A DNA stretch of 64,000 nt from Vulcanimicrobiota bacterium (lineage in GTDB: Bacteria > Vulcanimicrobiota > Vulcanimicrobiia > Vulcanimicrobiales > Vulcanimicrobiaceae): positions 62,001 through 126,000 of the forward strand of contig PMSI01000007.1 of the NCBI GenBank assembly GCA_003168375.1, written 5' to 3'. Shown piece by piece: positions 1 through 64,000 of the stretch. Every line of letters starts with the position of its first letter. The first letter of the stretch is position 1. A program made the translations under genes and the position numbers. The notes under the pieces were generated by a model that worked only from the letters and a program-made list of their open reading frames with translations, did not search any database and was not told the origin of the DNA.

Positions 1-78
1 AGGGCGGAAGCGTTCGTGCGGTTCCATCGGACGCGCGGTCTTCGACTGCCGTAATCGAACACCTGTTCGATTCGACCG

Positions 79-738
79 CTACTTCTGGCAGAGTGCCTGC
101 AGCGCGGGGAGCGACCCGTTGAACACGTCGAGGTCGACGCCGCCGTCGATGCCGGCGACCACGCCGCTCTGGCTGTACTGCCAGAAGGTCCACGTGCTCC
201 AGGCGGTGATCTGCGGCGGAGGCGGCTGCATGATCGGTGGTGTGTTGCCCTGCGGCGGGGGCGCCGTCACCCCGCCGAGGTACGAGGGCGCCCAGAACGG
301 ATGCCCCGAGAAATCCGTCGTCGCGCCGAGCGTCCCCGACCAGCAACCGTCGTTGACGTAGAGCACGCACCGCACCCCGGTCTCGCGCTCGACCGCGTGC
401 AGAAAGGTCGCCACGTTGGCGACGTTTTCGTTTGCGGCCGGCACGCCGCTCGTCGTCTCGAGATCGAGCATCGGGGGGAGCGCCCCCTTCGTGGGCGGGC
501 AGACCGCGAGAAAGTACTGTGCCTGCTGCGCCGGGTCGGCGTTGAAATCGAAGAAGTGGTAGCCCCCGCGCAGCATCCCGGCCGCCGCCGCGCCCTGCCA
601 CTGGCTCGCGAACACGGCCGACGTGTAGTTCGTCGATTCGGTTGCCTTGACGTAGACGAACGAGTACCCGGCGTCGTGGACCTGGCTGAAATTGACGTTC
701 GGCTGGTACGCGGAGACGTCGATCCCGTTGACCATCAT
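79..738 (-). CDS. GH25-family lysozyme-like glycoside hydrolase
   Basis: A 219-residue protein that reads as one glycoside hydrolase family 25 domain. GH25 enzymes are muramidases that cut the MurNAc-GlcNAc bond of peptidoglycan. The opening GIDVSAYQP (Asp7), the KATES segment (Glu34), GGYHFF near 58-63, and LDLET with Asp92/Glu94 match the family's active-site strands. The C-terminal part contains a Pro-rich insertion (PPPQ...PPPPQ) before the WQYS segment. No signal peptide is visible, so either export is non-classical or the enzyme acts in the cell. Met1 and Met2 are both possible starts. It is divergent from the diiron protein gene. The family assignment is strong; the substrate is inferred. 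Confidence 0.85.
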   Translation of the reverse strand: MMVNGIDVSAYQPNVNFSQVHDAGYSFVYVKATESTNYTSAVFASQWQGAAAAGMLRGGYHFFDFNADPAQQAQYFLAVCPPTKGALPPMLDLETTSGVPAANENVANVATFLHAVERETGVRCVLYVNDGCWSGTLGATTDFSGHPFWAPSYLGGVTAPPPQGNTPPIMQPPPPQITAWSTWTFWQYSQSGVVAGIDGGVDLDVFNGSLPALQALCQK

Positions 739-800
739 GCATCCCTTCGAGCGGCTGCCTGCCTCGCCCGGCGTTCCGTCAGAATCCCGCGATCTCCCGG

Positions 801-829
801 TTGTTCCGGAGGCCCCGGCGGGGTATACT
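801..829 (+). promoter_or_regulatory. Putative sigma70-type promoter for the diiron protein gene
   Basis: TTGTTC at 801-806 and TATACT at 824-829 are separated by exactly 17 bases in the divergent gap between the lysozyme and diiron genes. The -10 is close to consensus and the -35 matches at three of six positions. A purine-rich ribosome binding site (about 851-858) lies between it and the ATG at 871. This is pattern evidence only. Confidence 0.5.
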
Positions 830-870
830 CACGCAAACCGACCATTTGGTAGGGAGAGGATCGCACGCAG

Positions 871-1914
871 ATGGCCATGACCGCGCCGAACCAGAACCGG
901 CTCGTCGTCCCGACCGAAGGGTTCACACCGTATCCGGAAGTCCCGCAGCCCAACATCTTTCCGATGGAGTGGCGCGTCGAGACGCCGAAGCTCGCCGAGC
1001 TTTACGAGCGCTCGAAGCGGCACGTCTGGAACCCGTCCGACTTTCTGTGGGACGAACTGCGCGCCGAGGACTTCACCGAAGAGCAGCGGCTCGGGATCAT
1101 GTACTGGTACGCGGTGCTCGCGAACTTCGACGGCTCGGGTCCGGCCGTGTTCGCGAAGGCGACGATCCACGCGTTCGAGACGCATCAGGAGGATCCGATC
1201 CGCAAGTGCTTCTTCTCGATCACGCACGATGAGATGAACCACGAGGAAGTCTGCCAGCGCGCGATTCAGAAGCTGGTGCCGGGCGGGCCGCTGGACTTCG
1301 CGGCCACCAGCGATCTCGCGAAAGCCGCGCAGAACAACATCGGCTGGCTCTATCACAACGGCGGCCGGTATTGGTCTGGCTACAGCGCCTCGCTCGCGAA
1401 GTATCCGCTGAGCGTTCTGTTCACCTCGTTCATGATGGGCGAGGTCGCGTCGTCGACGCTCTTTTTCGGGATGTCGAAGAAAGCGACGCACCCGCTCTTC
1501 AAGGAGATCTTCAAGAAGGTCGGACAGGACGAAGCGCGCCACCTCGCGATCTGCCTGACCGTGCTCGAGCGCGACTGGCCCGGACTCTCCGACGAGTACA
1601 AGACGATGATCACGAAGCAGCTGCGCGCGGGCTTCGTGTTCCTCAGCATGATCCTGTGGGAGCCGCCGAACCAGTTCTGGGATATCCCGGACTATTTTCT
1701 CCCGAACCATCGCGTGCTCGTGCAGCACGCGCGCGACGCGGGACTCGGCGTGCTGACCTACGACGAGCAGGCGGAAAACTGGAAGACGGCGCTGGCGCGC
1801 GTGCGCGCGATCGTCGGTGAGTGGGGGATCGAGTTCCCCGCGATCCCCGAGCTCGACCTCGACGGCGTCGACGTCGGCCACATCGGCCCCGAAGACATCA
1901 TCCCCGTGTTCTGA
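871..1914 (+). CDS. R2-like (ferritin-superfamily) diiron oxidase
   Basis: A 347-residue soluble helical protein with the duplicated carboxylate/ExxH signature of the ribonucleotide reductase R2/ferritin-like superfamily: Glu121-x-x-His124 in HDEMNHEE, Glu191, and Glu221-x-x-His224 in QDEARH. Asp87 or Glu103 is the likely first ligand. The 30-residue spacing between Glu191 and Glu221 matches R2 folds. Members either generate the radical for RNR or act as ligand-binding oxidases or N-oxygenases. No RNR large subunit lies nearby, so an R2-like oxidase is more likely than NrdB/NrdF. The gene stands alone behind its own promoter, with a strong ribosome binding site. The reaction is unknown. Confidence 0.75.
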   Translation: MAMTAPNQNRLVVPTEGFTPYPEVPQPNIFPMEWRVETPKLAELYERSKRHVWNPSDFLWDELRAEDFTEEQRLGIMYWYAVLANFDGSGPAVFAKATIHAFETHQEDPIRKCFFSITHDEMNHEEVCQRAIQKLVPGGPLDFAATSDLAKAAQNNIGWLYHNGGRYWSGYSASLAKYPLSVLFTSFMMGEVASSTLFFGMSKKATHPLFKEIFKKVGQDEARHLAICLTVLERDWPGLSDEYKTMITKQLRAGFVFLSMILWEPPNQFWDIPDYFLPNHRVLVQHARDAGLGVLTYDEQAENWKTALARVRAIVGEWGIEFPAIPELDLDGVDVGHIGPEDIIPVF

Positions 1915-1919
1915 AGGGC

Positions 1920-2348
1920 TCAGAGCCGAACGGCGAGGACCAAGACGACCGCGACGGTGATGAGGATCGGCAGCGTCGCGCGCCACGTGCGGGCGGGCGC
2001 GATGCGATAGCTGATCTTGCGCGCGAGCTCGATCTGCCGGTCGATGATCCATCCGGCGAACCACGCGACCTCGGCGATCGTGAGGAACGCGAGTGCGAGC
2101 AGCAGGTGGAGGCGTTCCTCCGGCGGGTCGAGCAGGAGCGCCACGCCGAGGATGACGAGGATCGCGACGAGGATGCCGGGCGCAAGCCATAGCACCGCCT
2201 TCGGACCCGATCGCTTCGAGGGGCGCCCATCGATCCGGATGCGCAGCGGAATGCGCTTGGGGACCGACGGATAGCGCCGCGCGACGTGCCGGATCAGGAG
2301 CAGTGTGGCCGCGACGGCTATCCCGTACGCGATCGGAAGGATCACCAT
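1920..2348 (-). CDS. DUF1648-like small membrane protein
   Basis: A 142-residue protein with four predicted membrane segments (about 2-19, 51-72, 80-101, 123-141). A loop after the first helix (VPKRIPLRIRIDGRPSKRSG) resembles the 'IP.H....G..D....K' signature of DUF1648/SdpI-type proteins. The ATG at 2348 is chosen because the upstream open frame runs through the acylphosphatase gene and lacks coding character. It lies 28 bases after that gene and is probably co-transcribed with it. It converges on the diiron gene with a 5-base gap. The function is unknown. Confidence 0.6.
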   Translation of the reverse strand: MVILPIAYGIAVAATLLLIRHVARRYPSVPKRIPLRIRIDGRPSKRSGPKAVLWLAPGILVAILVILGVALLLDPPEERLHLLLALAFLTIAEVAWFAGWIIDRQIELARKISYRIAPARTWRATLPILITVAVVLVLAVRL

Positions 2349-2376
2349 CGCGAATACCGCACTCGATCGCGCGGAG

Positions 2377-2655
2377 TTACGCCGTCGGTGCGTCGGCGAA
2401 GCCGCGCATCCCGCGCGGCTCCGCGTTGCGGCGTTCGACGCGATCGATGCGCGCGGCCGGCGGCGGGTTCGCAAGGACGTCGTCCACGAACGCTTCGACG
2501 ACGCCGGCTTCGCCTTCCACGTCGATCTCGACGCGCGCGCCGGCGCGCACGTTGCGCACCGTTCCCGCCACGTCGTACCGGGCGGCGATCCGGAGAACGG
2601 TGTAGCGGAAACCCACACCCTGCACGATCCCACTCAGCACGACGATCGTCCTCAC
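2377..2655 (-). CDS. acyP: Acylphosphatase
   Basis: A 92-residue protein of the usual acylphosphatase length that hydrolyses carboxyl-phosphate bonds such as acetyl phosphate or 1,3-bisphosphoglycerate. The family hallmark GIVQGVGFR (residues 9-17) supplies the catalytic Arg, and Asn35 in GTVRNVRAG is the catalytic Asn. The GTG at 2655 is preferred because the family starts immediately before the first beta strand (RTIVVLSG). The longer upstream frame is Arg/Pro-rich non-coding sequence. It heads a two-gene unit with the downstream membrane protein and is divergent from paaN. Confidence 0.85.
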   Translation of the reverse strand: MRTIVVLSGIVQGVGFRYTVLRIAARYDVAGTVRNVRAGARVEIDVEGEAGVVEAFVDDVLANPPPAARIDRVERRNAEPRGMRGFADAPTA

Positions 2656-2785
2656 GAGGCGGGTACGTTCCGCGCCCGGACGTCGCACGCTTCCCGGCGG
2701 ATCCCGCGGCCGGGCGCACGGTCGCTCTCGTCGACGCTTTGCGGCCGTCCCGAGGGCGCGCGGACCCCTCGCCGAACCGGCCGGT

Positions 2786-4465
2786 ATGACCACGACCCTG
2801 GCCGCCGGCGCCGATCTGTTCGAGCGCCATCGCGAGAAGCTCGACAAGGCCCGTGAGGCGATTCGCACGCGCGCGTACTACAGCGCGTTTCCCGAGAGTC
2901 CGAGCGGCAGAATCTACGGCGAGACCGCAGCCGCTGACGGAAAGGCCGCGTTCGACGCGCGCCTCGCCAAGCCGTTCGCGCTCGAGCAGCCGTCGAGCGG
3001 TGAAGCGGCCGCCAGCGAACGTTCGCCTTACGGCATCGCGCTGGGCGTTCGCTATCCTGCGGCCGACGTCGACGCGCTGCTGGCGGCGGCGCGAACCGCC
3101 GGCGAAGCGTGGGGCGCCGCGTCCGTCGAGACCCGCACCGGCGTCGCACTCGAAGCGCTCGCCCGGCTCAATGCGCGTTCGTTCGAAATCGGTCACGCCG
3201 TGATGCACACCACCGGCCAGGCTTTCGTGATGGCGTTCCAGGCGGGTGGCCCGCACGCGCAGGATCGCGCGCTCGAAGCGGTCGCGTACGCGTACGACGA
3301 GATGTCGCGCGTGCCCGCGAGCGTCGTGTGGGAGAAGCCGGCGAAGCCCGAACCGCTGCGCGTCAAGAAGACGTACGCGATCGTGCCGCGCGGGATCGAC
3401 CTCACCATCGGCTGCTCGACGTTCCCGACGTGGAACGCGTATCCGGGGATTTTCGCCAGCCTCGTCACCGGCAACGCCGTGATCGTGAAGCCGCACCCGC
3501 AGGCGGTGCTGCCGCTCGCGATCACCGTCGAGATCCTCCAGGGCGTGCTGCGCGAGTCCGGTTTCGACCCGAAGATCGTGCAGCTCGCGGTCGACACCGC
3601 CGAGAAGCCGCTCGCGAAGGTGCTCGCGCAGCGGCCGGAGATCGCGCTGATCGACTACACCGGCTCGACCGAGTTCGGCGACTGGATCGAGCAGAATTCG
3701 CGCGCTCTGGTCTACACCGAGAAGGCCGGCGTCAACAGCGTCGTGATCGACTCGACCGGCGATGTGAAAGGGATGATCCGCAACCTCGCGATGTCGCTCT
3801 CGTTGTACTCCGGCCAGATGTGCACGACACCGCAGAACCTCTTCGTGCCCCAGGACGGGATCACGGCCGGTGACGAGCGGCTGACGTTCGACGAGGTGGT
3901 CGCGGCGCTCGTCAAAGGGATCGACGGACTGCTCGGCGACCCCGAACGTGCCGCCGGCGTGCTCGGCGCGATCGCGACCGACGGAACCCTGCGCCGCATC
4001 GACGAGGAGAACGCGAAGCCGGGCGTGGTGCGCGCGAGCGCGCCGCTGACGAACCCGGAATTCCCGGATGCGCGCGTCCGCTCGCCGCTGGTCGCGGTGG
4101 TGGACGCCGCGGACCGCGAACGGTACGACCGCGAGGCATTCGGCCCGATCGCGTTCGTCGTGCGCACCGCCGATACCGACGAGTCGCTGCGGCTGGCGAC
4201 CTCTGAAGCGCAGCGTCGCGGTGCGATCACCGCGATCGTCTACTCGACCAGCGAGGACGTGCTCGCGAAGGCCGAGCGCTGGGCGCGCGACGGCAAGGTG
4301 AACCTCGCGGTGAACCTGACCGGGTCGCTGCTCGTGAATCAGTCGGCCGCGTTCAGCGACTACCACGTGACCGGCGGGAACCCGGCCGGCAACGCGTCGC
4401 TGACCGACGCCGCGTTCGTCGCGAACCGCTTCCGCATCGTCGAAACCCGCACGCCGGTCGCGTGA
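2786..4465 (+). CDS. paaN: PaaN-type aldehyde dehydrogenase of phenylacetate degradation
   Basis: A 559-residue protein of the PaaN family, aldehyde dehydrogenases linked to the phenylacetyl-CoA/aromatic epoxide pathway. An N-terminal extension of about 80 residues precedes the ALDH fold, as is typical of this family. Visible features are the cofactor strand GNAVIVKPHPQAVLPL (about 229-244), TGSTEFG (292-298), Glu312 in YTEKAG, and the catalytic Cys346 in SGQMCTTPQN. It heads a four-gene run in which each stop overlaps the next start: thioesterase, CoA ligase, ROK kinase. No obvious Shine-Dalgarno precedes the ATG. The ring-hydroxylating paaABCDE genes are not in the window, so the actual substrate aldehyde is inferred. 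Confidence 0.85.
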   Translation: MTTTLAAGADLFERHREKLDKAREAIRTRAYYSAFPESPSGRIYGETAAADGKAAFDARLAKPFALEQPSSGEAAASERSPYGIALGVRYPAADVDALLAAARTAGEAWGAASVETRTGVALEALARLNARSFEIGHAVMHTTGQAFVMAFQAGGPHAQDRALEAVAYAYDEMSRVPASVVWEKPAKPEPLRVKKTYAIVPRGIDLTIGCSTFPTWNAYPGIFASLVTGNAVIVKPHPQAVLPLAITVEILQGVLRESGFDPKIVQLAVDTAEKPLAKVLAQRPEIALIDYTGSTEFGDWIEQNSRALVYTEKAGVNSVVIDSTGDVKGMIRNLAMSLSLYSGQMCTTPQNLFVPQDGITAGDERLTFDEVVAALVKGIDGLLGDPERAAGVLGAIATDGTLRRIDEENAKPGVVRASAPLTNPEFPDARVRSPLVAVVDAADRERYDREAFGPIAFVVRTADTDESLRLATSEAQRRGAITAIVYSTSEDVLAKAERWARDGKVNLAVNLTGSLLVNQSAAFSDYHVTGGNPAGNASLTDAAFVANRFRIVETRTPVA

Positions 4466-4911
4466 GCGCGGTCGAGCTGAGCGGCGACGCGCTCGCACAG
4501 GCGTGTGCCCAGGCGCTGCTGTCCCGCGACGCGGCGTCCCGGTCGCTCGGCATCGCGCTCGAGGGCGCGCGTCCGGGCTGGGCGCGCGTCTCGCTGCGCA
4601 TCACCGAGACGATGGTCAACGGCCATGCGATCGCGCACGGCGGCGTGACGTTCACCCTGGCCGACTCCGCGTTCGCGTTCGCGTGCAACTCGCGCAACGA
4701 GCCGAACGTGGCGCTCCAAGCCTCGATCTCGTACATCAACGCCGCGCGGCTGGGCGACGTGCTGATTGCCGAGGCGCAGGAGCGTTCGTCGAAAGGCCGT
4801 ACCGGCGTGTACGACATCACGGTCACGCGCGGGGACGGCGAGCTCGTCGCGCTGTTCCGCGGCGTATGCTATCGCATCAAAGGCACCGTACTGGAGGGCG
4901 CCGGAACCTGA
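4462..4911 (+). CDS. paaI: PaaI-type hotdog thioesterase
   Basis: A 149-residue hotdog-fold acyl-CoA thioesterase of the PaaI type, which hydrolyses (hydroxy)phenylacetyl-CoA and similar aryl-CoA esters to recover CoA from dead-end intermediates. The signature NGHAIAHGGVTFTLADSA (about 53-70) holds the catalytic Asp68 on the central helix, followed by FAFACNSRN. The GTG start overlaps the paaN stop (GTGA), showing translational coupling. A GGAGGG sequence near its 3' end (4893-4898) likely serves the next gene. Confidence 0.87.
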   Translation: MSAVELSGDALAQACAQALLSRDAASRSLGIALEGARPGWARVSLRITETMVNGHAIAHGGVTFTLADSAFAFACNSRNEPNVALQASISYINAARLGDVLIAEAQERSSKGRTGVYDITVTRGDGELVALFRGVCYRIKGTVLEGAGT

Positions 4912-6575
4912 CTGAGGTCGAACGCGATCGCGACGGTACGCTGCGCCTGCGCGGCGGGCCGCTCGGCGAGCACGCGGCGACGCTCCTCACGCTGCTCGAT
5001 GATGCCGCTCGGCGCGCCCCGACGCGGGCCTTCCTGATCGAGCGCGACGGGCGCGACGTCTGGCATCAAGCCTCGTACGCAACCGTCGCGGATCGCTCGC
5101 ACCGCGTCGGGGCGGGACTGCGCGCGCTGGGCGCCTCGGCGCAGCGTCCCGTGATGATCCTGAGCGGGAACGGCATCGATCACGCGCTGGTGACGTTCGG
5201 CGCGCTGCGGGCGGGGATACCGGTCGTACCGGTAGCGGCGACGGTGGGACTCGCCGCGCGCGACGGTTTCGCGCGCCTGCGGGCGATCGCGGAGAGCGTG
5301 CAACCCGGCGTCGTGTTCGCCCGCGACGGCGCGGCGTACGCGGCTGCGGCGCGCGCCGCGGCGCCGGACGCGGCGTACGTTACCGTGACCGAACCGTCGC
5401 ACGGCGTCCGCGCCTTCGACTACGCGAACCTCCTCGCGCACGCCCCGCCGGCGGAATCGGAGGTCGCGGTCGGCGCGGAGACGGTGGCGAAGATCATGCT
5501 CGCGCCCGGTGCGAGCGGCGAGCTGAAACCGGTCGTCACGACGCACGGGATGATCTGTGCGATGCTGCAGGGCGTCGCGCAGGCGTGGCCGTTTCTCGAC
5601 GGGCACCCGCCGGTCGTCGTCGACTGGCTGCCGTGGAGCCGCGGCCTCGGCGGCAACATGGTGCTGGGGATCGTTCTGCGCCACGCCGGGACACTGTATG
5701 TCGACGACGGAGATCCGACGCCCGCACGGTTCGAGCGAACGGCGCGACTGCGCGCGGAGATTCCGCCGACGCTCGCCTTCGACGTGCCGCTCGGCTGGAC
5801 GGCGTGGGCCGAGCGTTTGCGCGGCGACGACCCGTTGCGACGCCGGTGGCTCTCACGGCTGGACCTCGCCTGCTGGTACGGAGCGACGCTCGCGCCCGCG
5901 ACCGGCGACGCGTTGCGGGCGATCCACGTGCCGCTGGCGGGCGGCTGGGGAGCGACCGAAACCGCAGCGGCGGCGACGCTGACCGACGGTGTCGACGCGA
6001 AATATGATGCGATCGGCGCGCCGCTCGCCGGAGTGGAGCTCAAACTCGTACCGAGCGGTGATGCGTACGAGGCGCGCGTCCGAGGTCCGCAGGTGACGAA
6101 CGGCTATTGGTGGCGCCCGGATCTGACCGCGGCGGCGTTCGACGATGAGGGGTTCTATCGCACCGGCGACCTCGTTCGTCCGATCGATACGGGCGCGCCG
6201 CAGCGCGGCCTCGAGTTCGCCGCGCGTACGGACGAGCGCTTCAAGCTGAGCTCGGGCGCGTGGGTGCGCGGGGCGACGCTGCGCGCGCGGTTTCTGACCG
6301 AGTGCAGCGACGTTGCGGACGTCCTCGTGTCCGGCGAAGGCCGCGACGAGATCGGGCTGCTGGTGTGGCCGACCGCCGACGGATCGCTGCTCGATCGCGA
6401 CGTGCTGCGAGCGCAAATCACCGACGCGATGCGACGCGCAACGGCCGGCAAAGGTTCGTCTGAGCGCGCACGCCGCGCGCTCATCCTGGCGCGAGAACCC
6501 GCGCGGCACGAACGCGCCGCGCTGGTCGCACGCATCCATGCGAGCGAACCGGACGCCGAGGTAATCGTCCTATGA
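4908..6575 (+). CDS. Feruloyl-CoA synthetase-like AMP-forming CoA ligase
   Basis: An acyl-adenylate-forming enzyme of about 555 residues that most resembles feruloyl-CoA synthases: WLPWSRGLGGNM followed by GTLYVDDGDPTP is the FCS-type substrate-pocket region. GGWGATET is motif A5 and YRTGDLV is motif A7. The A3 loop is degenerate, reading LAPGASGELKPVVTTHG instead of the usual S/T-rich SGSTGxPK loop. No ATG or GTG is in frame near the expected start. CTG at 4908 is proposed because GGAGGG lies 9 bases upstream and the codon overlaps the thioesterase stop (CTGA). An unusual start or a slightly shifted one remains possible. It probably activates a hydroxycinnamate or related aromatic acid. Confidence 0.8.
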   Translation: MTEVERDRDGTLRLRGGPLGEHAATLLTLLDDAARRAPTRAFLIERDGRDVWHQASYATVADRSHRVGAGLRALGASAQRPVMILSGNGIDHALVTFGALRAGIPVVPVAATVGLAARDGFARLRAIAESVQPGVVFARDGAAYAAAARAAAPDAAYVTVTEPSHGVRAFDYANLLAHAPPAESEVAVGAETVAKIMLAPGASGELKPVVTTHGMICAMLQGVAQAWPFLDGHPPVVVDWLPWSRGLGGNMVLGIVLRHAGTLYVDDGDPTPARFERTARLRAEIPPTLAFDVPLGWTAWAERLRGDDPLRRRWLSRLDLACWYGATLAPATGDALRAIHVPLAGGWGATETAAAATLTDGVDAKYDAIGAPLAGVELKLVPSGDAYEARVRGPQVTNGYWWRPDLTAAAFDDEGFYRTGDLVRPIDTGAPQRGLEFAARTDERFKLSSGAWVRGATLRARFLTECSDVADVLVSGEGRDEIGLLVWPTADGSLLDRDVLRAQITDAMRRATAGKGSSERARRALILAREPARHERAALVARIHASEPDAEVIVL

Positions 6576-7465
6576 CCGGCGCGCTTGCCGGCGTGAATGT
6601 GGGAGGCACGACGACCAGCGTGGTGTTCGGCACGGCTGACGGCGAAATTCTCGCGCGCCGGAGTTGGCCGACGCAGGCAAACGACGGCGAAGCGCTGTTC
6701 GCGGCGATCGTCACCACGATCGGCGATGTGGCCACGCAGGCGTCGGTGATCGGCGTTGCGATCGGCGGGCCGATGGATGCGCGCACCGGAACGGTGATCG
6801 CGCCGCCGCATCTGCCGGGGATGCACGGCTTTCCGCTCGCGACGCGGCTGCGTGAAGCGTTCGCGCGGCCGGTCGTCGTGCATCACGATGCAGCCGCCTG
6901 CGCGCTGGCCGAAGTCTTCTGGGGTGCGGACCGCGGCGCGAAGGGCCTCGCCTACCTCACGTGCGGTACCGGCTTCGGCGCCGGGATCGTCATCGATGGA
7001 CGAGCGCGCTACGGTTCGCGCGGATACTCGCCGGAGATCGGCCACGTGCGCTATCGCGACGATGGCCCGGACGTCTTCGGCAAGCCGGGTTCGTTCGAGT
7101 CGTACGGCGCGGCGAGCGCGCTGCCGAAGATCGCGCGCCTCTATGACCCTTCGTACGACGCGACGTCCGGCGCGGAGGTCGCCGCCCGCGCCGCCGCAGG
7201 CGATCCGGTCGCTCGCCGCGCGATCGACGACAACGCGGGCGCTGTGGGCGCGGCGTCCGCGCTGCTGGCCGACCTCCTCGTGCTCGACGTCATCGTTCTG
7301 GGCAGCCTCGCAGCGTATCTCGGCGAGCCGTGGATCGAGCGCGTTCGTGCAACGTTTGCGCGGGAAGCGCTGCCGCACCATGCGGCGTCGTGCACGGTGC
7401 GGGCACCCTCACTGCCGAACCTTCAGGATCTGAGCGGTTTGGCGGCGGCGCTCAGTCCGGTGTGA
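6572..7465 (+). CDS. ROK-family sugar kinase-like protein
   Basis: A 297-residue ROK protein (glucokinase/N-acetylhexosamine kinase/repressor class). The phosphate-1 loop NVGGTTTS is at residues 9-16, the catalytic-base region HHDAAACALAE near 107, and the GTGFGAGIV loop near 132. The ExGH element appears as PEIGHVR. The zinc-binding CxCGxxGCxE motif that normally follows is missing: the segment reads DGPDVFGKPGSFES, with no cysteines. There is no N-terminal helix-turn-helix, so it is an enzyme rather than a NagC-type regulator. ATG overlaps the ligase stop (ATGA). Its presence in an aromatic-acid operon is unexplained. Confidence 0.8.
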   Translation: MTGALAGVNVGGTTTSVVFGTADGEILARRSWPTQANDGEALFAAIVTTIGDVATQASVIGVAIGGPMDARTGTVIAPPHLPGMHGFPLATRLREAFARPVVVHHDAAACALAEVFWGADRGAKGLAYLTCGTGFGAGIVIDGRARYGSRGYSPEIGHVRYRDDGPDVFGKPGSFESYGAASALPKIARLYDPSYDATSGAEVAARAAAGDPVARRAIDDNAGAVGAASALLADLLVLDVIVLGSLAAYLGEPWIERVRATFAREALPHHAASCTVRAPSLPNLQDLSGLAAALSPV

Positions 7466-7472
7466 CGGCGGT

Positions 7473-8261
7473 CTAGTACCGGCCGAGGATGCGCTGCTCG
7501 CCGCCGATCTCGGCGAGGGCCGCGGCCAGGCGCGCGTCGTCGGCGTTGGTGAGCTCGACGAAGAAGCGGTACCGGAACGGGACGCGGCGATCCGGCCGGG
7601 CGATCAGGAACCGCAGGTCGATCGCGCGGTCGGCGAACGCGCTGAGCGCGTCGCGCAGCGAGCCCGGCCGGTCCTCGACCGAGATCCCGACGCACGCCCG
7701 GTCACCCGCAGACGCTGCGTCATTGCGTGCGAGCAGGAAGAAGCGCGTGTAGTTCTCGCTCTCGTCCTGCACGCCGCGCGCGAGGATCGTCCCACCGTGA
7801 AGCTCGGCGGCGAGGGCCGGACCGATCGCCGCCAGCGTGTCGTCGCCGTGCGCGACGATCTCGCGCACCGCGCCGGCGGTATCGCTCGCCGTCGAACGGC
7901 GCCACCCGCGGGCTGCGATCAGACGGTGCACTTGTTCCAGCGCCACCGGGTGCGAGCGCACCTCCTCAACGCGTTCCAGGCTCGCGCCGGCGGTCCCGAT
8001 CAGGCACAGCTCGATTGCCAGCATCGTCTCGCCGCGAATCCGCAGCGTCGAATGTTCCCACAGCAGCTCGTAGTTGCGCGGTACGGGCCCGGCGATCGCG
8101 TTCTCCACCGGCAGCACCGCGTAGTCGACCTCGCCGGTGGCGAGCGCCTCGGCGGTCGCGTCGAACGACGGGTAGCCGCGCGACTCCGCCCCGGGCACGA
8201 GCTCGCGCGCTGCGACGTCGCTGAAGGCGCCCGGATGCCCCTGGTACGCGACGGTCGCCAC
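7473..8261 (-). CDS. pheA: Prephenate dehydratase
   Basis: A 262-residue monofunctional prephenate dehydratase that decarboxylates and dehydrates prephenate to phenylpyruvate in phenylalanine synthesis. The catalytic domain starts at VAYQGHPGAFSD and contains PVENAIAGPV and the Thr-Arg-Phe triad (172-174 in NYTRFFLL). A C-terminal ACT domain (about 188-262, GISVEDRPGSL) is present, but the ESRP Phe-binding motif is altered to LIARPDRR. There is no chorismate mutase domain. It follows the D-aminopeptidase gene by 4 bases and ends the TPR - dppA - pheA unit. Confidence 0.93.
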   Translation of the reverse strand: MATVAYQGHPGAFSDVAARELVPGAESRGYPSFDATAEALATGEVDYAVLPVENAIAGPVPRNYELLWEHSTLRIRGETMLAIELCLIGTAGASLERVEEVRSHPVALEQVHRLIAARGWRRSTASDTAGAVREIVAHGDDTLAAIGPALAAELHGGTILARGVQDESENYTRFFLLARNDAASAGDRACVGISVEDRPGSLRDALSAFADRAIDLRFLIARPDRRVPFRYRFFVELTNADDARLAAALAEIGGEQRILGRY

Positions 8262-8265
8262 GGCG

Positions 8266-9123
8266 CTAAACGGGCGCGTTCGCGGCGGCGCCGAGCCGGA
8301 ACGCTGCGATGTACGCTTTGAAGACCACCCGGTAGTCGTCGTGAACGAAGCGAACGCTGCGTGGGCCGGTCCGCTCGAACCCCGGCATGAGTTCGACGAA
8401 ATCGGCGTTGTGCGTCCAGACGAAGTCGAGGTCGAGCGCGACCGGCGGCTCGAACGTGAACGGCTTCGCCTCGGCGATGCGGCCGATCGCCGTTTTCGCG
8501 CCGGCCCGGATCAGTTCGCGCGCGCGCGCCGGCGAGAGCGAGTTCGTCGAGAACCGCCCGATCGAGTCCTTGACGACGACGCCGGTGATCCACGGCATGA
8601 CGGCCTTGGTCTGATCGATGCAGGCGCGGTCGCCGGTGATCAGCACGACCGGGACGCCGGAGAGCCCGAGCATCGCCGCGTTCAGCATCGCCTCGCTGCA
8701 GGCGTGGCCGTTGACGCGCGTCTCGCGCAGCGTCTCGCTGGTGTAGGTGTGGTCGAGCGTCGCGTCCTGCGTGCCGACCGCACCGTGGTAGCCGGTGAAG
8801 AACGCGGCGTCGAACGATCCGTCGATCCCCTCCGCCATCGAGAACGGCTTCCGGTTTCCGTAGATCATGCGCACGTCGTGGGGCAGCTCGTCCCAGAGCA
8901 CGTTCCGCATCGAGGAGTGCGAGTCGTTGACCAGTACGTCGCCGGCGCCGGCTTCGCGCGCGCCGTCGATCGCCGCGCGAACCTCTTGCGACATCAGGCG
9001 CCGGTAGTACGGATACTCGGTCGTATTCGCCGGATCGACTTGCGTCCACGCGCAGACCGCAGCGGTGCCCTCCATATCGGCCGAGATGTAGAGACGGGGC
9101 GCCCAAGATCGAGGTGCGGTCAT
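8266..9123 (-). CDS. dppA: M55-family D-aminopeptidase (DppA-like)
   Basis: A 285-residue zinc peptidase of the DppA/M55 family, self-compartmentalising D-amino-acid aminopeptidases that recycle D-Ala peptides from cell walls. Landmarks are SADMEG (Asp16, Glu18), VNDSHSSM (Asp67, His69), FTGYHGAVG (His113), TLDHTY (His125) and RVNGHACSEA. Full family length and no signal peptide indicate a cytoplasmic enzyme. Its start overlaps the TPR stop by 4 bases, and pheA follows after 4 bases. The coupling to pheA has no obvious metabolic meaning. Confidence 0.88.
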   Translation of the reverse strand: MTAPRSWAPRLYISADMEGTAAVCAWTQVDPANTTEYPYYRRLMSQEVRAAIDGAREAGAGDVLVNDSHSSMRNVLWDELPHDVRMIYGNRKPFSMAEGIDGSFDAAFFTGYHGAVGTQDATLDHTYTSETLRETRVNGHACSEAMLNAAMLGLSGVPVVLITGDRACIDQTKAVMPWITGVVVKDSIGRFSTNSLSPARARELIRAGAKTAIGRIAEAKPFTFEPPVALDLDFVWTHNADFVELMPGFERTGPRSVRFVHDDYRVVFKAYIAAFRLGAAANAPV

Positions 9124-9827
9124 GGTCCTAACTGTTCGAGCGCGGCGCGTGCCTCAGCCACGCGCGGGTCGTCGGATCCGGCGACGGTGAGGTATTTCTT
9201 GAAATCGGCGATCGCGTCGGTACGCCGCCCGATCGCGCGCAGAACGACGCCGCGGTTGAACAGTGCGGCGTGGAACTCGGGCCGCTGGCGCAGCACGAGG
9301 TCGAGCTGCTTGAGCGCGTCGAGGTCGCGGCCGCCGCGGTGAAGCGCGGTCGCGTAATCGGTACGGACGTCGGGGTTCGCCGGGTCCAGGGCGAGCGCGC
9401 GAGCGTAGAACTCTGCCGCCTTGTCGAACTTCTGCGCGTCGTACTCCATGTTGGCGAGCTGCACCAGGGCCGCCAGATCGTTCGGGTTGCGAGCGAGGCG
9501 CGCGCGCAACTGCGACAGCTCCTGCATCACCGGACCCGGCGGACCGGCCGGCGTTCCACCGCCGACGCCCGCGCCCGGCAGCGCGTTCGACCCGCTCGTG
9601 ATCGGTCCACTGCCCGTCTGGGGCACGGTGAACGTCCCCGGCGGATCGGTCGCGATCGGCGCCGGCGTCGCCTGGATGCGCGCGTCGCCCTGCTCCGAAA
9701 CGCTGCCTGGTCCGAACGCCGAACCGGTCGTGCTGAAGCCGATCCGCAGAAACCAGCCGAGAATCCCGAGGAAGACGACCGCGAAGACGGCGAGGATCGG
9801 AAGCGCGATGCGCGCCGGAAGTCCCAC
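9120..9827 (-). CDS. Membrane-anchored TPR protein
   Basis: A 235-residue protein with one N-terminal transmembrane helix (about 7-29, LPILAVFAVVFLGILGWFL), a low-complexity Gly/Pro/Thr linker, and about three tetratricopeptide repeats from residue 110 onward (NPNDLAALVQLANMEYDAQ..., NPDVRTDYATALHRGG..., RPEFHAALFNRGVVLRAIG...). The topology suggests cytoplasm-anchored TPRs facing the periplasm, resembling c-type cytochrome biogenesis or scaffold proteins, but the partner is unknown. It has a GTG start, 26 bases from the divergent SprT-like gene. First gene of the minus-strand unit with dppA and pheA. Confidence 0.75.
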   Translation of the reverse strand: MGLPARIALPILAVFAVVFLGILGWFLRIGFSTTGSAFGPGSVSEQGDARIQATPAPIATDPPGTFTVPQTGSGPITSGSNALPGAGVGGGTPAGPPGPVMQELSQLRARLARNPNDLAALVQLANMEYDAQKFDKAAEFYARALALDPANPDVRTDYATALHRGGRDLDALKQLDLVLRQRPEFHAALFNRGVVLRAIGRRTDAIADFKKYLTVAGSDDPRVAEARAALEQLGP

Positions 9828-9853
9828 GTGGCCCTCTTGGCGAAAGACCCGAT

Positions 9854-10372
9854 GTGCTCCCCGGTCTGCCTGACGTTGCCGAGCTGCAGCTGCTCTTCGC
9901 GCAGTACAACTGGATGTATTTCGCGGGTGAGATCCCGTCGTACCGCATCGCGTACAACGCGCGGTTCTCGAATTCGGCGGGCCGCATCACCTACAAACCG
10001 CCCGTGATCGAGCTCTCGCCGAAGCACCTGGTCGGTAAGCTGGACGAGCTGCGCGAAACGCTGCTGCACGAGATGATCCACGCCTGGCTGCACGCACGCA
10101 AGCAGAGCCCCGGCCACACGCCGACGTTCAAGAAGAAGATGCGCGAGCTCGGCTTGCGCTCGATCTACCACGACCTCGGCCGCGCGACGCCGCTCAACGA
10201 GTCGACGAAGCGCTACATCGTCCGCTGCGAAAAATGTACGATGGAACTGCTGCGCAAGAAGAAGCCCTCACCGAACCTCGTCTGCGCGCGCTGCCGCAAA
10301 CCGCTGGTCGCCTTCGAAGTCGTCGAAATGCGCCCGGTGGAGCTCAGCCGGGCCGCTAGAGGGCGGCGCTGA
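9854..10372 (+). CDS. SprT-like zinc metalloprotease domain protein
   Basis: A 172-residue protein with a SprT/Spartan-type domain. The HEMIH zinc site (His72, Glu73, His76) and the third ligand in SPGHTPTF (His88) match the HExxH...H pattern of DNA-protein crosslink proteases. A C-terminal zinc ribbon of two CxxC knuckles (Cys125/128, Cys144/147) follows. Bacterial SprT proteins are poorly characterised; a role in clearing protein-DNA adducts is inferred from the eukaryotic homologue. GTG start. Its 3' end overlaps the convergent DsrE-like gene by 17 bases. Confidence 0.83.
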   Translation: MLPGLPDVAELQLLFAQYNWMYFAGEIPSYRIAYNARFSNSAGRITYKPPVIELSPKHLVGKLDELRETLLHEMIHAWLHARKQSPGHTPTFKKKMRELGLRSIYHDLGRATPLNESTKRYIVRCEKCTMELLRKKKPSPNLVCARCRKPLVAFEVVEMRPVELSRAARGRR

Positions 10373-11027
10373 AGTAGCTGTAGCCGTTCTCCTGGAGGAC
10401 GGCGACCGAGCTGATCCCGGCCGGGACGATGTCGGTGCCCGGCAGCGCGTGTTCGCGCAGGTGGGCTTGGATCGCGTTCGCGTCGCTGCCGGCGCCCGCG
10501 GTGTAGCCGGCGGCGACGATGCGGTTCGCGATCTCGCCGAGCGCAGTGTTGCAGACGATGATCCGCACGCCGCGCGCGAGCAACGCCGGAACCGACTTGT
10601 CGCCGCGCGGCCCGACCGATGCGCCGGCATGCGACCATGGGTTGCCTTGCGAAGCGTCCGCCGTCAGCCAGTCGCCTTGGAACCGTTTGACGAGCTCGCC
10701 GAGCTTGTGATCGCGCCACGCGGTGTCGTCGAGTCCGATCGTCGCCGCCGACCCGAACAGCACGACGGCGATCTGCACGTTGCTCGGCGGCTCCTTCCAG
10801 CCGTTCTCGAACCCGTTCAGTGTGTTGACCGCGAACTGCAGCGCCGCCCCGTCGTTGACGCGTGCCGCACCGATCGCCTGGCGGTGCTTCGCGCTGCTCG
10901 TGATGCGGGCGACAAGCGCCGCCTCGTCGAGGATCGTCCCGGTCGCCGCCCGAGCAGGAGCGCCTGCCGCCGCGATCGCGACCGTCGAGGCGGCCGTTGC
11001 TGCAAGGAACTCAGTCCGGGTGCTCAT
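10356..11027 (-). CDS. Exported DsrE-like protein
   Basis: A 223-residue protein with an N-terminal signal (MSTRTEFLAATAASTVAIAA, cleavage near APARA) and a DsrE/DsrF-like fold of the exported type. Typical pieces are KHRQAIGAARVNDGAALQFA, VQIAVVLFGSAATIGLDDTAW, and GVRIIVCNTAL with the single conserved Cys, ending PAGISSVAVLQENGYSY. DsrE-like proteins handle sulfane sulfur, but this clade is uncharacterised. It follows a TauE/SafE permease by 34 bases on the same strand, consistent with a sulfur-related pair. The ATG at 11027 is chosen because the signal peptide begins there. Confidence 0.72.
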   Translation of the reverse strand: MSTRTEFLAATAASTVAIAAAGAPARAATGTILDEAALVARITSSAKHRQAIGAARVNDGAALQFAVNTLNGFENGWKEPPSNVQIAVVLFGSAATIGLDDTAWRDHKLGELVKRFQGDWLTADASQGNPWSHAGASVGPRGDKSVPALLARGVRIIVCNTALGEIANRIVAAGYTAGAGSDANAIQAHLREHALPGTDIVPAGISSVAVLQENGYSYFSAAL

Positions 11028-11061
11028 GCCTGCCCATTCGCCATGCGAGCCGGGCCTCTTT

Positions 11062-11826
11062 TCAGAAGATGTGACGCAGTGCGAGGCCGACTGCTGCGAG
11101 CATGAGCGCCGTGGCAAGCAGCGTGATCAGGCGCGGCGATGAGACGCGCTTGGCGATCAGCGGACCGATGCTGCCGCCGGCGAGGCCGCCGAGCACCAGC
11201 GGTACGGCGAAGTGCCAGTCGACGTCGCCGCCCAGCACGTGCGTCACGACGCCGACCGGCGCCGTCGTGGTGATGACGAACGCGCTCGTCGCGGTGACGA
11301 TGTGCGGCAGCATCCGCGCGCCGATGAGCAGCACCGGGATCAGGACGACGCCACCGCCGATCCCGAACAGTGAGGAGAAGAACCCGACCCCGAAGCCGGC
11401 CGCGACGCCGACGCGCGGGTCGTGCGCGAAGGTGCGCTCGCCGGCCTCGCGCGAGACGAGTGAGCGCCGCCGCAGGACGAGTAACGAATTCACGATCAGC
11501 ACGCAGCCGTACGCGATGTCGAACCCGATCGAGCTGAAACGCTGCACCGCGAGGACGCCGGCGATGCTGCCCGGGACGGCGCCGATCGTGAGTGGGATCG
11601 CCAGGCGCAGGTCGACGACCCGATGGCGCAGGTAGCCGAATGTCGCGGCGGCGGTGTTTGCGAGCACCATTGCGAGCGATGTCCCCGCAGCCTCCGCCGG
11701 CGGCAAGCCAAAGACGATCCGCAAGATCGGGAGGATCACGAACCCGCCGCCGAGCCCGACGAGCGAGCCGAAGATGCTGGCCGCGACGCCGATGAGAAAC
11801 AGCGCGAGCGCGCCGAGCGGGGTCAC
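11062..11826 (-). CDS. TauE/SafE-family sulfite/organosulfonate exporter
   Basis: A 254-residue integral membrane protein of the TauE/SafE (DUF81) family. The internal duplication is visible as two glycine-rich helices, FGSLVGLGGGFVILP (about 18-32) and FGIGGGVVLIP. About eight membrane segments are predicted. The family exports sulfite, sulfoacetate or other small anions; the substrate here is unknown. The GTG start overlaps the FecR stop by 4 bases, placing it inside the minus-strand der-to-dsrE run. Confidence 0.85.
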   Translation of the reverse strand: MTPLGALALFLIGVAASIFGSLVGLGGGFVILPILRIVFGLPPAEAAGTSLAMVLANTAAATFGYLRHRVVDLRLAIPLTIGAVPGSIAGVLAVQRFSSIGFDIAYGCVLIVNSLLVLRRRSLVSREAGERTFAHDPRVGVAAGFGVGFFSSLFGIGGGVVLIPVLLIGARMLPHIVTATSAFVITTTAPVGVVTHVLGGDVDWHFAVPLVLGGLAGGSIGPLIAKRVSSPRLITLLATALMLAAVGLALRHIF

Positions 11827-12506
11827 TTCCCGCTGTCGGAGCCGGTCGGGTCGGTGCCTTCGGACGCGGGGCGTCCGAACGGGCTGAAGCCGTGAAGGAA
11901 CTGATCGATCGCGGGGTTGTTCACACCGGCGTTCGGCACGATCGCAGCATCGAACGCACGGCCTCCGACGCGGCGCACGTTGAGCGTCTGCCCGCTCTCG
12001 ACGCGGTACGTCTCGCTCGCGGCGTTCACCGTCACGTCGCCGGGCGCGCAGTCGACGCAGTAGATCTGGTCTCCGTTCGGGCCGCTGACCAGATACGCCA
12101 GCGTGCCGCGCACCGCGAGTTGCGTCGTCAGCGTCTTGAACACGTAGTTGGACGCCGCCCCGGCCGGATGGCGAATGGTGAAGCGCAGCGCGCCGCGGTT
12201 CAGCACGATCTCGTGCCGCGTTGCCGCATCGCGAAACGCGTCGAGCCGCACGTCGGTCTTGTCGCCGATCTCGACCGTCGAGGAGTCGGGCAGCGTGAGA
12301 CGGGCCGCGGCGCGGAAGCCGGTGATCGCACGCGCATCGTCGCTGAGCGCGATCCGGCCCGAGAGCGGGCGCGTCGAAGCCGCTGCGGCGGGGACCGCGT
12401 ACGCGACCTCGCCCCGCACGTTCGCGAGTTCGTTCACCTGGCCGGCCGAGGCGCGCGGCGCGGCAAGGATCACCGCCGCACCGAGTGCGAACGCGAGCCG
12501 GCGCAT
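11823..12506 (-). CDS. Exported FecR-domain protein
   Basis: A 227-residue protein with a Sec signal peptide (MRRLAFALGAAVILAAPRASA) and a central FecR-type beta domain (about 60-180: ITGFRAAARLTLPDSSTVEIG ... RFTIRHPAGA ... VRGTLAYLV). A CVDC pair in the middle could form a disulfide. FecR domains occur in sigma-factor regulators and, alone, in periplasmic proteins that accompany CHASE2 cyclases. Its start shares one base with the stop of the upstream CHASE2 cyclase, which strongly suggests the two act together. The ligand is unknown. Confidence 0.78.
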   Translation of the reverse strand: MRRLAFALGAAVILAAPRASAGQVNELANVRGEVAYAVPAAAASTRPLSGRIALSDDARAITGFRAAARLTLPDSSTVEIGDKTDVRLDAFRDAATRHEIVLNRGALRFTIRHPAGAASNYVFKTLTTQLAVRGTLAYLVSGPNGDQIYCVDCAPGDVTVNAASETYRVESGQTLNVRRVGGRAFDAAIVPNAGVNNPAIDQFLHGFSPFGRPASEGTDPTGSDSGK

Positions 12507-14491
12507 TAGTGCGCGTCCGCCACGGCGGGGGTGGGCAGGTTGTTCGGATCGAGCAGGGTGGATGGATTCGTCTCGCCGGGTTTCAGCAGTCCGACGACCT
12601 CGAAGTTACGCAGCGCGAGCACCTTGCCTTTGACGAAGACCGGTGTCAGCTCGTTGACGATAAAGTGGTCTTTCACTTCTTCGTAGGTCAACTCGCTGAT
12701 GATGATCTGGCCGCCCTTCGCTACGTTGTAGAGCCGCGCCGCGGTGTTGACGTTGTCGCCGATCACGGTGTAGTTGAGGCGATCGGCCGAGCCGAGATTC
12801 CCCATCACGACCTCGCCGGTGTTGAGTCCCATCCCGACGGTGAACACCTTGCGACCGTTCGCGGCCCACTCGATCATCATCGTCAGGATCCGCTGCTGTT
12901 GGCGCCATGCCGAAAGCACCGCCTCGTAGGCGTCGTTCGGACGCGGGTTCGGCGCCGAGAAGACCGCCATCACGCAGTCACCGATGAACTTGTCGACGTA
13001 ACCGCCGTGCTCGAAGACGAGCCGGCACATCTCCTCGAAGTACTCGTTGAGCGCGCCGTAGATCTCTTCGGGCGTCATCGTCTCCGACATTGCGGTGAAG
13101 CCGCGGATGTCGGAGTAAAAGACCGTCACCTTCGCCCGTTTGCCGGACAGGTCGAGCGCTTTGAGCGGATCGTCGTGCGCCATCATCTCGTCGACCAGCG
13201 CGGGCGAGACGTGCTTGCCGAACATCTCGCGGATCATGCGCTTGTCGGCGCCCTCGGTCGCCGTCCGGTACAGGGCCACGAAAAGCGCCGCCACGATCGT
13301 CGCCGCATCGACGTGGATCAGGTTCAGCCAGACCAGCGTGTGCCCGTAGATTGCGACCACCGCGATCGAATAGACGACCACGACGGCGACGCCGATCGCG
13401 ACACCCACCGCCGGGCGCAGCTGCGTCACCGCGAACCCGATCAGCAGCGGGATCAGCACGATCAGCGCGATGTCGAGCGCCGGCGGCGCTCGGGCGATGA
13501 AACGCTTGCGCACGAGCTGGTCGATCAGGCGGAGGTTGCCGAAGACCCCGGGCGCACGGCCGTGCGGGGTCGCGACGTAGTCGCCGAGGGCCGTCGCCGT
13601 CGCACCGATCACGACGATCTTTCCCTTCGCGAACGTCGCGAGCGCGGCGTCGTCGAGCTTCAGCGAGTCGACGAACGAGATCGACTGGAAGAACGGCGCG
13701 TCTTCCTGCAGCGCGCCGGAGGCTCCGACCTTCTCCGCGGTCTTGAAGGGCAGCATCAGCAACAAGCGGTCTCCGTCGAGCGGGACCGGCGTCTCGCCGA
13801 TCCGGCCGGACCACGCGTCGAGTGTGCGGACCGGCGCGCCGAGAAACGCCGATGCGCTCGCCGCGGCGAGCGACGGATAGACCGTCCCGCCGGCCTCGAT
13901 CGTCAGCGGTTGTCCCACGAGCCAGCCGCCGACGACGTCGACCGAGGTCGAACCGAGACGATTGGCCGCGCCACGAAGGAGCGGCGGCGGCTGCTGCGGG
14001 CGCAGGATGCCGCCGGAGGTGATGTTCAGCGACTCACCGAGGACGGTGCGCTGCGCGCGCAGGCCCGCGGCGAACGCCGCGTCCTGCGTCGGATCGGCCG
14101 ACGGTTCGAAGAACTCGATGTCGAACGCGACGACGCTCGCGCCCGCACGGTGCAGACGCTGCAGCAGCTTGCCGTAGAGCGATCGCGGCCACGGAAACTG
14201 GCCGAGCCCGGGATGCGACGGATCGCGCGGGTCGCTCATCGAGGCTTCGTCGATCGCGATCAGCCGCAGCTGCTCGTTCTCGTCGTCACGATCGGGCAGG
14301 CGCAAGACGCCCTCCGTCAGGTCGTGCTCCCGCGCGAACGACGTCAGCTCGTTCACGAGCACGAAATCCGCCGTGCGGTTGACCGACGGCGCCGCCGCGC
14401 GCGGCAGCACGTAGAGGATTATGCCGATGAGCGCCGCGAGGCCGGACAGGGCCATCGCGACGCCGAGGATCTTGAGGCGGCGGATTCGCAT
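12506..14491 (-). CDS. CHASE2-domain class III adenylate cyclase
   Basis: A 661-residue transmembrane cyclase. An N-terminal helix (about 9-30), an extracellular CHASE2 sensor (about 40-335), three membrane segments (about 338-410) and a cytoplasmic class III cyclase domain (about 450-640). Metal ligands are Asp461 (FYSDIRGF) and Asp505 (FIGDCVMA). Lys501 and Asp579 are the purine-specifying pair and predict ATP, hence cAMP. Asn582 and Arg586 (NTAAR) are the transition-state residues. All catalytic positions are intact. It lies between efp (23 bases upstream) and the FecR gene. The extracellular signal is unknown. Confidence 0.9.
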   Translation of the reverse strand: MRIRRLKILGVAMALSGLAALIGIILYVLPRAAAPSVNRTADFVLVNELTSFAREHDLTEGVLRLPDRDDENEQLRLIAIDEASMSDPRDPSHPGLGQFPWPRSLYGKLLQRLHRAGASVVAFDIEFFEPSADPTQDAAFAAGLRAQRTVLGESLNITSGGILRPQQPPPLLRGAANRLGSTSVDVVGGWLVGQPLTIEAGGTVYPSLAAASASAFLGAPVRTLDAWSGRIGETPVPLDGDRLLLMLPFKTAEKVGASGALQEDAPFFQSISFVDSLKLDDAALATFAKGKIVVIGATATALGDYVATPHGRAPGVFGNLRLIDQLVRKRFIARAPPALDIALIVLIPLLIGFAVTQLRPAVGVAIGVAVVVVYSIAVVAIYGHTLVWLNLIHVDAATIVAALFVALYRTATEGADKRMIREMFGKHVSPALVDEMMAHDDPLKALDLSGKRAKVTVFYSDIRGFTAMSETMTPEEIYGALNEYFEEMCRLVFEHGGYVDKFIGDCVMAVFSAPNPRPNDAYEAVLSAWRQQQRILTMMIEWAANGRKVFTVGMGLNTGEVVMGNLGSADRLNYTVIGDNVNTAARLYNVAKGGQIIISELTYEEVKDHFIVNELTPVFVKGKVLALRNFEVVGLLKPGETNPSTLLDPNNLPTPAVADAH

Positions 14492-14514
14492 CGTGAATAC
14501 GCGCCCCGCGGCTA

Positions 14515-15078
14515 TTAGCTCTGAACGCGCCCGATGTAGCGGCGGTCGCGCGTGTCGATGCGGATCACGTCACCGGGGTTCACGAACAGCGGCACGTTCA
14601 CCGTCGCGCCGGTTTCGAGCTTCGCCGGCTTGGTCGCGCCGGTCGCAGTGTCACCCTTGAAGCCCGGATCGGTCTCTTCGACCTTGAGCTCGACGTGCGC
14701 CGGCAGGTCGGCGCCGATGGCGGTCGTGTCGTGGAACTGGACGCTGATCTTCATCCCGTCCTTGAGGAAGTCGGCCGGATCGCCGATCACGTCACGCTGC
14801 AGCGTGAAGTTTTCGTAGGTCTCGTTGTCCATGAAGTGGTAGCCGTCGGCGTCGTTGTAGAGCATCTGCATCTCGCGATTGTCCACCGTCGCGCGCTCGA
14901 GCTTCTCGCCCGCGCGGAACGTACGTTCGACCGTCGATCCCGTCTTCACGTTCTTGAGGCGCGTTCGTACGAATGCCGCACCTTTGCCGGGCTTGACGTG
15001 AAGGAACTCGATGACGGTCCATAACTGCCCGTCGATGACGATGGTGACGCCGTTTTTGAAATCATTGGAGCTGATCAT
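14515..15078 (-). CDS. efp: Translation elongation factor P
   Basis: A 187-residue EF-P with three beta-barrel domains, which enters the ribosomal E site to rescue stalling at polyproline. The N-terminal loop KPGKGAAFVR carries Lys32 at the position modified in many bacteria. It is a Lys rather than the rhamnosylated Arg type, and no modification gene is in the window. The C-terminal domain GDVIRIDTRDRRYIGRV is intact. ATG at 15078 overlaps the plsY stop (ATGA). Polyproline stretches are common in neighbouring proteins (lysozyme, Met/Pro-rich protein), so substrates are plentiful. Confidence 0.96.
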   Translation of the reverse strand: MISSNDFKNGVTIVIDGQLWTVIEFLHVKPGKGAAFVRTRLKNVKTGSTVERTFRAGEKLERATVDNREMQMLYNDADGYHFMDNETYENFTLQRDVIGDPADFLKDGMKISVQFHDTTAIGADLPAHVELKVEETDPGFKGDTATGATKPAKLETGATVNVPLFVNPGDVIRIDTRDRRYIGRVQS

Positions 15079-15686
15079 GACTGGCGGGGCGCTTTCAGCA
15101 GACTGAACCGGTTTTCCGTCCCGTGGCGGAGGCGGCTGAGGTTCTCGAGGTGGCGGAAGATGATCACCAGCGCACCGGCCAGGCCGTACGCGAAGCCGAG
15201 CGGCCCCAGGCCGAACCAGAGGACCGGCGCCATCGCGAGCGCGGCGAGCATCGAGCCGACGGAAGCGTAGCCGCAAGCAAGCACGGCAGCCAGCCAGACG
15301 ATCGCGAAGGCGATCCCGGACGGCCACCAGAGCGCGATCACGGCACCGAGAAACGTCGCAACCCCTTTGCCACCTTTGAAGCCGAGAAACGGCGACCAGC
15401 AGTGCCCGATCACCGCACCGAGCGCGGCGAACGTGGCGGGCAGCGGGCCGCCGAGCGCCGCCGCCGCGAGCACCGGCGCGAACCCTTTGAGCGCATCGAG
15501 CGCGAGCACCGAGGCGGCGCCGCGTTTCCCCAGCGTGCGCAGCGCGTTCGCCGCGCCGATGTTGCCGCTCCCCGAGCGGCGGAGGTCGGTGCCGTAGAAC
15601 GCGCGCGAGACGAGCACGCCGAACGGGATCGCGCCGACGAAGAACGCGACGACGAACGCGATGGCCGAGATCAGCACCGCGCTCAT
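15075..15686 (-). CDS. plsY: Glycerol-3-phosphate acyltransferase PlsY
   Basis: A 203-residue inner-membrane enzyme that transfers acyl groups from acyl-phosphate to glycerol-3-phosphate, the first step of phospholipid synthesis with PlsX. The three conserved loops are visible: SGSGNIGAANALRTLG (about 38-53), the Gly-rich GFKGGKGVATFLG (102-114) and the C-terminal FRHLENLSRLRHGTE (177-191). Its start overlaps the der stop and its own stop overlaps the efp start, both as ATGA, so der-plsY-efp is translationally coupled. Confidence 0.95.
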   Translation of the reverse strand: MSAVLISAIAFVVAFFVGAIPFGVLVSRAFYGTDLRRSGSGNIGAANALRTLGKRGAASVLALDALKGFAPVLAAAALGGPLPATFAALGAVIGHCWSPFLGFKGGKGVATFLGAVIALWWPSGIAFAIVWLAAVLACGYASVGSMLAALAMAPVLWFGLGPLGFAYGLAGALVIIFRHLENLSRLRHGTENRFSLLKAPRQS

Positions 15687-17080
15687 CCGTGCCGCTCTCC
15701 GAACCGTTCGCCGTGCTCGCCTTCGTCGCGCCGCGAGCGAAACTCGAACGTCAGGGGGACGCCGTCGAACTCGAACTCGCCGCGCAGCGTGTTCTCGATG
15801 AAGCGCTTGTACGACGCGGGTACGAGATCCGGGTCGTTGACGTGAAAGACGAACAGCGGCGGGTGCGTCTGCGGCTGCGAGACGTAGAGTATCTTGAGCG
15901 GTTTGCCCGAGTGAATCGGCGGCGGGTGCGCGAGCACGGCGTCGCGCACGATGGTGTTGAGCTTCGCGGTCGGGATCCGGCGGTCGAGGTTCTCCGCGAC
16001 CTTCTCGACCAGCGGCATCAGGCTCTGCAGCCGCCGCTTCGTCAGCGCCGAGAGAAACGTCACCGGCGCGAACGACGCGAACGGCAGCTGCGCGTGAATT
16101 TCTTTGGCGAGCTCGGGCTGCGAGTACTCGCCCAGCTCGCGCACGAGGTCGTACTTGTTGCCGACGATCACCAGCGCTTTGCGCTCCTCGAGGGCGATTC
16201 CGGCCAAGCGGCGATCTTGATTCGTCGGCCCGGTGAGTGCGTCGATCAAGAGGATCGCGATGTCGCAGCGGGCGATCGCCTTGAGCGAGCGCAGCGAGGA
16301 GTAGTATTCGATCGCGCCGTGGTGGCCGGGCTGCTTGCGCACGCCGGCGGTGTCGATCAGCCGGAACGTTCGCCCGCTCCACGTGAAGAGCGTGTCGATC
16401 GCGTCGCGCGTGGTTCCCGGGACATCCGAGACGATCGCGCGCTCCTCGTTCAAGAGCGCGTTGAGGAGCGACGACTTCCCGACGTTGGGCCGGCCGATCA
16501 GCGCGAGCGAGAGCTCCGCCTCGCCGAGGTCGTTCGGATCGTCCGGCGGCAGCATGTCGACGATGACGTCGAGCAGATCGCCGGTTCCCTCGCCGTGCAT
16601 CGCCGAGACGCCGTAGGGTTCGCCGAATCCGAGGCCGCCGAACTCGGCGTGGATCGACGCCGCGGCTTTCGGCGATTCGATCTTGTTCGCGACCAGGATC
16701 ACCGGGCGCCGATACCGCCGCAGGATGTCCGCGATCTCCTGGTCGATCGGCGTCAATCCGTCCTGCGCGTCGACCAGGAACACGATCAGGTCCGCGTCGC
16801 GCGCGGCCGACTCGGCTTGCGCGCGCGTTCCCTGCGCGATCAGGTCGTCGGGCTCGATCTCGGTCTCGATCCCGCCGGTGTCGACCAGCGTGAACGTGCG
16901 GTTACGCCACTCGGCGAGCGCGTAGAGCCTGTCGCGAGTGACGCCGGGGGTATCCTCGACGATCGCGAGGCGCTGCCCGACGAGACGATTGAACAGCGCG
17001 CTCTTCCCGACGTTCGGACGGCCGACGACCGCGACGGTCGCCGGACGTACGCGCAGGGAGGGTGCGAGGGCTTCGGACAT
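15683..17080 (-). CDS. der: Ribosome biogenesis GTPase Der
   Basis: A 465-residue GTPase with two tandem G domains and a C-terminal KH-like domain, required for 50S assembly. Domain 1 has GRPNVGKSALFN, DTPGVTRD, DTGG and NKIE. Domain 2 has GRPNVGKSSLLN, DVPGTTRD, DTAG and NKYD. The first-domain NKxD is NKIE, a tolerated variant. The C-terminal tail is charged (RRDEGEHGERFGERHG). First gene of the long minus-strand run. Its start is only 23 bases from the divergent PEGA gene, so the two promoters must overlap coding sequence. Confidence 0.95.
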   Translation of the reverse strand: MSEALAPSLRVRPATVAVVGRPNVGKSALFNRLVGQRLAIVEDTPGVTRDRLYALAEWRNRTFTLVDTGGIETEIEPDDLIAQGTRAQAESAARDADLIVFLVDAQDGLTPIDQEIADILRRYRRPVILVANKIESPKAAASIHAEFGGLGFGEPYGVSAMHGEGTGDLLDVIVDMLPPDDPNDLGEAELSLALIGRPNVGKSSLLNALLNEERAIVSDVPGTTRDAIDTLFTWSGRTFRLIDTAGVRKQPGHHGAIEYYSSLRSLKAIARCDIAILLIDALTGPTNQDRRLAGIALEERKALVIVGNKYDLVRELGEYSQPELAKEIHAQLPFASFAPVTFLSALTKRRLQSLMPLVEKVAENLDRRIPTAKLNTIVRDAVLAHPPPIHSGKPLKILYVSQPQTHPPLFVFHVNDPDLVPASYKRFIENTLRGEFEFDGVPLTFEFRSRRDEGEHGERFGERHG

Positions 17081-17103
17081 GACCGCCCAAGGTTCCCATC
17101 GAT

Positions 17104-17832
17104 ATGCTCCGGCGCCTCGCGGCGATCGCCGCGTGCGTGATCTTCCTTGCCGCGGTGCCGACCGGCTCGCTCTACGTCACCACGCTCCCGACCGGGGCCG
17201 ACGTGTGGATCGACGGCACCTACGTCGGCCGGAGTCCGCTCGTCTTGAGCGGTCTGGCCACCGGCCGCCACACGGTCGGCTTGACCAAGACCGGCTGGGA
17301 TCCGCTGCAGATCGAGGTCAGCGTCGTCGTCGCGCAGACGACGCTCAGTTCGACGAAGCTCGATCCCGCGAAGACGAGCGCCCGCCCGCTCCCCGGCTCC
17401 ATTGCGATCCACGGCATCCCGGCCGACGCGACCCTCATCGACGGGGTCGCGGCGGCGGTTTCCAAGGACGGGACGATCCCGGCGTCCGCTGGGACGCACG
17501 AACTGAGCGTGCGCACGCCACGAGGCCGGATCACGCGCACGGTTCGGGTCTGGCCGCAGACGCGAACCGACGTCGTGCTCCAGCCGGAGGTCGAGGCGCT
17601 GCGGCCGAGCGTCGTCGCGCCGGCCGAGGACTACCTCCCGCGGAGCGCGATCCACATCGTCGGCGAGCGGATCGTCATCCGCTACGGCGGCCACGAGGTC
17701 GTCGGCCGGATCGGCGCGACCACGTACCGGGTCGACGGAAAATCGGCCGACTATGAGGCGCCGACGATGATCGGCCCGCGCCTCTACCTCCCGCTCGAAC
17801 TGCTGACGATGCTCTCCTCAGGGCCGCGCTAG
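17104..17832 (+). CDS. Exported PEGA-domain protein
   Basis: A 242-residue secreted or periplasmic protein. A signal peptide (MLRRLAAIAACVIFLAAVP) precedes a PEGA repeat (about 22-92, LPTGADVWIDGTYVGRSPL), a second weaker PEGA-like unit (about 97-160, GSIAIHGIPADATLIDGV), and a C-terminal segment resembling the copper-amine-oxidase-N stalk fold (VGRIGATTYRVDGKSADYEA...LYLPLELL). PEGA domains are surface-layer-like beta sandwiches with no known catalysis. The gene is followed by miaB after 50 bases. The function is unknown. Confidence 0.7.
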   Translation: MLRRLAAIAACVIFLAAVPTGSLYVTTLPTGADVWIDGTYVGRSPLVLSGLATGRHTVGLTKTGWDPLQIEVSVVVAQTTLSSTKLDPAKTSARPLPGSIAIHGIPADATLIDGVAAAVSKDGTIPASAGTHELSVRTPRGRITRTVRVWPQTRTDVVLQPEVEALRPSVVAPAEDYLPRSAIHIVGERIVIRYGGHEVVGRIGATTYRVDGKSADYEAPTMIGPRLYLPLELLTMLSSGPR

Positions 17833-17882
17833 CCGGGCCGCGAGAAGCGAAGCCCGCCGCGATCGCGAACCTGTCGCCCGAG

Positions 17883-19286
17883 ATGGCCCAGATCTACATC
17901 GAGACGCACGGCTGCCAGATGAACGAGGCCGACTCGCAGGACATCCAGCTCCGCGCGATCTCGGCGGGCTTCACGCTGGCCCAGCGGCCCGAAGACGCCT
18001 CGGTCCTGGTGCTCAACACGTGCACCGTGCGCGACAATGCCGAACGGCGAGCGTACGGCCGGATCGCGCACTGGAAGGCCGTCAAGGACGCCGACCCGTC
18101 GGTGAAGGTGATCGTGACGGGATGCCTGGCCGAGCAGGACAAGGACCGGATGCAGAAGCTCGTCCCGCACGTCGACGGTGTGTTCGGGACGCGGGAGCTC
18201 GGCGCGCTCGGCGACGCGCTGGCAGCCTGGCGGGCGGAGTATCCTGACGACCAGTTCAGCGTCGATCGCGAGATCGAGACGGTCATGGGCGGTGAGGGCG
18301 TCGGGATCGCCGGTCCGTACGATTTTCTGCGCGCGTACGTGAACGTCCAGCGCGGCTGTTCGTACTACTGCACGTTCTGCATCGTCCCGCACGTTCGCGG
18401 CCGCTTCGACCATCGCCCGATGCGCGAGATCCTCGACGAGATTCGCCTGAAAACCGCGGCCGGCGCGCGCGAGATCACGCTGGTCGGACAGACGGTGAAC
18501 GCCTACAAGGAACCCGCGACCGGCGCGGATTTCGCCGACCTGATCCAGGAGGTCTGCGCGATCGACTCGGTCGAGCGCGTCAGCTTCATCAGCTCGCATC
18601 CGAAGGATTTGAACGAGAAGCTCGCGCGCGTCTGCGCGACGCTGCCGAAGATGAACCCGCGTTTTCATCTCGCACTGCAGTCCGGCTCGAACCCGATGCT
18701 GCGCAAGATGAACCGCAAGTACACGATCGAGCAGTTCCTCGAGCGGATCGGCACGTTCAAAGTGCACAATCCGAGTTGGGCGATGACGACCGATTTGATC
18801 GTCGGCTTCCCCGGCGAAACCGAAGAGGACTTCCAGCAGACCATCGACGTCTGCGCGACCGGGATCTTCGCGCAGGCGTACATGTTCGTCTACTCGCCGC
18901 GCCGGGGTACGCCGGCCGCCGTGTGGCACGCCGCGAACGCCATCCCCCACGACGTCGCGCAGGACCGGTTCGTGCGGCTCAAGGCGGTCGAGGACGCAGC
19001 GGTCCGTGCCTATCACGAGCGCAAGGTCGGCACGATCGTGCGGGCGCTCATCCACGGCGTGTCGCGTAAGGATCGCACGAGGCTCAGCGGCAAGACGATC
19101 GACAACGTGACGGTGAACTTCCCGTTGGTCGAGACCGAGCCCGACACTTCACGCCCGTGGGCGGACGTGCGGGTCGAATCCGCATCGGTGTGGGGCGTGC
19201 GCGGAACGTGCGTCGGTCGCGCCGCGAGCTACGAGGGCGCCGCCGATCGCGTCGCGCCGCCGGTGTTCGACCTGCTCGCCGTGTAG
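17883..19286 (+). CDS. miaB: tRNA-2-methylthio-N6-dimethylallyladenosine synthase MiaB
   Basis: A 467-residue radical-SAM methylthiotransferase that adds the 2-methylthio group to i6A37 in tRNAs. The N-terminal UPF0004 domain has the auxiliary-cluster cysteines Cys11, Cys47 and Cys81. The radical SAM site is CSYYCTFC (Cys159/163/166). A TRAM domain occupies the C-terminus. It pairs functionally with miaA at 27.8 kb, which makes i6A37. SAM-domain landmarks such as LQSGSNPMLRKMNRKYT and DLIVGFPGETEEDF are standard. ATG at 17883 has no strong ribosome binding site. Confidence 0.96.
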   Translation: MAQIYIETHGCQMNEADSQDIQLRAISAGFTLAQRPEDASVLVLNTCTVRDNAERRAYGRIAHWKAVKDADPSVKVIVTGCLAEQDKDRMQKLVPHVDGVFGTRELGALGDALAAWRAEYPDDQFSVDREIETVMGGEGVGIAGPYDFLRAYVNVQRGCSYYCTFCIVPHVRGRFDHRPMREILDEIRLKTAAGAREITLVGQTVNAYKEPATGADFADLIQEVCAIDSVERVSFISSHPKDLNEKLARVCATLPKMNPRFHLALQSGSNPMLRKMNRKYTIEQFLERIGTFKVHNPSWAMTTDLIVGFPGETEEDFQQTIDVCATGIFAQAYMFVYSPRRGTPAAVWHAANAIPHDVAQDRFVRLKAVEDAAVRAYHERKVGTIVRALIHGVSRKDRTRLSGKTIDNVTVNFPLVETEPDTSRPWADVRVESASVWGVRGTCVGRAASYEGAADRVAPPVFDLLAV

Positions 19287-19290
19287 GTCT

Positions 19291-20478
19291 TCAGCGTTCG
19301 CTGGAACCTTCGGCGGTTTCGGTGCGACTCGCGAGCTCGTCGCGCTCGGCGATGTGCAGTCGCTGCCCTTGCCAGCGGACGCTGCGGCCCCAGAGGCCGC
19401 ATGCCCATACGACGACGCCGAACGCGTCCCGCAGCGGGATCAGCCGCCGCGAGGGGCGATGCCGCGAGCCGAAGGCCGTATGTGCGGTGCGGTGGATCGT
19501 GAGCCGGAGCAGACCGGCCAGCACCGTCAGGACGATCGCGGCGCGTTTGTCGCGGGCGAGCGCGAGGTGGACGAGCGCCAGCGGGAGTGGATACGTCAGC
19601 ACGATTCCGGGATAGTTCAGCGGGCGAACCGCGCGAATCGTGCGCGCCCAGCGAAGCTCGTGCTCGAAGAGCGCGCGCAAATCGCGTTCCACGACGACGT
19701 TCACGACGACGCAGCGCGCTACCTCAACCAGATAGCCCTTCTCGGTGACGAGCCGTCCCAGTGCGAAATCGTCGGCGAGGTGATTCCCGAGCGCCTCGAT
19801 CCCGCCGATCTCCGAGAGAACGTCGCGGCGGACCGCCATCGTCGAGCCGAAGATGTACCGCACCGGTTCGATCGCGTTCGCTACGAGCGTCGACGGAGCG
19901 AACTGCTCGGTGAGACACATCGCGCCGAGAACCGCTGCGAGGGTTCCGTCGGCCGGCTCGCCACGATACAGCGCGGTGACGGCGCCGACGCGCGGATCGG
20001 CGAAGGGCGCGGTTACGGCCTCGAGGTAATCAGGCCGCACGCGCATGTCGCTGTCGGAGATCACGATGATTTCGCCGTTCGCGTGCGCGAGCATCGGGGC
20101 GACGTTGGTCATCTTGGGGTTTCGGAACCGCGCGACGCCGTCGCCGACGACCACGGTCGTGCGATCCGGCGCCGCAGCGGCGACGCGCCGGATCATGTCC
20201 AGAGCGGGATCGTCACCGTCGTGTACGCCGAATACGACCTCGTACGCGGGATAGTCCTGAACGCAGAACGAGCGAAGGTTCTCTTCGAGTCCCGGCTCGA
20301 TGCCGCGCACCGGCTTGATAACCGTGACGGCCGGACGCCGCGCCGGCTCCGGGGGAGTTTCGCGCAGACGACGACCGAACGCCCGGACGCGAACGATGGC
20401 GGTCACGGCGTAAGCGACACCGACGAGCGCTGCGCCGAGCGTCAGCTTTTCGGCGATACCGTGCGGATCAGCGCGCAT
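19291..20478 (-). CDS. hpnI: HpnI-type hopanoid glycosyltransferase (GT21)
   Basis: A 395-residue membrane glycosyltransferase resembling ceramide glucosyltransferase, of the HpnI clade that adds N-acetylglucosamine to bacteriohopanetetrol. An N-terminal helix precedes a GT-A domain with VTVIKPVRGIEPGLEENL, ISDSDMRV (the DxD-like metal site), ADDFALG, and HELRWARTIR (the (Q/R)xxRW motif). C-terminal hydrophobic segments anchor it. hpnK follows in the biosynthetic order and overlaps this gene's start by 11 bases. Biochemical roles are from characterised Burkholderia homologues. Confidence 0.88.
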   Translation of the reverse strand: MRADPHGIAEKLTLGAALVGVAYAVTAIVRVRAFGRRLRETPPEPARRPAVTVIKPVRGIEPGLEENLRSFCVQDYPAYEVVFGVHDGDDPALDMIRRVAAAAPDRTTVVVGDGVARFRNPKMTNVAPMLAHANGEIIVISDSDMRVRPDYLEAVTAPFADPRVGAVTALYRGEPADGTLAAVLGAMCLTEQFAPSTLVANAIEPVRYIFGSTMAVRRDVLSEIGGIEALGNHLADDFALGRLVTEKGYLVEVARCVVVNVVVERDLRALFEHELRWARTIRAVRPLNYPGIVLTYPLPLALVHLALARDKRAAIVLTVLAGLLRLTIHRTAHTAFGSRHRPSRRLIPLRDAFGVVVWACGLWGRSVRWQGQRLHIAERDELASRTETAEGSSER

Positions 20479-21334
20479 CGACGAGATCGCGAAAGGCGAT
20501 ACGGTCCGCGCCGGTCGCGCGGACCGCTTCGGCGACGCGCGGGCTGACCAAGGCGGCGAACTCGTCCTCGAGCCGGTACGCCTGCAGATCGCGAGCGATT
20601 CCGGGCCAGCGCTCCGTCGCGGCGTGGAAGTACATCTCCGTGGTGCCGTCCGGGAGATTATCGAGAAAGCCGAGCACGCGCTCTTGCGTCATGCGGCCGG
20701 TGTCGTTGAAGCCGAAGACCTGGTCGTTGTACGCGATGCCGTACGCGCGCATGCGCGCCTTCATCGCCCGCAGGAGCGGTGCGAGAAAGACCGAGCTCGC
20801 AAGCCGGCCGCGGAAGTTCTCGTGCGTCGCGCGCCACGACGGGCCGAACGGTTCGGCGGGGACGCGCATCGGCGGGCGGCCGTAGTCGCGCGCGAGCTCG
20901 AGGATCAGCCCGAGCACCGTCGGATGCAGATGGTAATGGCACTGCGCGTTGACGTGGTCGAGCGGCAGCCCCGTCGCACGGAACGCTTCGAACTGGGCGC
21001 GGATCTCCGCTTCGAGCTGGCGGCCGATCCCGGGGCGGAAGAAGTACTTCACGCCGGCGCGCGCGAGCTCGCTGGAGAACAGGCCGTCCCGTCCGACGAG
21101 GTCGGGGATGCGCTCCGGCGGGAGCAGCGGCCGCCCGGCGACGACGACGACGTGCAGGCCGACGCCGAGCGAGGGGTTTGCGCGTGCCCGTGCGACGGCG
21201 TCGGCCGCGGCGGGTTCCGCGACCATCAGGCTCGCAGCGGTGACGATCCCCTCGCGATGGCCGCGCTCGATCGCCTCGTTGACGGGGATCGAAAGTCCGA
21301 AGTCGTCGACCGTGACGATCAGGCGGCGTCGCAC
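20468..21334 (-). CDS. hpnK: HpnK-type hopanoid deacetylase (YdjC fold)
   Basis: A 288-residue YdjC-like polysaccharide deacetylase of the HpnK group, which removes the acetyl group from GlcNAc-bacteriohopanetetrol to give the glucosamine form. Metal-site pieces are VTVDDFGLS near the N-terminus, GLHVVVV, and DHVNAQCHYHLHP. The GTG at 21334 is chosen because the open frame upstream runs through a repeated intergenic element (translated LSLSKG) that is not part of the family. It is the first gene of the hpnK-hpnI pair and is divergent from mutS. Confidence 0.86.
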   Translation of the reverse strand: MRRRLIVTVDDFGLSIPVNEAIERGHREGIVTAASLMVAEPAAADAVARARANPSLGVGLHVVVVAGRPLLPPERIPDLVGRDGLFSSELARAGVKYFFRPGIGRQLEAEIRAQFEAFRATGLPLDHVNAQCHYHLHPTVLGLILELARDYGRPPMRVPAEPFGPSWRATHENFRGRLASSVFLAPLLRAMKARMRAYGIAYNDQVFGFNDTGRMTQERVLGFLDNLPDGTTEMYFHAATERWPGIARDLQAYRLEDEFAALVSPRVAEAVRATGADRIAFRDLVDAR

Positions 21335-21339
21335 CGGTT

Positions 21340-21370
21340 CCCCCTTCGACAAGCTCAGGGTGACATCATC
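21340..21370. repeat. Intergenic REP-like repeat, copy A
   Basis: The core CCTTCGACAAGCTCAGGGTGACA lies between the divergent hpnK and mutS starts (quoted in two parts: CCTTCGACAAGCTCAG then GGTGACA). The same core occurs at about 34000, and a diverged version upstream of hfq. This is the pattern of short, dispersed, partly palindromic elements found between genes in many GC-rich genomes. It artificially extends the hpnK open frame. Confidence 0.6.
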
Positions 21371-21443
21371 GGTTATGCACGGTCTCTCCACAGGGAGCCG
21401 GCCTCGTGCGCCGGGAACCGGCAAGGATGCGGTCACGGCTCGG

Positions 21444-23942
21444 ATGACGACGACCACGACGTGGTCGCCGATGCTCGAGCAGTACTTCGGGATGAAGCAT
21501 CGCTATCCCGAGGCCATCTTGCTCTCGCGAGTCGGCGACTTCTACGAAGCGTACGGTGACGACGCCGAGACGATCGCGCGCGCCCTTTCGATCGCGCTGA
21601 CGTCGAAGGAGGCCGGGGGCGGCCGCCGCGTCGCGATGGCGGGCGTCCCGCACCATGCGCTCGACGGCTACCTCGCGAAGTTGGTCGCGCAGCGGCGCGT
21701 CGTCGCGCTCGCGGAACAGCTGGAAGCGCCGGTGCCGAACAAGCTCGTGCGGCGCGACGTCGTGCGCGTCGTGACGCCCGGAACGCTGCTCGAGGAGCAC
21801 ATCCTCGAACGGTCGGCGCACAACTATCTGGCCGCGGTCACGTCGCTCGACGACGTCATCGCAATCGCGCACGCCGATATTTCGACCGGTCACGTCGCGG
21901 CGACCGCGTTCGACGGTGAGTCGGCGCTGGAGGACGTCCTCGCCGAGATCGCACGGCTCGAACCGGCCGAGCTGGTCGCCGATGTTCCGATCGACGTGCG
22001 CGCCGCGCTCGAGGCGGCGCTCGAACCGGCCGAGACGCGGATCACCGCCCCGCTGCTCGCGGCCGTCGGCGAGCGGGCGCGTGATCCGATCGACGGGTTC
22101 TCGTTCGACGGTTCGCTGGCGATGCACCGCGCGCTCGATGCGCTGGGGGCGTTCGTCCGGCGCGTCAGCGTGCAGCAGAGCGGCGGCCCGACGCTCCGCG
22201 AGCCGCAGTTCTACCGCCAGGCGACCTTCCTCGCGCTCGATCCGAACACGCGCAAGAACCTCGAGCTCACCAGGGCGCTCGGCGCGAACCCGCGGGCGAC
22301 CCTGCTCGCGACGATCGACCGCACGCGCACGGCGATGGGCTCGCGCGCGCTCGGGCGCTGGCTCCTGGCCCCGCTCGTCGACGCCGTCGCGATCGGGGCG
22401 CGCGCCGACTGCGTCGAGGCGCTGGTACGCGACGCCGCCCGCCGGCTCGCGCTGCAAGACGTGCTGCACGGCTGCTTCGACCTCGAGCGGATCGCACAGA
22501 AAATCCGCTTCCGGCGCGTGCTCCCGCGCGATCTTGCGTCGCTGCGCCGCACGCTGGCGCTGCTCGACCCGATCGCCGATGTGCTGCGCGACGCATCGCT
22601 GCCGGCCGGGATGCAGGCGATCGCCGCCGGGGTCGGCGAGTTCGGCGAGATGCTGGCTGACCTGGCCGCGACGCTCGTCGAAGAGCCGCCGGCGACGCTG
22701 GCCGACGGCGGGGTGATCCGCGCCGGCGCCAATCCCGATCTGGCCGAGTGCGTCGCGCTGCGCGGCGACGCCCGTTCGCGGCTCGCCGCCCTCGAGGAGC
22801 GCGAGCGCGAGCGCACCGGGATCAAGTCGCTCAAGGTGAAGTACGCGTCGGCGTTCGGCTACGCGATCGAAGTGCCGAAGGGCCAGATCGCGAACGTGCC
22901 GGCCGACTACACGCGCAAACAGACGCTCGCCAACGGCGAGCGCTACGTCACGCCGGAGTTGCGCGAGCTCGACGTCGCGATCGCCTCGGCCGAGTCGCAG
23001 CAGCAGCGCCTCGAGCTCGCGCTCTACGAGCAGCTGGTCGAGCGGATCGCCGAGCGCGTCGACGAGCTGCTCGCGACGGCCGACGCGCTCGCCGAACTCG
23101 ACGCGTACTGCTCGCTCGCGCACGTCGCCGGCGAGCGCGGATACGTGCGACCGTCGTTCGCCCCCGACAGCGTGGTGGAGATCGCCGACGGCCGCCATCC
23201 GGTGATGGAGGCGCTCCTGGGCGCATCGTTCGTCCCCAACGATCTCCATCTCGGCGACGAACGCGCGCGCTTCATCCTGCTGACCGGACCGAACATGGGC
23301 GGCAAGTCGACGTATCTGCGCCAGACCGCATTGCTGGTTGTGCTCGCGCAGATCGGCTCGTTCGTCCCGGCGCGCGCCGCGCGGCTCGGGATCGTCGACC
23401 GCATCTTCACCCGCATCGGGGCCGGCGACGACCTGGCGTCGGGACAATCGACGTTCTACATCGAGATGGCGGAGGCGGCGAACATCCTGCGCCGTGCGAC
23501 CGACCGCAGCTTGCTGCTGATCGACGAGATCGGTCGCGGCACCGGCACGGTCGACGGGCTGTCGATCGCGCAGGCGATCTGCGAGTACCTGCTGGAGCGT
23601 GAGCTGCGGTCACCGATGGTGTTGTTCGCCACCCATTTCCACGAGTTGGTCGCGCTCGCCGAGCGCTGGCCGCTGGTCGCGAACTTCCACATCACCGCGG
23701 TCGAGAGCACCAAAGGGGGCGCGCCGGTGTTCTCACACCGCGTGCTGCCGGGCTCGTCGTCGCGCTCGTTCGGGATCGAGGTCGCGCGTATGGCCGGCTT
23801 GCCGCCCGCCGTCGTCGCCCGCGCCCGCGAGATCGCCGGCGCGCTCGAAGGGCGCCCGACCGTCGAGGCGACCGCCCCGCTGCGCGGCAAGCTCGCCAAA
23901 CCCGAGTTCATCGAGCAGCCGCTGCTCTTCGAGTTGCGCTAG
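21444..23942 (+). CDS. mutS: DNA mismatch repair protein MutS
   Basis: An 832-residue MutS that recognises mismatches and signals to MutL. The mismatch-reading Phe-x-Glu motif is in VGDFYEAYGDDA near the N-terminus. The lever/clamp regions follow, and the C-terminal ATPase has the Walker A GPNMGGKSTYLRQ, the signature STFYIEMAE, Walker B LLIDEIGRGT, and FATHFHEL. ATG at 21444 (MTTTTTWSPMLEQYF) is the family start; the open frame upstream overlaps hpnK antisense. mutL is not adjacent but 2.2 kb downstream beyond uma2 and tnpB. Confidence 0.97.
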   Translation: MTTTTTWSPMLEQYFGMKHRYPEAILLSRVGDFYEAYGDDAETIARALSIALTSKEAGGGRRVAMAGVPHHALDGYLAKLVAQRRVVALAEQLEAPVPNKLVRRDVVRVVTPGTLLEEHILERSAHNYLAAVTSLDDVIAIAHADISTGHVAATAFDGESALEDVLAEIARLEPAELVADVPIDVRAALEAALEPAETRITAPLLAAVGERARDPIDGFSFDGSLAMHRALDALGAFVRRVSVQQSGGPTLREPQFYRQATFLALDPNTRKNLELTRALGANPRATLLATIDRTRTAMGSRALGRWLLAPLVDAVAIGARADCVEALVRDAARRLALQDVLHGCFDLERIAQKIRFRRVLPRDLASLRRTLALLDPIADVLRDASLPAGMQAIAAGVGEFGEMLADLAATLVEEPPATLADGGVIRAGANPDLAECVALRGDARSRLAALEERERERTGIKSLKVKYASAFGYAIEVPKGQIANVPADYTRKQTLANGERYVTPELRELDVAIASAESQQQRLELALYEQLVERIAERVDELLATADALAELDAYCSLAHVAGERGYVRPSFAPDSVVEIADGRHPVMEALLGASFVPNDLHLGDERARFILLTGPNMGGKSTYLRQTALLVVLAQIGSFVPARAARLGIVDRIFTRIGAGDDLASGQSTFYIEMAEAANILRRATDRSLLLIDEIGRGTGTVDGLSIAQAICEYLLERELRSPMVLFATHFHELVALAERWPLVANFHITAVESTKGGAPVFSHRVLPGSSSRSFGIEVARMAGLPPAVVARAREIAGALEGRPTVEATAPLRGKLAKPEFIEQPLLFELR

Positions 23943-24017
23943 CGTCACCGCGTTCAAGGAACGATAACCTCGCCGTCGCGAAGCTGCAACACGGAGGTGG
24001 CACGCTCGGTGGGTGAT

Positions 24018-24608
24018 ATGGCTACGCAAATCAGAGAAACGGACACCGTCGCGTTTCGCCGCTTCAGCGCGGAAGAGTACCACCGGCTCGGCGAGATCGG
24101 CGTGCTGGGCGCCTGCGAGCGTGTCGAATTGCTCGACGGGTTCCTGATCGACATGCCGCCGATCGGATATCGGCATGAGTACGTTTCGTCCACGCTGGCA
24201 AATCTGATCGTCCGCGCGGTCGGTGCCGGCGAGATCATTCGGGCGAACTCGCCGATCTCGCTGAGCGCAAACTCGGAGCCGCAGCCCGACGTGATCGTCC
24301 TTCAGGCGCCACCGACTCGGTATCGCGACCGGCTCCCGGGCCCCGCTGATATCCTGCTGCTGATCGAGGTCGCCGATTCGTCGCGCGCCTACGACCGCGG
24401 TCCGAAAGCGCAGGTGTACGCCGACGCCGGGATCGAGGAGCTCTGGATCGTCGACCTCGTCGCTGCCGAGCTACTCGTGCTGCGAGAACCACGAGCCGAG
24501 GGGTACGCCAGCACCGTGGTCTTGCGTCGCGGCGACCGGATTTCGCCGACGCGGCTTCCGAGTGTCATCGTCGAGGTCTCAGCGTTTCTGGACGCTGCCC
24601 AACCATGA
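24018..24608 (+). CDS. Uma2-family endonuclease-like protein
   Basis: A 196-residue DUF820/Uma2 protein with a PD-(D/E)xK restriction-endonuclease-like fold. The core is PQPDVIVLQ (Asp), LLIEVADSS (Glu) and RGPKAQVYADAGIEELWIVD (Lys), complete for catalysis. The N-terminal part FSAEEYHRLGEIGVLG...VELLDGFLIDMPP is typical. Uma2 genes are abundant in cyanobacteria and other genomes, often as repeated accessory genes of unknown target. ATG at 24018 is preferred over GTG at 23997, which overlaps the GGAGG box. It sits between mutS and mutL. Confidence 0.82.
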   Translation: MATQIRETDTVAFRRFSAEEYHRLGEIGVLGACERVELLDGFLIDMPPIGYRHEYVSSTLANLIVRAVGAGEIIRANSPISLSANSEPQPDVIVLQAPPTRYRDRLPGPADILLLIEVADSSRAYDRGPKAQVYADAGIEELWIVDLVAAELLVLREPRAEGYASTVVLRRGDRISPTRLPSVIVEVSAFLDAAQP

Positions 24609-24768
24609 TGAGCGGTAGCCCAAGACGCCAGGACGGCGGCGGTTCCTCGACGGCGGGCCCCCGCGCAATTCGACGATCAGGCGCGGGGTCGAGCAGTCGC
24701 GGAGTATAACGCAGCGTGTGGCTCGTCGGGGCCGTCACTTGAAATGCGGTGAGCGTCGGTGCCCGGTG

Positions 24769-24786
24769 GTGCCATGACGTTGGCAC
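24769..24786. repeat. Perfect inverted repeat upstream of tnpB
   Basis: GTGCCATGACGTTGGCAC is a perfect 6-bp inverted repeat around a 6-base loop, 23 bases before the tnpB start. It could be the subterminal hairpin of an insertion-sequence left end or an operator. Only the symmetry is seen. Confidence 0.5.
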
Positions 24787-24808
24787 AGCGCCGTGGGAGG
24801 ATGACGTC

Positions 24809-26047
24809 GTGGCATCGCGCTTCGACGGCCAGCTCCGGTGGCTGCACAAAGTCCGGCTCTACCCAACCTGCGCGCAAGAACGCGCGCTGGTCACGATGCT
24901 GCGCGTCACCCGCGAGCTCTACAACGCGCTACTCCAGCAGCGGCGCGACGCCTGGACGACCCGCCGCGTCTCGATGCCGAGCCGCGAACAATACACGCAG
25001 ATCACCGAATTGCGAGAGGTCGAGCCGCGTTTCGGCGGCGTCTATCGGGAGTGCCAGGACGCGGTCCTGCACCGCTTGGATCTGTCCTTCGCTGCATTCT
25101 TCCGGCGCCTGAAACGCGGCGAGGAGCCGGGATATCCGCGCTTCAAGCCTGCGAGCCGCTGGAATCAGCTCGAGTTTCCACACGGCGACCGGGCGCTCAA
25201 GTTCGACGACCTGCAACGGGGAGTGCGGGTGCCCGGTGTCGGCAGTGTGCGGTTGCGGAAGGGGCGGATGGTGCCGGAGTTTGGGCGTGCTTTCCTCGTG
25301 ACCAAGAACGGCCGCTGGTACGCGGTCTTCGAGGCGCATCGGCTGCCATCGCCCTTACCGGCGAGCGGGTCCAGCGTCGGGGTCGACCGCGGTATTCGTG
25401 TGCTCGCCGCGCTCTCCGACGGCACGACGATCGAGAATCTGCGGCCCGGTTCCCGCCGCGGCGCTGTCGTCGAGCGACACCAGCGCGCGCTCGACGCGGT
25501 CACCGTGAAGGACGCAATCGGCAGACCGCTCAACACGAAGGACCCTGGTCGCATTGCCGCGGTGCGTCGGCTCGCTCGAGCCAAAGAGCGCGAGGCGAAT
25601 GCACGCCACGATTGGCTGCACAAGGTCAGCCGGATGATCGTGCAGCGGTTCGACCGGATCGCCCTGGAGGCGCTGCGGCTGCGTTCGATGACGCGAAGCG
25701 CGAAAGGGACGCCTGAGGAGCCCGGCGTTGGAGTGCGAGCGAAGGCGGGGTTGAATCGGGCGCTGTTGGACGCCGGGTTCGGAAAACTGGCGACCTTGAT
25801 CCGCGAAAAAGCAGCGTACGCTGGTCGCATGGTGATCGAGGTCGATGCCAGATACAGTTCGCAGACGTGTGCCGCGTGCGGGCATGTCTGCAAAAAAAGC
25901 CGGGAGGGGGCCCGCTTTGCCTGCGTTCGCTGCGGCCATGAGGCCGACGCGGATGTAAATGCGGCTCAGGTCATTCTCCTGCGGGCGGAGTCGCCGCCCA
26001 TGAGTGCGCCGGGCATCGCTCGGGGCAGGCAGCACGATGCGGCCTGA
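24809..26047 (+). CDS. tnpB: TnpB-like RNA-guided nuclease (IS200/IS605 OrfB)
   Basis: A 412-residue TnpB of typical length. The RuvC-like nuclease triad is intact: Asp193 in GVDRGIRVLA, Glu287 in IALEALRLR, and Asp380/Asp382 in HEADADVNAAQVIL. The zinc knuckle has Cys354/Cys357 and Cys372/Cys375. The N-terminal helix-turn-helix region begins LHKVRLYPT. TnpB proteins use an RNA made from the transposon right end to cut matching DNA. GTG at 24809 is chosen because GGGAGG lies 8 bases upstream. No TnpA transposase or second IS gene is present, so the element is solitary or decayed. mutL begins only 54 bases downstream, leaving almost no space for a right end. Confidence 0.88.
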   Translation: MASRFDGQLRWLHKVRLYPTCAQERALVTMLRVTRELYNALLQQRRDAWTTRRVSMPSREQYTQITELREVEPRFGGVYRECQDAVLHRLDLSFAAFFRRLKRGEEPGYPRFKPASRWNQLEFPHGDRALKFDDLQRGVRVPGVGSVRLRKGRMVPEFGRAFLVTKNGRWYAVFEAHRLPSPLPASGSSVGVDRGIRVLAALSDGTTIENLRPGSRRGAVVERHQRALDAVTVKDAIGRPLNTKDPGRIAAVRRLARAKEREANARHDWLHKVSRMIVQRFDRIALEALRLRSMTRSAKGTPEEPGVGVRAKAGLNRALLDAGFGKLATLIREKAAYAGRMVIEVDARYSSQTCAACGHVCKKSREGARFACVRCGHEADADVNAAQVILLRAESPPMSAPGIARGRQHDAA

Positions 26048-26101
26048 CCACGCTCACGACGAAAGCGCGGAGGTCTTCGGCGCAGCGTTGAAGCGGGCGG
26101 G

Positions 26102-27778
26102 GTGATCCGGCTCCTGGACCCCGAGACGATCGGACAGATCGCGGCCGGCGAGGTGATCGAGCGGCCGCTCTCGGTCGTGAAGGAATTGGTCGAAAACGCG
26201 CTCGACGCCGACGCGACGCGGATCGCGGTCCGCGTGCGTGGTGGCGGGCTGCTGGAGATCGAGGTCGCCGATGACGGCGCCGGCATCCCGCCCGCCGACC
26301 TCGCGCTCGCACTGACGCGCCACGCAACCTCCAAGATCGTGGACGCCTCCGAGCTCTCGCGGGTCGGCACGCTCGGGTTTCGCGGCGAGGGGCTCGCCTC
26401 GATCGCCGCGGTCGCGAAGGTGATGATCGTATCGCGGGCCGCCGGTGCCGACGTTGCGACCGCGATCGATGCGCACGGCGAGGAGATCGGCGAGCTGCGT
26501 CCGCTCGCCGGACCGCCGGGGACGCGCGTCGTCGTGCGCGATCTGTTCGGAAACGTGCCGGTACGGCGCGAGTACCTGCGCTCGCCCTCGGCAGAGTTCG
26601 CGCGAATCTCGTCCTGGCTGGCGACCCTCGCGCTAGCCTACCCGCAGATCGGCTTCACGCTCGAGCACGACGGGAAAGCGACGTTCGCGTTTCCGCCCGG
26701 AGACGATCTCGCGCCGCGCCTGCGCCACGTCTTCGGCGGCTCGTCGAGCTCGATGGTCGGCGTACGCGCCGACGAGCGCTACGCCGGCGTCAGCGGCTGG
26801 GTCAGTTCTCCCGGCGACGACCGCCCCGACCGCCGCAACCAGATCTTGTTCGTGAACGGGCGGCTGCTGCGCAGCACGCTGGTGAGCGGTGCGTGGGCCG
26901 CGGCGTACCGCACGTTTGCGATGGTCGGCCGGCATCCGTTCGGCGTGCTGTATCTGCGCGTGCCGCCGGACGAGGTCGATCCGAACGTGCATCCGACCAA
27001 GAGCGATGTGCGGCTACGGCACGGCGACCGTGTCGTAGCGGAGGTGAAGGACGCGATCGCGAACGCACTGCGCCGCGGTGCCGTCGAGCGCCTCGAACGC
27101 TCGATCTCGTTCGCGCCGCCGTCGCGCGAGTACGCCGCCGCTGCGTCCATGCCGGTGGATTGGGCCGAGACACTGCTGCCGGGGAGTGCGAGCCCGGGCG
27201 CCGAACCGAAGACGCTCCGCGTGCTGGCGCAGATCGATCGCACGTTCATCTTGGCGAGCGACGGCGATGCGGTCGTGTTGATCGACCAGCACGCCGCGCA
27301 CGAGCGGATCGTCTTCGAGCAGCTCTCGGCGAACGCGCGCGCGCACGCGGCGGCCGAACCGCTGCTGATCCCGTACACGTTCGAGATCCGGCCGGAAGAG
27401 GCCGAGCGTCTCGACGCGACGCTGGAAGCGCTCGCAGCCGGCGGCCTGCACGTCGAACATTTCGGCGAGCGTGCGTACCGGGTCACTGCGACGCCGGCGC
27501 GGCTCGTGCACGCCGGTCGCAGCCGGCCTTTCGATGTCGCCGACTTCGTCGAGTGCCTCGGTGACGAGGTGCGCGGGCTCGACGCCGATCAGCGCGTCTG
27601 GGCTTCGCTCGCGTGCCATTCCGTCGTTCGCGCCGGCGAGCGGCTCGAGTATCCGGAGATGACGGCGCTGGTCGAACGGCTGCAGCGCTGCGAGAACCCG
27701 ATGCACTGTCCGCACGGCCGGCCGACGATCGTGCGCCTCGAAGCCGATCGCATCGCGCGCCTGTTCAAACGGATGTGA
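26102..27778 (+). CDS. mutL: DNA mismatch repair protein MutL (endonuclease type)
   Basis: A 558-residue MutL. The N-terminal GHKL ATPase has QIAAGEVIERPLSVVKELVE, DDGAGIPPADL, RHATSKI and GFRGEGLASI. The C-terminal dimerisation domain carries the metal-binding endonuclease motif DQHAxxExxxxE (Asp395, Glu401, Glu406), plus SLACHSVVRAG and CPHGRPT. It is therefore a nicking MutL, consistent with no MutH. GTG start at 26102 gives the usual N-terminus (IRLLDPETIGQIAAG). The upstream neighbour is tnpB rather than mutS. Its stop overlaps the miaA start (GTGA). Confidence 0.96.
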   Translation: MIRLLDPETIGQIAAGEVIERPLSVVKELVENALDADATRIAVRVRGGGLLEIEVADDGAGIPPADLALALTRHATSKIVDASELSRVGTLGFRGEGLASIAAVAKVMIVSRAAGADVATAIDAHGEEIGELRPLAGPPGTRVVVRDLFGNVPVRREYLRSPSAEFARISSWLATLALAYPQIGFTLEHDGKATFAFPPGDDLAPRLRHVFGGSSSSMVGVRADERYAGVSGWVSSPGDDRPDRRNQILFVNGRLLRSTLVSGAWAAAYRTFAMVGRHPFGVLYLRVPPDEVDPNVHPTKSDVRLRHGDRVVAEVKDAIANALRRGAVERLERSISFAPPSREYAAAASMPVDWAETLLPGSASPGAEPKTLRVLAQIDRTFILASDGDAVVLIDQHAAHERIVFEQLSANARAHAAAEPLLIPYTFEIRPEEAERLDATLEALAAGGLHVEHFGERAYRVTATPARLVHAGRSRPFDVADFVECLGDEVRGLDADQRVWASLACHSVVRAGERLEYPEMTALVERLQRCENPMHCPHGRPTIVRLEADRIARLFKRM

Positions 27779-28689
27779 CGCCGGGCGTCCTGATCCTCAC
27801 CGGGCAGACCGCGTCCGGGAAGAGCGCGCTCGCGATCGAACTCGCCGAGCGGTTCGGCGCCGAGATCGTCGGTGCCGACTCGCGGCAGATCTATCGCGGG
27901 ATGCCGGTCGGAACCGCGGCGCCAGGCGACGCCGATCGGGTCCGCGTGCCGCACCATCTGGTCGGCTTCCTCGATCCGCGCGAGCGGTACTCGGCCGCGC
28001 GCTTCATCGCCGACGCGCTTGACGCGATCGACGCGATTCATGCGCGCGGGCACCGTGCGCTCGTCGTCGGCGGAACGGGATTCTACGTGCGCGCACTCGC
28101 CGGCGACGTCGCGCTCTCGTCGGCCTACGACGCGTCGCTCCGCGAGCGGCTCGCGCGCGAGGCGCGCCTCCACCCACCCGCTGTGCTTGCCGACTGGCTG
28201 GCCGCGCTCGCGCCGGCGCGCGCCGCTGCGATCGCTCCGAACGATCCGTATCGCATCACCCGTGCACTTGAGATCGCACTCACCGAGCGCGGCGGCGGCG
28301 ATCGCGTGGCCGAAACCGCGCCCGACAATCTGCGGACACGCGGCACTCCGTACCGAAAGCTGTATCTCGAGACCGCTGGGGACGAGCTCGAGCGCCGCAT
28401 CGCGGCCCGCGTCGACGCGATGCTGGCCGGTGGGCTGTGCGAGGAGGCCGAGCGGGTGGGGATCGACGCCGTTGCCGCCGATGCGGTCGGCTACCGCGAG
28501 GCGCTGGCGTACCGGTCGGGCTGGTCGACGGCCGCTGAGCTCCGAACCCAGCTCGTCCGCAACACCCGTCGCTATGCGAAGCGGCAGGCGACATGGTTTC
28601 GAACCGAGCCGGGGCTCGTCCGGATCGCCGCCGCCGACGCGCTCGAACGCGCGGCCGACGAGGCGGGAGCGCTCCCGGGTTGGGCCTAA
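27775..28689 (+). CDS. miaA: tRNA dimethylallyltransferase MiaA
   Basis: A 304-residue enzyme that isopentenylates A37 of UNN-decoding tRNAs, the substrate step for MiaB. P-loop GQTASGKSALA (about 9-19), DSRQIYRGMPVGTA, VGGTGFYVRAL, and the C-terminal RNTRRYAKRQATWFR are all present. GTG at 27775 overlaps the mutL stop. The longer upstream open frame is antisense-like and not part of the family. Part of a mutL-miaA-hfq-dapF order. Confidence 0.95.
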   Translation: MTPGVLILTGQTASGKSALAIELAERFGAEIVGADSRQIYRGMPVGTAAPGDADRVRVPHHLVGFLDPRERYSAARFIADALDAIDAIHARGHRALVVGGTGFYVRALAGDVALSSAYDASLRERLAREARLHPPAVLADWLAALAPARAAAIAPNDPYRITRALEIALTERGGGDRVAETAPDNLRTRGTPYRKLYLETAGDELERRIAARVDAMLAGGLCEEAERVGIDAVAADAVGYREALAYRSGWSTAAELRTQLVRNTRRYAKRQATWFRTEPGLVRIAAADALERAADEAGALPGWA

Positions 28690-28691
28690 GC

Positions 28692-28731
28692 CTGTGTCAC
28701 CATACTTCTCCGGGACGAGTTCAGGATGACA
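28692..28731. repeat. Intergenic REP-like repeat, diverged copy C
   Basis: The segment from TGTCACCATACTTCTCCGGG to GAGTTCAGGATGACA resembles the AAGCTCAGGGTGACA core of copies at 21.35 and 34.0 kb, with complementary TGTCA/TGACA ends. It fills the entire miaA-hfq gap, so its AGGA supplies the ribosome binding site for hfq at 28732. Confidence 0.45.
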
Positions 28732-28980
28732 ATGCGACCGCAACCGCTCCAAGACGCGTATCTGGCTGAGGTGAGGCGCCAGGCAGTTCCGGTGACGATT
28801 TACCTCGTCAACGGTTTCCAGCTCCGCGGGGTGGTGAAGGGGTTCGACCCGTTCACGATCGTCCTGGAGTACGAGAAGAAGGCGCACCTGATCTACAAGC
28901 ACGCCGTCTCGACGATCTCGCCCAACGGTCCGGTCGCCGCGCCGTTGATCCCGGATCAAAGCGAGGCGGTCGCACCGTGA
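28732..28980 (+). CDS. hfq: RNA chaperone Hfq
   Basis: An 82-residue Sm-like protein that forms hexamers and pairs small RNAs with mRNAs. Sm1 (VPVTIYLVNGFQLRGVVKGFDPFTIVL) and the Sm2 core YKHAVSTISP, with the diagnostic KH, are intact. The proximal-face QD is present as LQDAYL. ATG at 28732 is preferred over ATG at 28726: AGGA at 28722-28725 is then 6 bases upstream, and 28726 falls in a repeated element. The tail is short (about 15 residues). Its stop overlaps the dapF GTG start. Confidence 0.95.
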   Translation: MRPQPLQDAYLAEVRRQAVPVTIYLVNGFQLRGVVKGFDPFTIVLEYEKKAHLIYKHAVSTISPNGPVAAPLIPDQSEAVAP

Positions 28981-29756
28981 TCGCCGGCGTCCCGGTCGTG
29001 AAGACGAACGGGACGGGGAACGAGTTCGTCCTGGTCGACGAACGCCTCGCGCCGTTGGCCGATCCCGTCGCGTTCGCGCGCCGGGTCTGCGATCGCACGC
29101 ACGGCATCGGCGCCGACGGCGTGCTGCTGGTCGAGCCGTCGGAGCGCTTCGATGCGCGGATGCGCATCCTGAACGCCGACGGCAGCGAAGCCGAGATGTG
29201 CGGCAACGGGATGCGCTGCGTGGCGCGCTACCTCGACGAACGCGACGGCCGCGAGGTAGCGACGGTCGAGACGCTCGCCGGACCGATCGGCACGCGCATC
29301 CTCTCGCGGGCACCGTACCGGGTCGCGGTCGAGATGGGCGAGCCGCGAATCGGCGATCCGCACCTGGTGGCGGGTTTCCGTGCGGTTCCGGTCGATCTCG
29401 GGAACCCGCACGTCGTGATCCACCTGCATGACGACGACGTCGACGCGATCGATCTCGCCGTCACCGGCCCTCGCATCGAGCGCGACGCGCGGTATCCGCA
29501 CGGAACGAACGTCCACTTCGTCGCACGGCAGGGCGAGCGGTGGCGGGTCCGCCACTGGGAGCGCGGGGCCGGCGCCACCCAAGCGTGCGGGACGGGCGCC
29601 GTCGCCGTCGCCGCCGTCCTCATCGCCGCCGGCGATGCAACCTCTCCGGTCTCGCTGCACGTTCCGGGCGGCGTGCTGGACGTGATTTGGAAGCCGGGCG
29701 AGCGCGCGACGCTCGTCGGTGATGCCGTTCGGGAGTTCGAGCGAGTCCTCTCGTGA
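28977..29756 (+). CDS. dapF: Diaminopimelate epimerase
   Basis: A 259-residue cofactor-independent racemase that interconverts LL- and meso-diaminopimelate for lysine and peptidoglycan synthesis. The two catalytic thiols are Cys75 in EMCGNGMRC and Cys204 in QACGTGA. NGTGNEFVLVD opens the protein. The GTG start overlaps the hfq stop (GTGA), and the stop overlaps the GTG of the radical SAM gene. Strong family match. Confidence 0.95.
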   Translation: MIAGVPVVKTNGTGNEFVLVDERLAPLADPVAFARRVCDRTHGIGADGVLLVEPSERFDARMRILNADGSEAEMCGNGMRCVARYLDERDGREVATVETLAGPIGTRILSRAPYRVAVEMGEPRIGDPHLVAGFRAVPVDLGNPHVVIHLHDDDVDAIDLAVTGPRIERDARYPHGTNVHFVARQGERWRVRHWERGAGATQACGTGAVAVAAVLIAAGDATSPVSLHVPGGVLDVIWKPGERATLVGDAVREFERVLS

Positions 29757-30970
29757 GCGGCGTCGGGTTGGCGTACACCGACGCGCGCGGTCGCATCTAT
29801 TTCGACGAGACGCGCTCGCCGCTCGCCGACGGCGGCGTCGAACGGCTGCCGCGGCGTGAAGAGCTGATCCCCGCGCCCGCCGGGGCGGTGACGACGATGC
29901 TCCCGGGACGGATGCCACTGCTCGCCGGCGGTGGCGTCGCCGCACGGCGCACAGCGCTCGCAGTGCTCCTCCCGGCGGGTTATACGCGCTTGCTCCTGCC
30001 TGCGTATCGGCGCCGGCCCGACGCGCCGGCGCTGCCGCTGTTCGGTTACACCTTCGCCTGCGTGCTCGACGACGAGCTGTACGTCGCCGCGACGCGCACC
30101 GACGAGAGCGAGGACTGGACGCCGCGCTATTTCGGCGAGGGCGAGCTCGAAGCGCTGCTGCGTTCGCGCCAGGCGGAGGATCCGCGCAACCGCACGCTCG
30201 CGCAGCTCGCGGTCTGTTCCCGCGACTACGGCTGCTTCACCGCGCAGAACGTCTTTCTGGAGCGCGGCGAAGCGGCGCTTCCGGTCTCGCCGGCGTGCAA
30301 CGCGGCGTGCGTCGGCTGCATCTCGGAGCTCGCACCCGACGCGGGGATGCCCTCGCCTCAGACCCGCGTCGCGTTCGAAGCGGACGCCGGCGACCTGGCG
30401 CGGATCGCGATCCGCCATCTCGAGCGCGTGCCCGACGGGATCGTGTCGTTCGGGCAAGGCTGCGAAGGAGAGCCGCTGTTGCGGGTGACGACGATCGAGC
30501 GTGCGATCGAGCAGATCCGCGCCGAGCGTTCGAACGGGACGATCAACCTGAACACGAACGGGTCGTTGCCGAAAAGTCTGAACCGCTTGATCGATGCGGG
30601 GCTGCAAGCGGTGCGCATCAGCCTGAACTCGTTCCGCCGCGAGGTCTACGCCGCGTACTACCGGCCGACGGGCTACGATCTCGACGACGTGCTCGCCTCG
30701 ATCGCCCTCGCGACCGATCGCGGGCTGCGCGTCTCGTTGAACTACCTGACGCATCCCGGCGTGACCGACGAGCGCGCCGAGGTCGAGACGCTCGGGCGTT
30801 TCCTGCGCGAGCACCCCGTCGCGATGGTTCAGACGCGCACGCTGAACATCGACCCCGAGCTCTACTTCGCGCAAGTCGGCCGACCCACCGAGCCGCTCGG
30901 AATGCGCGAAGCGCTCCACCGCATCGAACGTCTCGGCGTCTCGCTGGGCAACTTTACACACACGCACTAG
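29753..30970 (+). CDS. Radical SAM protein with unique N-terminal domain
   Basis: A 405-residue protein with the radical SAM cluster motif CNAACVGC (Cys182, Cys186, Cys189) and standard SAM-fold strands (IVSFGQGCEGEPLL, TINLNTNGSLPKSLNRLIDAG, VRISLNSFRREVYAAYYRP). The first 170 residues form an unrecognised domain with several cysteines (Cys103, Cys155, Cys161). There is no C-terminal auxiliary cluster or SPASM motif. It is translationally coupled to dapF, which makes a tRNA, cell-wall or lysine-related role possible but unproven. Confidence 0.75.
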   Translation: MSGVGLAYTDARGRIYFDETRSPLADGGVERLPRREELIPAPAGAVTTMLPGRMPLLAGGGVAARRTALAVLLPAGYTRLLLPAYRRRPDAPALPLFGYTFACVLDDELYVAATRTDESEDWTPRYFGEGELEALLRSRQAEDPRNRTLAQLAVCSRDYGCFTAQNVFLERGEAALPVSPACNAACVGCISELAPDAGMPSPQTRVAFEADAGDLARIAIRHLERVPDGIVSFGQGCEGEPLLRVTTIERAIEQIRAERSNGTINLNTNGSLPKSLNRLIDAGLQAVRISLNSFRREVYAAYYRPTGYDLDDVLASIALATDRGLRVSLNYLTHPGVTDERAEVETLGRFLREHPVAMVQTRTLNIDPELYFAQVGRPTEPLGMREALHRIERLGVSLGNFTHTH

Positions 30971-31926
30971 AGCTGGACGGGCGCCGCCGGCTGCTGGGCG
31001 ACGGGCGTGCCGCGGGGATGATGGCCGCCGTGTCCCTTGTGCGCTCCGTGCGTGATCGCGTCGCCGCCGAGCGCGATCTCGTGCGCGTGGGTCGTCACGT
31101 CGACGCCCGCGCCCGTGCTGCGCAGGGTCGTCGCGATCGTACCACCGTTGCCGTTCGATGCGTTGACGGCGAGCGAGCCGTCCTGATTGGCGGTGACGGT
31201 CTCGCCGCCGGAGAGGTCGGCCGACTCGCCTTTGCCGAGCTGCACCGCTTGGCCGTTGTCGAAGATCGCGAACGAACCGTCGCGGTTCATCGTGACGCTG
31301 TCTTGGTCGAAGTTCGTATGGATCGTCGCCGACTGGTTCGAAGTGACCCCGTTCGCGTCGGGCTGCGTCACCGCGGTGGAGACGCGATAGCCGCCGTCGA
31401 TCTGGTTGCTGTGCACGAGATCGTTGTGCGAGGTCATGCTGTCCCAGCGCACGTCGACCGCGTGCTGCCCGCCGGGCCCAGTTTGGGTCCCGGTCTCGGC
31501 GATGTGCGGATCCCCGGTCGAGCTGACGTCGACGTTCTGGAACTGCTGCTGCGGCCCGTTCGGCAGCGGACCTTGCCATCCACCGTTGTTCGGATTCTGC
31601 GATGTGCCCGTGCTCGGGCTCCCGCTCTGGTTCACGAGCGAACCGACGAGTTGTTGCAAGGTCGTGATCAGCCCCGAGATGAGCCCGGCCAGCGTCCCGC
31701 TCGATCCGTTCCCGGTCGCGCCCCCGAAGAGTCCGCCGAACGGACTCCCGGCGTTCGCGTTCGCAGTACCGCAGCTCCACCACGACCGCCCGATCGCATC
31801 GGAAGGCAGCGAAGGGGAAGCGCCCGGCGCCGGGTTGCCCGGCCAAATCTGGCGGCCGTCGCCGCTCGCCGCGTCAAGGGAAGAAAGGTCGAAGTTCGGG
31901 CCCAAGCCGGGCCATTGCGTCTGCAT
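30967..31926 (-). CDS. Gly/Ser/Asn-rich protein with DUF1521-like domain
   Basis: A 319-residue acidic, low-complexity protein with no signal peptide. The N-terminal 130 residues are rich in Gly, Ser, Asn and Gln. The middle begins STGDPHIAE and continues WDSMTSHNDL ... GGYRVSTAVTQP. GDPH is the type of site seen in DUF1521/metal-ion-inducible autocleavage domains of NopE-like type III effectors. The tail is His-rich (GHGGHHPRG). Homology to DUF1521 is a motif-level judgement. The stop overlaps the convergent radical SAM gene by 4 bases. Confidence 0.5.
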   Translation of the reverse strand: MQTQWPGLGPNFDLSSLDAASGDGRQIWPGNPAPGASPSLPSDAIGRSWWSCGTANANAGSPFGGLFGGATGNGSSGTLAGLISGLITTLQQLVGSLVNQSGSPSTGTSQNPNNGGWQGPLPNGPQQQFQNVDVSSTGDPHIAETGTQTGPGGQHAVDVRWDSMTSHNDLVHSNQIDGGYRVSTAVTQPDANGVTSNQSATIHTNFDQDSVTMNRDGSFAIFDNGQAVQLGKGESADLSGGETVTANQDGSLAVNASNGNGGTIATTLRSTGAGVDVTTHAHEIALGGDAITHGAHKGHGGHHPRGTPVAQQPAAPVQL

Positions 31927-32038
31927 CGTCGGTGCGCGTCTCCTGGAAAGGTGGTCGCCCGTCCATCACGCGCCCGATGCGGTCGTCTAGTAGTGCGGCG
32001 CGGCACGCTGTGCCAGCCTTCGGGGATCGATCTCGCCT

Positions 32039-32185
32039 TCATCGCTGCCGATCACATCCCGGCCGGTGCGGATCACCCTCGCGTTCGATCAACGCGCCGC
32101 ATGACTCGCACACCAGGTGCAGCCAGCAGACCGGGTCGCCAACCGCGTCGGCCGGCTCGGGTTCTTGTTCGCGCGAACCCTCCAT
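32039..32185 (-). CDS. Putative small Cys-containing protein (48 aa)
   Basis: A 48-residue reading frame with an acidic N-terminus (MEGSREQEPEPADAVGD) and a Cys cluster VCWLHLVCESCGALIE...GC, reminiscent of half a zinc ribbon. It lies 14 bases downstream of the DUF1304 gene on the same strand, in the position of a coupled small gene. No strong ribosome binding site is seen. It may be real or fortuitous. Confidence 0.4.
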   Translation of the reverse strand: MEGSREQEPEPADAVGDPVCWLHLVCESCGALIEREGDPHRPGCDRQR

Positions 32186-32199
32186 CGGTTCGGGCAGCC

Positions 32200-32562
32200 T
32201 CAGCCGAAAGCGATCGCGCTGAAGAGGCACAGCGCTGCGGGGAGCGCCTGGATCAGCAAGATGCGGCGCGTTACCGTGAGGCCACCGAAGATGCCGGCGA
32301 CGATGACGCACGACGCGAAGAAGATCTCGAGCGGACGCTGGAGCAGTGGTGGTGCAAGGAGCGACCACACGAGGCCTGCGGCGAGGAAACCGTTGTAGAG
32401 GCCTTGGTTCGCGGCCATCGACTTCGACTCTGCGGCGAACGCGGCGGTGATGCCGAACGCGCGCAGCGTCGAGGGGCTGGTCCACCGGAACATCTCGAGG
32501 TAGAGAAAGTACAGGTGCTCCAGCGCGACGATCGCGACCAAGATCAGCGTGATCGCGTGCAT
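32200..32562 (-). CDS. DUF1304 membrane protein
   Basis: A 120-residue inner-membrane protein with four helices. The family pattern is clear: EHLYFLYLEMFRW near the N-terminus, NQGLYNGFLAAGL in the second helix, and a C-terminal LIQALPAALCL. DUF1304 proteins are uncharacterised. It lies 4 bases after a trkA-type gene on the same strand. Confidence 0.85.
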   Translation of the reverse strand: MHAITLILVAIVALEHLYFLYLEMFRWTSPSTLRAFGITAAFAAESKSMAANQGLYNGFLAAGLVWSLLAPPLLQRPLEIFFASCVIVAGIFGGLTVTRRILLIQALPAALCLFSAIAFG

Positions 32563-32566
32563 CGCC

Positions 32567-33235
32567 TCAGCCGACCAGTGCGGAGCAGACGTCTTGGCGG
32601 TTGTCGCGCTTGATCATCGCGATCACGTCGTCGCCGCGCTGCAAGGTGGTATCGCCGTTCGGCACGACGACGTCGCCGCCGCCGCGGTCGACAGCCACGA
32701 TCACGCTGCCCCGCGGCAGCTGCACGTCGGCGATCCGCTTTCCGCGCGCCGGGGAGTCCTCGGCGATCCGGAGCTGCACCAGCTCGAGGCCGCCGCGTCC
32801 CACCTTCGCCAGCGGCTCGAGGTCGAACGCGTTCACCCGCTCGTCGATCATCTCCAGAATCAGCTCGGTCGAAGAGATCACGGTCACCGGGCGGTCGCTG
32901 TCGAGCGACTCGAAGATCAGCTTGTTCTTCGGGTTGTTGACGCGTGCGATGCAGCGCGCGTTCGAGTGCTTCTTCGTGATGATGCAGACGACGAGGTTGT
33001 CCTCGTCATCGCCGGTGTCGGCGACGACCACGGATGCCCGCTGAACGCCGGCCTGCATCAAGACGTTCGGGTCGCAGCCGTCGCCGACGATCGCGATGTC
33101 GCTCTCGAGCAGGTTGGTCATCATCTGCGCCTTGCGCGCGTCCTTCTCGACAACGACGACCTCGTGCGACTGCTTGATGAGACCGCGTGCCAGGTACGTG
33201 CCGACCTTGCCGCCGCCGACGATCAGGACGAACAC
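32567..33235 (-). CDS. trkA: TrkA/KtrA-type potassium channel regulator (second of pair)
   Basis: A 222-residue RCK protein: an N-terminal Rossmann domain with GGGKVGTYLA nucleotide loop and a C-terminal TrkA-C domain (about 140-218, LVQLRIAEDSPARGKRI). Such proteins gate K+ transporters in response to NAD(H)/ATP or c-di-AMP. The GTG start shares one base with the stop of the upstream trkA paralogue (TAGTG). No Trk/Ktr membrane subunit is nearby, so the partner is encoded elsewhere. Confidence 0.85.
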   Translation of the reverse strand: MFVLIVGGGKVGTYLARGLIKQSHEVVVVEKDARKAQMMTNLLESDIAIVGDGCDPNVLMQAGVQRASVVVADTGDDEDNLVVCIITKKHSNARCIARVNNPKNKLIFESLDSDRPVTVISSTELILEMIDERVNAFDLEPLAKVGRGGLELVQLRIAEDSPARGKRIADVQLPRGSVIVAVDRGGGDVVVPNGDTTLQRGDDVIAMIKRDNRQDVCSALVG

Positions 33236-33909
33236 TACGCGCTCAGGCGCGCTTGCGGTCGCGCGGACGTGAACGCCGCGGCGAATTGTGAGAGCGCATC
33301 CGGCGCGACGATCGCGTTGATCTCGTCGCCCTCGGTCAAGATATCGTCCGGTGCGGCGATGCTGACGGCCCCCAGCCGGCGGATCGCGGCGATCCGGATC
33401 TTGCCGTCGATCTCCACCTCGGCGACGCGCTTGCCGGCCTGTGTGCGGGAGACCGTCGCGACCAGCGAGCTGAGCTTGCCGAAGTCGAACGAGGGTACCG
33501 AAGCGTACGCCACGTCCTGCAGCCGGTCACGAATCAGCTGCGCGCCGATCGTGGTCGGGCAGAACGTCTCGACGCCGAGTTCGCGGTAGAGCTGGCCGCG
33601 CGGCGGATCGTAGATGCGCGCAACGATCTTCGGGATGCGAAACATGCGCTGCGCGATCAGCGCCGCCATTACGTTGCGGTTGTCGCCGTCGGTCACCGCG
33701 ACGAAGCCGTCGGCGCGTTCGGCCCCGGCGCGCTTGAGCACGTCGTAGTCGATTCCCGTTCCGACCTCGACTTGTCCGGCGAAGCGATTGCCGAGCCGCC
33801 GGAACGCGGCGGGGTTTTCGTCCACGACGACGACGTCGTGCTTGTCGGCGACGAGCAGTTTCGCGAGGGTCGAGCCCACGCGCCCGCAACCGACGATCAG
33901 GTATCTCAT
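33235..33909 (-). CDS. trkA: TrkA-type potassium channel regulator (first of pair)
   Basis: A 224-residue paralogue of its neighbour: Rossmann loop GCGRVGSTLAKLL (about 7-19), the acidic end of beta-2 (VVDENPAAF) for NAD(H), and a TrkA-C domain. Two adjacent single-RCK genes can form a hetero-ring on a Trk/Ktr transporter, as in KtrA or Thermoplasma types. ATG at 33909 is chosen because the longer frame upstream enters the REP-like element and lacks coding character. Confidence 0.85.
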   Translation of the reverse strand: MRYLIVGCGRVGSTLAKLLVADKHDVVVVDENPAAFRRLGNRFAGQVEVGTGIDYDVLKRAGAERADGFVAVTDGDNRNVMAALIAQRMFRIPKIVARIYDPPRGQLYRELGVETFCPTTIGAQLIRDRLQDVAYASVPSFDFGKLSSLVATVSRTQAGKRVAEVEIDGKIRIAAIRRLGAVSIAAPDDILTEGDEINAIVAPDALSQFAAAFTSARPQARLSA

Positions 33910-33995
33910 GGGGCGCCCCCAGCCTTCGGTACCGTCGGTGTTGTTCCCGCGGGGAGGAGAGGTGTACCGCTCTGCGAATTCGGGGGTTTTGGTCC

Positions 33996-34040
33996 ATCCC
34001 TTCGACAAGCTCAGCTCTGACTGCGGTCAGGGGTGACATC
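33996..34040. repeat. Intergenic REP-like repeat, copy B (with internal insertion)
   Basis: CCTTCGACAAGCTCAG is followed by CTCTGACTGCGGTCAG and then GGGTGACATC. Compared with copy A, the core has gained a 16-base internal stretch bounded by CTCAG/GTCAG, as if by partial duplication. It sits just upstream of tRNA-Pro. Confidence 0.55.
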
Positions 34041-34042
34041 GA

Positions 34043-34119
34043 CGGGGCGTAGCTCAGCTTGGTAGAGCGCTGCGTTCGGGACGCAGAGGTCACAGGTTCA
34101 AATCCTGCCGCCCCGACCA
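34043..34119 (+). tRNA. tRNA-Pro (anticodon CGG)
   Basis: A cloverleaf of 77 bases. The acceptor strand CGGGGCG pairs with CGCCCCG, followed by discriminator A and an encoded CCA. The D arm is GTAGCTCAGCTTGGTAGAGC. The anticodon arm CTGCG-TTCGGGA-CGCAG gives CGG. The T arm is ACAGG-TTCAAAT-CCTGC with one A-C mismatch at the top. It is followed immediately by a terminator and stands alone. Confidence 0.93.
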
Positions 34120-34124
34120 GATTG

Positions 34125-34156
34125 AAAAACCGGCCCGCTTTCGGGCCGGTTTTCTC
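34125..34156 (+). terminator. Rho-independent terminator after tRNA-Pro
   Basis: A near-perfect hairpin: AAAACCGGCCCG pairs with CGGGCCGGTTTT around a four-base loop, followed by a short T-rich run. It starts 6 bases after the tRNA CCA. The A-tract/T-tract symmetry means it could also stop minus-strand transcription from the right. Confidence 0.88.
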
Positions 34157-34167
34157 TTGCTGCGACC

Positions 34168-34815
34168 TCAGTAGTCGATGTAGAACGGCCGCTTGAACTT
34201 CACGAGCAGATCCTCAACGCGGTGCATCCAGTACCCGCCGGGAGGCGTGGTGTACGTGTAGCCGGGTGCCGGATACGGCTGGCATGTCTGCGAATCGCCC
34301 CACTGCGAGTGAAAGACGGTGCCCGCGCCCGGGATCACCCGCGGCGGCAGCGGGTCGGTGGCCCACAGCCATGCGTTCGTCGCATTCGTCTGCGGCGGAT
34401 AGCCCTGCAACGTCACCATCGCGTAGCGCTTGGCGAGCGGCGGCCAGTATATGACCGCGAACATCGTGTTGCCGCTGCAGTCCGGCGTGGTGAAGAGGGC
34501 GGTGCTGCCGCCGGGCGCTTGGAGTGAGTTGAAGACCTCGGGCGTGACCTTGAGCGTGACCGCGTCGCCGCCGGGAAGGCGGTATGCAACGTAGCCGACC
34601 AGCGCTTGCGGAGCGTAGCTGTTGTCGTAGGCGATCAGGTCGCCGATCTCTTTGCCGGCCTTGTCCCACACTTTCTCACGACAGCAGTGCGTCGCCGGCG
34701 GGTGGGGTTGGTAGCCGTCGCCGGGTTTGACGACCATGCGCGGGTCGGGCGCACCCTGCGCGAGCGCCGCGGTACCGACGACGATGACGAGTGCCGAAAG
34801 CAGGGTCGATCGCAT
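34168..34815 (-). CDS. Secreted hypothetical protein
   Basis: A 215-residue protein with a clear signal peptide (MRSTLLSALVIVVGTAALAQG). The mature part is rich in Pro, Tyr, Trp and Cys (HCCREKVW, TTPDCSGN, QTCQPYPAPGYTYTTPPGG), suggesting a folded extracellular or periplasmic protein with disulfides. No family is recognised. It is divergent from the Clp-N gene, and its stop lies close to the tRNA terminator. Confidence 0.65.
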   Translation of the reverse strand: MRSTLLSALVIVVGTAALAQGAPDPRMVVKPGDGYQPHPPATHCCREKVWDKAGKEIGDLIAYDNSYAPQALVGYVAYRLPGGDAVTLKVTPEVFNSLQAPGGSTALFTTPDCSGNTMFAVIYWPPLAKRYAMVTLQGYPPQTNATNAWLWATDPLPPRVIPGAGTVFHSQWGDSQTCQPYPAPGYTYTTPPGGYWMHRVEDLLVKFKRPFYIDY

Positions 34816-34941
34816 CCGAGTCCTCCTTCGAGTGGCCGACGAGCGTCGAACGGGTTGCTTGGCTTCCCAGGCGCGAGGGCCTTGTCAACCGCGGCCGAGC
34901 GAGGGGAGGTCCCCGAGAACCCTGGGGCCAACGGGCCGCCG

Positions 34942-35325
34942 TTGTTCTCACGTTTCAGTCCCGCCGCCCGGCGCGTGCTCCGCGCCGCGGAGCAAGAGTG
35001 CCGCAACCACAACCACTACTACGTGGGTGCCGAGCACATGCTGTACGCGCTGCTCGAGGAGCATGACGCCGCCGTCGACGCGCGGCTCGCCGCCGACGAG
35101 GTCGAGCCGGCGGACGTCCACGCCGAGGTCAAACGCGCGCTGGGGACCGGCGAGGGCCGCACCTGGGAGGGGATCCTGGTGACACCTCGCGTCCGAAAGA
35201 TTGTAGAGATCGCCGAGCGGCTCGCCGGGGACCGGGAGATCGAGCCGATCGACCTTTTCGAAGCGATCCGTGCCGAAGGCGGCGGGCTCGCGGCCGACAT
35301 CTTGAGGCGCGCATGGAACACCTGA
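34942..35325 (+). CDS. Stand-alone Clp N-terminal (repeat) domain protein
   Basis: A 127-residue protein made of two Clp-N repeats and nothing else: FSRFSPAARRVLRAAEQECR...YYVGAEHMLYALLEEH and ILVTPRVRKIVEIAERLAG...IDLFEAIRAEGGG. In ClpA/ClpC this domain docks adaptors and substrates; isolated versions (ClpS/ClpN-like) may act as adaptors or decoys. No ATG is in frame near the domain. TTG at 34942 gives exactly the ClpC-like N-terminus, though it lacks a well-spaced ribosome binding site. Its stop overlaps dedA by 13 bases. Confidence 0.7.
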   Translation: MFSRFSPAARRVLRAAEQECRNHNHYYVGAEHMLYALLEEHDAAVDARLAADEVEPADVHAEVKRALGTGEGRTWEGILVTPRVRKIVEIAERLAGDREIEPIDLFEAIRAEGGGLAADILRRAWNT

Positions 35326-35957
35326 GCACCGTCTTTCACGACCTCGTCGTCCACTTCGGCTACGTCGGGCTGTTCGTCGTCATGTTTCTCGGCAACATGG
35401 GGGCACCGGCCGGCACCGAGTTCGTCATGCCGACAGCGGGCGCGCTCGCGGCGCAAGGGCACCTCCCGAGCGTCGGATCGCTGCCGGCCTGGATCCTGGT
35501 CGCCATCGTCGGCACGATCGCCGAGGTGTGCGGCGCGACCGCGCTGTACGCGATCGGCTACTACGGCGGCGTCCCCGTGCTCGAGCGGTACGGCAAGTAC
35601 ATCGGGTTCAAGCACAGCGCGCTGGTGAAGGTGCACGGCTTCTACGAGCGTTTCGGGACGATCACGGTGTTCTGGTGCCGTTTCATCCCGTTCGTGCGCG
35701 GCGTCGCGTCGTTCCCGGCCGGCATCTCGCAGATGAGCCTCGCCCATTTCATCCCCTACACCGCGGTCGGCTCGGCGATCTTTTGCTTCGGCCTCGCGTA
35801 TTTCGGCAACGCGGCCGGCAACAATCTCGACGCGATCCTGGCCAACCTCCACAAGGCGACGCTTGCGATCGTCGTCGGGGTGGTGCTGCTCGTCGTCGCG
35901 GCGGTCGTCGTGATGGTCCTGCGCAGCAAGAAGGCGCGGACCGATCCCGGCGCCTGA
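35313..35957 (+). CDS. DedA-family membrane protein
   Basis: A 214-residue DedA/VTT protein. Family signature is visible in FLGNMGAPAGTEFVMPTAGALA (re-entrant E/G-rich loop), GYYGG, and FWCRFIPFVRGVASFPAGISQM (the conserved Arg-rich motif) followed by helices. DedA proteins are undecaprenyl-phosphate or lipid flippases and support membrane homeostasis. The ATG overlaps the upstream Clp-N gene. Confidence 0.9.
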   Translation: MEHLSTVFHDLVVHFGYVGLFVVMFLGNMGAPAGTEFVMPTAGALAAQGHLPSVGSLPAWILVAIVGTIAEVCGATALYAIGYYGGVPVLERYGKYIGFKHSALVKVHGFYERFGTITVFWCRFIPFVRGVASFPAGISQMSLAHFIPYTAVGSAIFCFGLAYFGNAAGNNLDAILANLHKATLAIVVGVVLLVVAAVVVMVLRSKKARTDPGA

Positions 35958-35994
35958 GGCGCTGTGGCGGCGCGCCAAGCGGCGCGGGCCGCTG

Positions 35995-36549
35995 GTGCTG
36001 CTGCTTCACGGGCACGGCGTCGACGAACGCGACATCTTTCCGCTCGAGCACGTCTTTGCGGCCGATGCGACGGTCGCGGCGCTGCGCGGCCCGATCGCCT
36101 CGGACGGTGGCTACCGCTGGTACGCGCACCATGACGTGGGACGGCCGATCGGGGCCTCGCTCGCCGACGGCATGGCCTACGTCGACGCCTGGCTCGAGGC
36201 GCAGGAGCCGGCCGGCGTGTGGCTGGTCGGCTTCTCGGGCGGCGCGCTGATGGCCGGCGCGCTGCTGCTCTCGGCACCGCACCGCTTCGCGGGCGTGGCG
36301 ATGCTGCACGGGCCGCTGCCGTTCGACGCAGGCGTCCCCCTCGAGCCGGGCCGCCTGAGCGGGTGCGAGGTGTTTTACGGCTACGGCGAGTCAGACACCG
36401 TCGTCCCGCCCGCGCTCACGGCCCGCTCGCGTACCTACTTGCGCGAGGAGAGCGGCGCCCGGGCGGAGATCCGCGGGTATCGCGCCGGGCACGAGCTCCT
36501 GCCGGCCGAGGAGCGCGACCTCGCGCGCTGGTACGCGGCGCTGACCTGA
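35995..36549 (+). CDS. Phospholipase/carboxylesterase-type alpha/beta hydrolase
   Basis: An esterase of the phospholipase/carboxylesterase (DUF/AB hydrolase 6-like) group. Ser nucleophile in LVGFSGGALMAG, Asp in GESDTVVP, and His in RAGHELLP complete the triad. HGHGVDERD near the N-terminus is the oxyanion loop. GTG at 35995 leaves only four residues before the loop, so translation may begin upstream; in-frame CTG at 35962 would add LWRRAKRRGPL. No signal peptide. It lies between dedA and uvrC. Confidence 0.75.
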   Translation: MLLLHGHGVDERDIFPLEHVFAADATVAALRGPIASDGGYRWYAHHDVGRPIGASLADGMAYVDAWLEAQEPAGVWLVGFSGGALMAGALLLSAPHRFAGVAMLHGPLPFDAGVPLEPGRLSGCEVFYGYGESDTVVPPALTARSRTYLREESGARAEIRGYRAGHELLPAEERDLARWYAALT

Positions 36550-36587
36550 CGCGGCGGCCGCGGAACCGCGAAGCCGTCGCGCGTATC

Positions 36588-38621
36588 ATGCAAAGAGTGG
36601 CCGTCGAACCGACGCGTCTCGAACGCACCCTCGCGCAGCTCCCCGACCTGCCCGGCGTCTACATGATGATCGGGGCGGACGGGCGCATCCTGTACATCGG
36701 CAAGGCCGTCTCGCTGCGCAACCGGGTACGCTCCTACTTCCAGGATTCGGCCGCGCACCCGTACCGCACGGTGAAGATGGTCGAGCGGGTCGCCGACGTG
36801 CGCACGATCGTCGTCACGAACGAAGTCGAGGCGCTGATCCTCGAAGCGAACCTCATCAAGCGCCACCAGCCGCCGTTCAACGTGCGGCTGCGGGACGACA
36901 AGCGGTTCCCGTACCTCAAGGTCACCAACGAGCCGTTCCCGCGCGTCGTCTTCACGCGCGTCGTGAAGGACGACGGCGCGCGCTACTTCGGTCCCTACAC
37001 GAACGCGCACGGGCTGCGCGAGCTGATCGATTTGGTGCGCATGGTGTTTCCGCTGCGCACCTGCCGCGAGCCGATCGACGGTAAGCGCAAACGACCGTGC
37101 CTGCAGTACCACATCAAGCGCTGTCTCGCGCCCTGCGTCGGCTATCAGCCCGAAGACGACTACGACCGGCTCGTCGACGAGGTGGTCCTGTTCCTCGAGG
37201 GGCACTTCGACCCGCTGATCGAGCGGCTGCAGCGCGAGATGACCGCCGCTGCGGGGAACTACAACTTCGAGGCGGCGGCGCGTCTGCGCGACCGCATCAT
37301 CGCCGTCCGGCGCACGATCGAGGCGCAGAAGGTCGTGTGGCGCTCGCGCATCGATGTCGACCTCATGGCGCTCGCGCGCGCGCAGGGCCAGGCGTGCATG
37401 GAAGTCTTCATGGTGCGCGACGGCAAGCTGCTCGGCCAAGAGTATTTCATCCTCGAAGGCACCGGCGAGCGTAGCGACGCGGAGATCGTGTCGGAGTTTC
37501 TGAAGCAGTTCTACACGGCGCGCACCGGAAACTTCGGGATGGACGCCTCGTACGACGCCGAGCTGACCGGTTCGCCGCTCGCGCTGCGCGCCGCGCGCGA
37601 CCAGCAGGCGCCGGTCGCCGAAAAGGCGCGCGCGCGGCGGCGGGCCGGCTTCGAAGCGGCGGTTCCGAAGGAGGTACTGGTCGAAGCGCGCCCCGACGAC
37701 GCCAGCGTGATCGAAGCGTGGCTCACCGAGATCAAAGGCGTGCGCGTGCGCGTGCTCGAGCCGCAGCGCGGTGACCGCGTCGACTACCTCGAGCTGGTGA
37801 AGAAGAACGCGGAACAGAACCTGCGCGCGTTCCTGGTGCACCAGGAGGCGACGGAGAGCGCCTCGGCGAGCGCGCTGACCGAGCTCGCCGCGGCGCTCGA
37901 CCTTCCCGACCCGCCGCACCGCATCGAGTGCTACGACATCTCGAACATCCAGGGGACGAACTCGGTCGCCTCGATGGTCGTCTTCATCGAAGGCCGGCCG
38001 AAGAAGAGCGACTACCGCCACTTCAACATCCAAGCCGTGCAAGGTCCGGACGACTTCGCCTCGATGCAGGAGACGCTGCGCCGCCGCCTGCGCTATCTAC
38101 GCAAAGACGCCGATCGTCCTCCGCTCGCCGCCGGCGACGTCGCGACCGCGGCGATCGAAGCACAGGCGCGCAAGCACGAACGCTTTCACGAGAAGCCGAA
38201 CCTGATCTTGATCGACGGCGGCAAGGGACAGCTCAGCGCCGTCGTCGAGGTGATGCACGAGATGGACATGTGGGGCATCCCGGTGGCCGGGCTCGCGAAG
38301 GAGCACGAGTGGCTGTTCGTGCCGGACGAATCCGAGCCGATCGTGCTGCCGCCGAACTCGCCGGGGAAGCACCTCGTGATGCGGATTCGCGACGAGGCGC
38401 ACCGCTTCGCGATCACCCATCACCGCGGGAAGCGCGGGAAAGCGATGACGAAGTCGGTGCTCGACACGCTCGAGGGGGTCGGGCCGGTGCGGAAGAAGCG
38501 GCTGATCGCCGCGTTCGGCTCGGTGCGTGCGATCCGCAACGCCCCGGTCGACGAGATCGCCGCCGTGAAGGGGATGACACCCGCGCTCGCCTCGCAGGTG
38601 AAAACCGCGCTGGGGAGTTAG
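36588..38621 (+). CDS. uvrC: Excinuclease ABC subunit C (UvrC)
   Basis: A 677-residue nucleotide excision repair nuclease. The N-terminal GIY-YIG domain (LPGVYMMIGADGRILYIGKA) makes the 3' cut. A UVR motif (FEAAARLRDRI) binds UvrB. The C-terminal RNase H-like domain (CYDISNIQGTN...VVFIEGRPKKSDYR, LILIDGGKGQL) makes the 5' cut, and the HhH pair (LEGVGPVRKKRLIAAFGS, IAAVKGMTPALA) ends the protein. ATG at 36588 and GTG at 36597 are alternative starts. Confidence 0.96.
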   Translation: MQRVAVEPTRLERTLAQLPDLPGVYMMIGADGRILYIGKAVSLRNRVRSYFQDSAAHPYRTVKMVERVADVRTIVVTNEVEALILEANLIKRHQPPFNVRLRDDKRFPYLKVTNEPFPRVVFTRVVKDDGARYFGPYTNAHGLRELIDLVRMVFPLRTCREPIDGKRKRPCLQYHIKRCLAPCVGYQPEDDYDRLVDEVVLFLEGHFDPLIERLQREMTAAAGNYNFEAAARLRDRIIAVRRTIEAQKVVWRSRIDVDLMALARAQGQACMEVFMVRDGKLLGQEYFILEGTGERSDAEIVSEFLKQFYTARTGNFGMDASYDAELTGSPLALRAARDQQAPVAEKARARRRAGFEAAVPKEVLVEARPDDASVIEAWLTEIKGVRVRVLEPQRGDRVDYLELVKKNAEQNLRAFLVHQEATESASASALTELAAALDLPDPPHRIECYDISNIQGTNSVASMVVFIEGRPKKSDYRHFNIQAVQGPDDFASMQETLRRRLRYLRKDADRPPLAAGDVATAAIEAQARKHERFHEKPNLILIDGGKGQLSAVVEVMHEMDMWGIPVAGLAKEHEWLFVPDESEPIVLPPNSPGKHLVMRIRDEAHRFAITHHRGKRGKAMTKSVLDTLEGVGPVRKKRLIAAFGSVRAIRNAPVDEIAAVKGMTPALASQVKTALGS

Positions 38622-38734
38622 CTCTTTGCGCCGCGCTCGATCGGATGCGTTCTTTCGAGACTTGACTCTCCCCAGAAGGCGATGTACGCTTCGCTTGTTC
38701 CACGCCAGGTGAAGTGGACGACGGGTGAGTCATT

Positions 38735-38896
38735 ATGAAACGTCTCATGGATCAGCTATTCGACGTTTCTTTTGCGTCGATGCAGTCCCCATTTACGAGC
38801 TTTCAGATCCGCTTCTGCTATGCAGACTCTCACGGAAATATAACGGGCATCTGCATTTACCCGGGCGGCGCAATATCCGTCGGATTCAAGCCTTAG
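38735..38896 (+). CDS. Small hypothetical protein (53 aa), low-GC region
   Basis: A 53-residue reading frame (MKRLMDQLFDVSFASM...) with mixed hydrophobic and aromatic residues, notably FTSFQIRFCYADSHGNITGI and GGAISVGFKP. Base composition is clearly lower in GC than the uvrC gene before it. No family is recognised. It is followed by another orphan gene after about 30 bases, and both could be recent acquisitions. Coding status is uncertain. Confidence 0.35.
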   Translation: MKRLMDQLFDVSFASMQSPFTSFQIRFCYADSHGNITGICIYPGGAISVGFKP

Positions 38897-38926
38897 AAAT
38901 CCGGTTGTATTCAAGTGGATTGGCGC

Positions 38927-39580
38927 ATGAACGCAATATTCGGGTCGAAAAGCATCCAGACGCTCGCGAATTGCGCTGCGCTATCCGAAGGGGTCGGCGT
39001 AGCGCTCTCTCCGGCGCTCGTGTTCTTCTCTGCACTTGCACTGATCGATCCGGCTGGGATGGTCCTCGCGGCCGACACGCGTGATACGGCGCTGAAGCTG
39101 ACTGCGCGCTATCTGTTGGCGGAGCCGGGGCAGAGCGAAGGCCCCGAACAGCAGATCGCGCGGCTCTTTGCCGAAGTCGGAGCGCAGACGCAAGGCGTCG
39201 TGTCGCCGTTCGACTTGCTCATCGCATCCGCGGCCGTCGCGGCAGACGCGATCGACGCGGGCCTGGCCAGAAGCGGATCGTCTGCGCCGTCGGTCATCGA
39301 GCTAATACGGGAGCGCTTCTCGGAAGACGCCCTTGGTGACGAGGCGGCGTCTCCTCCGGTAGATGCCGTTTTCAAATTCGCAGTGGTGATCGAGGGTCCC
39401 GGCTTTTGTGACGAACGCAATCGGTATCCTACGTTGGAGGTCGCGCAGCGTGCCGTGAAGGCATTCGATCAACTCAGCCGTGGCGAATCGATCACGCACG
39501 ATCGCGCAGGCGAAGGGTTCTTTATGATCGATCCGCCCAGATTGAAGGAGGCGACCCGGATCTACGTTCGCGAACTCTGA
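38927..39580 (+). CDS. Hypothetical protein in low-GC region
   Basis: A 217-residue protein with a hydrophobic stretch at 20-38 (GVGVALSPALVFFSALAL), which could be a membrane anchor or a buried helix, followed by an acidic/alanine-rich helical middle and a C-terminal FKFAVVIEGPGFCDERNRYPTLEVAQ segment. Not recognised. GTG at 38915 is an alternative start. Composition is lower in GC than the flanking genes, and its only same-strand neighbour is the 53-aa orphan. The gap to the following convergent gene is 68 bases. Confidence 0.5.
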   Translation: MNAIFGSKSIQTLANCAALSEGVGVALSPALVFFSALALIDPAGMVLAADTRDTALKLTARYLLAEPGQSEGPEQQIARLFAEVGAQTQGVVSPFDLLIASAAVAADAIDAGLARSGSSAPSVIELIRERFSEDALGDEAASPPVDAVFKFAVVIEGPGFCDERNRYPTLEVAQRAVKAFDQLSRGESITHDRAGEGFFMIDPPRLKEATRIYVREL

Positions 39581-39648
39581 GAGTCGTCGCCGTCGGTAGC
39601 CGGCGATTCTGGGAAACACCCTGCCGCCCGCGCCGAACCGGTCGGCGG

Positions 39649-40569
39649 CTACGCCGGCACCGGTGCGCCGTTCAGAAATGCGCGGATCGCCGCGTAAAAC
39701 GGGGTGGAGTTTTCGAGCCAGGGGAAATGGCCGGAGTCGGCGACCATGACTTTCGTGGCGTGCGGGAACAGCGTGTCGAGTTGCGCCTCTGCGACGCGTG
39801 AGGGGTCGTCGGTGCCGTAGAGCAGCAGCGTCGGGATCGTCGTGCCGTTCAGCGTCTTGGTGACGTCGTAGTGGGCGGCGACGTCAGTGTACATTGTGCG
39901 GTTGACGTCGCTGTTCGCAAAATGCTGCGGCAGCGAGGCCTGAAACGCGAGTCCTTTCGCATGGTCGTAAAAGAAGCCGGGCAATATCGCGCGCTGAACG
40001 CCGTCAGCGCTGTTCGCCTGTTGCGCCGCCAGCGCGGCCGCGTTGTCGGCCGCGGTCAAGCGCGCGCCGATCCGCTCGCCGAATCCCTTGAAGAACGCCG
40101 GATCCGGTCCGCCCGGATCGAGCAGCGCGAGCGACGCGACGCGGTCGCCGTGCGCGGCGGCGTAGGCCATCGAGAGCATCGCGCCCCACGAGTGCCCGAG
40201 CAGCGAGAGCCTTCGCAAGCCGAGCGCCTCGCGCAGTCCGTCGAGATCGGCGACCGCGCCCGCGACGGTGAGTGCGCTGCCGTCACCGAACGCCTCGCGC
40301 GACGTCCCGGTTCCGCGCTGGTCGAGGACCACGACGGTCCGGTCGCGCGCGAGCTCGACGGCGACCGGATCGACGTACGCGGCCTCGAGTCCCGGACCGC
40401 CGCTGAGCAAGACGTGGAGCGGGCCGCTCGTCCCGAAGCGCCGGTATCCAAGCGTCCCACCGGCGACGGTGAACCGGCCGCTGACGTACCCGTCCGCGCG
40501 GGCGCGCGCTGCGAGCCCGGCGAGCGCGAACGCTGCGGCCGAGCCGGCGACGAAGGAGCGACGAATCAT
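39649..40569 (-). CDS. Tat-exported alpha/beta hydrolase (prolyl aminopeptidase-like)
   Basis: A 306-residue hydrolase with a twin-arginine-type signal (MIRRSFVAGSAAAFALAGLA). The alpha/beta fold has the oxyanion strand VLLSGGPGLEAAY, nucleophile elbow GHSWGAML, acid TDDPS and the catalytic His in SGHFPWLE. It resembles proline iminopeptidases and TAP-type hydrolases. Substrate unknown. ATG at 40569 places the RR motif at residues 3-4. It is divergent from the holin-like gene. Confidence 0.8.
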   Translation of the reverse strand: MIRRSFVAGSAAAFALAGLAARARADGYVSGRFTVAGGTLGYRRFGTSGPLHVLLSGGPGLEAAYVDPVAVELARDRTVVVLDQRGTGTSREAFGDGSALTVAGAVADLDGLREALGLRRLSLLGHSWGAMLSMAYAAAHGDRVASLALLDPGGPDPAFFKGFGERIGARLTAADNAAALAAQQANSADGVQRAILPGFFYDHAKGLAFQASLPQHFANSDVNRTMYTDVAAHYDVTKTLNGTTIPTLLLYGTDDPSRVAEAQLDTLFPHATKVMVADSGHFPWLENSTPFYAAIRAFLNGAPVPA

Positions 40570-40642
40570 GCGTGGACCTCCTGCGCCGGAACGTTCCGCG
40601 CAGAGGCGCGGATGTTCCTCGGAGCGCGGCGAAGGGCGCGGC

Positions 40643-40996
40643 ATGGGCTTCTTGATCCGGCTCGTCGTGAGCGCGATCGCGCTGATCGTGGTTGCCTACG
40701 TCGTGCCGGGGATCCACGTCTACGGAATCGGCGGCGCGCTCCTCGCCGCGCTGATCCTGGGGATCGTGAACGCGGTGATCCGTCCGATCCTGATCATCGT
40801 CAGCCTGCCGCTCGAGATCCTGACGCTCGGACTGTTCGTGCTGGTGATCAATGCGCTGCTCTTCTGGTTCGTCGGTGCGTTGCACGTGGGGATCTACGTC
40901 GACGGTTTTTGGCCGGCGTTCTGGGGCGCGCTCGTCATGGCGATCGTGTCGTGGCTGCTGTCGATGCTGACGGGCCACGACAAGCGGCGCGCCTGA
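40643..40996 (+). CDS. Phage holin family IV-type membrane protein
   Basis: A 117-residue protein with four hydrophobic segments and typical Gly/Ile-rich pattern (GIGGALLAALILGIVNAVIR, VINALLFWFVGALHVGIYVDG). This family (phage_holin_4_2, DUF-like mycobacterial type) is widespread in chromosomes and is rarely a true phage lysis gene. No phage genes lie nearby. It ends at a TGATG junction with the Ala-rich protein. Confidence 0.8.
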   Translation: MGFLIRLVVSAIALIVVAYVVPGIHVYGIGGALLAALILGIVNAVIRPILIIVSLPLEILTLGLFVLVINALLFWFVGALHVGIYVDGFWPAFWGALVMAIVSWLLSMLTGHDKRRA

Positions 40997-41304
40997 TGGA
41001 GCGCACGCAGCGGCTGCTGGGGATCGCGCTCGCGGTCCTCGCGCTCGACGGCTGTCGCGGGTCCGAGCGCGTCGCGGGACCGGGCGCTACCGGTACCCCG
41101 TCGTCGTCGCACGGCTCGTCGTACCACGGTTCCTCGCACACGTGGTCGCACTTTCACCACGTCGGCGGCGGCGCTGCGGCAGCGGCTGCAGCGGCCGCGG
41201 CAGCAGCGACAGCTGCGCGGAACGGCGGCGGGCGAACGCTGGGCGGTCGCGGGGGCGCGCGGGGCGGATTTGGTGGAGCGGGAGCGCACGGCGGCGGCGG
41301 CTGA
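40996..41304 (+). CDS. Ala/Gly-rich small protein with possible lipobox
   Basis: A 102-residue low-complexity protein. Residues 1-20 (MERTQRLLGIALAVLALDGC) could be a lipoprotein signal with Cys20. The rest is Ser/His-rich (SSSHGSSYHGSSHTWSHFHH), then an uninterrupted run of 12 alanines, then Gly-rich. It overlaps the stop of the holin-like gene (TGATG) and the start of the GSP-synthase-like gene. A small lipoprotein before such a ligase recalls E. coli ygiB-ygiC, but sequence similarity is not evident. Confidence 0.5.
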   Translation: MERTQRLLGIALAVLALDGCRGSERVAGPGATGTPSSSHGSSYHGSSHTWSHFHHVGGGAAAAAAAAAAAATAARNGGGRTLGGRGGARGGFGGAGAHGGGG

Positions 41305-42481
41305 GCCGGTCGCGTTCTGGGAGAGCTACGAAGGCCATCCCTACGCGCTCCCCGGCGTCGTCGCGCTCGACGCCGGGGACGTCGAAGCGATTCGGGCGGC
41401 GGCGCGCGCGGCGTGGTCGGTCTATGCAAGCGTCGCGCCGCTGCTGCACGCGCTGCCCGACGCCGGTCTGGAGGCGCTCGGCATCCCGGCTGCGGCGTAC
41501 GACGTCGTGCGCATGCACGATGCGCTCGCGGGCGAAACGCTGGTCGCGCGCTTCGACTTCTTGCGTGACGGCGACACGTACCGCGTCGTCGAACTGAACG
41601 CGGAGACGCCGTTCTTTCTGGTCGAGTCGTTCGTCGAGAACGGCCGTCGCGCCGTCGCTGCCGGCCTCCTCGATCCGAACGTAGGCGAGACGGATCGGTT
41701 GGCCGATGCGCTGGCCGCCGCGCTGCAGCCGCTCGACCGTGGAGCGCGGATCGGCGTCGTCGCGACGAACGTCTACCGTGAGGATGTCGGTACCGCGTAC
41801 CTGCTGCGCGACCTCATCGCGTCGCGCGTCGACGCCGATGTCGCGTTCGTACCGGTGCACGAGCTCGAGCTCGTCGACGGCGAGGTGTGGGACGCCGACG
41901 GGCGGCTCGACGTGCTGTACCGCTGCTATCCGCTCGAGCACTTCGCGGCCGATCCCGGCGGCGCGGAACTCTTCGAAGCGGTGCTGCGCGGCGCGTGCAG
42001 GCTGCTGAACCCGCCGTCCGCGCTGCTGCTGCAGTCGAAGGCGACGCAGGCGCTGATCTGGGGCCTGTACGAGCGCGGCGAGCTCTTCGCGGAGAGCCAG
42101 CGCGACGCGATCCGGCGGCACTTTCTGCCGACGTTTCTCGACCGCCCCGACGACGGCGGCGTGTACGTGCGCAAGCCCGTGCTCGGGCGCGAAGGGATCG
42201 GCGTCGCGATCCTCGATGCCGCCGGCTCCGAGATCGCGCGCGAAGAGCGCGCCCCGCGCGGCTACGGCGATCAGCCGGCGGTGTTCCAACGCTTCGTGCG
42301 CGCGCCGCGCCGCCGCGTGCGCCGCGCGGACGGGATCGAGATCGACGGCGAGGAGCTCACGACGTGCTTCGTCGTCGCCGGCCGGACGAGCGCGATCGGG
42401 ATGCGCATCGGCGGCGCCGTGATCGACGCCTGGAGCTATTTTGCGCCGGTCGGCGTCAGCGGAATGCGGTGCAAGAAGTAG
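41270..42481 (+). CDS. Glutathionylspermidine synthase-like ATP-grasp ligase (YgiC/YjfC type)
   Basis: A 403-residue protein of the preATP-grasp GSP_synth family. VVELNAETPFFLVESF (substrate loop) and YVRKPVLGREGIGVAI (the ATP-grasp Lys and Glu) are typical, and LNPPSALLLQSKATQALIW sits between. It lacks the amidase domain of bifunctional Gss, like E. coli YgiC/YjfC, whose substrate is undefined. TTG at 41270 or GTG at 41273 is the likely start, both inside the previous gene. The 3' end overlaps the convergent serine hydrolase by 46 bases. Confidence 0.82.
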   Translation: MVERERTAAAAEPVAFWESYEGHPYALPGVVALDAGDVEAIRAAARAAWSVYASVAPLLHALPDAGLEALGIPAAAYDVVRMHDALAGETLVARFDFLRDGDTYRVVELNAETPFFLVESFVENGRRAVAAGLLDPNVGETDRLADALAAALQPLDRGARIGVVATNVYREDVGTAYLLRDLIASRVDADVAFVPVHELELVDGEVWDADGRLDVLYRCYPLEHFAADPGGAELFEAVLRGACRLLNPPSALLLQSKATQALIWGLYERGELFAESQRDAIRRHFLPTFLDRPDDGGVYVRKPVLGREGIGVAILDAAGSEIAREERAPRGYGDQPAVFQRFVRAPRRRVRRADGIEIDGEELTTCFVVAGRTSAIGMRIGGAVIDAWSYFAPVGVSGMRCKK

Positions 42482-43560
42482 GCGTCGATGACTTCGCGCA
42501 CCATCGCCTCGGGACGCTCTGAGAAGTCGGAACCGTTGCTCAGCACGATCACGGCGAGATCGTCGTCCGGGAAGATCGCGTTGTAGCAGTACCCGCCGGC
42601 GTTCGGCGTCAGGCCGTTGTGCCATACTTCGCGGTGTCCCGCCACGGTGTCCGGCACGAAGCCCATCGCGTAGGATCCGTCGTGGCCGTCGGGCGGCGTC
42701 CAGAGGTCGTGCATCGACTGCGGTCCCAGGAGCGTACCGTGGATCAGCGCGGTGTCCCAGCGCGCGAGATCGGTCGCGCTCGCGACGACGCTGCCGTCGC
42801 CGTAGAACAGATCGAGGCTGATGATCGGGGCCGGCACGGTGAACGCCGTCGCGCCGACGTACGGCGTCGCGTGCGGCACACTTTGCGCAGCCAGGCCGGC
42901 GCCGCTCGAGGTCATCCCGAGCGGCGCGAAGATCTTGCCGCGCAGATACGCATCGTACGTCATACCGGAGGCGCGTGCGACGATGCCCGCCAGCGCGGCG
43001 TAGTTCGTATTGCTGTACTCGAAGCGCGCCCCCGGTTCGAAGTCGGGGTGGTCGGTGGCGAGGATTGCGAAGATCCGCTGGGGGGAGATCGTGCCGGTCA
43101 GCGGCCACGGGTGCTCGGCCATTGAGGGATAGTTGTGCAATCCCGACATCTGATTCAGCAGCATCCGCAGCGTAATCGCGTTCGCGTTCGGCAAAGAGGG
43201 CAGGTATCGCGCGAGCGGGTCGTCGAGGCCAAGTTTTCCGGCGTCGCGCAACTGCAGCACGGCGGCGGCCGTGAACTGTTTGCTGATCGACCCGACGGCG
43301 AAGCGCGTGCCGGCGGTGACCGGCTCGTTCCGGGATACGTTGGCGAGGCCGAATCCCCGGGCATAGACCGTCCGCCCGCGGTGGACCACCGCGAACGCAA
43401 ACCCCGGTGCGCCCTGTTTCGCCAGAGCGCGCGCGCCGATGGCGTCGAACGCCGCCCGAGGCGGGTCCACCGCGTCGGCGGCGTGGGCGCAAGCCGGCCA
43501 CGCCAGTGCCGCCGCGAGCGCCAGCGCCGGCGCCGAGATCGTTCGAACCACAACCCGCAT
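42436..43560 (-). CDS. Exported serine hydrolase, class C beta-lactamase fold
   Basis: A 374-residue enzyme with a signal peptide (about 1-28, ending ACAHA) and a serine beta-lactamase/DD-peptidase fold. SxxK is Ser91-Ile-Ser-Lys94 in GSISKQFTAA, Tyr-x-Asn is YSN in FEYSNTNYAAL, and HNG near the C-terminus replaces KTG. Such proteins are esterases or D-aminopeptidases more often than beta-lactamases. Divergent from pyrD, 75 bases away. Confidence 0.85.
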   Translation of the reverse strand: MRVVVRTISAPALALAAALAWPACAHAADAVDPPRAAFDAIGARALAKQGAPGFAFAVVHRGRTVYARGFGLANVSRNEPVTAGTRFAVGSISKQFTAAAVLQLRDAGKLGLDDPLARYLPSLPNANAITLRMLLNQMSGLHNYPSMAEHPWPLTGTISPQRIFAILATDHPDFEPGARFEYSNTNYAALAGIVARASGMTYDAYLRGKIFAPLGMTSSGAGLAAQSVPHATPYVGATAFTVPAPIISLDLFYGDGSVVASATDLARWDTALIHGTLLGPQSMHDLWTPPDGHDGSYAMGFVPDTVAGHREVWHNGLTPNAGGYCYNAIFPDDDLAVIVLSNGSDFSERPEAMVREVIDAYFLHRIPLTPTGAK

Positions 43561-43635
43561 CGGCTGCTGGGCTGGACGACGAGCGGCGGTTCTCCCCGGG
43601 TAGCCTTTTTCGGCGGCGGCGGGTTAGAAGGCGCG

Positions 43636-44685
43636 GTGTTCGACCCGTATCTGCTTGCCAAACCGTTCCTGCACGCGCTCGACCCCGAAGACGCGCACGA
43701 GCTCACACTGTGCGCGCTCGAGATGAACGTCGTCCCCGGCCAGCCGCGCGGCGACGATCCGATCCTCGCGACGTCGCTGTTCGGTCGCCGGTTGACCAAT
43801 CCGGTTGGGCTCGCGGCCGGGTTCGACAAGGACGGCCGCGTCTACGAGCGGATGGGTGCCCATGGTTTCGGGTTCGCCGAGATCGGCGGCGTCACGCCGC
43901 TCGCGCAGAAGGGCAACCCGCGGCCGCGCGTCTTCCGCCTTCCCGAGGACGGTGCCGTCATCAACCGGATGGGGTTTCCGAACGAAGGCGCCGACGCGCT
44001 CGAGCGGCGGCTGCGCCGCAAGGGCCGGCCCGAGATCGGCTTCGGAATCAACCTCGCCTCGAACGCCGACAGCGCCGATCCCGCCGACGATTTCGTTCGG
44101 CTCGCGCGGCGCTTCGCGCACTATGCCGACTATCTCACGCTCGACGTCTCGTGCCCGAACACGGCGAACGGACAAGTCTTCCTCGACCCCGCCCGGCTCG
44201 CCGACCTGCTCGCGCGCATCGCCGCGATCGACTGGGAATCGAACCGTCCGACGCTGGTCGCAAAGCTTTCGCCCGACGCCGAGGACGCGCTGCTCGAACG
44301 GCTCGTCGAGACGCTTCTCGCGGCGCGCATCGACGGGATCGTCGTCGCCAACACGACGCGTCAGCGCCCGCCCGGGCTGCGCAGCTATCACGCGCGCGAA
44401 GCGGGCGGCCTGTCGGGGACGCCGCTGTTCGCGCTGTCGAGCGCGACGCTCGCGCGCGTGCGCACGCTAACGGGGGGAACCGTTCCGCTGATCGCGGTCG
44501 GCGGAATATCGAGCGGTGCCGACGCGTACGCGATGATCCGCGCCGGCGCTTCAGCCGTGCAGATCTACACGGGGCTGATCTACGCGGGAACGGCGCTCGT
44601 GACCGGCATCAAGCGCGAGCTCGCAGTGCTGCTCCGCCGCGACGGCGCCGGCGCGCTCGCGGAGGCGGTCGGCGCCGCTACTTGA
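43636..44685 (+). CDS. pyrD: Dihydroorotate dehydrogenase, class 2 (quinone)
   Basis: A 349-residue membrane-associated flavoenzyme that oxidises dihydroorotate to orotate with quinone. The N-terminal amphipathic segment FDPYLLAKPFLHALDPEDAHEL is the class 2 membrane-docking extension. FMN-site landmarks are NPVGLAAGFDKDG, GFGINLASN and VGGISSGADAY. The catalytic Ser lies in DVSCPNT, as in class 2. GTG at 43636 is the first start after the family boundary. Its 3' end overlaps the next convergent gene by 8 bases. Confidence 0.94.
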   Translation: MFDPYLLAKPFLHALDPEDAHELTLCALEMNVVPGQPRGDDPILATSLFGRRLTNPVGLAAGFDKDGRVYERMGAHGFGFAEIGGVTPLAQKGNPRPRVFRLPEDGAVINRMGFPNEGADALERRLRRKGRPEIGFGINLASNADSADPADDFVRLARRFAHYADYLTLDVSCPNTANGQVFLDPARLADLLARIAAIDWESNRPTLVAKLSPDAEDALLERLVETLLAARIDGIVVANTTRQRPPGLRSYHAREAGGLSGTPLFALSSATLARVRTLTGGTVPLIAVGGISSGADAYAMIRAGASAVQIYTGLIYAGTALVTGIKRELAVLLRRDGAGALAEAVGAAT

Positions 44686-45145
44686 CCGCGCGGAACAGGA
44701 ACGAGCCGCCGATCTTGTGCGCCATGGTGTGGATGTCGCCGCGCATCGAGCGCAGGTCGCGGTCGAGCGCGCTCATCCCGGTCCCCATCAGTTTCAGCTT
44801 GCCGTCCATGGCGCCCAAGCGCTGCTCGGTCGCCGCCAGCCGGCCGTTCGTGCCGTCGAGTTTAACGTTCGTCGTGCCGAGCGTCGCCGACATCGCCTGA
44901 AGATGCCGGTCGAGCGTGGTCAGCTGCGCTTGCATCCCCGCCAGGCGGTCGAGCTTTACGCTCATATCGTCGAGCTTGGCCATGCGCTGGGCGACGGAGC
45001 CGAGGGTCTGATTCATCATATGGAGGTTCGACAGGACGTCTGCCACGGCGAAGACCGCCGCTGCCAGGACGAGTGCCGCGACGACGGCCCCTACCCAGAG
45101 GATCCCCTGCTCGCGCCTCGCGAGGCGCCCCGCTGTTGATACCAT
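44678..45145 (-). CDS. Membrane-anchored coiled-coil protein
   Basis: A 155-residue protein with one N-terminal helix (about 15-38, ILWVGAVVAALVLAAAVFAVADVL) and a long heptad-type region rich in Leu, Met and Lys (MNQTLGSVAQRMAKLDDMSVKLDRL...TTLDRHLQAMSATLGTTNVKLDGTN...). It resembles MCP-like or LPXTG-free coiled-coil anchors of unknown role. The stop overlaps pyrD by 8 bases. Confidence 0.65.
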   Translation of the reverse strand: MVSTAGRLARREQGILWVGAVVAALVLAAAVFAVADVLSNLHMMNQTLGSVAQRMAKLDDMSVKLDRLAGMQAQLTTLDRHLQAMSATLGTTNVKLDGTNGRLAATEQRLGAMDGKLKLMGTGMSALDRDLRSMRGDIHTMAHKIGGSFLFRAVK

Positions 45146-45221
45146 AGAGCAGCGTTGCCCAGAACCCGTGAAGAAAGCCTGAAGGCGTGGCCCTCCGGAA
45201 CCCGGGGTTCCTCCGGCGTGT

Positions 45222-45227
45222 TATAGT
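45222..45227 (+). promoter_or_regulatory. Likely -10 box for tmRNA
   Basis: TATAGT lies 30 bases before the tmRNA 5' end, consistent with a precursor trimmed at its 5' side. No recognisable -35 is at the right spacing, so this is a weak call. Confidence 0.35.
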
Positions 45228-45256
45228 GAGCGTTGGTCCACTTTGGACTCGTTCGC

Positions 45257-45617
45257 GGGGCTGAGTAGTTTCGACGGGGAGATCCGTGGCCGACGTAAGC
45301 AGGCGGAGCTGTGAGCCCTCCTAAAACGATCACAAGCGTTTTACACGCGAACAACGAATACGCTCTCGCTGCCTAACCAAGTAGGTTAACAGCGACCGTC
45401 CGCGAGAGGTAGCCGGATCCATCTCGCAGGCGGTCATGAAGTCCGGCTAGGACGCGGAGATCTCTCCGAGAAGCGTCCGAAACTCAACCGGGGATGCTGC
45501 GCGGCTGATTCCTGTACCGAGAAGCTGACGCGCTCAAGATAAAATCGGTGCTGAGCCTGGAGAAAACGGCGGTCCGGCTTTTCGGACCCGGGGGGCGGCT
45601 CCCCGGCAGCTCCACCA
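45257..45617 (+). ncRNA. ssrA: Transfer-messenger RNA
   Basis: A 361-base tmRNA that tags and releases stalled ribosomes with SmpB. 5' GGGGCTG pairs with 3' CAGCTCC, followed by A and an encoded CCA (45615-45617). GAGTAGTTTCGACGGGGA is the D-arm consensus. The tag frame runs GCG AAC AAC GAA TAC GCT CTC GCT GCC TAA at 45347-45376 and encodes ANNEYALAA, ending in the ALAA degradation signal. The T-stem CCGGGG/CCCCGG (45588-45593/45601-45606) closes a GGCGGCT loop instead of the usual TTCRANY. One-piece, non-permuted gene. Confidence 0.93.
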
Positions 45618-45632
45618 CTACCCCAACGTGAT

Positions 45633-45690
45633 GCAACATCCCAATGACGCGCAAGACCGCCCAACGGCGGGGTAGTCATTGGGATGTTGC
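45633..45690 (+). terminator. Strong inverted repeat behind tmRNA (possible terminator)
   Basis: GCAACATCCCAATGAC at 45633-45648 is perfectly complementary to GTCATTGGGATGTTGC at 45675-45690, with a 26-base loop, followed by GTTTTG. It starts 16 bases after the tmRNA CCA and could terminate it. The right arm is also the first forward member of the CATTGGG repeat family. Confidence 0.5.
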
Positions 45691-45744
45691 GTTTTGTCAC
45701 TGGGCAGTCTCGCGTGCGCGGGGCTAGTCATTGGGCTGTCGCGC
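45633..45744. repeat. CATTGGG repeat cluster, left flank (R1-R4)
   Basis: R1 (inverted, 45633-45648), R2 at 45675, R3 at 45696 (GTCACTGGGCAGT) and R4 at 45727 (GTCATTGGGCTGT) share the consensus GTCATTGGGCTGT. Forward copies are spaced 21 and 31 bases apart. The same family recurs at 46459-46540 on the other side of the orphan coiled-coil gene. No coding function is evident. Confidence 0.65.
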
Positions 45745-45841
45745 AACCGTGCTTTTGCTAGAAGCGTCGTTACGGAGTACAAGGTGCCCTGGCCCTCGAC
45801 CGAATGGGCACCTGCCGAAAGCGGAGCCGACGCGCACATCG

Positions 45842-46447
45842 ATGCCTATCAGAAACGATGGCGATGCGATTGAGGAGGCTATAAGAGAGCTTCTGACGTC
45901 TCGCGCTCTTGAGAACGATTTGAGGAAGGCGATTGCAGCGCACAACGCTTCGTCTGATCCGGTCGAACGGGCGGAGTTGCGTGCCGCCGCCGGGAGACTC
46001 TCGCACGAGCTTCATGCGATAAGGGTCGAAGGGCGCCTATCTCAGCAACTACTCGAAGTGTGGCGAGCAGCGCGCGAGGATCCGAGCGTGATGCGACGCC
46101 TGCAGGACGCATATTCATCGGCGAATCCGCAAATGGCGGACTTCGAAATCCGAAAATCGTCGTGGGACGGCGAGATAAGTTACGAAGAGTTGCACCTGTT
46201 GGGCACTCAACTTGACGAACTCGAAGCGACGATGCGCCTTGCCGAAAATGAGGCGGAGCGCTCCGCGCTCGAAAGCCGCGTCGAGGCTCTCAGGACGCAG
46301 GTAAAGGCCAAACGGGCGATGGTCCTCGAGGAAGAGGAGCGCTGGTGGCGTCAGACAGGCGAAAGAGAGTATCGAGCGGAGTGGGAGTTCGATGAACCAC
46401 CGCACGCTGTCGGGCCGTGGCCGGGACCGTTGGATTCGGACGAGTAG
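45842..46447 (+). CDS. Orphan coiled-coil protein between repeat clusters
   Basis: A 201-residue, highly charged helical protein. Residues 20-60 and 90-170 are rich in Glu, Arg, Leu and Ala, with heptad character (AIAAHNASSDPVERAELRAA, ELEATMRLAENEAERSALES, VEALRTQVKAKRAMVLEEEE). The C-terminus is acidic and Pro-rich (EFDEPPHAVGPWPGPLDSDE). No signal peptide or known family is seen. ATG at 45842 (MPIRND...) is chosen because the longer frame upstream runs through the repeats. Lower GC than its neighbours. Confidence 0.55.
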   Translation: MPIRNDGDAIEEAIRELLTSRALENDLRKAIAAHNASSDPVERAELRAAAGRLSHELHAIRVEGRLSQQLLEVWRAAREDPSVMRRLQDAYSSANPQMADFEIRKSSWDGEISYEELHLLGTQLDELEATMRLAENEAERSALESRVEALRTQVKAKRAMVLEEEERWWRQTGEREYRAEWEFDEPPHAVGPWPGPLDSDE

Positions 46448-46458
46448 GCCGCCGGAAG

Positions 46459-46540
46459 GCCATTGGGCTGTTAGCGCTCGAGTCCGAGAACCATTGGGCT
46501 GTTCGAGGCCCTTGGGCGGTCGCCAGTCATTGGGATGAAG
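46459..46540. repeat. CATTGGG repeat cluster, right flank (R5-R8)
   Basis: R5 at 46459 (CCATTGGGCTGTTAGCGC), R6 at 46490 (CCATTGGGCTGTTCGAGG), R7 at 46508 (CCTTGGGCGGTCGCC) and R8 at 46526 (GTCATTGGGATGAA). Spacings are 31, 18 and 18 bases. All are in the same orientation as R2-R4. The 31-base spacing is shared with R3-R4 on the left flank. Confidence 0.65.
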
Positions 46541-46658
46541 CCCCACTACCTGGAAGAACGCGCGCAAGCGCGTTTTTTCGTTCTTATCGCCCCTCTCGCG
46601 CGCCGAGCGGCGGGTGCGCAGGGAAGTACGGCCGCGCCGGCAGACTTGCATCCGAATC

Positions 46659-47360
46659 GTGCGACAAGAACTTCCGGCTGCGCGGGCGTGGGGCTTCGGG
46701 CTGGCCCCGAAGATCATCCTCGGAATCGGCGCCGGGTTCATGTTCGGGTTCGCCGTGCTGCTGTTCAGCATTCCGCTGATCGCGGCCCCGGTCGACGCGA
46801 CGAGCCTTTGGATCGTCGACGGCACCGGCGCCGTCTTGCTCGGATTCGCGTGCTTTTTCGTGTTCGGTCTGATCGCGCTGGCTCGCAGCCGCATCAGCAT
46901 CACCGGTACCACGCTGCACGCGACGATCCCCGATCATCATAACTGGTTGCTCGTCCCGAGTTTTCGGAGCGTCGCGGTCGATCTAGGACAGGTTCGCTCG
47001 GTCGACCGGCGCGAAGAAGCCGTGCGCGCGTTCGGGTTCACGACGATGCGCCGGTCGCTCTCGATCGTGACCGTCAGCGGGGAGCGTATCGGCCTGTTCA
47101 GCAACACGGAGAACGCCGTCGGGCAGATGCCGATCGCCGAGATCGCCGCAGCGATCGCCGCCGGCGCGGGCATCGGGGTCACCGACGATGGCTTGGTGCT
47201 GTCGCGCGCCGCCGGTCTCTACGGCGCCGCCTCGTCGGCCTGGACGGAAACCCCGCTCGACGCGGCAGGCGCCGCGAAGGTCCGGCGCGCCGCTGCCCGG
47301 ACGGCGCAGGTCGTCGCCGCCGTGCTGCTCCTCACCCTCGTCGTCCGCGCCTGCACCTGA
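46659..47360 (+). CDS. Membrane protein with possible PH-like domain
   Basis: About 233 residues with two N-terminal helices (about 16-40 and 52-72), a soluble middle (about 75-190: RISITGTTLHATIPDHHNW ... SFRSVAVDLGQVRSVDRREEAV ... RSLSIVTVSGERIGLFSN) that has the alternating pattern of bacterial PH/DUF304-type domains, and a C-terminal helix (QVVAAVLLLTLVVRAC). GTG at 46659 is preferred over GTG at 46614 because the added N-terminus is Arg-rich and unlike the rest. Function unknown. Confidence 0.55.
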   Translation: MRQELPAARAWGFGLAPKIILGIGAGFMFGFAVLLFSIPLIAAPVDATSLWIVDGTGAVLLGFACFFVFGLIALARSRISITGTTLHATIPDHHNWLLVPSFRSVAVDLGQVRSVDRREEAVRAFGFTTMRRSLSIVTVSGERIGLFSNTENAVGQMPIAEIAAAIAAGAGIGVTDDGLVLSRAAGLYGAASSAWTETPLDAAGAAKVRRAAARTAQVVAAVLLLTLVVRACT

Positions 47361-47400
47361 GCGGCGGCTCAATCTCTTTCATTCGTCGTCGGCAACAGCC

Positions 47401-47437
47401 CAACGACCGGCGACCACCCGGCACTGCCTGGTCGTTG
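47401..47437. terminator. Possible hairpin between convergent genes
   Basis: CAACGACC (47401-47408) and GGTCGTTG (47430-47437) form an 8-bp stem around a 21-base loop in the gap between two convergent genes. There is no T-tract, so termination is only a guess. Confidence 0.3.
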
Positions 47438-47471
47438 AGGCGTTGCGTCGCGTCGGGGAAAGAAGCGGATC

Positions 47472-48143
47472 TCAGGCCGAGGGGGATCCCGCTTGGTATT
47501 CGACTTCGCGCGCGAGGATCGCGAGCGCGGCGCGGGCCTGGTTCTGGATGTCGGTTGCCGTCAGGCCGTTCGCGAGCGTCGTCGGATCCGTCGCGCCGAC
47601 GGCGCTCGTCGAGCCGGATGCGTCCGTCGTGGAAGGCGCGCTCGAGGAAGATGAGGCCGACCCGCCGCCGCCATCGTGATGGTGGCGTCCCGAGTGAGCG
47701 CTCTGTGCTTTCTGCACGTCGGATTGGAGCGTCGCTTGCTGTGTGGGCGTGAGTATCGCGTTGATCTGCTGTTGGACGGTCGAAGGATCCGTGCCGGCGC
47801 TCTGCGCTTGTTGCAGGATGCCCTGGATCTTCGTCTTCTGATCGTCCGTCAGGTTGAGGTTTGCGAAGGGATCCGCGGGCGGGGTCTGCTGTTGCTGCTG
47901 CAGAGCCTGAAGGTCGGACTGCAGCGTCTTTTGCTGATCGGTCGTCAGGACACCGTTGATTTGCTTCTGGACGTCGGCCTGCGAGAGCCCCTGACTCTTG
48001 GCCTGATGCAGGATCGCTCGGATCTTCGCGCGCTGGTCCTCGGTGAGATTGAGGTTCGCGAAGGGGCGCAGCGACTGCGAGCCGTTGGAAGTGCCGTACA
48101 GGGACGACGCTCCCGTCAAGCTCGTGCTTTGGATGCCGCTCAT
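47472..48143 (-). CDS. Duplicated LTxxQ-repeat (Spy/CpxP-like) protein
   Basis: A 223-residue protein with two near-identical 50-residue units: PFANLNLTEDQRAKIRAILHQ... and PFANLNLTDDQKTKIQGILQQ..., each followed by QxxINxxLTxxQQxTLQSD. LT(E/D)DQ and LTxxQQ are the paired motifs of Spy/CpxP-type periplasmic chaperones. Between and after them are Gln-rich and Ser/His/Gly-rich stretches (SGRHHHDGGGG). No signal peptide is visible at the N-terminus, unlike Spy. ATG overlaps the stop of the small membrane protein upstream (ATGA). Confidence 0.62.
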   Translation of the reverse strand: MSGIQSTSLTGASSLYGTSNGSQSLRPFANLNLTEDQRAKIRAILHQAKSQGLSQADVQKQINGVLTTDQQKTLQSDLQALQQQQQTPPADPFANLNLTDDQKTKIQGILQQAQSAGTDPSTVQQQINAILTPTQQATLQSDVQKAQSAHSGRHHHDGGGGSASSSSSAPSTTDASGSTSAVGATDPTTLANGLTATDIQNQARAALAILAREVEYQAGSPSA

Positions 48144-48361
48144 TGTGGTGAACTGCCTTTCACGATGGTGTCGATGCCGAAGCCGGGCGACACGATGCGC
48201 CGGCTCCTGAGAAGGTCATCGGCCGCGATCCTTGGACCGGACTGGGGCCGGCCTGGGACGTGCGAGGCTAAGAGCATCGCGTACGCCATGGTGAAAAAAC
48301 AAAGAGCAGTCGCGGCTGCCGAGACGAGGAGCACGCCGAGGAGCCGCTTCAGCCACACCAT
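48140..48361 (-). CDS. Small single-span membrane protein (73 aa)
   Basis: A 73-residue protein with one hydrophobic helix (about 6-31, LLGVLLVSAAATALCFFTMAYAMLL) and a soluble tail of about 40 residues. ATG at 48361 is chosen because the longer frame runs antisense into the acetyltransferase gene. Its stop overlaps the LTxxQ-protein start. Probably functions with that protein, but no family is recognised. Confidence 0.5.
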   Translation of the reverse strand: MVWLKRLLGVLLVSAAATALCFFTMAYAMLLASHVPGRPQSGPRIAADDLLRSRRIVSPGFGIDTIVKGSSPQ

Positions 48362-48403
48362 CGGCCCCGATGATACCGGATTTGCGGTCGCGAACGGGAG
48401 GGG

Positions 48404-49399
48404 ATGCCGGTAACGATGCGGCCCTTGGAGCGATCGGATTGGCGCGCTCTGAAAGACCTCCGGCTCCACGCGCTGCGCACCGAACCCGGAGTCTTCTTCA
48501 GTTCGCACGAGCGCGAAGTCGGGGCGGCCGACGACGTCTGGCAGGACCTCGCGGCCGGCGCGGGCGGCCTACAGGTCTTCGGCGCGTTCGACGGCGCGGT
48601 GCTGGTCGGCATCACCGGCGTCTTCCCGCATCGCGACGATCCGACCGGCGCCACCGCGGCGCTCGGCATGACCTACTTGCGGCCGGACTATCGGCGGCGA
48701 GGGCTGTCCGCGCTGTTCTACGAGACCCGGCTGCGGTGGATCCGCGAGCAGCCGCGCTTCACGCGCGTCGCCGTCTCGCACCGCCGCTCGAACGAAGCCT
48801 CGCGGCGCGCGATCGAGCGGGCGCGATTCGTCAGGCTCGGCGCGCTGTCTCGGACCTGGCCCGACGGCGGCGTCGAGGACGAGTTGCAGTACGAGCTGCG
48901 GCTGGCGCATGCCGCCGACACGACGATCGTCGAGCTGCGCGACGAGGATTTCGCGGAGATGCTGCGCGGCGCGCCGTACGTGCGGCCCGGGCTCGCGGTG
49001 CCGCCGGGCGGCGTCGACGATCCGGTCGTCGTGTCGCACGTTCGACGCATCGTCGCGAGGCTGCGCGACGACGGGTACCAGGGCGGGCACTGGATGATCG
49101 TCGCGGGCGGCGAGGCCGTCGGACTGTGCGGGATCAAGTACCCGCCGTCGGCGGAAGGCGAAGTCGAGATCGGCTACGGGATCGCGGCGAGCCGGCACCG
49201 CCGCGGCCATATGACACGCGGGCTCGCGCTCGTCCTGGGTGCGTTCGACAGCGATCCGTCGATTGGCACCGTGATCGCCGAGACCGCCGTCGACAACATC
49301 GCCTCGCAGCGCGTCCTCGCAAGCAACGGATTCGAACGCATCGGAACGCGCGTCGATCCCGCCGACGGTGAACTGGTCACATGGCGAAAGCGGCTCTGA
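48404..49399 (+). CDS. Tandem GNAT acetyltransferase
   Basis: A 331-residue protein with two GNAT domains. Domain 1 (about 1-165) has YLRPDYRRRGLSALFY as its acetyl-CoA loop and HRRSNEASRRAIERARF. Domain 2 (about 172-331) has IAASRHRRGHMTRGLALVL and DNIASQRVLASNGFERIG, the RimJ/RimL-like ending. Both acetyl-CoA pyrophosphate loops look intact. Substrate unknown. A GGGAGGGG ribosome binding site precedes the ATG. The stop overlaps the permease start by 19 bases. Confidence 0.82.
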   Translation: MPVTMRPLERSDWRALKDLRLHALRTEPGVFFSSHEREVGAADDVWQDLAAGAGGLQVFGAFDGAVLVGITGVFPHRDDPTGATAALGMTYLRPDYRRRGLSALFYETRLRWIREQPRFTRVAVSHRRSNEASRRAIERARFVRLGALSRTWPDGGVEDELQYELRLAHAADTTIVELRDEDFAEMLRGAPYVRPGLAVPPGGVDDPVVVSHVRRIVARLRDDGYQGGHWMIVAGGEAVGLCGIKYPPSAEGEVEIGYGIAASRHRRGHMTRGLALVLGAFDSDPSIGTVIAETAVDNIASQRVLASNGFERIGTRVDPADGELVTWRKRL

Positions 49400-50762
49400 A
49401 CGCGGACGGGACGAAGAGCCGCGCGATGGAGGCGTACTTCGGAATCGCGCGGGCCGGCTCGACGGTGCCGCGCGAGCTGCGCGCGGGGCTGACGACGTTT
49501 CTGACGATGTCGTACGTGCTGTTTGTCAACCCGCAGGTGCTGGGGAGCGCGATCACCGGGGTCGACAACGCGTTCGCCAAGCTGCTGATCGTCACCGCGC
49601 TCGCTGCCGCGATCGGGAGCCTGCTCATGGCGCTCGTTGCGCGATACCCGTTCGCGCAGGCGCCCGGGATGGGGCTCAACGCGTACTTCGCCTACACCGT
49701 CGTGCTGGGACAGAAGATCCCGTGGCAGACCGCGCTCGGCGCGGTGTTCATCTCGGGCGTGCTCTTCGTGCTGCTCTCGGTGCTCGGCGTGCGCCAAGCG
49801 GTCGTGCGCGCGATCCCGAATCCACTCAAGTTCGCGGTGACCGCCGGGATCGGAATGTTCCTGGCGTTCATCGGCCTGAAGAACGCCGGCGCCATCGTCG
49901 CGAACCCCGCGACGTTCGTCACGCTCGGCTCTGCGCCGGTGCTGATCGCGCTGTCGGGCTCGTCGTCACCTCGGCGCTGCTGGTGCGACGCGTCAAGGGC
50001 GCGATCGTCTACGGGATCCTCGGCGCGACGCTGCTCGCGATCGTCACGCACGCGGCGGTCTATTCGGGACCGCACGGCACGCTGGTGCCGTTCGGCGGTT
50101 TCTCGAATGGGATCGTCGCGCTCCCGGTCTGGCCGAGCGGGCTGGTCGGCGCGCTCGACATCCGCGGCGCGCTCGCGCTCGGCGCAGCGGCGGTCGTGTT
50201 CACGTTTTTCTTCGTCGACTTCTTCGACGCGACGGGGACGCTGGTCGGCCTCGCGAGCCGGGCCGGCTTTCTCGACGCGAACGGTGACCTGCCGCGCGCG
50301 CGCCGCACGTTCGCCTCGGACGGCCTCGCCGCGATGGCGGGTGCCGCGCTCGGGACGAGCACGACGACGGCGTACATCGAGAGCGCCAGCGGGATCGAGG
50401 AAGGCGGCCGCACCGGGCTGACCGCGCTCACCGTCGCCGCGCTGTTCCTCGCCGCGACGCTGTTCTGGCCGCTCGCCGGCGTGATCCCGGCGGCCGCGAC
50501 CGCGCCGGCGCTGATCGTCGTCGGCGCGCTGATGCTCGACGGGCTGCGCACCATCGATTGGGACGACTATGCCGTTTCGATCCCGGTCTTCCTCACCGTC
50601 GTCGGGATGCCGCTGACGTTCTCGATCGCGAACGGCGTCAGCTTCGGCGTCATCTCCTACGCGGCGATCAAGCTGCTCAGCGGCCGCGGCAAGGAGGTCG
50701 ATCCGCTACTCTATCTCGTTGCCGCGCTGCTGATCGCGCGCTATGTCTGGCTGGGCGGCTGA
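49381..50762 (+). pseudogene. NCS2-family purine permease, interrupted by a 1-nt frameshift
   Basis: A hypoxanthine/guanine/adenine permease (AzgA-type NCS2 branch) of about 460 residues if repaired. The first part runs in one frame from ATG 49381 (MSYVLFVNPQVLG, PGMGLNAYFAYTVV) to SAPVLIALSG. The second continues in the next frame from about 49959 (LVVTSALLVRRVKGAIVYGI, FFVDFFDATGTLVGLA, TTTAYIESASGIEEGGRTG) to the stop at 50762. One G is missing in the GGG at 49956-49958: adding it restores LSGLVVTS. The break may be a true mutation or an assembly error, since the C-terminal half is otherwise intact. Confidence 0.85.
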
Positions 50763-50765
50763 CGC

Positions 50766-52115
50766 TCACAGCGTGACCGTCTCACCGCGTGCTGCGACGC
50801 TCGCGCCCAAGCCGAGTTTTTCGCGCACGACGCCGGCGAACGTCGTCGCCGAGACCGGCTCGCCGTGGACGGCGTACAGCTGCGGCTTCGTCTTCAAGGT
50901 GCCGAGCCAGCGCAGCAACTCGGTCTGATCGGCATGCGCGCTGTAGCCGGTCGGGTTCACGATCGTGGCTCGCACGTCGAGCAGTTCGCCGTAGAGCTTG
51001 ACCGTCTTCGCACCATGTACGAGGATGTTGCCGAGCGTTCCCGGTCCTTGAAAACCGGCGAACACGATCGTTGACCGCGGGTCGGGGATGTGGTTGTGCA
51101 GGTGGTGCAGGATCCGTCCGCCGGTCGCCATCCCGCTCGAGGCGATCACGATCGCCGGTCCTTGAAGGTTGTTGAGCTGCTTGGACTCGTCGGTCGTCAC
51201 GTGCACGGTGACGTTGCGGCAGCCGAACGGTAATTCGGGCATGTCGATGAAGGGCCTATGCGCATCGGGATAGCGCGCAAACAGCGCGTCCACCTTGATC
51301 GCCATCGGGCTGTCGACGTGCACCGGCGTCGATGCGATCTGCGGATCGCGGCCCTGCAGGACGCCGATCGAATACAGGATGTCCTGCGTACGTTCGACCG
51401 CAAAGGCCGGGATCACGATCGTGCCGCCACGGGCGATCCCGTCGAGCAGGATCTTCTCGAAGTCGCCCAGCGCGTCGGGCGGATGGTTCCGGTCCCCGTA
51501 CGTCGTCTCGCAGACGATCACGTCCGCCGTGTCGAGCGGTTCGGGATCGTACAGCAGCGGCCGGCCGTAGCGGCCGAGATCGCCGGAGAAGATCACCCGC
51601 TTGCCGTCGATGTGCGCATCGACGAACGCCGAGCCCAGGATGTGGCCCGCGTTGTGGTAGTGCATCGTCGCGCCGAACACATCGAAGTCCGTCTCGAGCG
51701 GGACCGTTTGCAGCAGCTTGAGCGTCGCCTGCACGTCGGCGTCGCCGTAGAACGGCGGCGGGGCGTGCTGTTCGTGCTGGAAGCCGCGCTGGGTCAGATG
51801 CTGCTGCAGATGCGCCGCGTCCTCGAGCACGATCTCGATCAGACCCGACGTCGCCGGGGTGCAGTAGATCGGACCACGAAAGCCGTCGTGCACGATTTTG
51901 GGCAGGTAGCCGACGTGATCGATGTGGCCGTGGGTGATGACGACGGCGTCGGTCTGCGCGGGCGGAACCGGCAGCGGCACGTCGTTGAGCGCCTGCGTCT
52001 CGCGGGTCCCCTGGAACAGCCCGCAGTCGACATAGACGTGCTTCCCGCCGAACGCGAGCAGATGCTTGCTGCCGGTCACGGTGCCGGCAGCGCCGACGAA
52101 GGTCAGCTCAGCCAC
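50766..52115 (-). CDS. MBL-fold RNA-processing exonuclease (beta-CASP)
   Basis: A 449-residue metallo-beta-lactamase/beta-CASP protein (YSH1/CPSF73-like). Zinc motifs are THGHIDHVG (motif 2), HNAGHILGSA (motif 3) and FSGDLGRYG (motif 4). The beta-CASP part has PAFAVERTQDILY, IASSGMATGGRILHHL and GYSAHADQ. Bacterial relatives are RNases or act on RNA ends. GTG at 52115 gives VAELTFVGAAGTVTGSKHLL, the family start; the longer frame is antisense to the LOG gene. It ends the creatininase-YncE-LOG-MBL minus unit and converges on the permease. Confidence 0.9.
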   Translation of the reverse strand: MAELTFVGAAGTVTGSKHLLAFGGKHVYVDCGLFQGTRETQALNDVPLPVPPAQTDAVVITHGHIDHVGYLPKIVHDGFRGPIYCTPATSGLIEIVLEDAAHLQQHLTQRGFQHEQHAPPPFYGDADVQATLKLLQTVPLETDFDVFGATMHYHNAGHILGSAFVDAHIDGKRVIFSGDLGRYGRPLLYDPEPLDTADVIVCETTYGDRNHPPDALGDFEKILLDGIARGGTIVIPAFAVERTQDILYSIGVLQGRDPQIASTPVHVDSPMAIKVDALFARYPDAHRPFIDMPELPFGCRNVTVHVTTDESKQLNNLQGPAIVIASSGMATGGRILHHLHNHIPDPRSTIVFAGFQGPGTLGNILVHGAKTVKLYGELLDVRATIVNPTGYSAHADQTELLRWLGTLKTKPQLYAVHGEPVSATTFAGVVREKLGLGASVAARGETVTL

Positions 52116-52716
52116 CGGTCTCCTCCGTCTGGACTTTCGTGTTCGCGACCTGGGTGGCCATCGCGACGCTGCTCGGCCGTTCGTCCGCGCGGTAGCGGTC
52201 GAGGCACGTATCGACGAGCCGTTCAGGATCGTCATCCTCGATGATCATCGCGCCCGTTTCCTTGTGCACGAGATGCGCGATCCCCGCGAAGTCGTTGGAG
52301 ATCCCGCCCGAATTGCGCAGCACGCCGATCAGTTTTCCTTCGTCGTACGCGATCGCGAACTCGCCGAGCGTGCCGCTCCGCCCGCCGACGAAGAGCACGA
52401 AGTCCGAGCTGTGGATGTTGTGCGTTTCGCGCCCCATCAGCCCCGATCCGGTGAACACGATCGCGGTATACGGATCGAGCGGCGACTCGAACACGCTCAC
52501 GTGCTCCTCGCGCGAGCGCGCCGGGGAGACGCCGAGGCTCGCTCCGCCCGCCTCGTGCGCGCCGAGCACCGCCGCCTGTGGCAGACCCGGGCACGCGCCG
52601 GTCACGATGACGCAGTCGCGCTCGGCGATCCGCCGCCCCAGCCGCGCGGCCAGCTCGAGCTCGGCCGCGCTGAGCATGCCGCCGGCCGATCCCATCACGC
52701 CGATCTGAATATGCAC
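52108..52716 (-). CDS. LOG/TIGR00725-type SLOG nucleotide-binding protein
   Basis: A 202-residue Rossmann-like protein of the SLOG superfamily. GVMGSAG opens the fold, TGACPGLPQAAVLGAHEAG follows, and VGGRSGTLGEFAIAY is a variant of the GGxGTxxE motif. Canonical LOG enzymes release cytokinin bases from nucleotides; TIGR00725 members are less defined. It follows the propeller lipoprotein after 7 bases and its 3' end overlaps the MBL start. Confidence 0.8.
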   Translation of the reverse strand: MHIQIGVMGSAGGMLSAAELELAARLGRRIAERDCVIVTGACPGLPQAAVLGAHEAGGASLGVSPARSREEHVSVFESPLDPYTAIVFTGSGLMGRETHNIHSSDFVLFVGGRSGTLGEFAIAYDEGKLIGVLRNSGGISNDFAGIAHLVHKETGAMIIEDDDPERLVDTCLDRYRADERPSSVAMATQVANTKVQTEETGG

Positions 52717-52723
52717 CGGTACC

Positions 52724-53902
52724 TCATGAGCGCGGAATTCCGGTGTGGCCGAGTGAGTACCGCCCGGGTTGCGGCCAGACGGTGAGCCCGTGCGGCTCAG
52801 CGCCCACCCGCACCTTGCGCACCGCGCCGGTGCGCGTGTCGATGGCGTAGACGACGCCGTCGAAGCGGCCGGTAAGCCACAGCAGTCGGCCGTCGGCGCT
52901 CACGTTCCCCATGTCGGGGCTCCCGCCGCCGGGGATCGGCCAACGCGCGACGACGCGGCGCGTCGAGAAATCGATGACGCTCACACGTCCGAACGGGCTG
53001 TTGGGTGCGCCGTGCAGGGAGTGCGTGCCGCGGTTCGAGACGTACAGCTTCGTGCCGTCACGGCTGGGATAGAGACCGTGCGCCGCGACGCCGGTCGGGA
53101 TGAAGCCGACTTCCTTGAAGTGCTCGCCGTCGATGATGAACACGCCGTCGGCGTGCATGTCCGCGACGTAGAACGTTCGCCCGCTGGGCCCGACACGAAT
53201 GTCCTGCGGCATCCCGCCTTTGGAGAGCTTCAAGTATCCGAGCACCTTGCGGTGGACCGGGTCCACCTTCGCGAGCCAGCCGTTGAACTCGCAGGTGAAG
53301 ATCGCGTAGCGCATGTCGCCTGAGTAGTCACCGTGGTTGATCCCGGCGCACAACGGCACGCCGAGCGTCCCCTGCAGCCTCATCGTGTGCGGATCGCGGA
53401 AGTCGAGCCGCGCGCGGGCCTCCGCCACCACGATCGCGGACTTGCCGTCGGGGGTGAAGTACATGTTGTACGGATCGTCGACCGGGATCGCCCGGCCGTG
53501 CTTGCCGGTGCGCGGGTCGATCGGCGTCACGCTGCCGTCGGCGGGCCCAGCGCCGTTGCTCGTGACCCACAGCGTGCGCAGGTCCCATGACGGCACGACG
53601 TGCTGCGGACTGGCTCCGACGGTGAAGCGGTCGACCACTCGGAGCGAGCGCGGATCGATCACCGAGACGTAGCCCGACGCGCGATTCGGCACGTAGACGC
53701 GCGGCAAGTCCCGGGCGACCGCCGGTCCGACCTTCAGGGCGTTCGCGGCGCGCGTCCGCCCTTTGCCGCCGGTGTGCGGCGTGGTGCTCGGCGGCGGTGG
53801 TCGCACGGCGGGCGCGGGGCGTTCGGGTGCGGGTCGCGCGCAGCCGGCGAAGAGCGCCACGATGGCGAGCGCAGCGATCGCGGCGACGGTCCCGCGGGTC
53901 AT
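52724..53902 (-). CDS. YncE-like beta-propeller lipoprotein
   Basis: A 392-residue lipoprotein (lipobox LFAGC, Cys21) with a Pro-rich tether and then a seven-bladed propeller of the YncE/40-residue YVTN type. Blade repeats are visible as VYVPNRASGYVSVIDPRSL, LWVTSNGAGPADGSVTPID, TFYVADMHADGVFIID and LYVSNRGTHSLH. Such proteins often sit in the periplasm near metal or aldehyde dehydrogenases. It follows the creatininase gene after 11 bases. Confidence 0.82.
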   Translation of the reverse strand: MTRGTVAAIAALAIVALFAGCARPAPERPAPAVRPPPPSTTPHTGGKGRTRAANALKVGPAVARDLPRVYVPNRASGYVSVIDPRSLRVVDRFTVGASPQHVVPSWDLRTLWVTSNGAGPADGSVTPIDPRTGKHGRAIPVDDPYNMYFTPDGKSAIVVAEARARLDFRDPHTMRLQGTLGVPLCAGINHGDYSGDMRYAIFTCEFNGWLAKVDPVHRKVLGYLKLSKGGMPQDIRVGPSGRTFYVADMHADGVFIIDGEHFKEVGFIPTGVAAHGLYPSRDGTKLYVSNRGTHSLHGAPNSPFGRVSVIDFSTRRVVARWPIPGGGSPDMGNVSADGRLLWLTGRFDGVVYAIDTRTGAVRKVRVGAEPHGLTVWPQPGRYSLGHTGIPRS

Positions 53903-53913
53903 CGACGCAGGTA

Positions 53914-54702
53914 TCAGCGTACTCGCCTCGCCGTCGCGAGCCTGATCGCGCGGACGGCGGCGCCGACCTGAGCGTCAGCGGCAGCGCGGCCGCGCTCGGC
54001 GGTGGCGGTCCTCGGATCGGCACCGTACACGCCGGCCGATGCGTCCGGCCGCGACGCGGATCGCAGTTGCTCGAGCCGCACCATCGAGGGATCGGTCGCG
54101 AGCATCAACGACGTGTCCTCGAGGTCGGCGTGCCCGCCGCTCGCTCGATAGTATTCCGCGATGTAGTGCGCGCGCGCGGGCGTCGATGCCCAGCGGCGGT
54201 TGAGCCGGTCAGCCACGGCCTTCAGATTGGACTGATAGCCGCCGTGATCCCCGAGCAGCACCACGTCCGTGAATCCGTGCGCGCGAAAGCTCTCGGCCGC
54301 CGATTCGATCGTCTGCTCGAACACGTCCGCCGGGACGGTGATCGTGCCCGGGAAGCGCATGTGCCCGGTCGGCGGCACGACGTCCCCTTCGGGCACGTAC
54401 GCGATCACCGGAGCGACGAGAGCATCACCCAACGCACGAGCGATCCGTTCGGAGAGGATCGCGACCCGCCGGTTGTGCTTGCCGACCGCAATGTACGGTC
54501 CGCTTTGTTCCGTCCCGCCGACGGGGATGATGATGCTCGTCTTCCCGGCGTGCAGCGCGCCGCGAATTTCGGTCCAGGTGAGCTGCTCGAGCGATACCGT
54601 CATCGGCGCCTGAGCCGCGGCGATACACGGCCCCGTGAAAACGGCGCCGAACGCGAGCGATATCAGGCTGATCAGCGAAACCCGGTGGAAATGATTGTCC
54701 AT
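53914..54702 (-). CDS. Exported creatininase-family amidohydrolase
   Basis: A 262-residue creatininase-fold protein with a signal peptide (about 1-32, ending AAAQA). The metal site elements are IPVGGTEQSGPYIAVGKHN, VPPTGHMRFPGTIT, GDHGGYQSN and GGHADLEDTSLML. Creatininase-family enzymes hydrolyse creatinine or act on cofactor precursors; an exported member is less common and its substrate is unknown. ATG at 54702 gives the signal. First gene of the minus unit, divergent from ppc. Confidence 0.85.
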   Translation of the reverse strand: MDNHFHRVSLISLISLAFGAVFTGPCIAAAQAPMTVSLEQLTWTEIRGALHAGKTSIIIPVGGTEQSGPYIAVGKHNRRVAILSERIARALGDALVAPVIAYVPEGDVVPPTGHMRFPGTITVPADVFEQTIESAAESFRAHGFTDVVLLGDHGGYQSNLKAVADRLNRRWASTPARAHYIAEYYRASGGHADLEDTSLMLATDPSMVRLEQLRSASRPDASAGVYGADPRTATAERGRAAADAQVGAAVRAIRLATARRVR

Positions 54703-54824
54703 ACGGCGTATGGTGGATACGAGGAGAGTCCTCGGCATCCCCGTATGAAGCGAGCCTCATCGAACCCGATAACAGCGCTCCGCTTCGCGCGCGCGTCGCG
54801 CTCCTCGGCCGGCTCGTCGGCGAC

Positions 54825-58609
<3,785 letters not shown>

Positions 58610-58620
58610 GATAGGAAAAT

Positions 58621-59877
58621 ATGTCACGAAAGCAGGCTCGAGCGCTGCGGATCTCCGCGCTGATTCTCGCACAGTTCATGTGCCTCGAAACGTGGTGCCT
58701 CGGCGCACCGGACTTTTCCCTCGCCGCGAGAGAAGCCGACTTCAAGACGTTTGTCGACGGCGTGCGAGACAACTACGCCTACCGAGACCGGGCCGAAAAG
58801 CCTTGGGAAACGTGGCCGGCCCGCTACCGGACGACTGTCGATTCGGCAAGCTCGCCGGAAGCGTACGCGGCGGTCCTCGAAGCCGCTTTGGACGAGTTGC
58901 ACGATTTTCACGCGGAGGTGCGCTCCCGTAATCCCCATCGTTGGCTTCCGGTTCCGACGTTCGCCGACATTTGGGCGGAGCTGCATGGAGAAGAAGCGGT
59001 CGCCGTCGCAGTCCGTCGCGGCAGTGACGCCGAGCGCGCGGGGATCGTCCCCGGCGACCGTGTGATCCGTATCGGTTCTCTTCCAGTTCGGACTGCCATC
59101 GCAGAACGGCTGACGCCCGCGGTCGACAATCACGATCTCAAAGCGCGTACCTGGGCGCTGCTGTCCCTCCTCGCGGGCAGAGCGGACGAAGAACGTCACT
59201 TCACCATCGCGGACAGGAACGGCCGCAGCCGGGCTGTGACGCTGCCGCTGCAACGTCGTTTTGAACGGACGCCCGGAACGCTGACGTCGACGATTCTACC
59301 GGGCAACGTGGGCTTGATTCGATTCAACAACTCGCTCGGCGATCAGGGGACCGTACCAGCGTTCGATGCCGCTCTGGAACGACTCGCTTCGACTCGCGGT
59401 CTCGTCCTCGATCTGCGCGACGTTCCGAGCGGTGGCGTGAGCTCCGTTGCGCTCGGCATCATGGGCAGGTTCATCCAGACCGAGCTCCCCTATCAGCGGC
59501 ACCGGATCCCGCACTACGGTCAAGTGGACGTCGAGCGAAACTGGATCGAGATGGTCGCTCCTCGCGGGCCGTTTGCGTACAAAGCCCCGGTCGTTCTGCT
59601 CGTCGACCATTGGACGGGCAGCATCGGTGAAGGCATGGCGATCGGCTTCGACGCCATGCGGCGAGCTCGCGTCGTCGGATCGCCGATGGCGCATCTTGCC
59701 GGCGCCGTCGAGGACGTTCTCCTGCCGCAGACCGGCGTCGACGTCGCGATCCCTACCGAGCAGCTGTATCACGTCAATGGAACGCCCAGGGAACAGTGGA
59801 TACCGCCCGTCCAGGTTGAGGACGCTGCCGCAGACGGGAGCGACGCCATCCTGACGCGGGGGCTCGCGGAGCTTTAG
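58621..59877 (+). CDS. Exported S41-family protease with degenerate active site
   Basis: A 418-residue protein with an N-terminal hydrophobic signal (about 8-29). The N-terminal helical part precedes a PDZ-like segment (about 118-190, AVAVAVRRGSDAERAGIVPGDRVIRIGSLPV) and a tail-specific protease fold (about 225-400): LVLDLRDVPSGG, VVLLVDHWTGSIGEGMAIGF with the nucleophile Ser, and then RARVVGSPMAHLAG where family members place a catalytic Lys. No Lys is seen there, so it may be inactive or use another residue. A purine-rich GAGATAGGAAAAT precedes the ATG. Confidence 0.75.
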   Translation: MSRKQARALRISALILAQFMCLETWCLGAPDFSLAAREADFKTFVDGVRDNYAYRDRAEKPWETWPARYRTTVDSASSPEAYAAVLEAALDELHDFHAEVRSRNPHRWLPVPTFADIWAELHGEEAVAVAVRRGSDAERAGIVPGDRVIRIGSLPVRTAIAERLTPAVDNHDLKARTWALLSLLAGRADEERHFTIADRNGRSRAVTLPLQRRFERTPGTLTSTILPGNVGLIRFNNSLGDQGTVPAFDAALERLASTRGLVLDLRDVPSGGVSSVALGIMGRFIQTELPYQRHRIPHYGQVDVERNWIEMVAPRGPFAYKAPVVLLVDHWTGSIGEGMAIGFDAMRRARVVGSPMAHLAGAVEDVLLPQTGVDVAIPTEQLYHVNGTPREQWIPPVQVEDAAADGSDAILTRGLAEL

Positions 59878-60310
59878 AACGGGCTCGGGAAGAGCTTGCC
59901 GCAGGCGAACCCCAAACTGCCGGGTGACGACGACTTGCCGTACGTTCCGTAGTCGAGGAAGTTGTAGATCAGCGCGTCGATATTCGTGCACACGTCGCAG
60001 CGCGAGAAACCCTCGCCGACGATCGTCGCCTCGGCGAGGTTGCACAACGCGCCCAGCGCGCAGTTGTTGAAGTCGGCCTGCGGGTGCGCGCTACCGCTGA
60101 GCGGAGCTTCGACGCCCATCGCGATGCAGCGGAACATATCGCCGTAGAACTGCAGGATCGTCACCAGCGAGGCCCAGTCGTTGATCCGGTCGATCGCGTA
60201 CTCAACCATCGCTTGACCGGCACCGCCCGCCATGCGGCCGACCAGATTACCGGTCTGCGAGTCGAGCTCCCACCAGCCGCTGACGGTGCTTCCCGGCGGC
60301 GGCCATCCTC
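59874..60310 (-). pseudogene. 5'-truncated Cys-rich gene fragment
   Basis: The reading frame ends at 59874 and its last ATG is at 60233, giving 119 residues (MAGGAGQAMVEYAIDRINDW...), with a Cys-rich C-terminal half (CALGALCNLAEA, CDVCTNID). The frame stays open upstream of that ATG, and the preceding residues look coding (GSTVSGWWELDSQTGNLVGR, to about 60300), but no ATG or GTG start exists before the divergent NRAMP gene. It is therefore probably the 3' end of a longer gene whose front was lost. The family is not recognised. The stop overlaps the S41 gene by 4 bases. Confidence 0.5.
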
Positions 60311-60354
60311 CGGCGAGCGTTCGATTGCGTGTCCGATGGGTACGGAGCGAGGCG

Positions 60355-61632
60355 ATGGCCCAGAACGGAATCGTCGCGAGGAGCCGCCGCTGGATGCGGG
60401 TCCTCGGCCCTGGCTTGATCAGCGGCGCTTCGGACGACGATCCGTCAGGGATCTCAACGTACTCCGTCGCCGGCGCGACGACCGGCTACTCGATGTTGTG
60501 GCTCGCTCTGATCACGACGCCGATGATGGCGGTGGTCCAAGGGATGAGCGCGCGCATCGGGCTCGTCTCCGGGATCGGCTTGATGGGCGTCATCCGCAAG
60601 GTGTGTCCGCTGTGGCTCGCCTACGCGTTGGCGACGATCGTGATCGTCGCCAACACGTTCAACGTCGGGGCGGATATCGCGGGTATGGCCGCGTCAGCGC
60701 AGCTCGTATGGCATCTGCCGTTCCTGTTCTGGGTGCTCTTCTTTGGCGTCGTGCTGCTGTCTGCGCAGGTCTTTCTTCCGTACCGCACGCTCGCGAACAC
60801 GCTGAAGTGGCTGACGATCTCGCTCTTCGCCTACGTCGTCACGGCGTTCGTCGTTCATGCCCCTTGGCCGGAGATCCTCAAGCGCACGGTGACGCCTGAG
60901 ATCCACTTCTCGGCATCCTGGCTGACGACGATGGTCGGCGTTCTCGGGACCACGATCACGCCGTACCTGTTCTTCTGGCAGTCGGATCTCGAAGTCGAGG
61001 AAGAGAAGTCGGCCGGCCGCACGACGATCGCGCAGCGCAAGGGCGCGACCGACCAGGAGATCAAGGACGCGCATCTCGACGTCAACATCGGCATGCTTTT
61101 CTCGAACCTCGTGATGTTCTTCATCATCGTCACCTGCGCAACCACATTGTTCACGGCCCACAAGAACATTCAGACGGCGCAGGATGCGGCCGAGGCGCTG
61201 CGGCCGCTCGCCGGCAACCTGGCCTACCTGCTCTTCACGCTCGGGATGGTCGGGACCGGGATGCTCGGTGTTCCCGCGCTCGCCGGATCGTCCGCGTTCG
61301 TAGCCGCCGAGATGTTCGCGTTCCGCCGCATGGGGCTGTGCGAGACGGCGAAGAGCGCCCCGAAGTTCTACGCGATCATCGCCGCGGGGATGCTGGCGGG
61401 GATCGTGATGAACGTCATCCACGTCGACCCGATCAAGGCGCTGTTCTGGTCGGCGGTGCTCAACGGCGTCGCGGCGGTTCCGATCCTGATCGTCATGACG
61501 GTGATCGCGAACAAGAAGAGCATCATGGGCAAGTGGACGAACTCGCGCCTCGCCAACGCCTGGGCGCTCCTCACGATCGTGCTGATGTCCGGCGCCGCGA
61601 TCGGAATGTTCGCGTTCTGGGGCAAGTCCTGA
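60355..61632 (+). CDS. NRAMP-related divalent metal transporter
   Basis: A 425-residue transporter of the NRAMP superfamily with 11 predicted membrane helices. Helix 1 has SDDDPSGISTYS, the equivalent of the DPGN metal motif (Asp29-Pro-Ser-Gly). Helix 6 has MVGTGMLGVPALAGSSAF, where canonical MntH proteins carry the metal-binding Met-Pro-His. The absence of that Met suggests an NRMT-like (Mg2+-type) or otherwise altered selectivity. ATG at 60355 follows GGAGCGAGG. Probably monocistronic. Confidence 0.85.
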   Translation: MAQNGIVARSRRWMRVLGPGLISGASDDDPSGISTYSVAGATTGYSMLWLALITTPMMAVVQGMSARIGLVSGIGLMGVIRKVCPLWLAYALATIVIVANTFNVGADIAGMAASAQLVWHLPFLFWVLFFGVVLLSAQVFLPYRTLANTLKWLTISLFAYVVTAFVVHAPWPEILKRTVTPEIHFSASWLTTMVGVLGTTITPYLFFWQSDLEVEEEKSAGRTTIAQRKGATDQEIKDAHLDVNIGMLFSNLVMFFIIVTCATTLFTAHKNIQTAQDAAEALRPLAGNLAYLLFTLGMVGTGMLGVPALAGSSAFVAAEMFAFRRMGLCETAKSAPKFYAIIAAGMLAGIVMNVIHVDPIKALFWSAVLNGVAAVPILIVMTVIANKKSIMGKWTNSRLANAWALLTIVLMSGAAIGMFAFWGKS

Positions 61633-61715
61633 CGGGGCCGCGGGGATTCCCGGCCGAATCCAGGATGATTCTCAAGGCTCTTCCCAGGGGGCTCGGCTGA
61701 AATGGAGACATGCAC

Positions 61716-62519
61716 ATGCGAAGATTGATCCTCATCGCGGCCGGCGTCGTCGCAGCGTGCGCCCCGGCGGCGGCCCAGACCGCACCCGCCGCACCGGGAG
61801 CGTCGCCCGGCGTGGTGCGCGTGCTACGCGTGCCGAGCGCGATGCGCGTTCAGAGCGCCGCGTTCTCCCTCAACGGGGCGTACCGCGAGATCGGCCGCGC
61901 CGAGCAGGCCGGCGCGACCGGCCACCTCGTCGAGGCTGCCCGTACCCACTACCGCGGCGCGATGGCGCGCTACGGCAAGAACGACGGTACCGGCGCCGCC
62001 GCGGAGGCGCGGCTCGCCACCGACCTCGCGCGCGCCGCGCTGGACGAGCGCCCGGCGCCGGTGATGCCGACCCCGCGCGACCTGCCGCCACCGCCGGCGA
62101 TGCCCCCGATGTCGGGTACGCCGGGTATGTCGCGTATGCCGGACATGCCGGGCATGCCGGGTATGCCGGGGATCGCCCGCGGCGGGTCTCGCGGCGAGGG
62201 TCCCGGCGGTTTCGGGGGCGGCGGTTTCCGCATGCACGGGTCGCACGGGTTCGACGCGATGAGCCTCGCCGAAGCGATGAAGATCGAGAGCGGTCCCGAG
62301 GCAAAACAGCTCGCCCAGACGGCCGTCGACGCGAACGCCGCCGCGCAGCGCGCGGCGCTGGCCGGAAATGTCGCCGAAGCCTCCCGGCAAACCCGGCTCA
62401 GCGCGGACCTCATGTCGGCGGTGAACGCGCTCGTCGCGCTCAACCATCCCGAGATGCGTCGGCAGGGAAACCTCCGCATCGAGATTCAGCGCGAAATGCG
62501 GCCACCCGGGACGCAGTGA
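61716..62519 (+). CDS. Exported Met/Pro/Gly-repeat protein
   Basis: A 267-residue protein with a signal peptide (MRRLILIAAGVVAACAPAAA). A helical N-terminal half (residues 30-105) is followed by a proline/methionine tandem repeat (PMSGTPGMSRMPDMPGMPG, built from MPG units at about 62110-62175), a Gly-rich linker, and a C-terminal alanine-rich helical part. Met-rich repeats can bind Cu(I) or Ag(I), but there is no supporting neighbour. ATG at 61716 is chosen because GGAGA is then 7 bases upstream. Confidence 0.6.
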   Translation: MRRLILIAAGVVAACAPAAAQTAPAAPGASPGVVRVLRVPSAMRVQSAAFSLNGAYREIGRAEQAGATGHLVEAARTHYRGAMARYGKNDGTGAAAEARLATDLARAALDERPAPVMPTPRDLPPPPAMPPMSGTPGMSRMPDMPGMPGMPGIARGGSRGEGPGGFGGGGFRMHGSHGFDAMSLAEAMKIESGPEAKQLAQTAVDANAAAQRAALAGNVAEASRQTRLSADLMSAVNALVALNHPEMRRQGNLRIEIQREMRPPGTQ

Positions 62520-62556
62520 GGGGACTCCGCCGCTCGCGGCGGCGAACCTCGCGGTA

Positions 62557-62610
62557 GGACGGACCCGGCGCGCTGCCTCGTGCAGCCCACACCCGGCGTC
62601 GGGTCCGTCC
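62557..62610. terminator. Hairpin between convergent genes
   Basis: GGACGGACCCG at 62557-62567 pairs perfectly with CGGGTCCGTCC at 62600-62610 (11 bp, 32-base loop) in the gap between the Met-rich gene and the convergent CoxG gene. It lacks a T-tract, so it may be a bidirectional, Rho-assisted terminator or an RNA element. Confidence 0.4.
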
Positions 62611-62629
62611 GCCTCGCGGCTGCGGTTCG

Positions 62630-63070
62630 TCAGACGAGCTTGGCGAGGTTCGCGGCGAACGCCGCGATGGTTTTCTGCGCGACGCCTTCGATCAGGCGGC
62701 CGCCGACCGTCGCGACGATCCCGCTGATCTGCGCGTCGGCGTGCAGAGCGACGTGCGTCTTGCCGTCGCGCGCGGTCGCGGTCGAGACGATCGTCGCGCT
62801 GACCCCGCCGCGGCCGCGCAACTCGTCGCCCTTCACCTTGAGCGTCGCGACGTGGGTCGCGTCGTCGAACGACTCGACGACGATCGTCGCGCGGTAGCTC
62901 ACCGAGACCGGGCCGATTTTTACCGCGACCTTCGCGCGGTACGTCCGCTCGTCGACCATTTCGGTGATCTCGGCATTGGGTATGCAGGTCGCGACGCGCG
63001 GGACGTCTTTGAGCAGCGGCCACACGCGCTCGAGCGGCGCGTCGACGTCGAAGGCGTCGTCGATCGTCAC
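62630..63070 (-). CDS. CoxG/SRPBCC-family carbon monoxide dehydrogenase accessory protein
   Basis: A 146-residue START/SRPBCC-fold protein of the CoxG type. The family pattern is DAPLERVWPLLKDVPRVATCIPNAE near the N-terminus, YRAKVAVKIGPVSVSYRATI, and the C-terminal QISGIVATVGGRLIEGVAQKT. CoxG and relatives help anchor or assemble molybdenum hydroxylases at the membrane. GTG at 63070 overlaps the XdhC stop by 4 bases. Last gene of a cox/xdh accessory run that continues beyond the right edge. Confidence 0.83.
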   Translation of the reverse strand: MTIDDAFDVDAPLERVWPLLKDVPRVATCIPNAEITEMVDERTYRAKVAVKIGPVSVSYRATIVVESFDDATHVATLKVKGDELRGRGGVSATIVSTATARDGKTHVALHADAQISGIVATVGGRLIEGVAQKTIAAFAANLAKLV

Positions 63071-63864
63071 GGCAAGGACGCCGGGGTGCGCGCGTTGTGG
63101 ACGGGCAACGTTCCCTCGCTCAGCCGGCCGCCGCGGCGCGCTTCGCGGAGTGCGATGATCTCGGCGGCGATCGAGATCGCCGTCTCCTCGGGAGTGCGCG
63201 CGCCGATGTCGAGACCGATCGGTGCGCTGATGCGTGCCAAGTCGTCGTCGCCGACGCCGTGCGCGCGCAGCTCCTCGATGCGGTTCGCGTGCGTGCGGCG
63301 GCTCCCCATCGCACCGATGTAGCCGGCCTCGGTGCGTAGCGCGACGCGCAGCAGCGGGATGTCGAACTTCACGTCGTGGGTGAGCACGATCAGTGCGGTC
63401 CGCGTGTCGACCGGCGCCTTCGCGAGGAACTCGTCGGGCCACGCCACGACGATCTCGTCGGCATCGGGGATGCGCTGCTTCGTCGCGAACACCGGTCGCG
63501 CGTCGATCACGGTCACCTGGTAGCCGAGATACTTGCCGATCCGCGCCATCGCGCGCGAGAAGTCGATCGCTCCGAACACGTACATCACCGGCTTCGGCGC
63601 GTAGGCGGCGATGAACAGCCGCACCTCGACGCCGACCGGCTCGCCGTCCTCGCCGAACGAGCGCGTCGCGGTCTCACCGACGGCGAGGAGCGCGCGCGCC
63701 TCGCCTGCCCCCGCGACGTTCAGCCCGGGCGTGCCGAGATCGCCGGACACGTCGTCGTCGAAGACGAGCAGCTTCGCTCCGGCCTGCGGGCCGTCGATGC
63801 GCGTGACGAGCGCGACCGGGCGGTCGGCGTGCAGCGCTTCCGCCAGACGCTCGAAGAGCGTCAC
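63067..63864 (-). CDS. XdhC/CoxF-type molybdenum hydroxylase maturation protein
   Basis: A 265-residue XdhC-family protein, which binds molybdenum cofactor and delivers the sulfurated form to xanthine dehydrogenase-like enzymes. The N-terminal XdhC domain (VALVTRIDGPQAGAKLLV) and the Rossmann C-terminal domain are visible (YVFGAIDFSRAMARIGKYLGYQVTVIDAR, VLTHDVKFDIPLL, GYIGAMGSRRT, GLDIGARTPEETAISIAAEI). GTG at 63864 overlaps the stop of an upstream XdhC-N fragment. The dehydrogenase subunits are presumably past the window's right edge. Confidence 0.9.
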   Translation of the reverse strand: MTLFERLAEALHADRPVALVTRIDGPQAGAKLLVFDDDVSGDLGTPGLNVAGAGEARALLAVGETATRSFGEDGEPVGVEVRLFIAAYAPKPVMYVFGAIDFSRAMARIGKYLGYQVTVIDARPVFATKQRIPDADEIVVAWPDEFLAKAPVDTRTALIVLTHDVKFDIPLLRVALRTEAGYIGAMGSRRTHANRIEELRAHGVGDDDLARISAPIGLDIGARTPEETAISIAAEIIALREARRGGRLSEGTLPVHNARTPASLP

Positions 63865-64000
63865 CAGTCGAGCCGCTCGACGAAGACGTGGATCGTCCCG
63901 CCGCAGGTCAGTCCGACCGAGATCGCGTCGGCGTCGCTGATCCCGTAGCTGACCAGGCGCGGGCGACCGGTTGCGATCGCATCCTGCGCTTCCTCGTAGA
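63861..64000 (-). CDS. XdhC N-terminal-domain (CoxI-like) protein, partial
   Basis: Only the last 45 residues lie inside the window (YEEAQDAIATGRPRLVSYGI...VGLTCGGTIHVFVERLDW). CGG followed by a short beta strand is the conserved end of the XdhC/CoxI N-terminal domain. The gene begins past the right edge, and its stop overlaps the XdhC gene downstream. Together they form a split or paired XdhC system. Confidence 0.75.
   Translation of the reverse strand, partial: YEEAQDAIATGRPRLVSYGISDADAISVGLTCGGTIHVFVERLDW

Follow-up and report, generated by a model that had tools for sequence, protein, structure and literature searches.

What is the degenerate 13-mer that recurs on both sides of a small orphan gene, close behind the tmRNA gene (ssrA) of a Vulcanimicrobiota bacterium, and how did gene and repeats come to lie there? 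Integration next to tmRNA is well known. An earlier reading of the same DNA (the original prediction) had described eight copies of the 13-mer, four on each side of the gene, and had named an integrated cassette, a regulator-binding array and a family of hairpin RNAs as its possible explanations. We analyzed the locus within a 64,000-nucleotide stretch of one contig (the window), in the context of the 4.43-Mb genome to which it belongs (G000) and of the ssrA loci of related genomes.

A repeat cluster unique within the genome

A motif scan allowing up to three mismatches recovers all eight copies within 908 bases (45633-46540; Table 1), and the spacings between neighboring copies that had been described as shared prove exact, namely 31, 31, 18 and 18 bases. 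The repeat units form islands of 13-17 nt, separated by spacers of 18-52 nt that are mutually unrelated. Across the whole genome the 13-mer has 47 matches at up to two mismatches, 7 of which fall inside the interval, where the rest of the genome would lead to an expectation of about 0.008. The copies are thus not scattered over the genome, and their cluster is unique within it. The original prediction was correct as to the clustering but not quite right that there are no copies elsewhere in the window, because an inverted copy with one mismatch lies outside the interval (47395-47407, minus strand) as the 5' arm of another hairpin.

Two familiar kinds of array fail to fit the locus, in agreement with the original prediction. 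A CRISPR array would comprise identical repeats of 20 bp or more with equal spacers, which the short, degenerate repeats and their uneven spacing do not provide. An integron cassette would carry an imperfect attC hairpin behind its gene and belong with an IntI integrase; here the only hairpin is perfectly palindromic and precedes the gene, the copies on either side are lone arms, and those of the right array form no hairpin.

Table 1. Coordinates of the features at the ssrA locus, as positions in the window.
Feature	Position	Strand	Remarks
ssrA (tmRNA)	45257-45617	+	Rfam RF00023, 107.9 bits; alignment to G004 stops at 45617
CCA end of ssrA	45615-45617	+	left edge of the insertion
Direct repeat CCACTACC, left copy	45615-45622	+	possible target duplication or attachment core
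Intrinsic terminator of ssrA	45629-45698	+	arms 45633-45648 / 45675-45690, then GCGTTTTG
13-mer copies, left	45636-45648 (-), 45675-45687, 45696-45708, 45727-45739		
Weak inverted ninth copy	45656-45668	-	3 mismatches; inside the hairpin loop
Further 3'-arm copies of the left array (two)	45696-45708, 45727-45739	+	interval 45696-45739
Cargo gene	45842-46447	+	orphan 201-aa helical/coiled-coil protein; third-position GC 0.65
Right array, four 3'-arm copies	46459-46471, 46490-46502, 46508-46520, 46526-46538	+	interval 46459-46538
GCCCCA	46540-46545	+	putative right end of the segment; common to the G002 segment
Direct repeat CCACTACC, right copy	46543-46550	+	
Second intrinsic terminator, CGCGCGCAAGCGCGTTTTTT	46551-46580	+	
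Decayed hairpin of the terminator family	47391-47447	+	contains copy 47395-47407 (-)

The repeat belongs to the ssrA terminator as its 3' arm

The tmRNA gene that had been placed upstream of the cluster is matched by Rfam with a high score (Table 1); ARAGORN misses it despite that score. Only 12 bases behind ssrA stands the 16-bp perfect arm pair of the original prediction, in which 16 of 16 positions pair and which a GCGTTTTG tail follows. The hairpin folds at -42.7 kcal/mol (z -6.6). Hairpins of the same family lie directly after the CCA of ssrA in relatives, namely GCAACATCCCAGCGAC/GTCGCTGGGATGTTGC with TTTTT in G001 and AAACATCCCAGCGAC/GTCGTTGGGATGTTT with TTTT in G004, and G007 is alike. 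When six such hairpins are compared in an alignment made by hand from the arms, with a uniform loop inserted and one base deleted in each of two rows, 8 of the 16 stem pairs are altered on both sides and 94% of the cells remain paired. A stem with a T run behind an RNA gene, conserved among relatives and marked by paired changes, demonstrates that the arm pair is the intrinsic terminator of ssrA and, therefore, that the 13-mer is the 3' arm of this terminator.

Beyond the terminator pair, the remaining copies, two to the left of the gene and four to its right, consist of the 3' arm alone and all point the same way. These observations do not support a family of hairpin RNAs, since the ssrA terminator is the one real hairpin and each extra copy is a lone 3' arm. 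The right array folds no better than shuffled sequence apart from the terminator downstream of it (z -0.9). The sequence of that downstream terminator, CGCGCGCAAGCGCGTTTTTT, is found directly behind ssrA in G008 and behind the left array in G002. The decayed hairpin farther downstream adjoins an LTXXQ-type gene, which is the position of the ssrA terminator in G004, and is probably the displaced older terminator of ssrA, shifted by 1.8 kb.

An insertion at the 3' end of ssrA

The closest relative is G004 (pyrD 92% identical, ssrA 95%), which like the other relatives compared is a draft genome. Aligned with the window, it matches as far as position 45617, where ssrA ends, and again from 46596 onward; the 978 bases between are missing from G004. 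Their absence identifies the array, the orphan gene and the second array, by sequence comparison, as an insertion of about 0.93-0.98 kb at the exact 3' end of the tmRNA gene. The relatives do not share the region of gene plus repeats. The segment is flanked by the direct repeat CCACTACC, which consists of CCA and 5 bp and is weak as evidence because repeats of at least 8 nt arise in 2.9% of shuffles. Downstream, the ssrA 3' end is not repeated at greater length; the best 20-mer has 7 mismatches, and CCACTACC alone is repeated.

The cargo gene had been described as being of lower GC, and its third-position GC content indeed stands well below the 0.81-0.89 of neighboring genes. It is absent from all 59 other genomes searched, and searches of GTDB contigs, IMG/VR, phages and plasmids yielded no relative of its product, the GTDB and IMG/VR scans reaching close relatives only. 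Structure prediction yields a helical protein with low confidence (pTM 0.37), and the predicted fold has no PDB match with E<=0.001.

The neighborhood varies in other ways as well. In the stretch 46596-48265, the gene at 46614-47360 and the LTXXQ-type gene at 47472-48143 have swapped order in G004 (L065) with unchanged orientation. The order in G004 is ssrA, LTXXQ gene, membrane gene, acetyltransferase, such as a cyclic permutation of the block would produce; this swap could be a draft-assembly error. A small coiled-coil protein gene directly upstream of ssrA (44678-45145, minus strand) is present in G001 and G007 and missing from G004.

Comparable segments and arrays at ssrA in relatives

A congener, G002, carries a segment of the same layout with different cargo at the same ssrA site. 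Its order is hairpin, arm copy, CGCGCGC terminator, MntP-type gene (PF02659), arm copies (two clear, one doubtful) and GCCCCA. Measured to GCCCCA in each case, it comprises 942 bases vs 928 bases in the window. Between these two cases, on which the likeness of the ends rests, 20 of 31 and 19 of 31 end positions agree; the cargo is unrelated. After GCCCCA, G002 continues with ATGTGATGCTC, which together with the preceding CCA repeats 14 bases (CCAATGTGATGCTC) of the ssrA end, and then with an older hairpin. Two other genes are flanked in G001 by a pair of nearly identical terminators, which lie about 970 bases from each other. With its segment absent from G004, its left edge at the exact end of ssrA and its analog in G002, the integrated cassette of the original prediction is supported; that the repeat is an arm of the ssrA terminator was no part of that prediction.

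Extra 3'-arm copies at ssrA also occur in other species, each with its own arm: ATTATTGGGAAGA in G002, GAAGTGGATTTTTGGAC in G014 and AAGTGGATTTTGCGTG in G034 (two further copies in each of the latter, some of those in G034 with T-rich tails), and CATTTCAGTACTTA in G106 and G107, where three copies are identical and the hairpin, like its 5' arm, is poor. No second array was found in the DNA read from G014, G034, G106 and G107, and an array therefore need not flank a gene. Behind ssrA, most relatives have one hairpin only. In searches of G000 and its relatives, the cluster arrays of G000, G002 and G106/G107 were seen at ssrA only.

These arrangements were compared with 497 kb of control DNA taken from the same genomes as the ssrA genes. 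Exact hairpins of 11 nt that have an additional 3' arm no more than 70 nt away follow 3 of 79 ssrA genes vs none in the control DNA; with a 10-nt hairpin, the counts are 4 of 79 vs 2. Direct repeats within 250 nt after ssrA were found in 8 of 77 cases vs 6 of 512 windows from the same loci (p ~1e-4), the control windows being largely coding. As a further control, rnpB is uninformative, because 3 of 30 cases score high through one repeat common to the neighboring region. A different direct repeat, of 25 nt with 28-nt spacing, occurs some 190-240 nt after ssrA in G109 (L103).

The 206 nt directly after ssrA are common, at 85% identity, to G005 (L066) and G028 (L075), which belong to different genera, and diverge thereafter. 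This is the sole sharing between genera so close to ssrA; possible reasons are transfer of a module adjacent to ssrA, or a contaminated draft genome. On the other side of ssrA, pyrD lies upstream in the window and in 7 of the 8 congeners fetched, the eighth locus being cut by a contig end. Among G000, G001, G004 and G007, the stretch between ssrA and the acetyltransferase gene is of varying length and, as far as it was read, of varying content. Because a similar insertion with a different gene occurs in a related species, the 3' site of ssrA seems to collect small gene cassettes.

Search for a recombinase or parent element

No tyrosine integrase (PF00589) was found near ssrA in 11 genomes of the genus, and no recombinase gene is among the genes named in the window's interval. 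No parent element was found in G000 or its relatives. An IS21 or other active element was rejected as the source, given the missing parent and the occurrence of the arrays at ssrA only. A source in phages or other bacteria was likewise rejected: the motif pair, searched in GTDB and IMG/VR, returned ordinary tandem repeats and chance-like matches inside or beside genes, and the protein is without a match. Within the genus, the end motif of the segment was inspected at four other places, which appear chance-like and lack a matching hairpin.

A tyrosine recombinase gene begins less than 100 bases from a contig end, at nearly the same distance, in three genomes of the genus (G000:C5:98-601, G001:C5:99-602 and G002:C6:95-598).

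Origin of the segment

The reading we favor, whose prospects we judge to be evenly balanced, is that of a cassette at ssrA which carries one gene but no integrase and has multiplied terminator arms, as recombination sites or their scars, at its boundaries. The cassette would have entered precisely behind the last base of ssrA, separating the tmRNA gene from its older terminator, and would supply the new ssrA terminator to which the 13-mer belongs. We infer that the partly decayed direct arm copies inside both cassette ends are most likely the sites of a recombinase acting in trans, or descendants of such sites; alternatively, they may be scars that successive gains and losses left at one terminator. 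Several observations speak against the cassette: the arm copies left and right of the gene all point in one direction, whereas transposon ends are inverted; no recombinase, transposase or integrase gene was found near ssrA in the genus; no parent element was found; and the flanking CCACTACC repeat measures just 8 bp.

A serious rival, although a minority possibility in our estimate, is that replication slippage at the terminator hairpin generated tandem extra 3' arms with neither recombinase nor function, and that the orphan gene landed independently inside or beside the array. Recent local duplication would account for the match of the copies to each species' own terminator arm, and for the arrays of G014, G034, G106 and G107, which have no cargo between copies. 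It fits less well with repeat islands set in unrelated spacers in place of clean tandem units, with two species that have arrays on both sides of cargo and outer ends that are alike, and with the failure to find a hairpin with an extra 3' arm elsewhere in the 497 kb, even though terminators are common.

The segment could instead be a remnant or passenger derivative of a transposon with multi-repeat ends (IS21-like or Tn7-like) that has lost its transposase, which we consider improbable. Its left end would be the inverted copy at 45636-45648 with the weak loop copy, and its right end the four plus-strand copies. Each end of the IS21 elements in relatives (L137, L138) does bear a pair of 13-nt repeats, and the 8 bp of the flanking repeat would suit a target duplication of the IS21 type. 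The outermost copies, TGATGCAACATCCCAATGAC and GTCATTGGGATGAAGCCCCA, are mutually inverted (17 of 21 positions) with TG...CA edges, and a genome search with this end finds both. However, the inner left copies are direct, three of the left copies being oriented like the right ones, and the CCACTACC repeat is weak. G000 moreover has no true IstB-like protein, its three matches resembling DnaA/DnaC-type ATPases; the motif cluster is absent elsewhere in the genome and always lies at ssrA; and the motif pair yielded no transposon in GTDB or IMG/VR. Quite unlikely, finally, is a role of the copies as functional sites, either for protein binding near the promoters of two genes or as reserve 3' arms that re-form the ssrA terminator in readthrough transcripts. 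Spacings in five arrays group near 18-21 and 27-32 bases, near whole helical turns, and some G034 copies have T-rich tails. Against both roles, the copies of the right array are located past the orphan gene, from where they cannot serve ssrA, and their region folds no better than shuffles; furthermore, the G106/G107 copies are identical while their 5' arm is poor, and most relatives manage with a single hairpin.

Returning to the integrase-less cassette, a broader proposal would be a family of such single-gene cassettes that recombine at the ssrA terminator hairpin, each insertion replacing the terminator and leaving 3'-arm copies, so that the terminator would be the attachment site of a cassette-collecting hot spot in the genus and its relatives. 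We advance this extension as speculative and rather unlikely. Should the arms indeed be recombination sites, this would account for the accumulation of sub-kilobase segments, each with one gene and no integrase, downstream of an important RNA gene whose termination stays intact, and the arms could be used as a marker to trace similar cassettes in other genomes.

Comparison with known systems

The hairpin with its T run at the left end of the segment is an intrinsic tmRNA terminator. Unlike a normal terminator, which has one 3' arm, it is accompanied by six more copies of that arm over 860 bases, and in the literature searched we found no description of boundaries made of multiplied host transcription-terminator arms. 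Mobile insertion cassettes (MICs) contain one passenger gene and no transposase, and have related ends with different cargo. The window segment likewise has one passenger gene, no transposase, and ends related to those of a segment with differing cargo; it departs from MICs, a term named in PMC6542083, in having no parent insertion sequence that we could find and several copies on both sides in one orientation. Cis-mobilizable elements, which are integrase-less and keep attL and attR (discussed in PMC3146451), share with it the cargo between two end regions, the missing recombinase and the integration hot spot, but the att sites of the window segment are putative, and no integrase-bearing partner with the same ends was found.

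A close parallel is offered by Dehalococcoides, in which ssrA-specific genomic islands are stacked, 15 of 31 are without an integration module, 20-bp copies of the ssrA 3' end serve as boundaries, and a serine recombinase module, DsiAB, exists (PMC3146451). The window segment is similar in its target at the ssrA 3' end, its absence from a relative, its missing integration module and, probably, the downstream stacking of segments; in Dehalococcoides, too, cargo varies between strains. It differs in that the copy of the ssrA end amounts to CCA and 5 bp alone in place of about 20 bp at the far boundary, in its size of less than 1 kb, in that no recombinase was found (neither PF00589 beside ssrA in the 11 genomes of the genus nor among the named genes of the window's interval), and in the multiplied terminator arms at its ends. 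Given the shared target, the probable stacking and the missing recombinase on the one hand, and the short boundary copy, small size and multiplied arms on the other, we call the segment a variant of tmRNA-targeted insertion and not a member of the Dehalococcoides island family.
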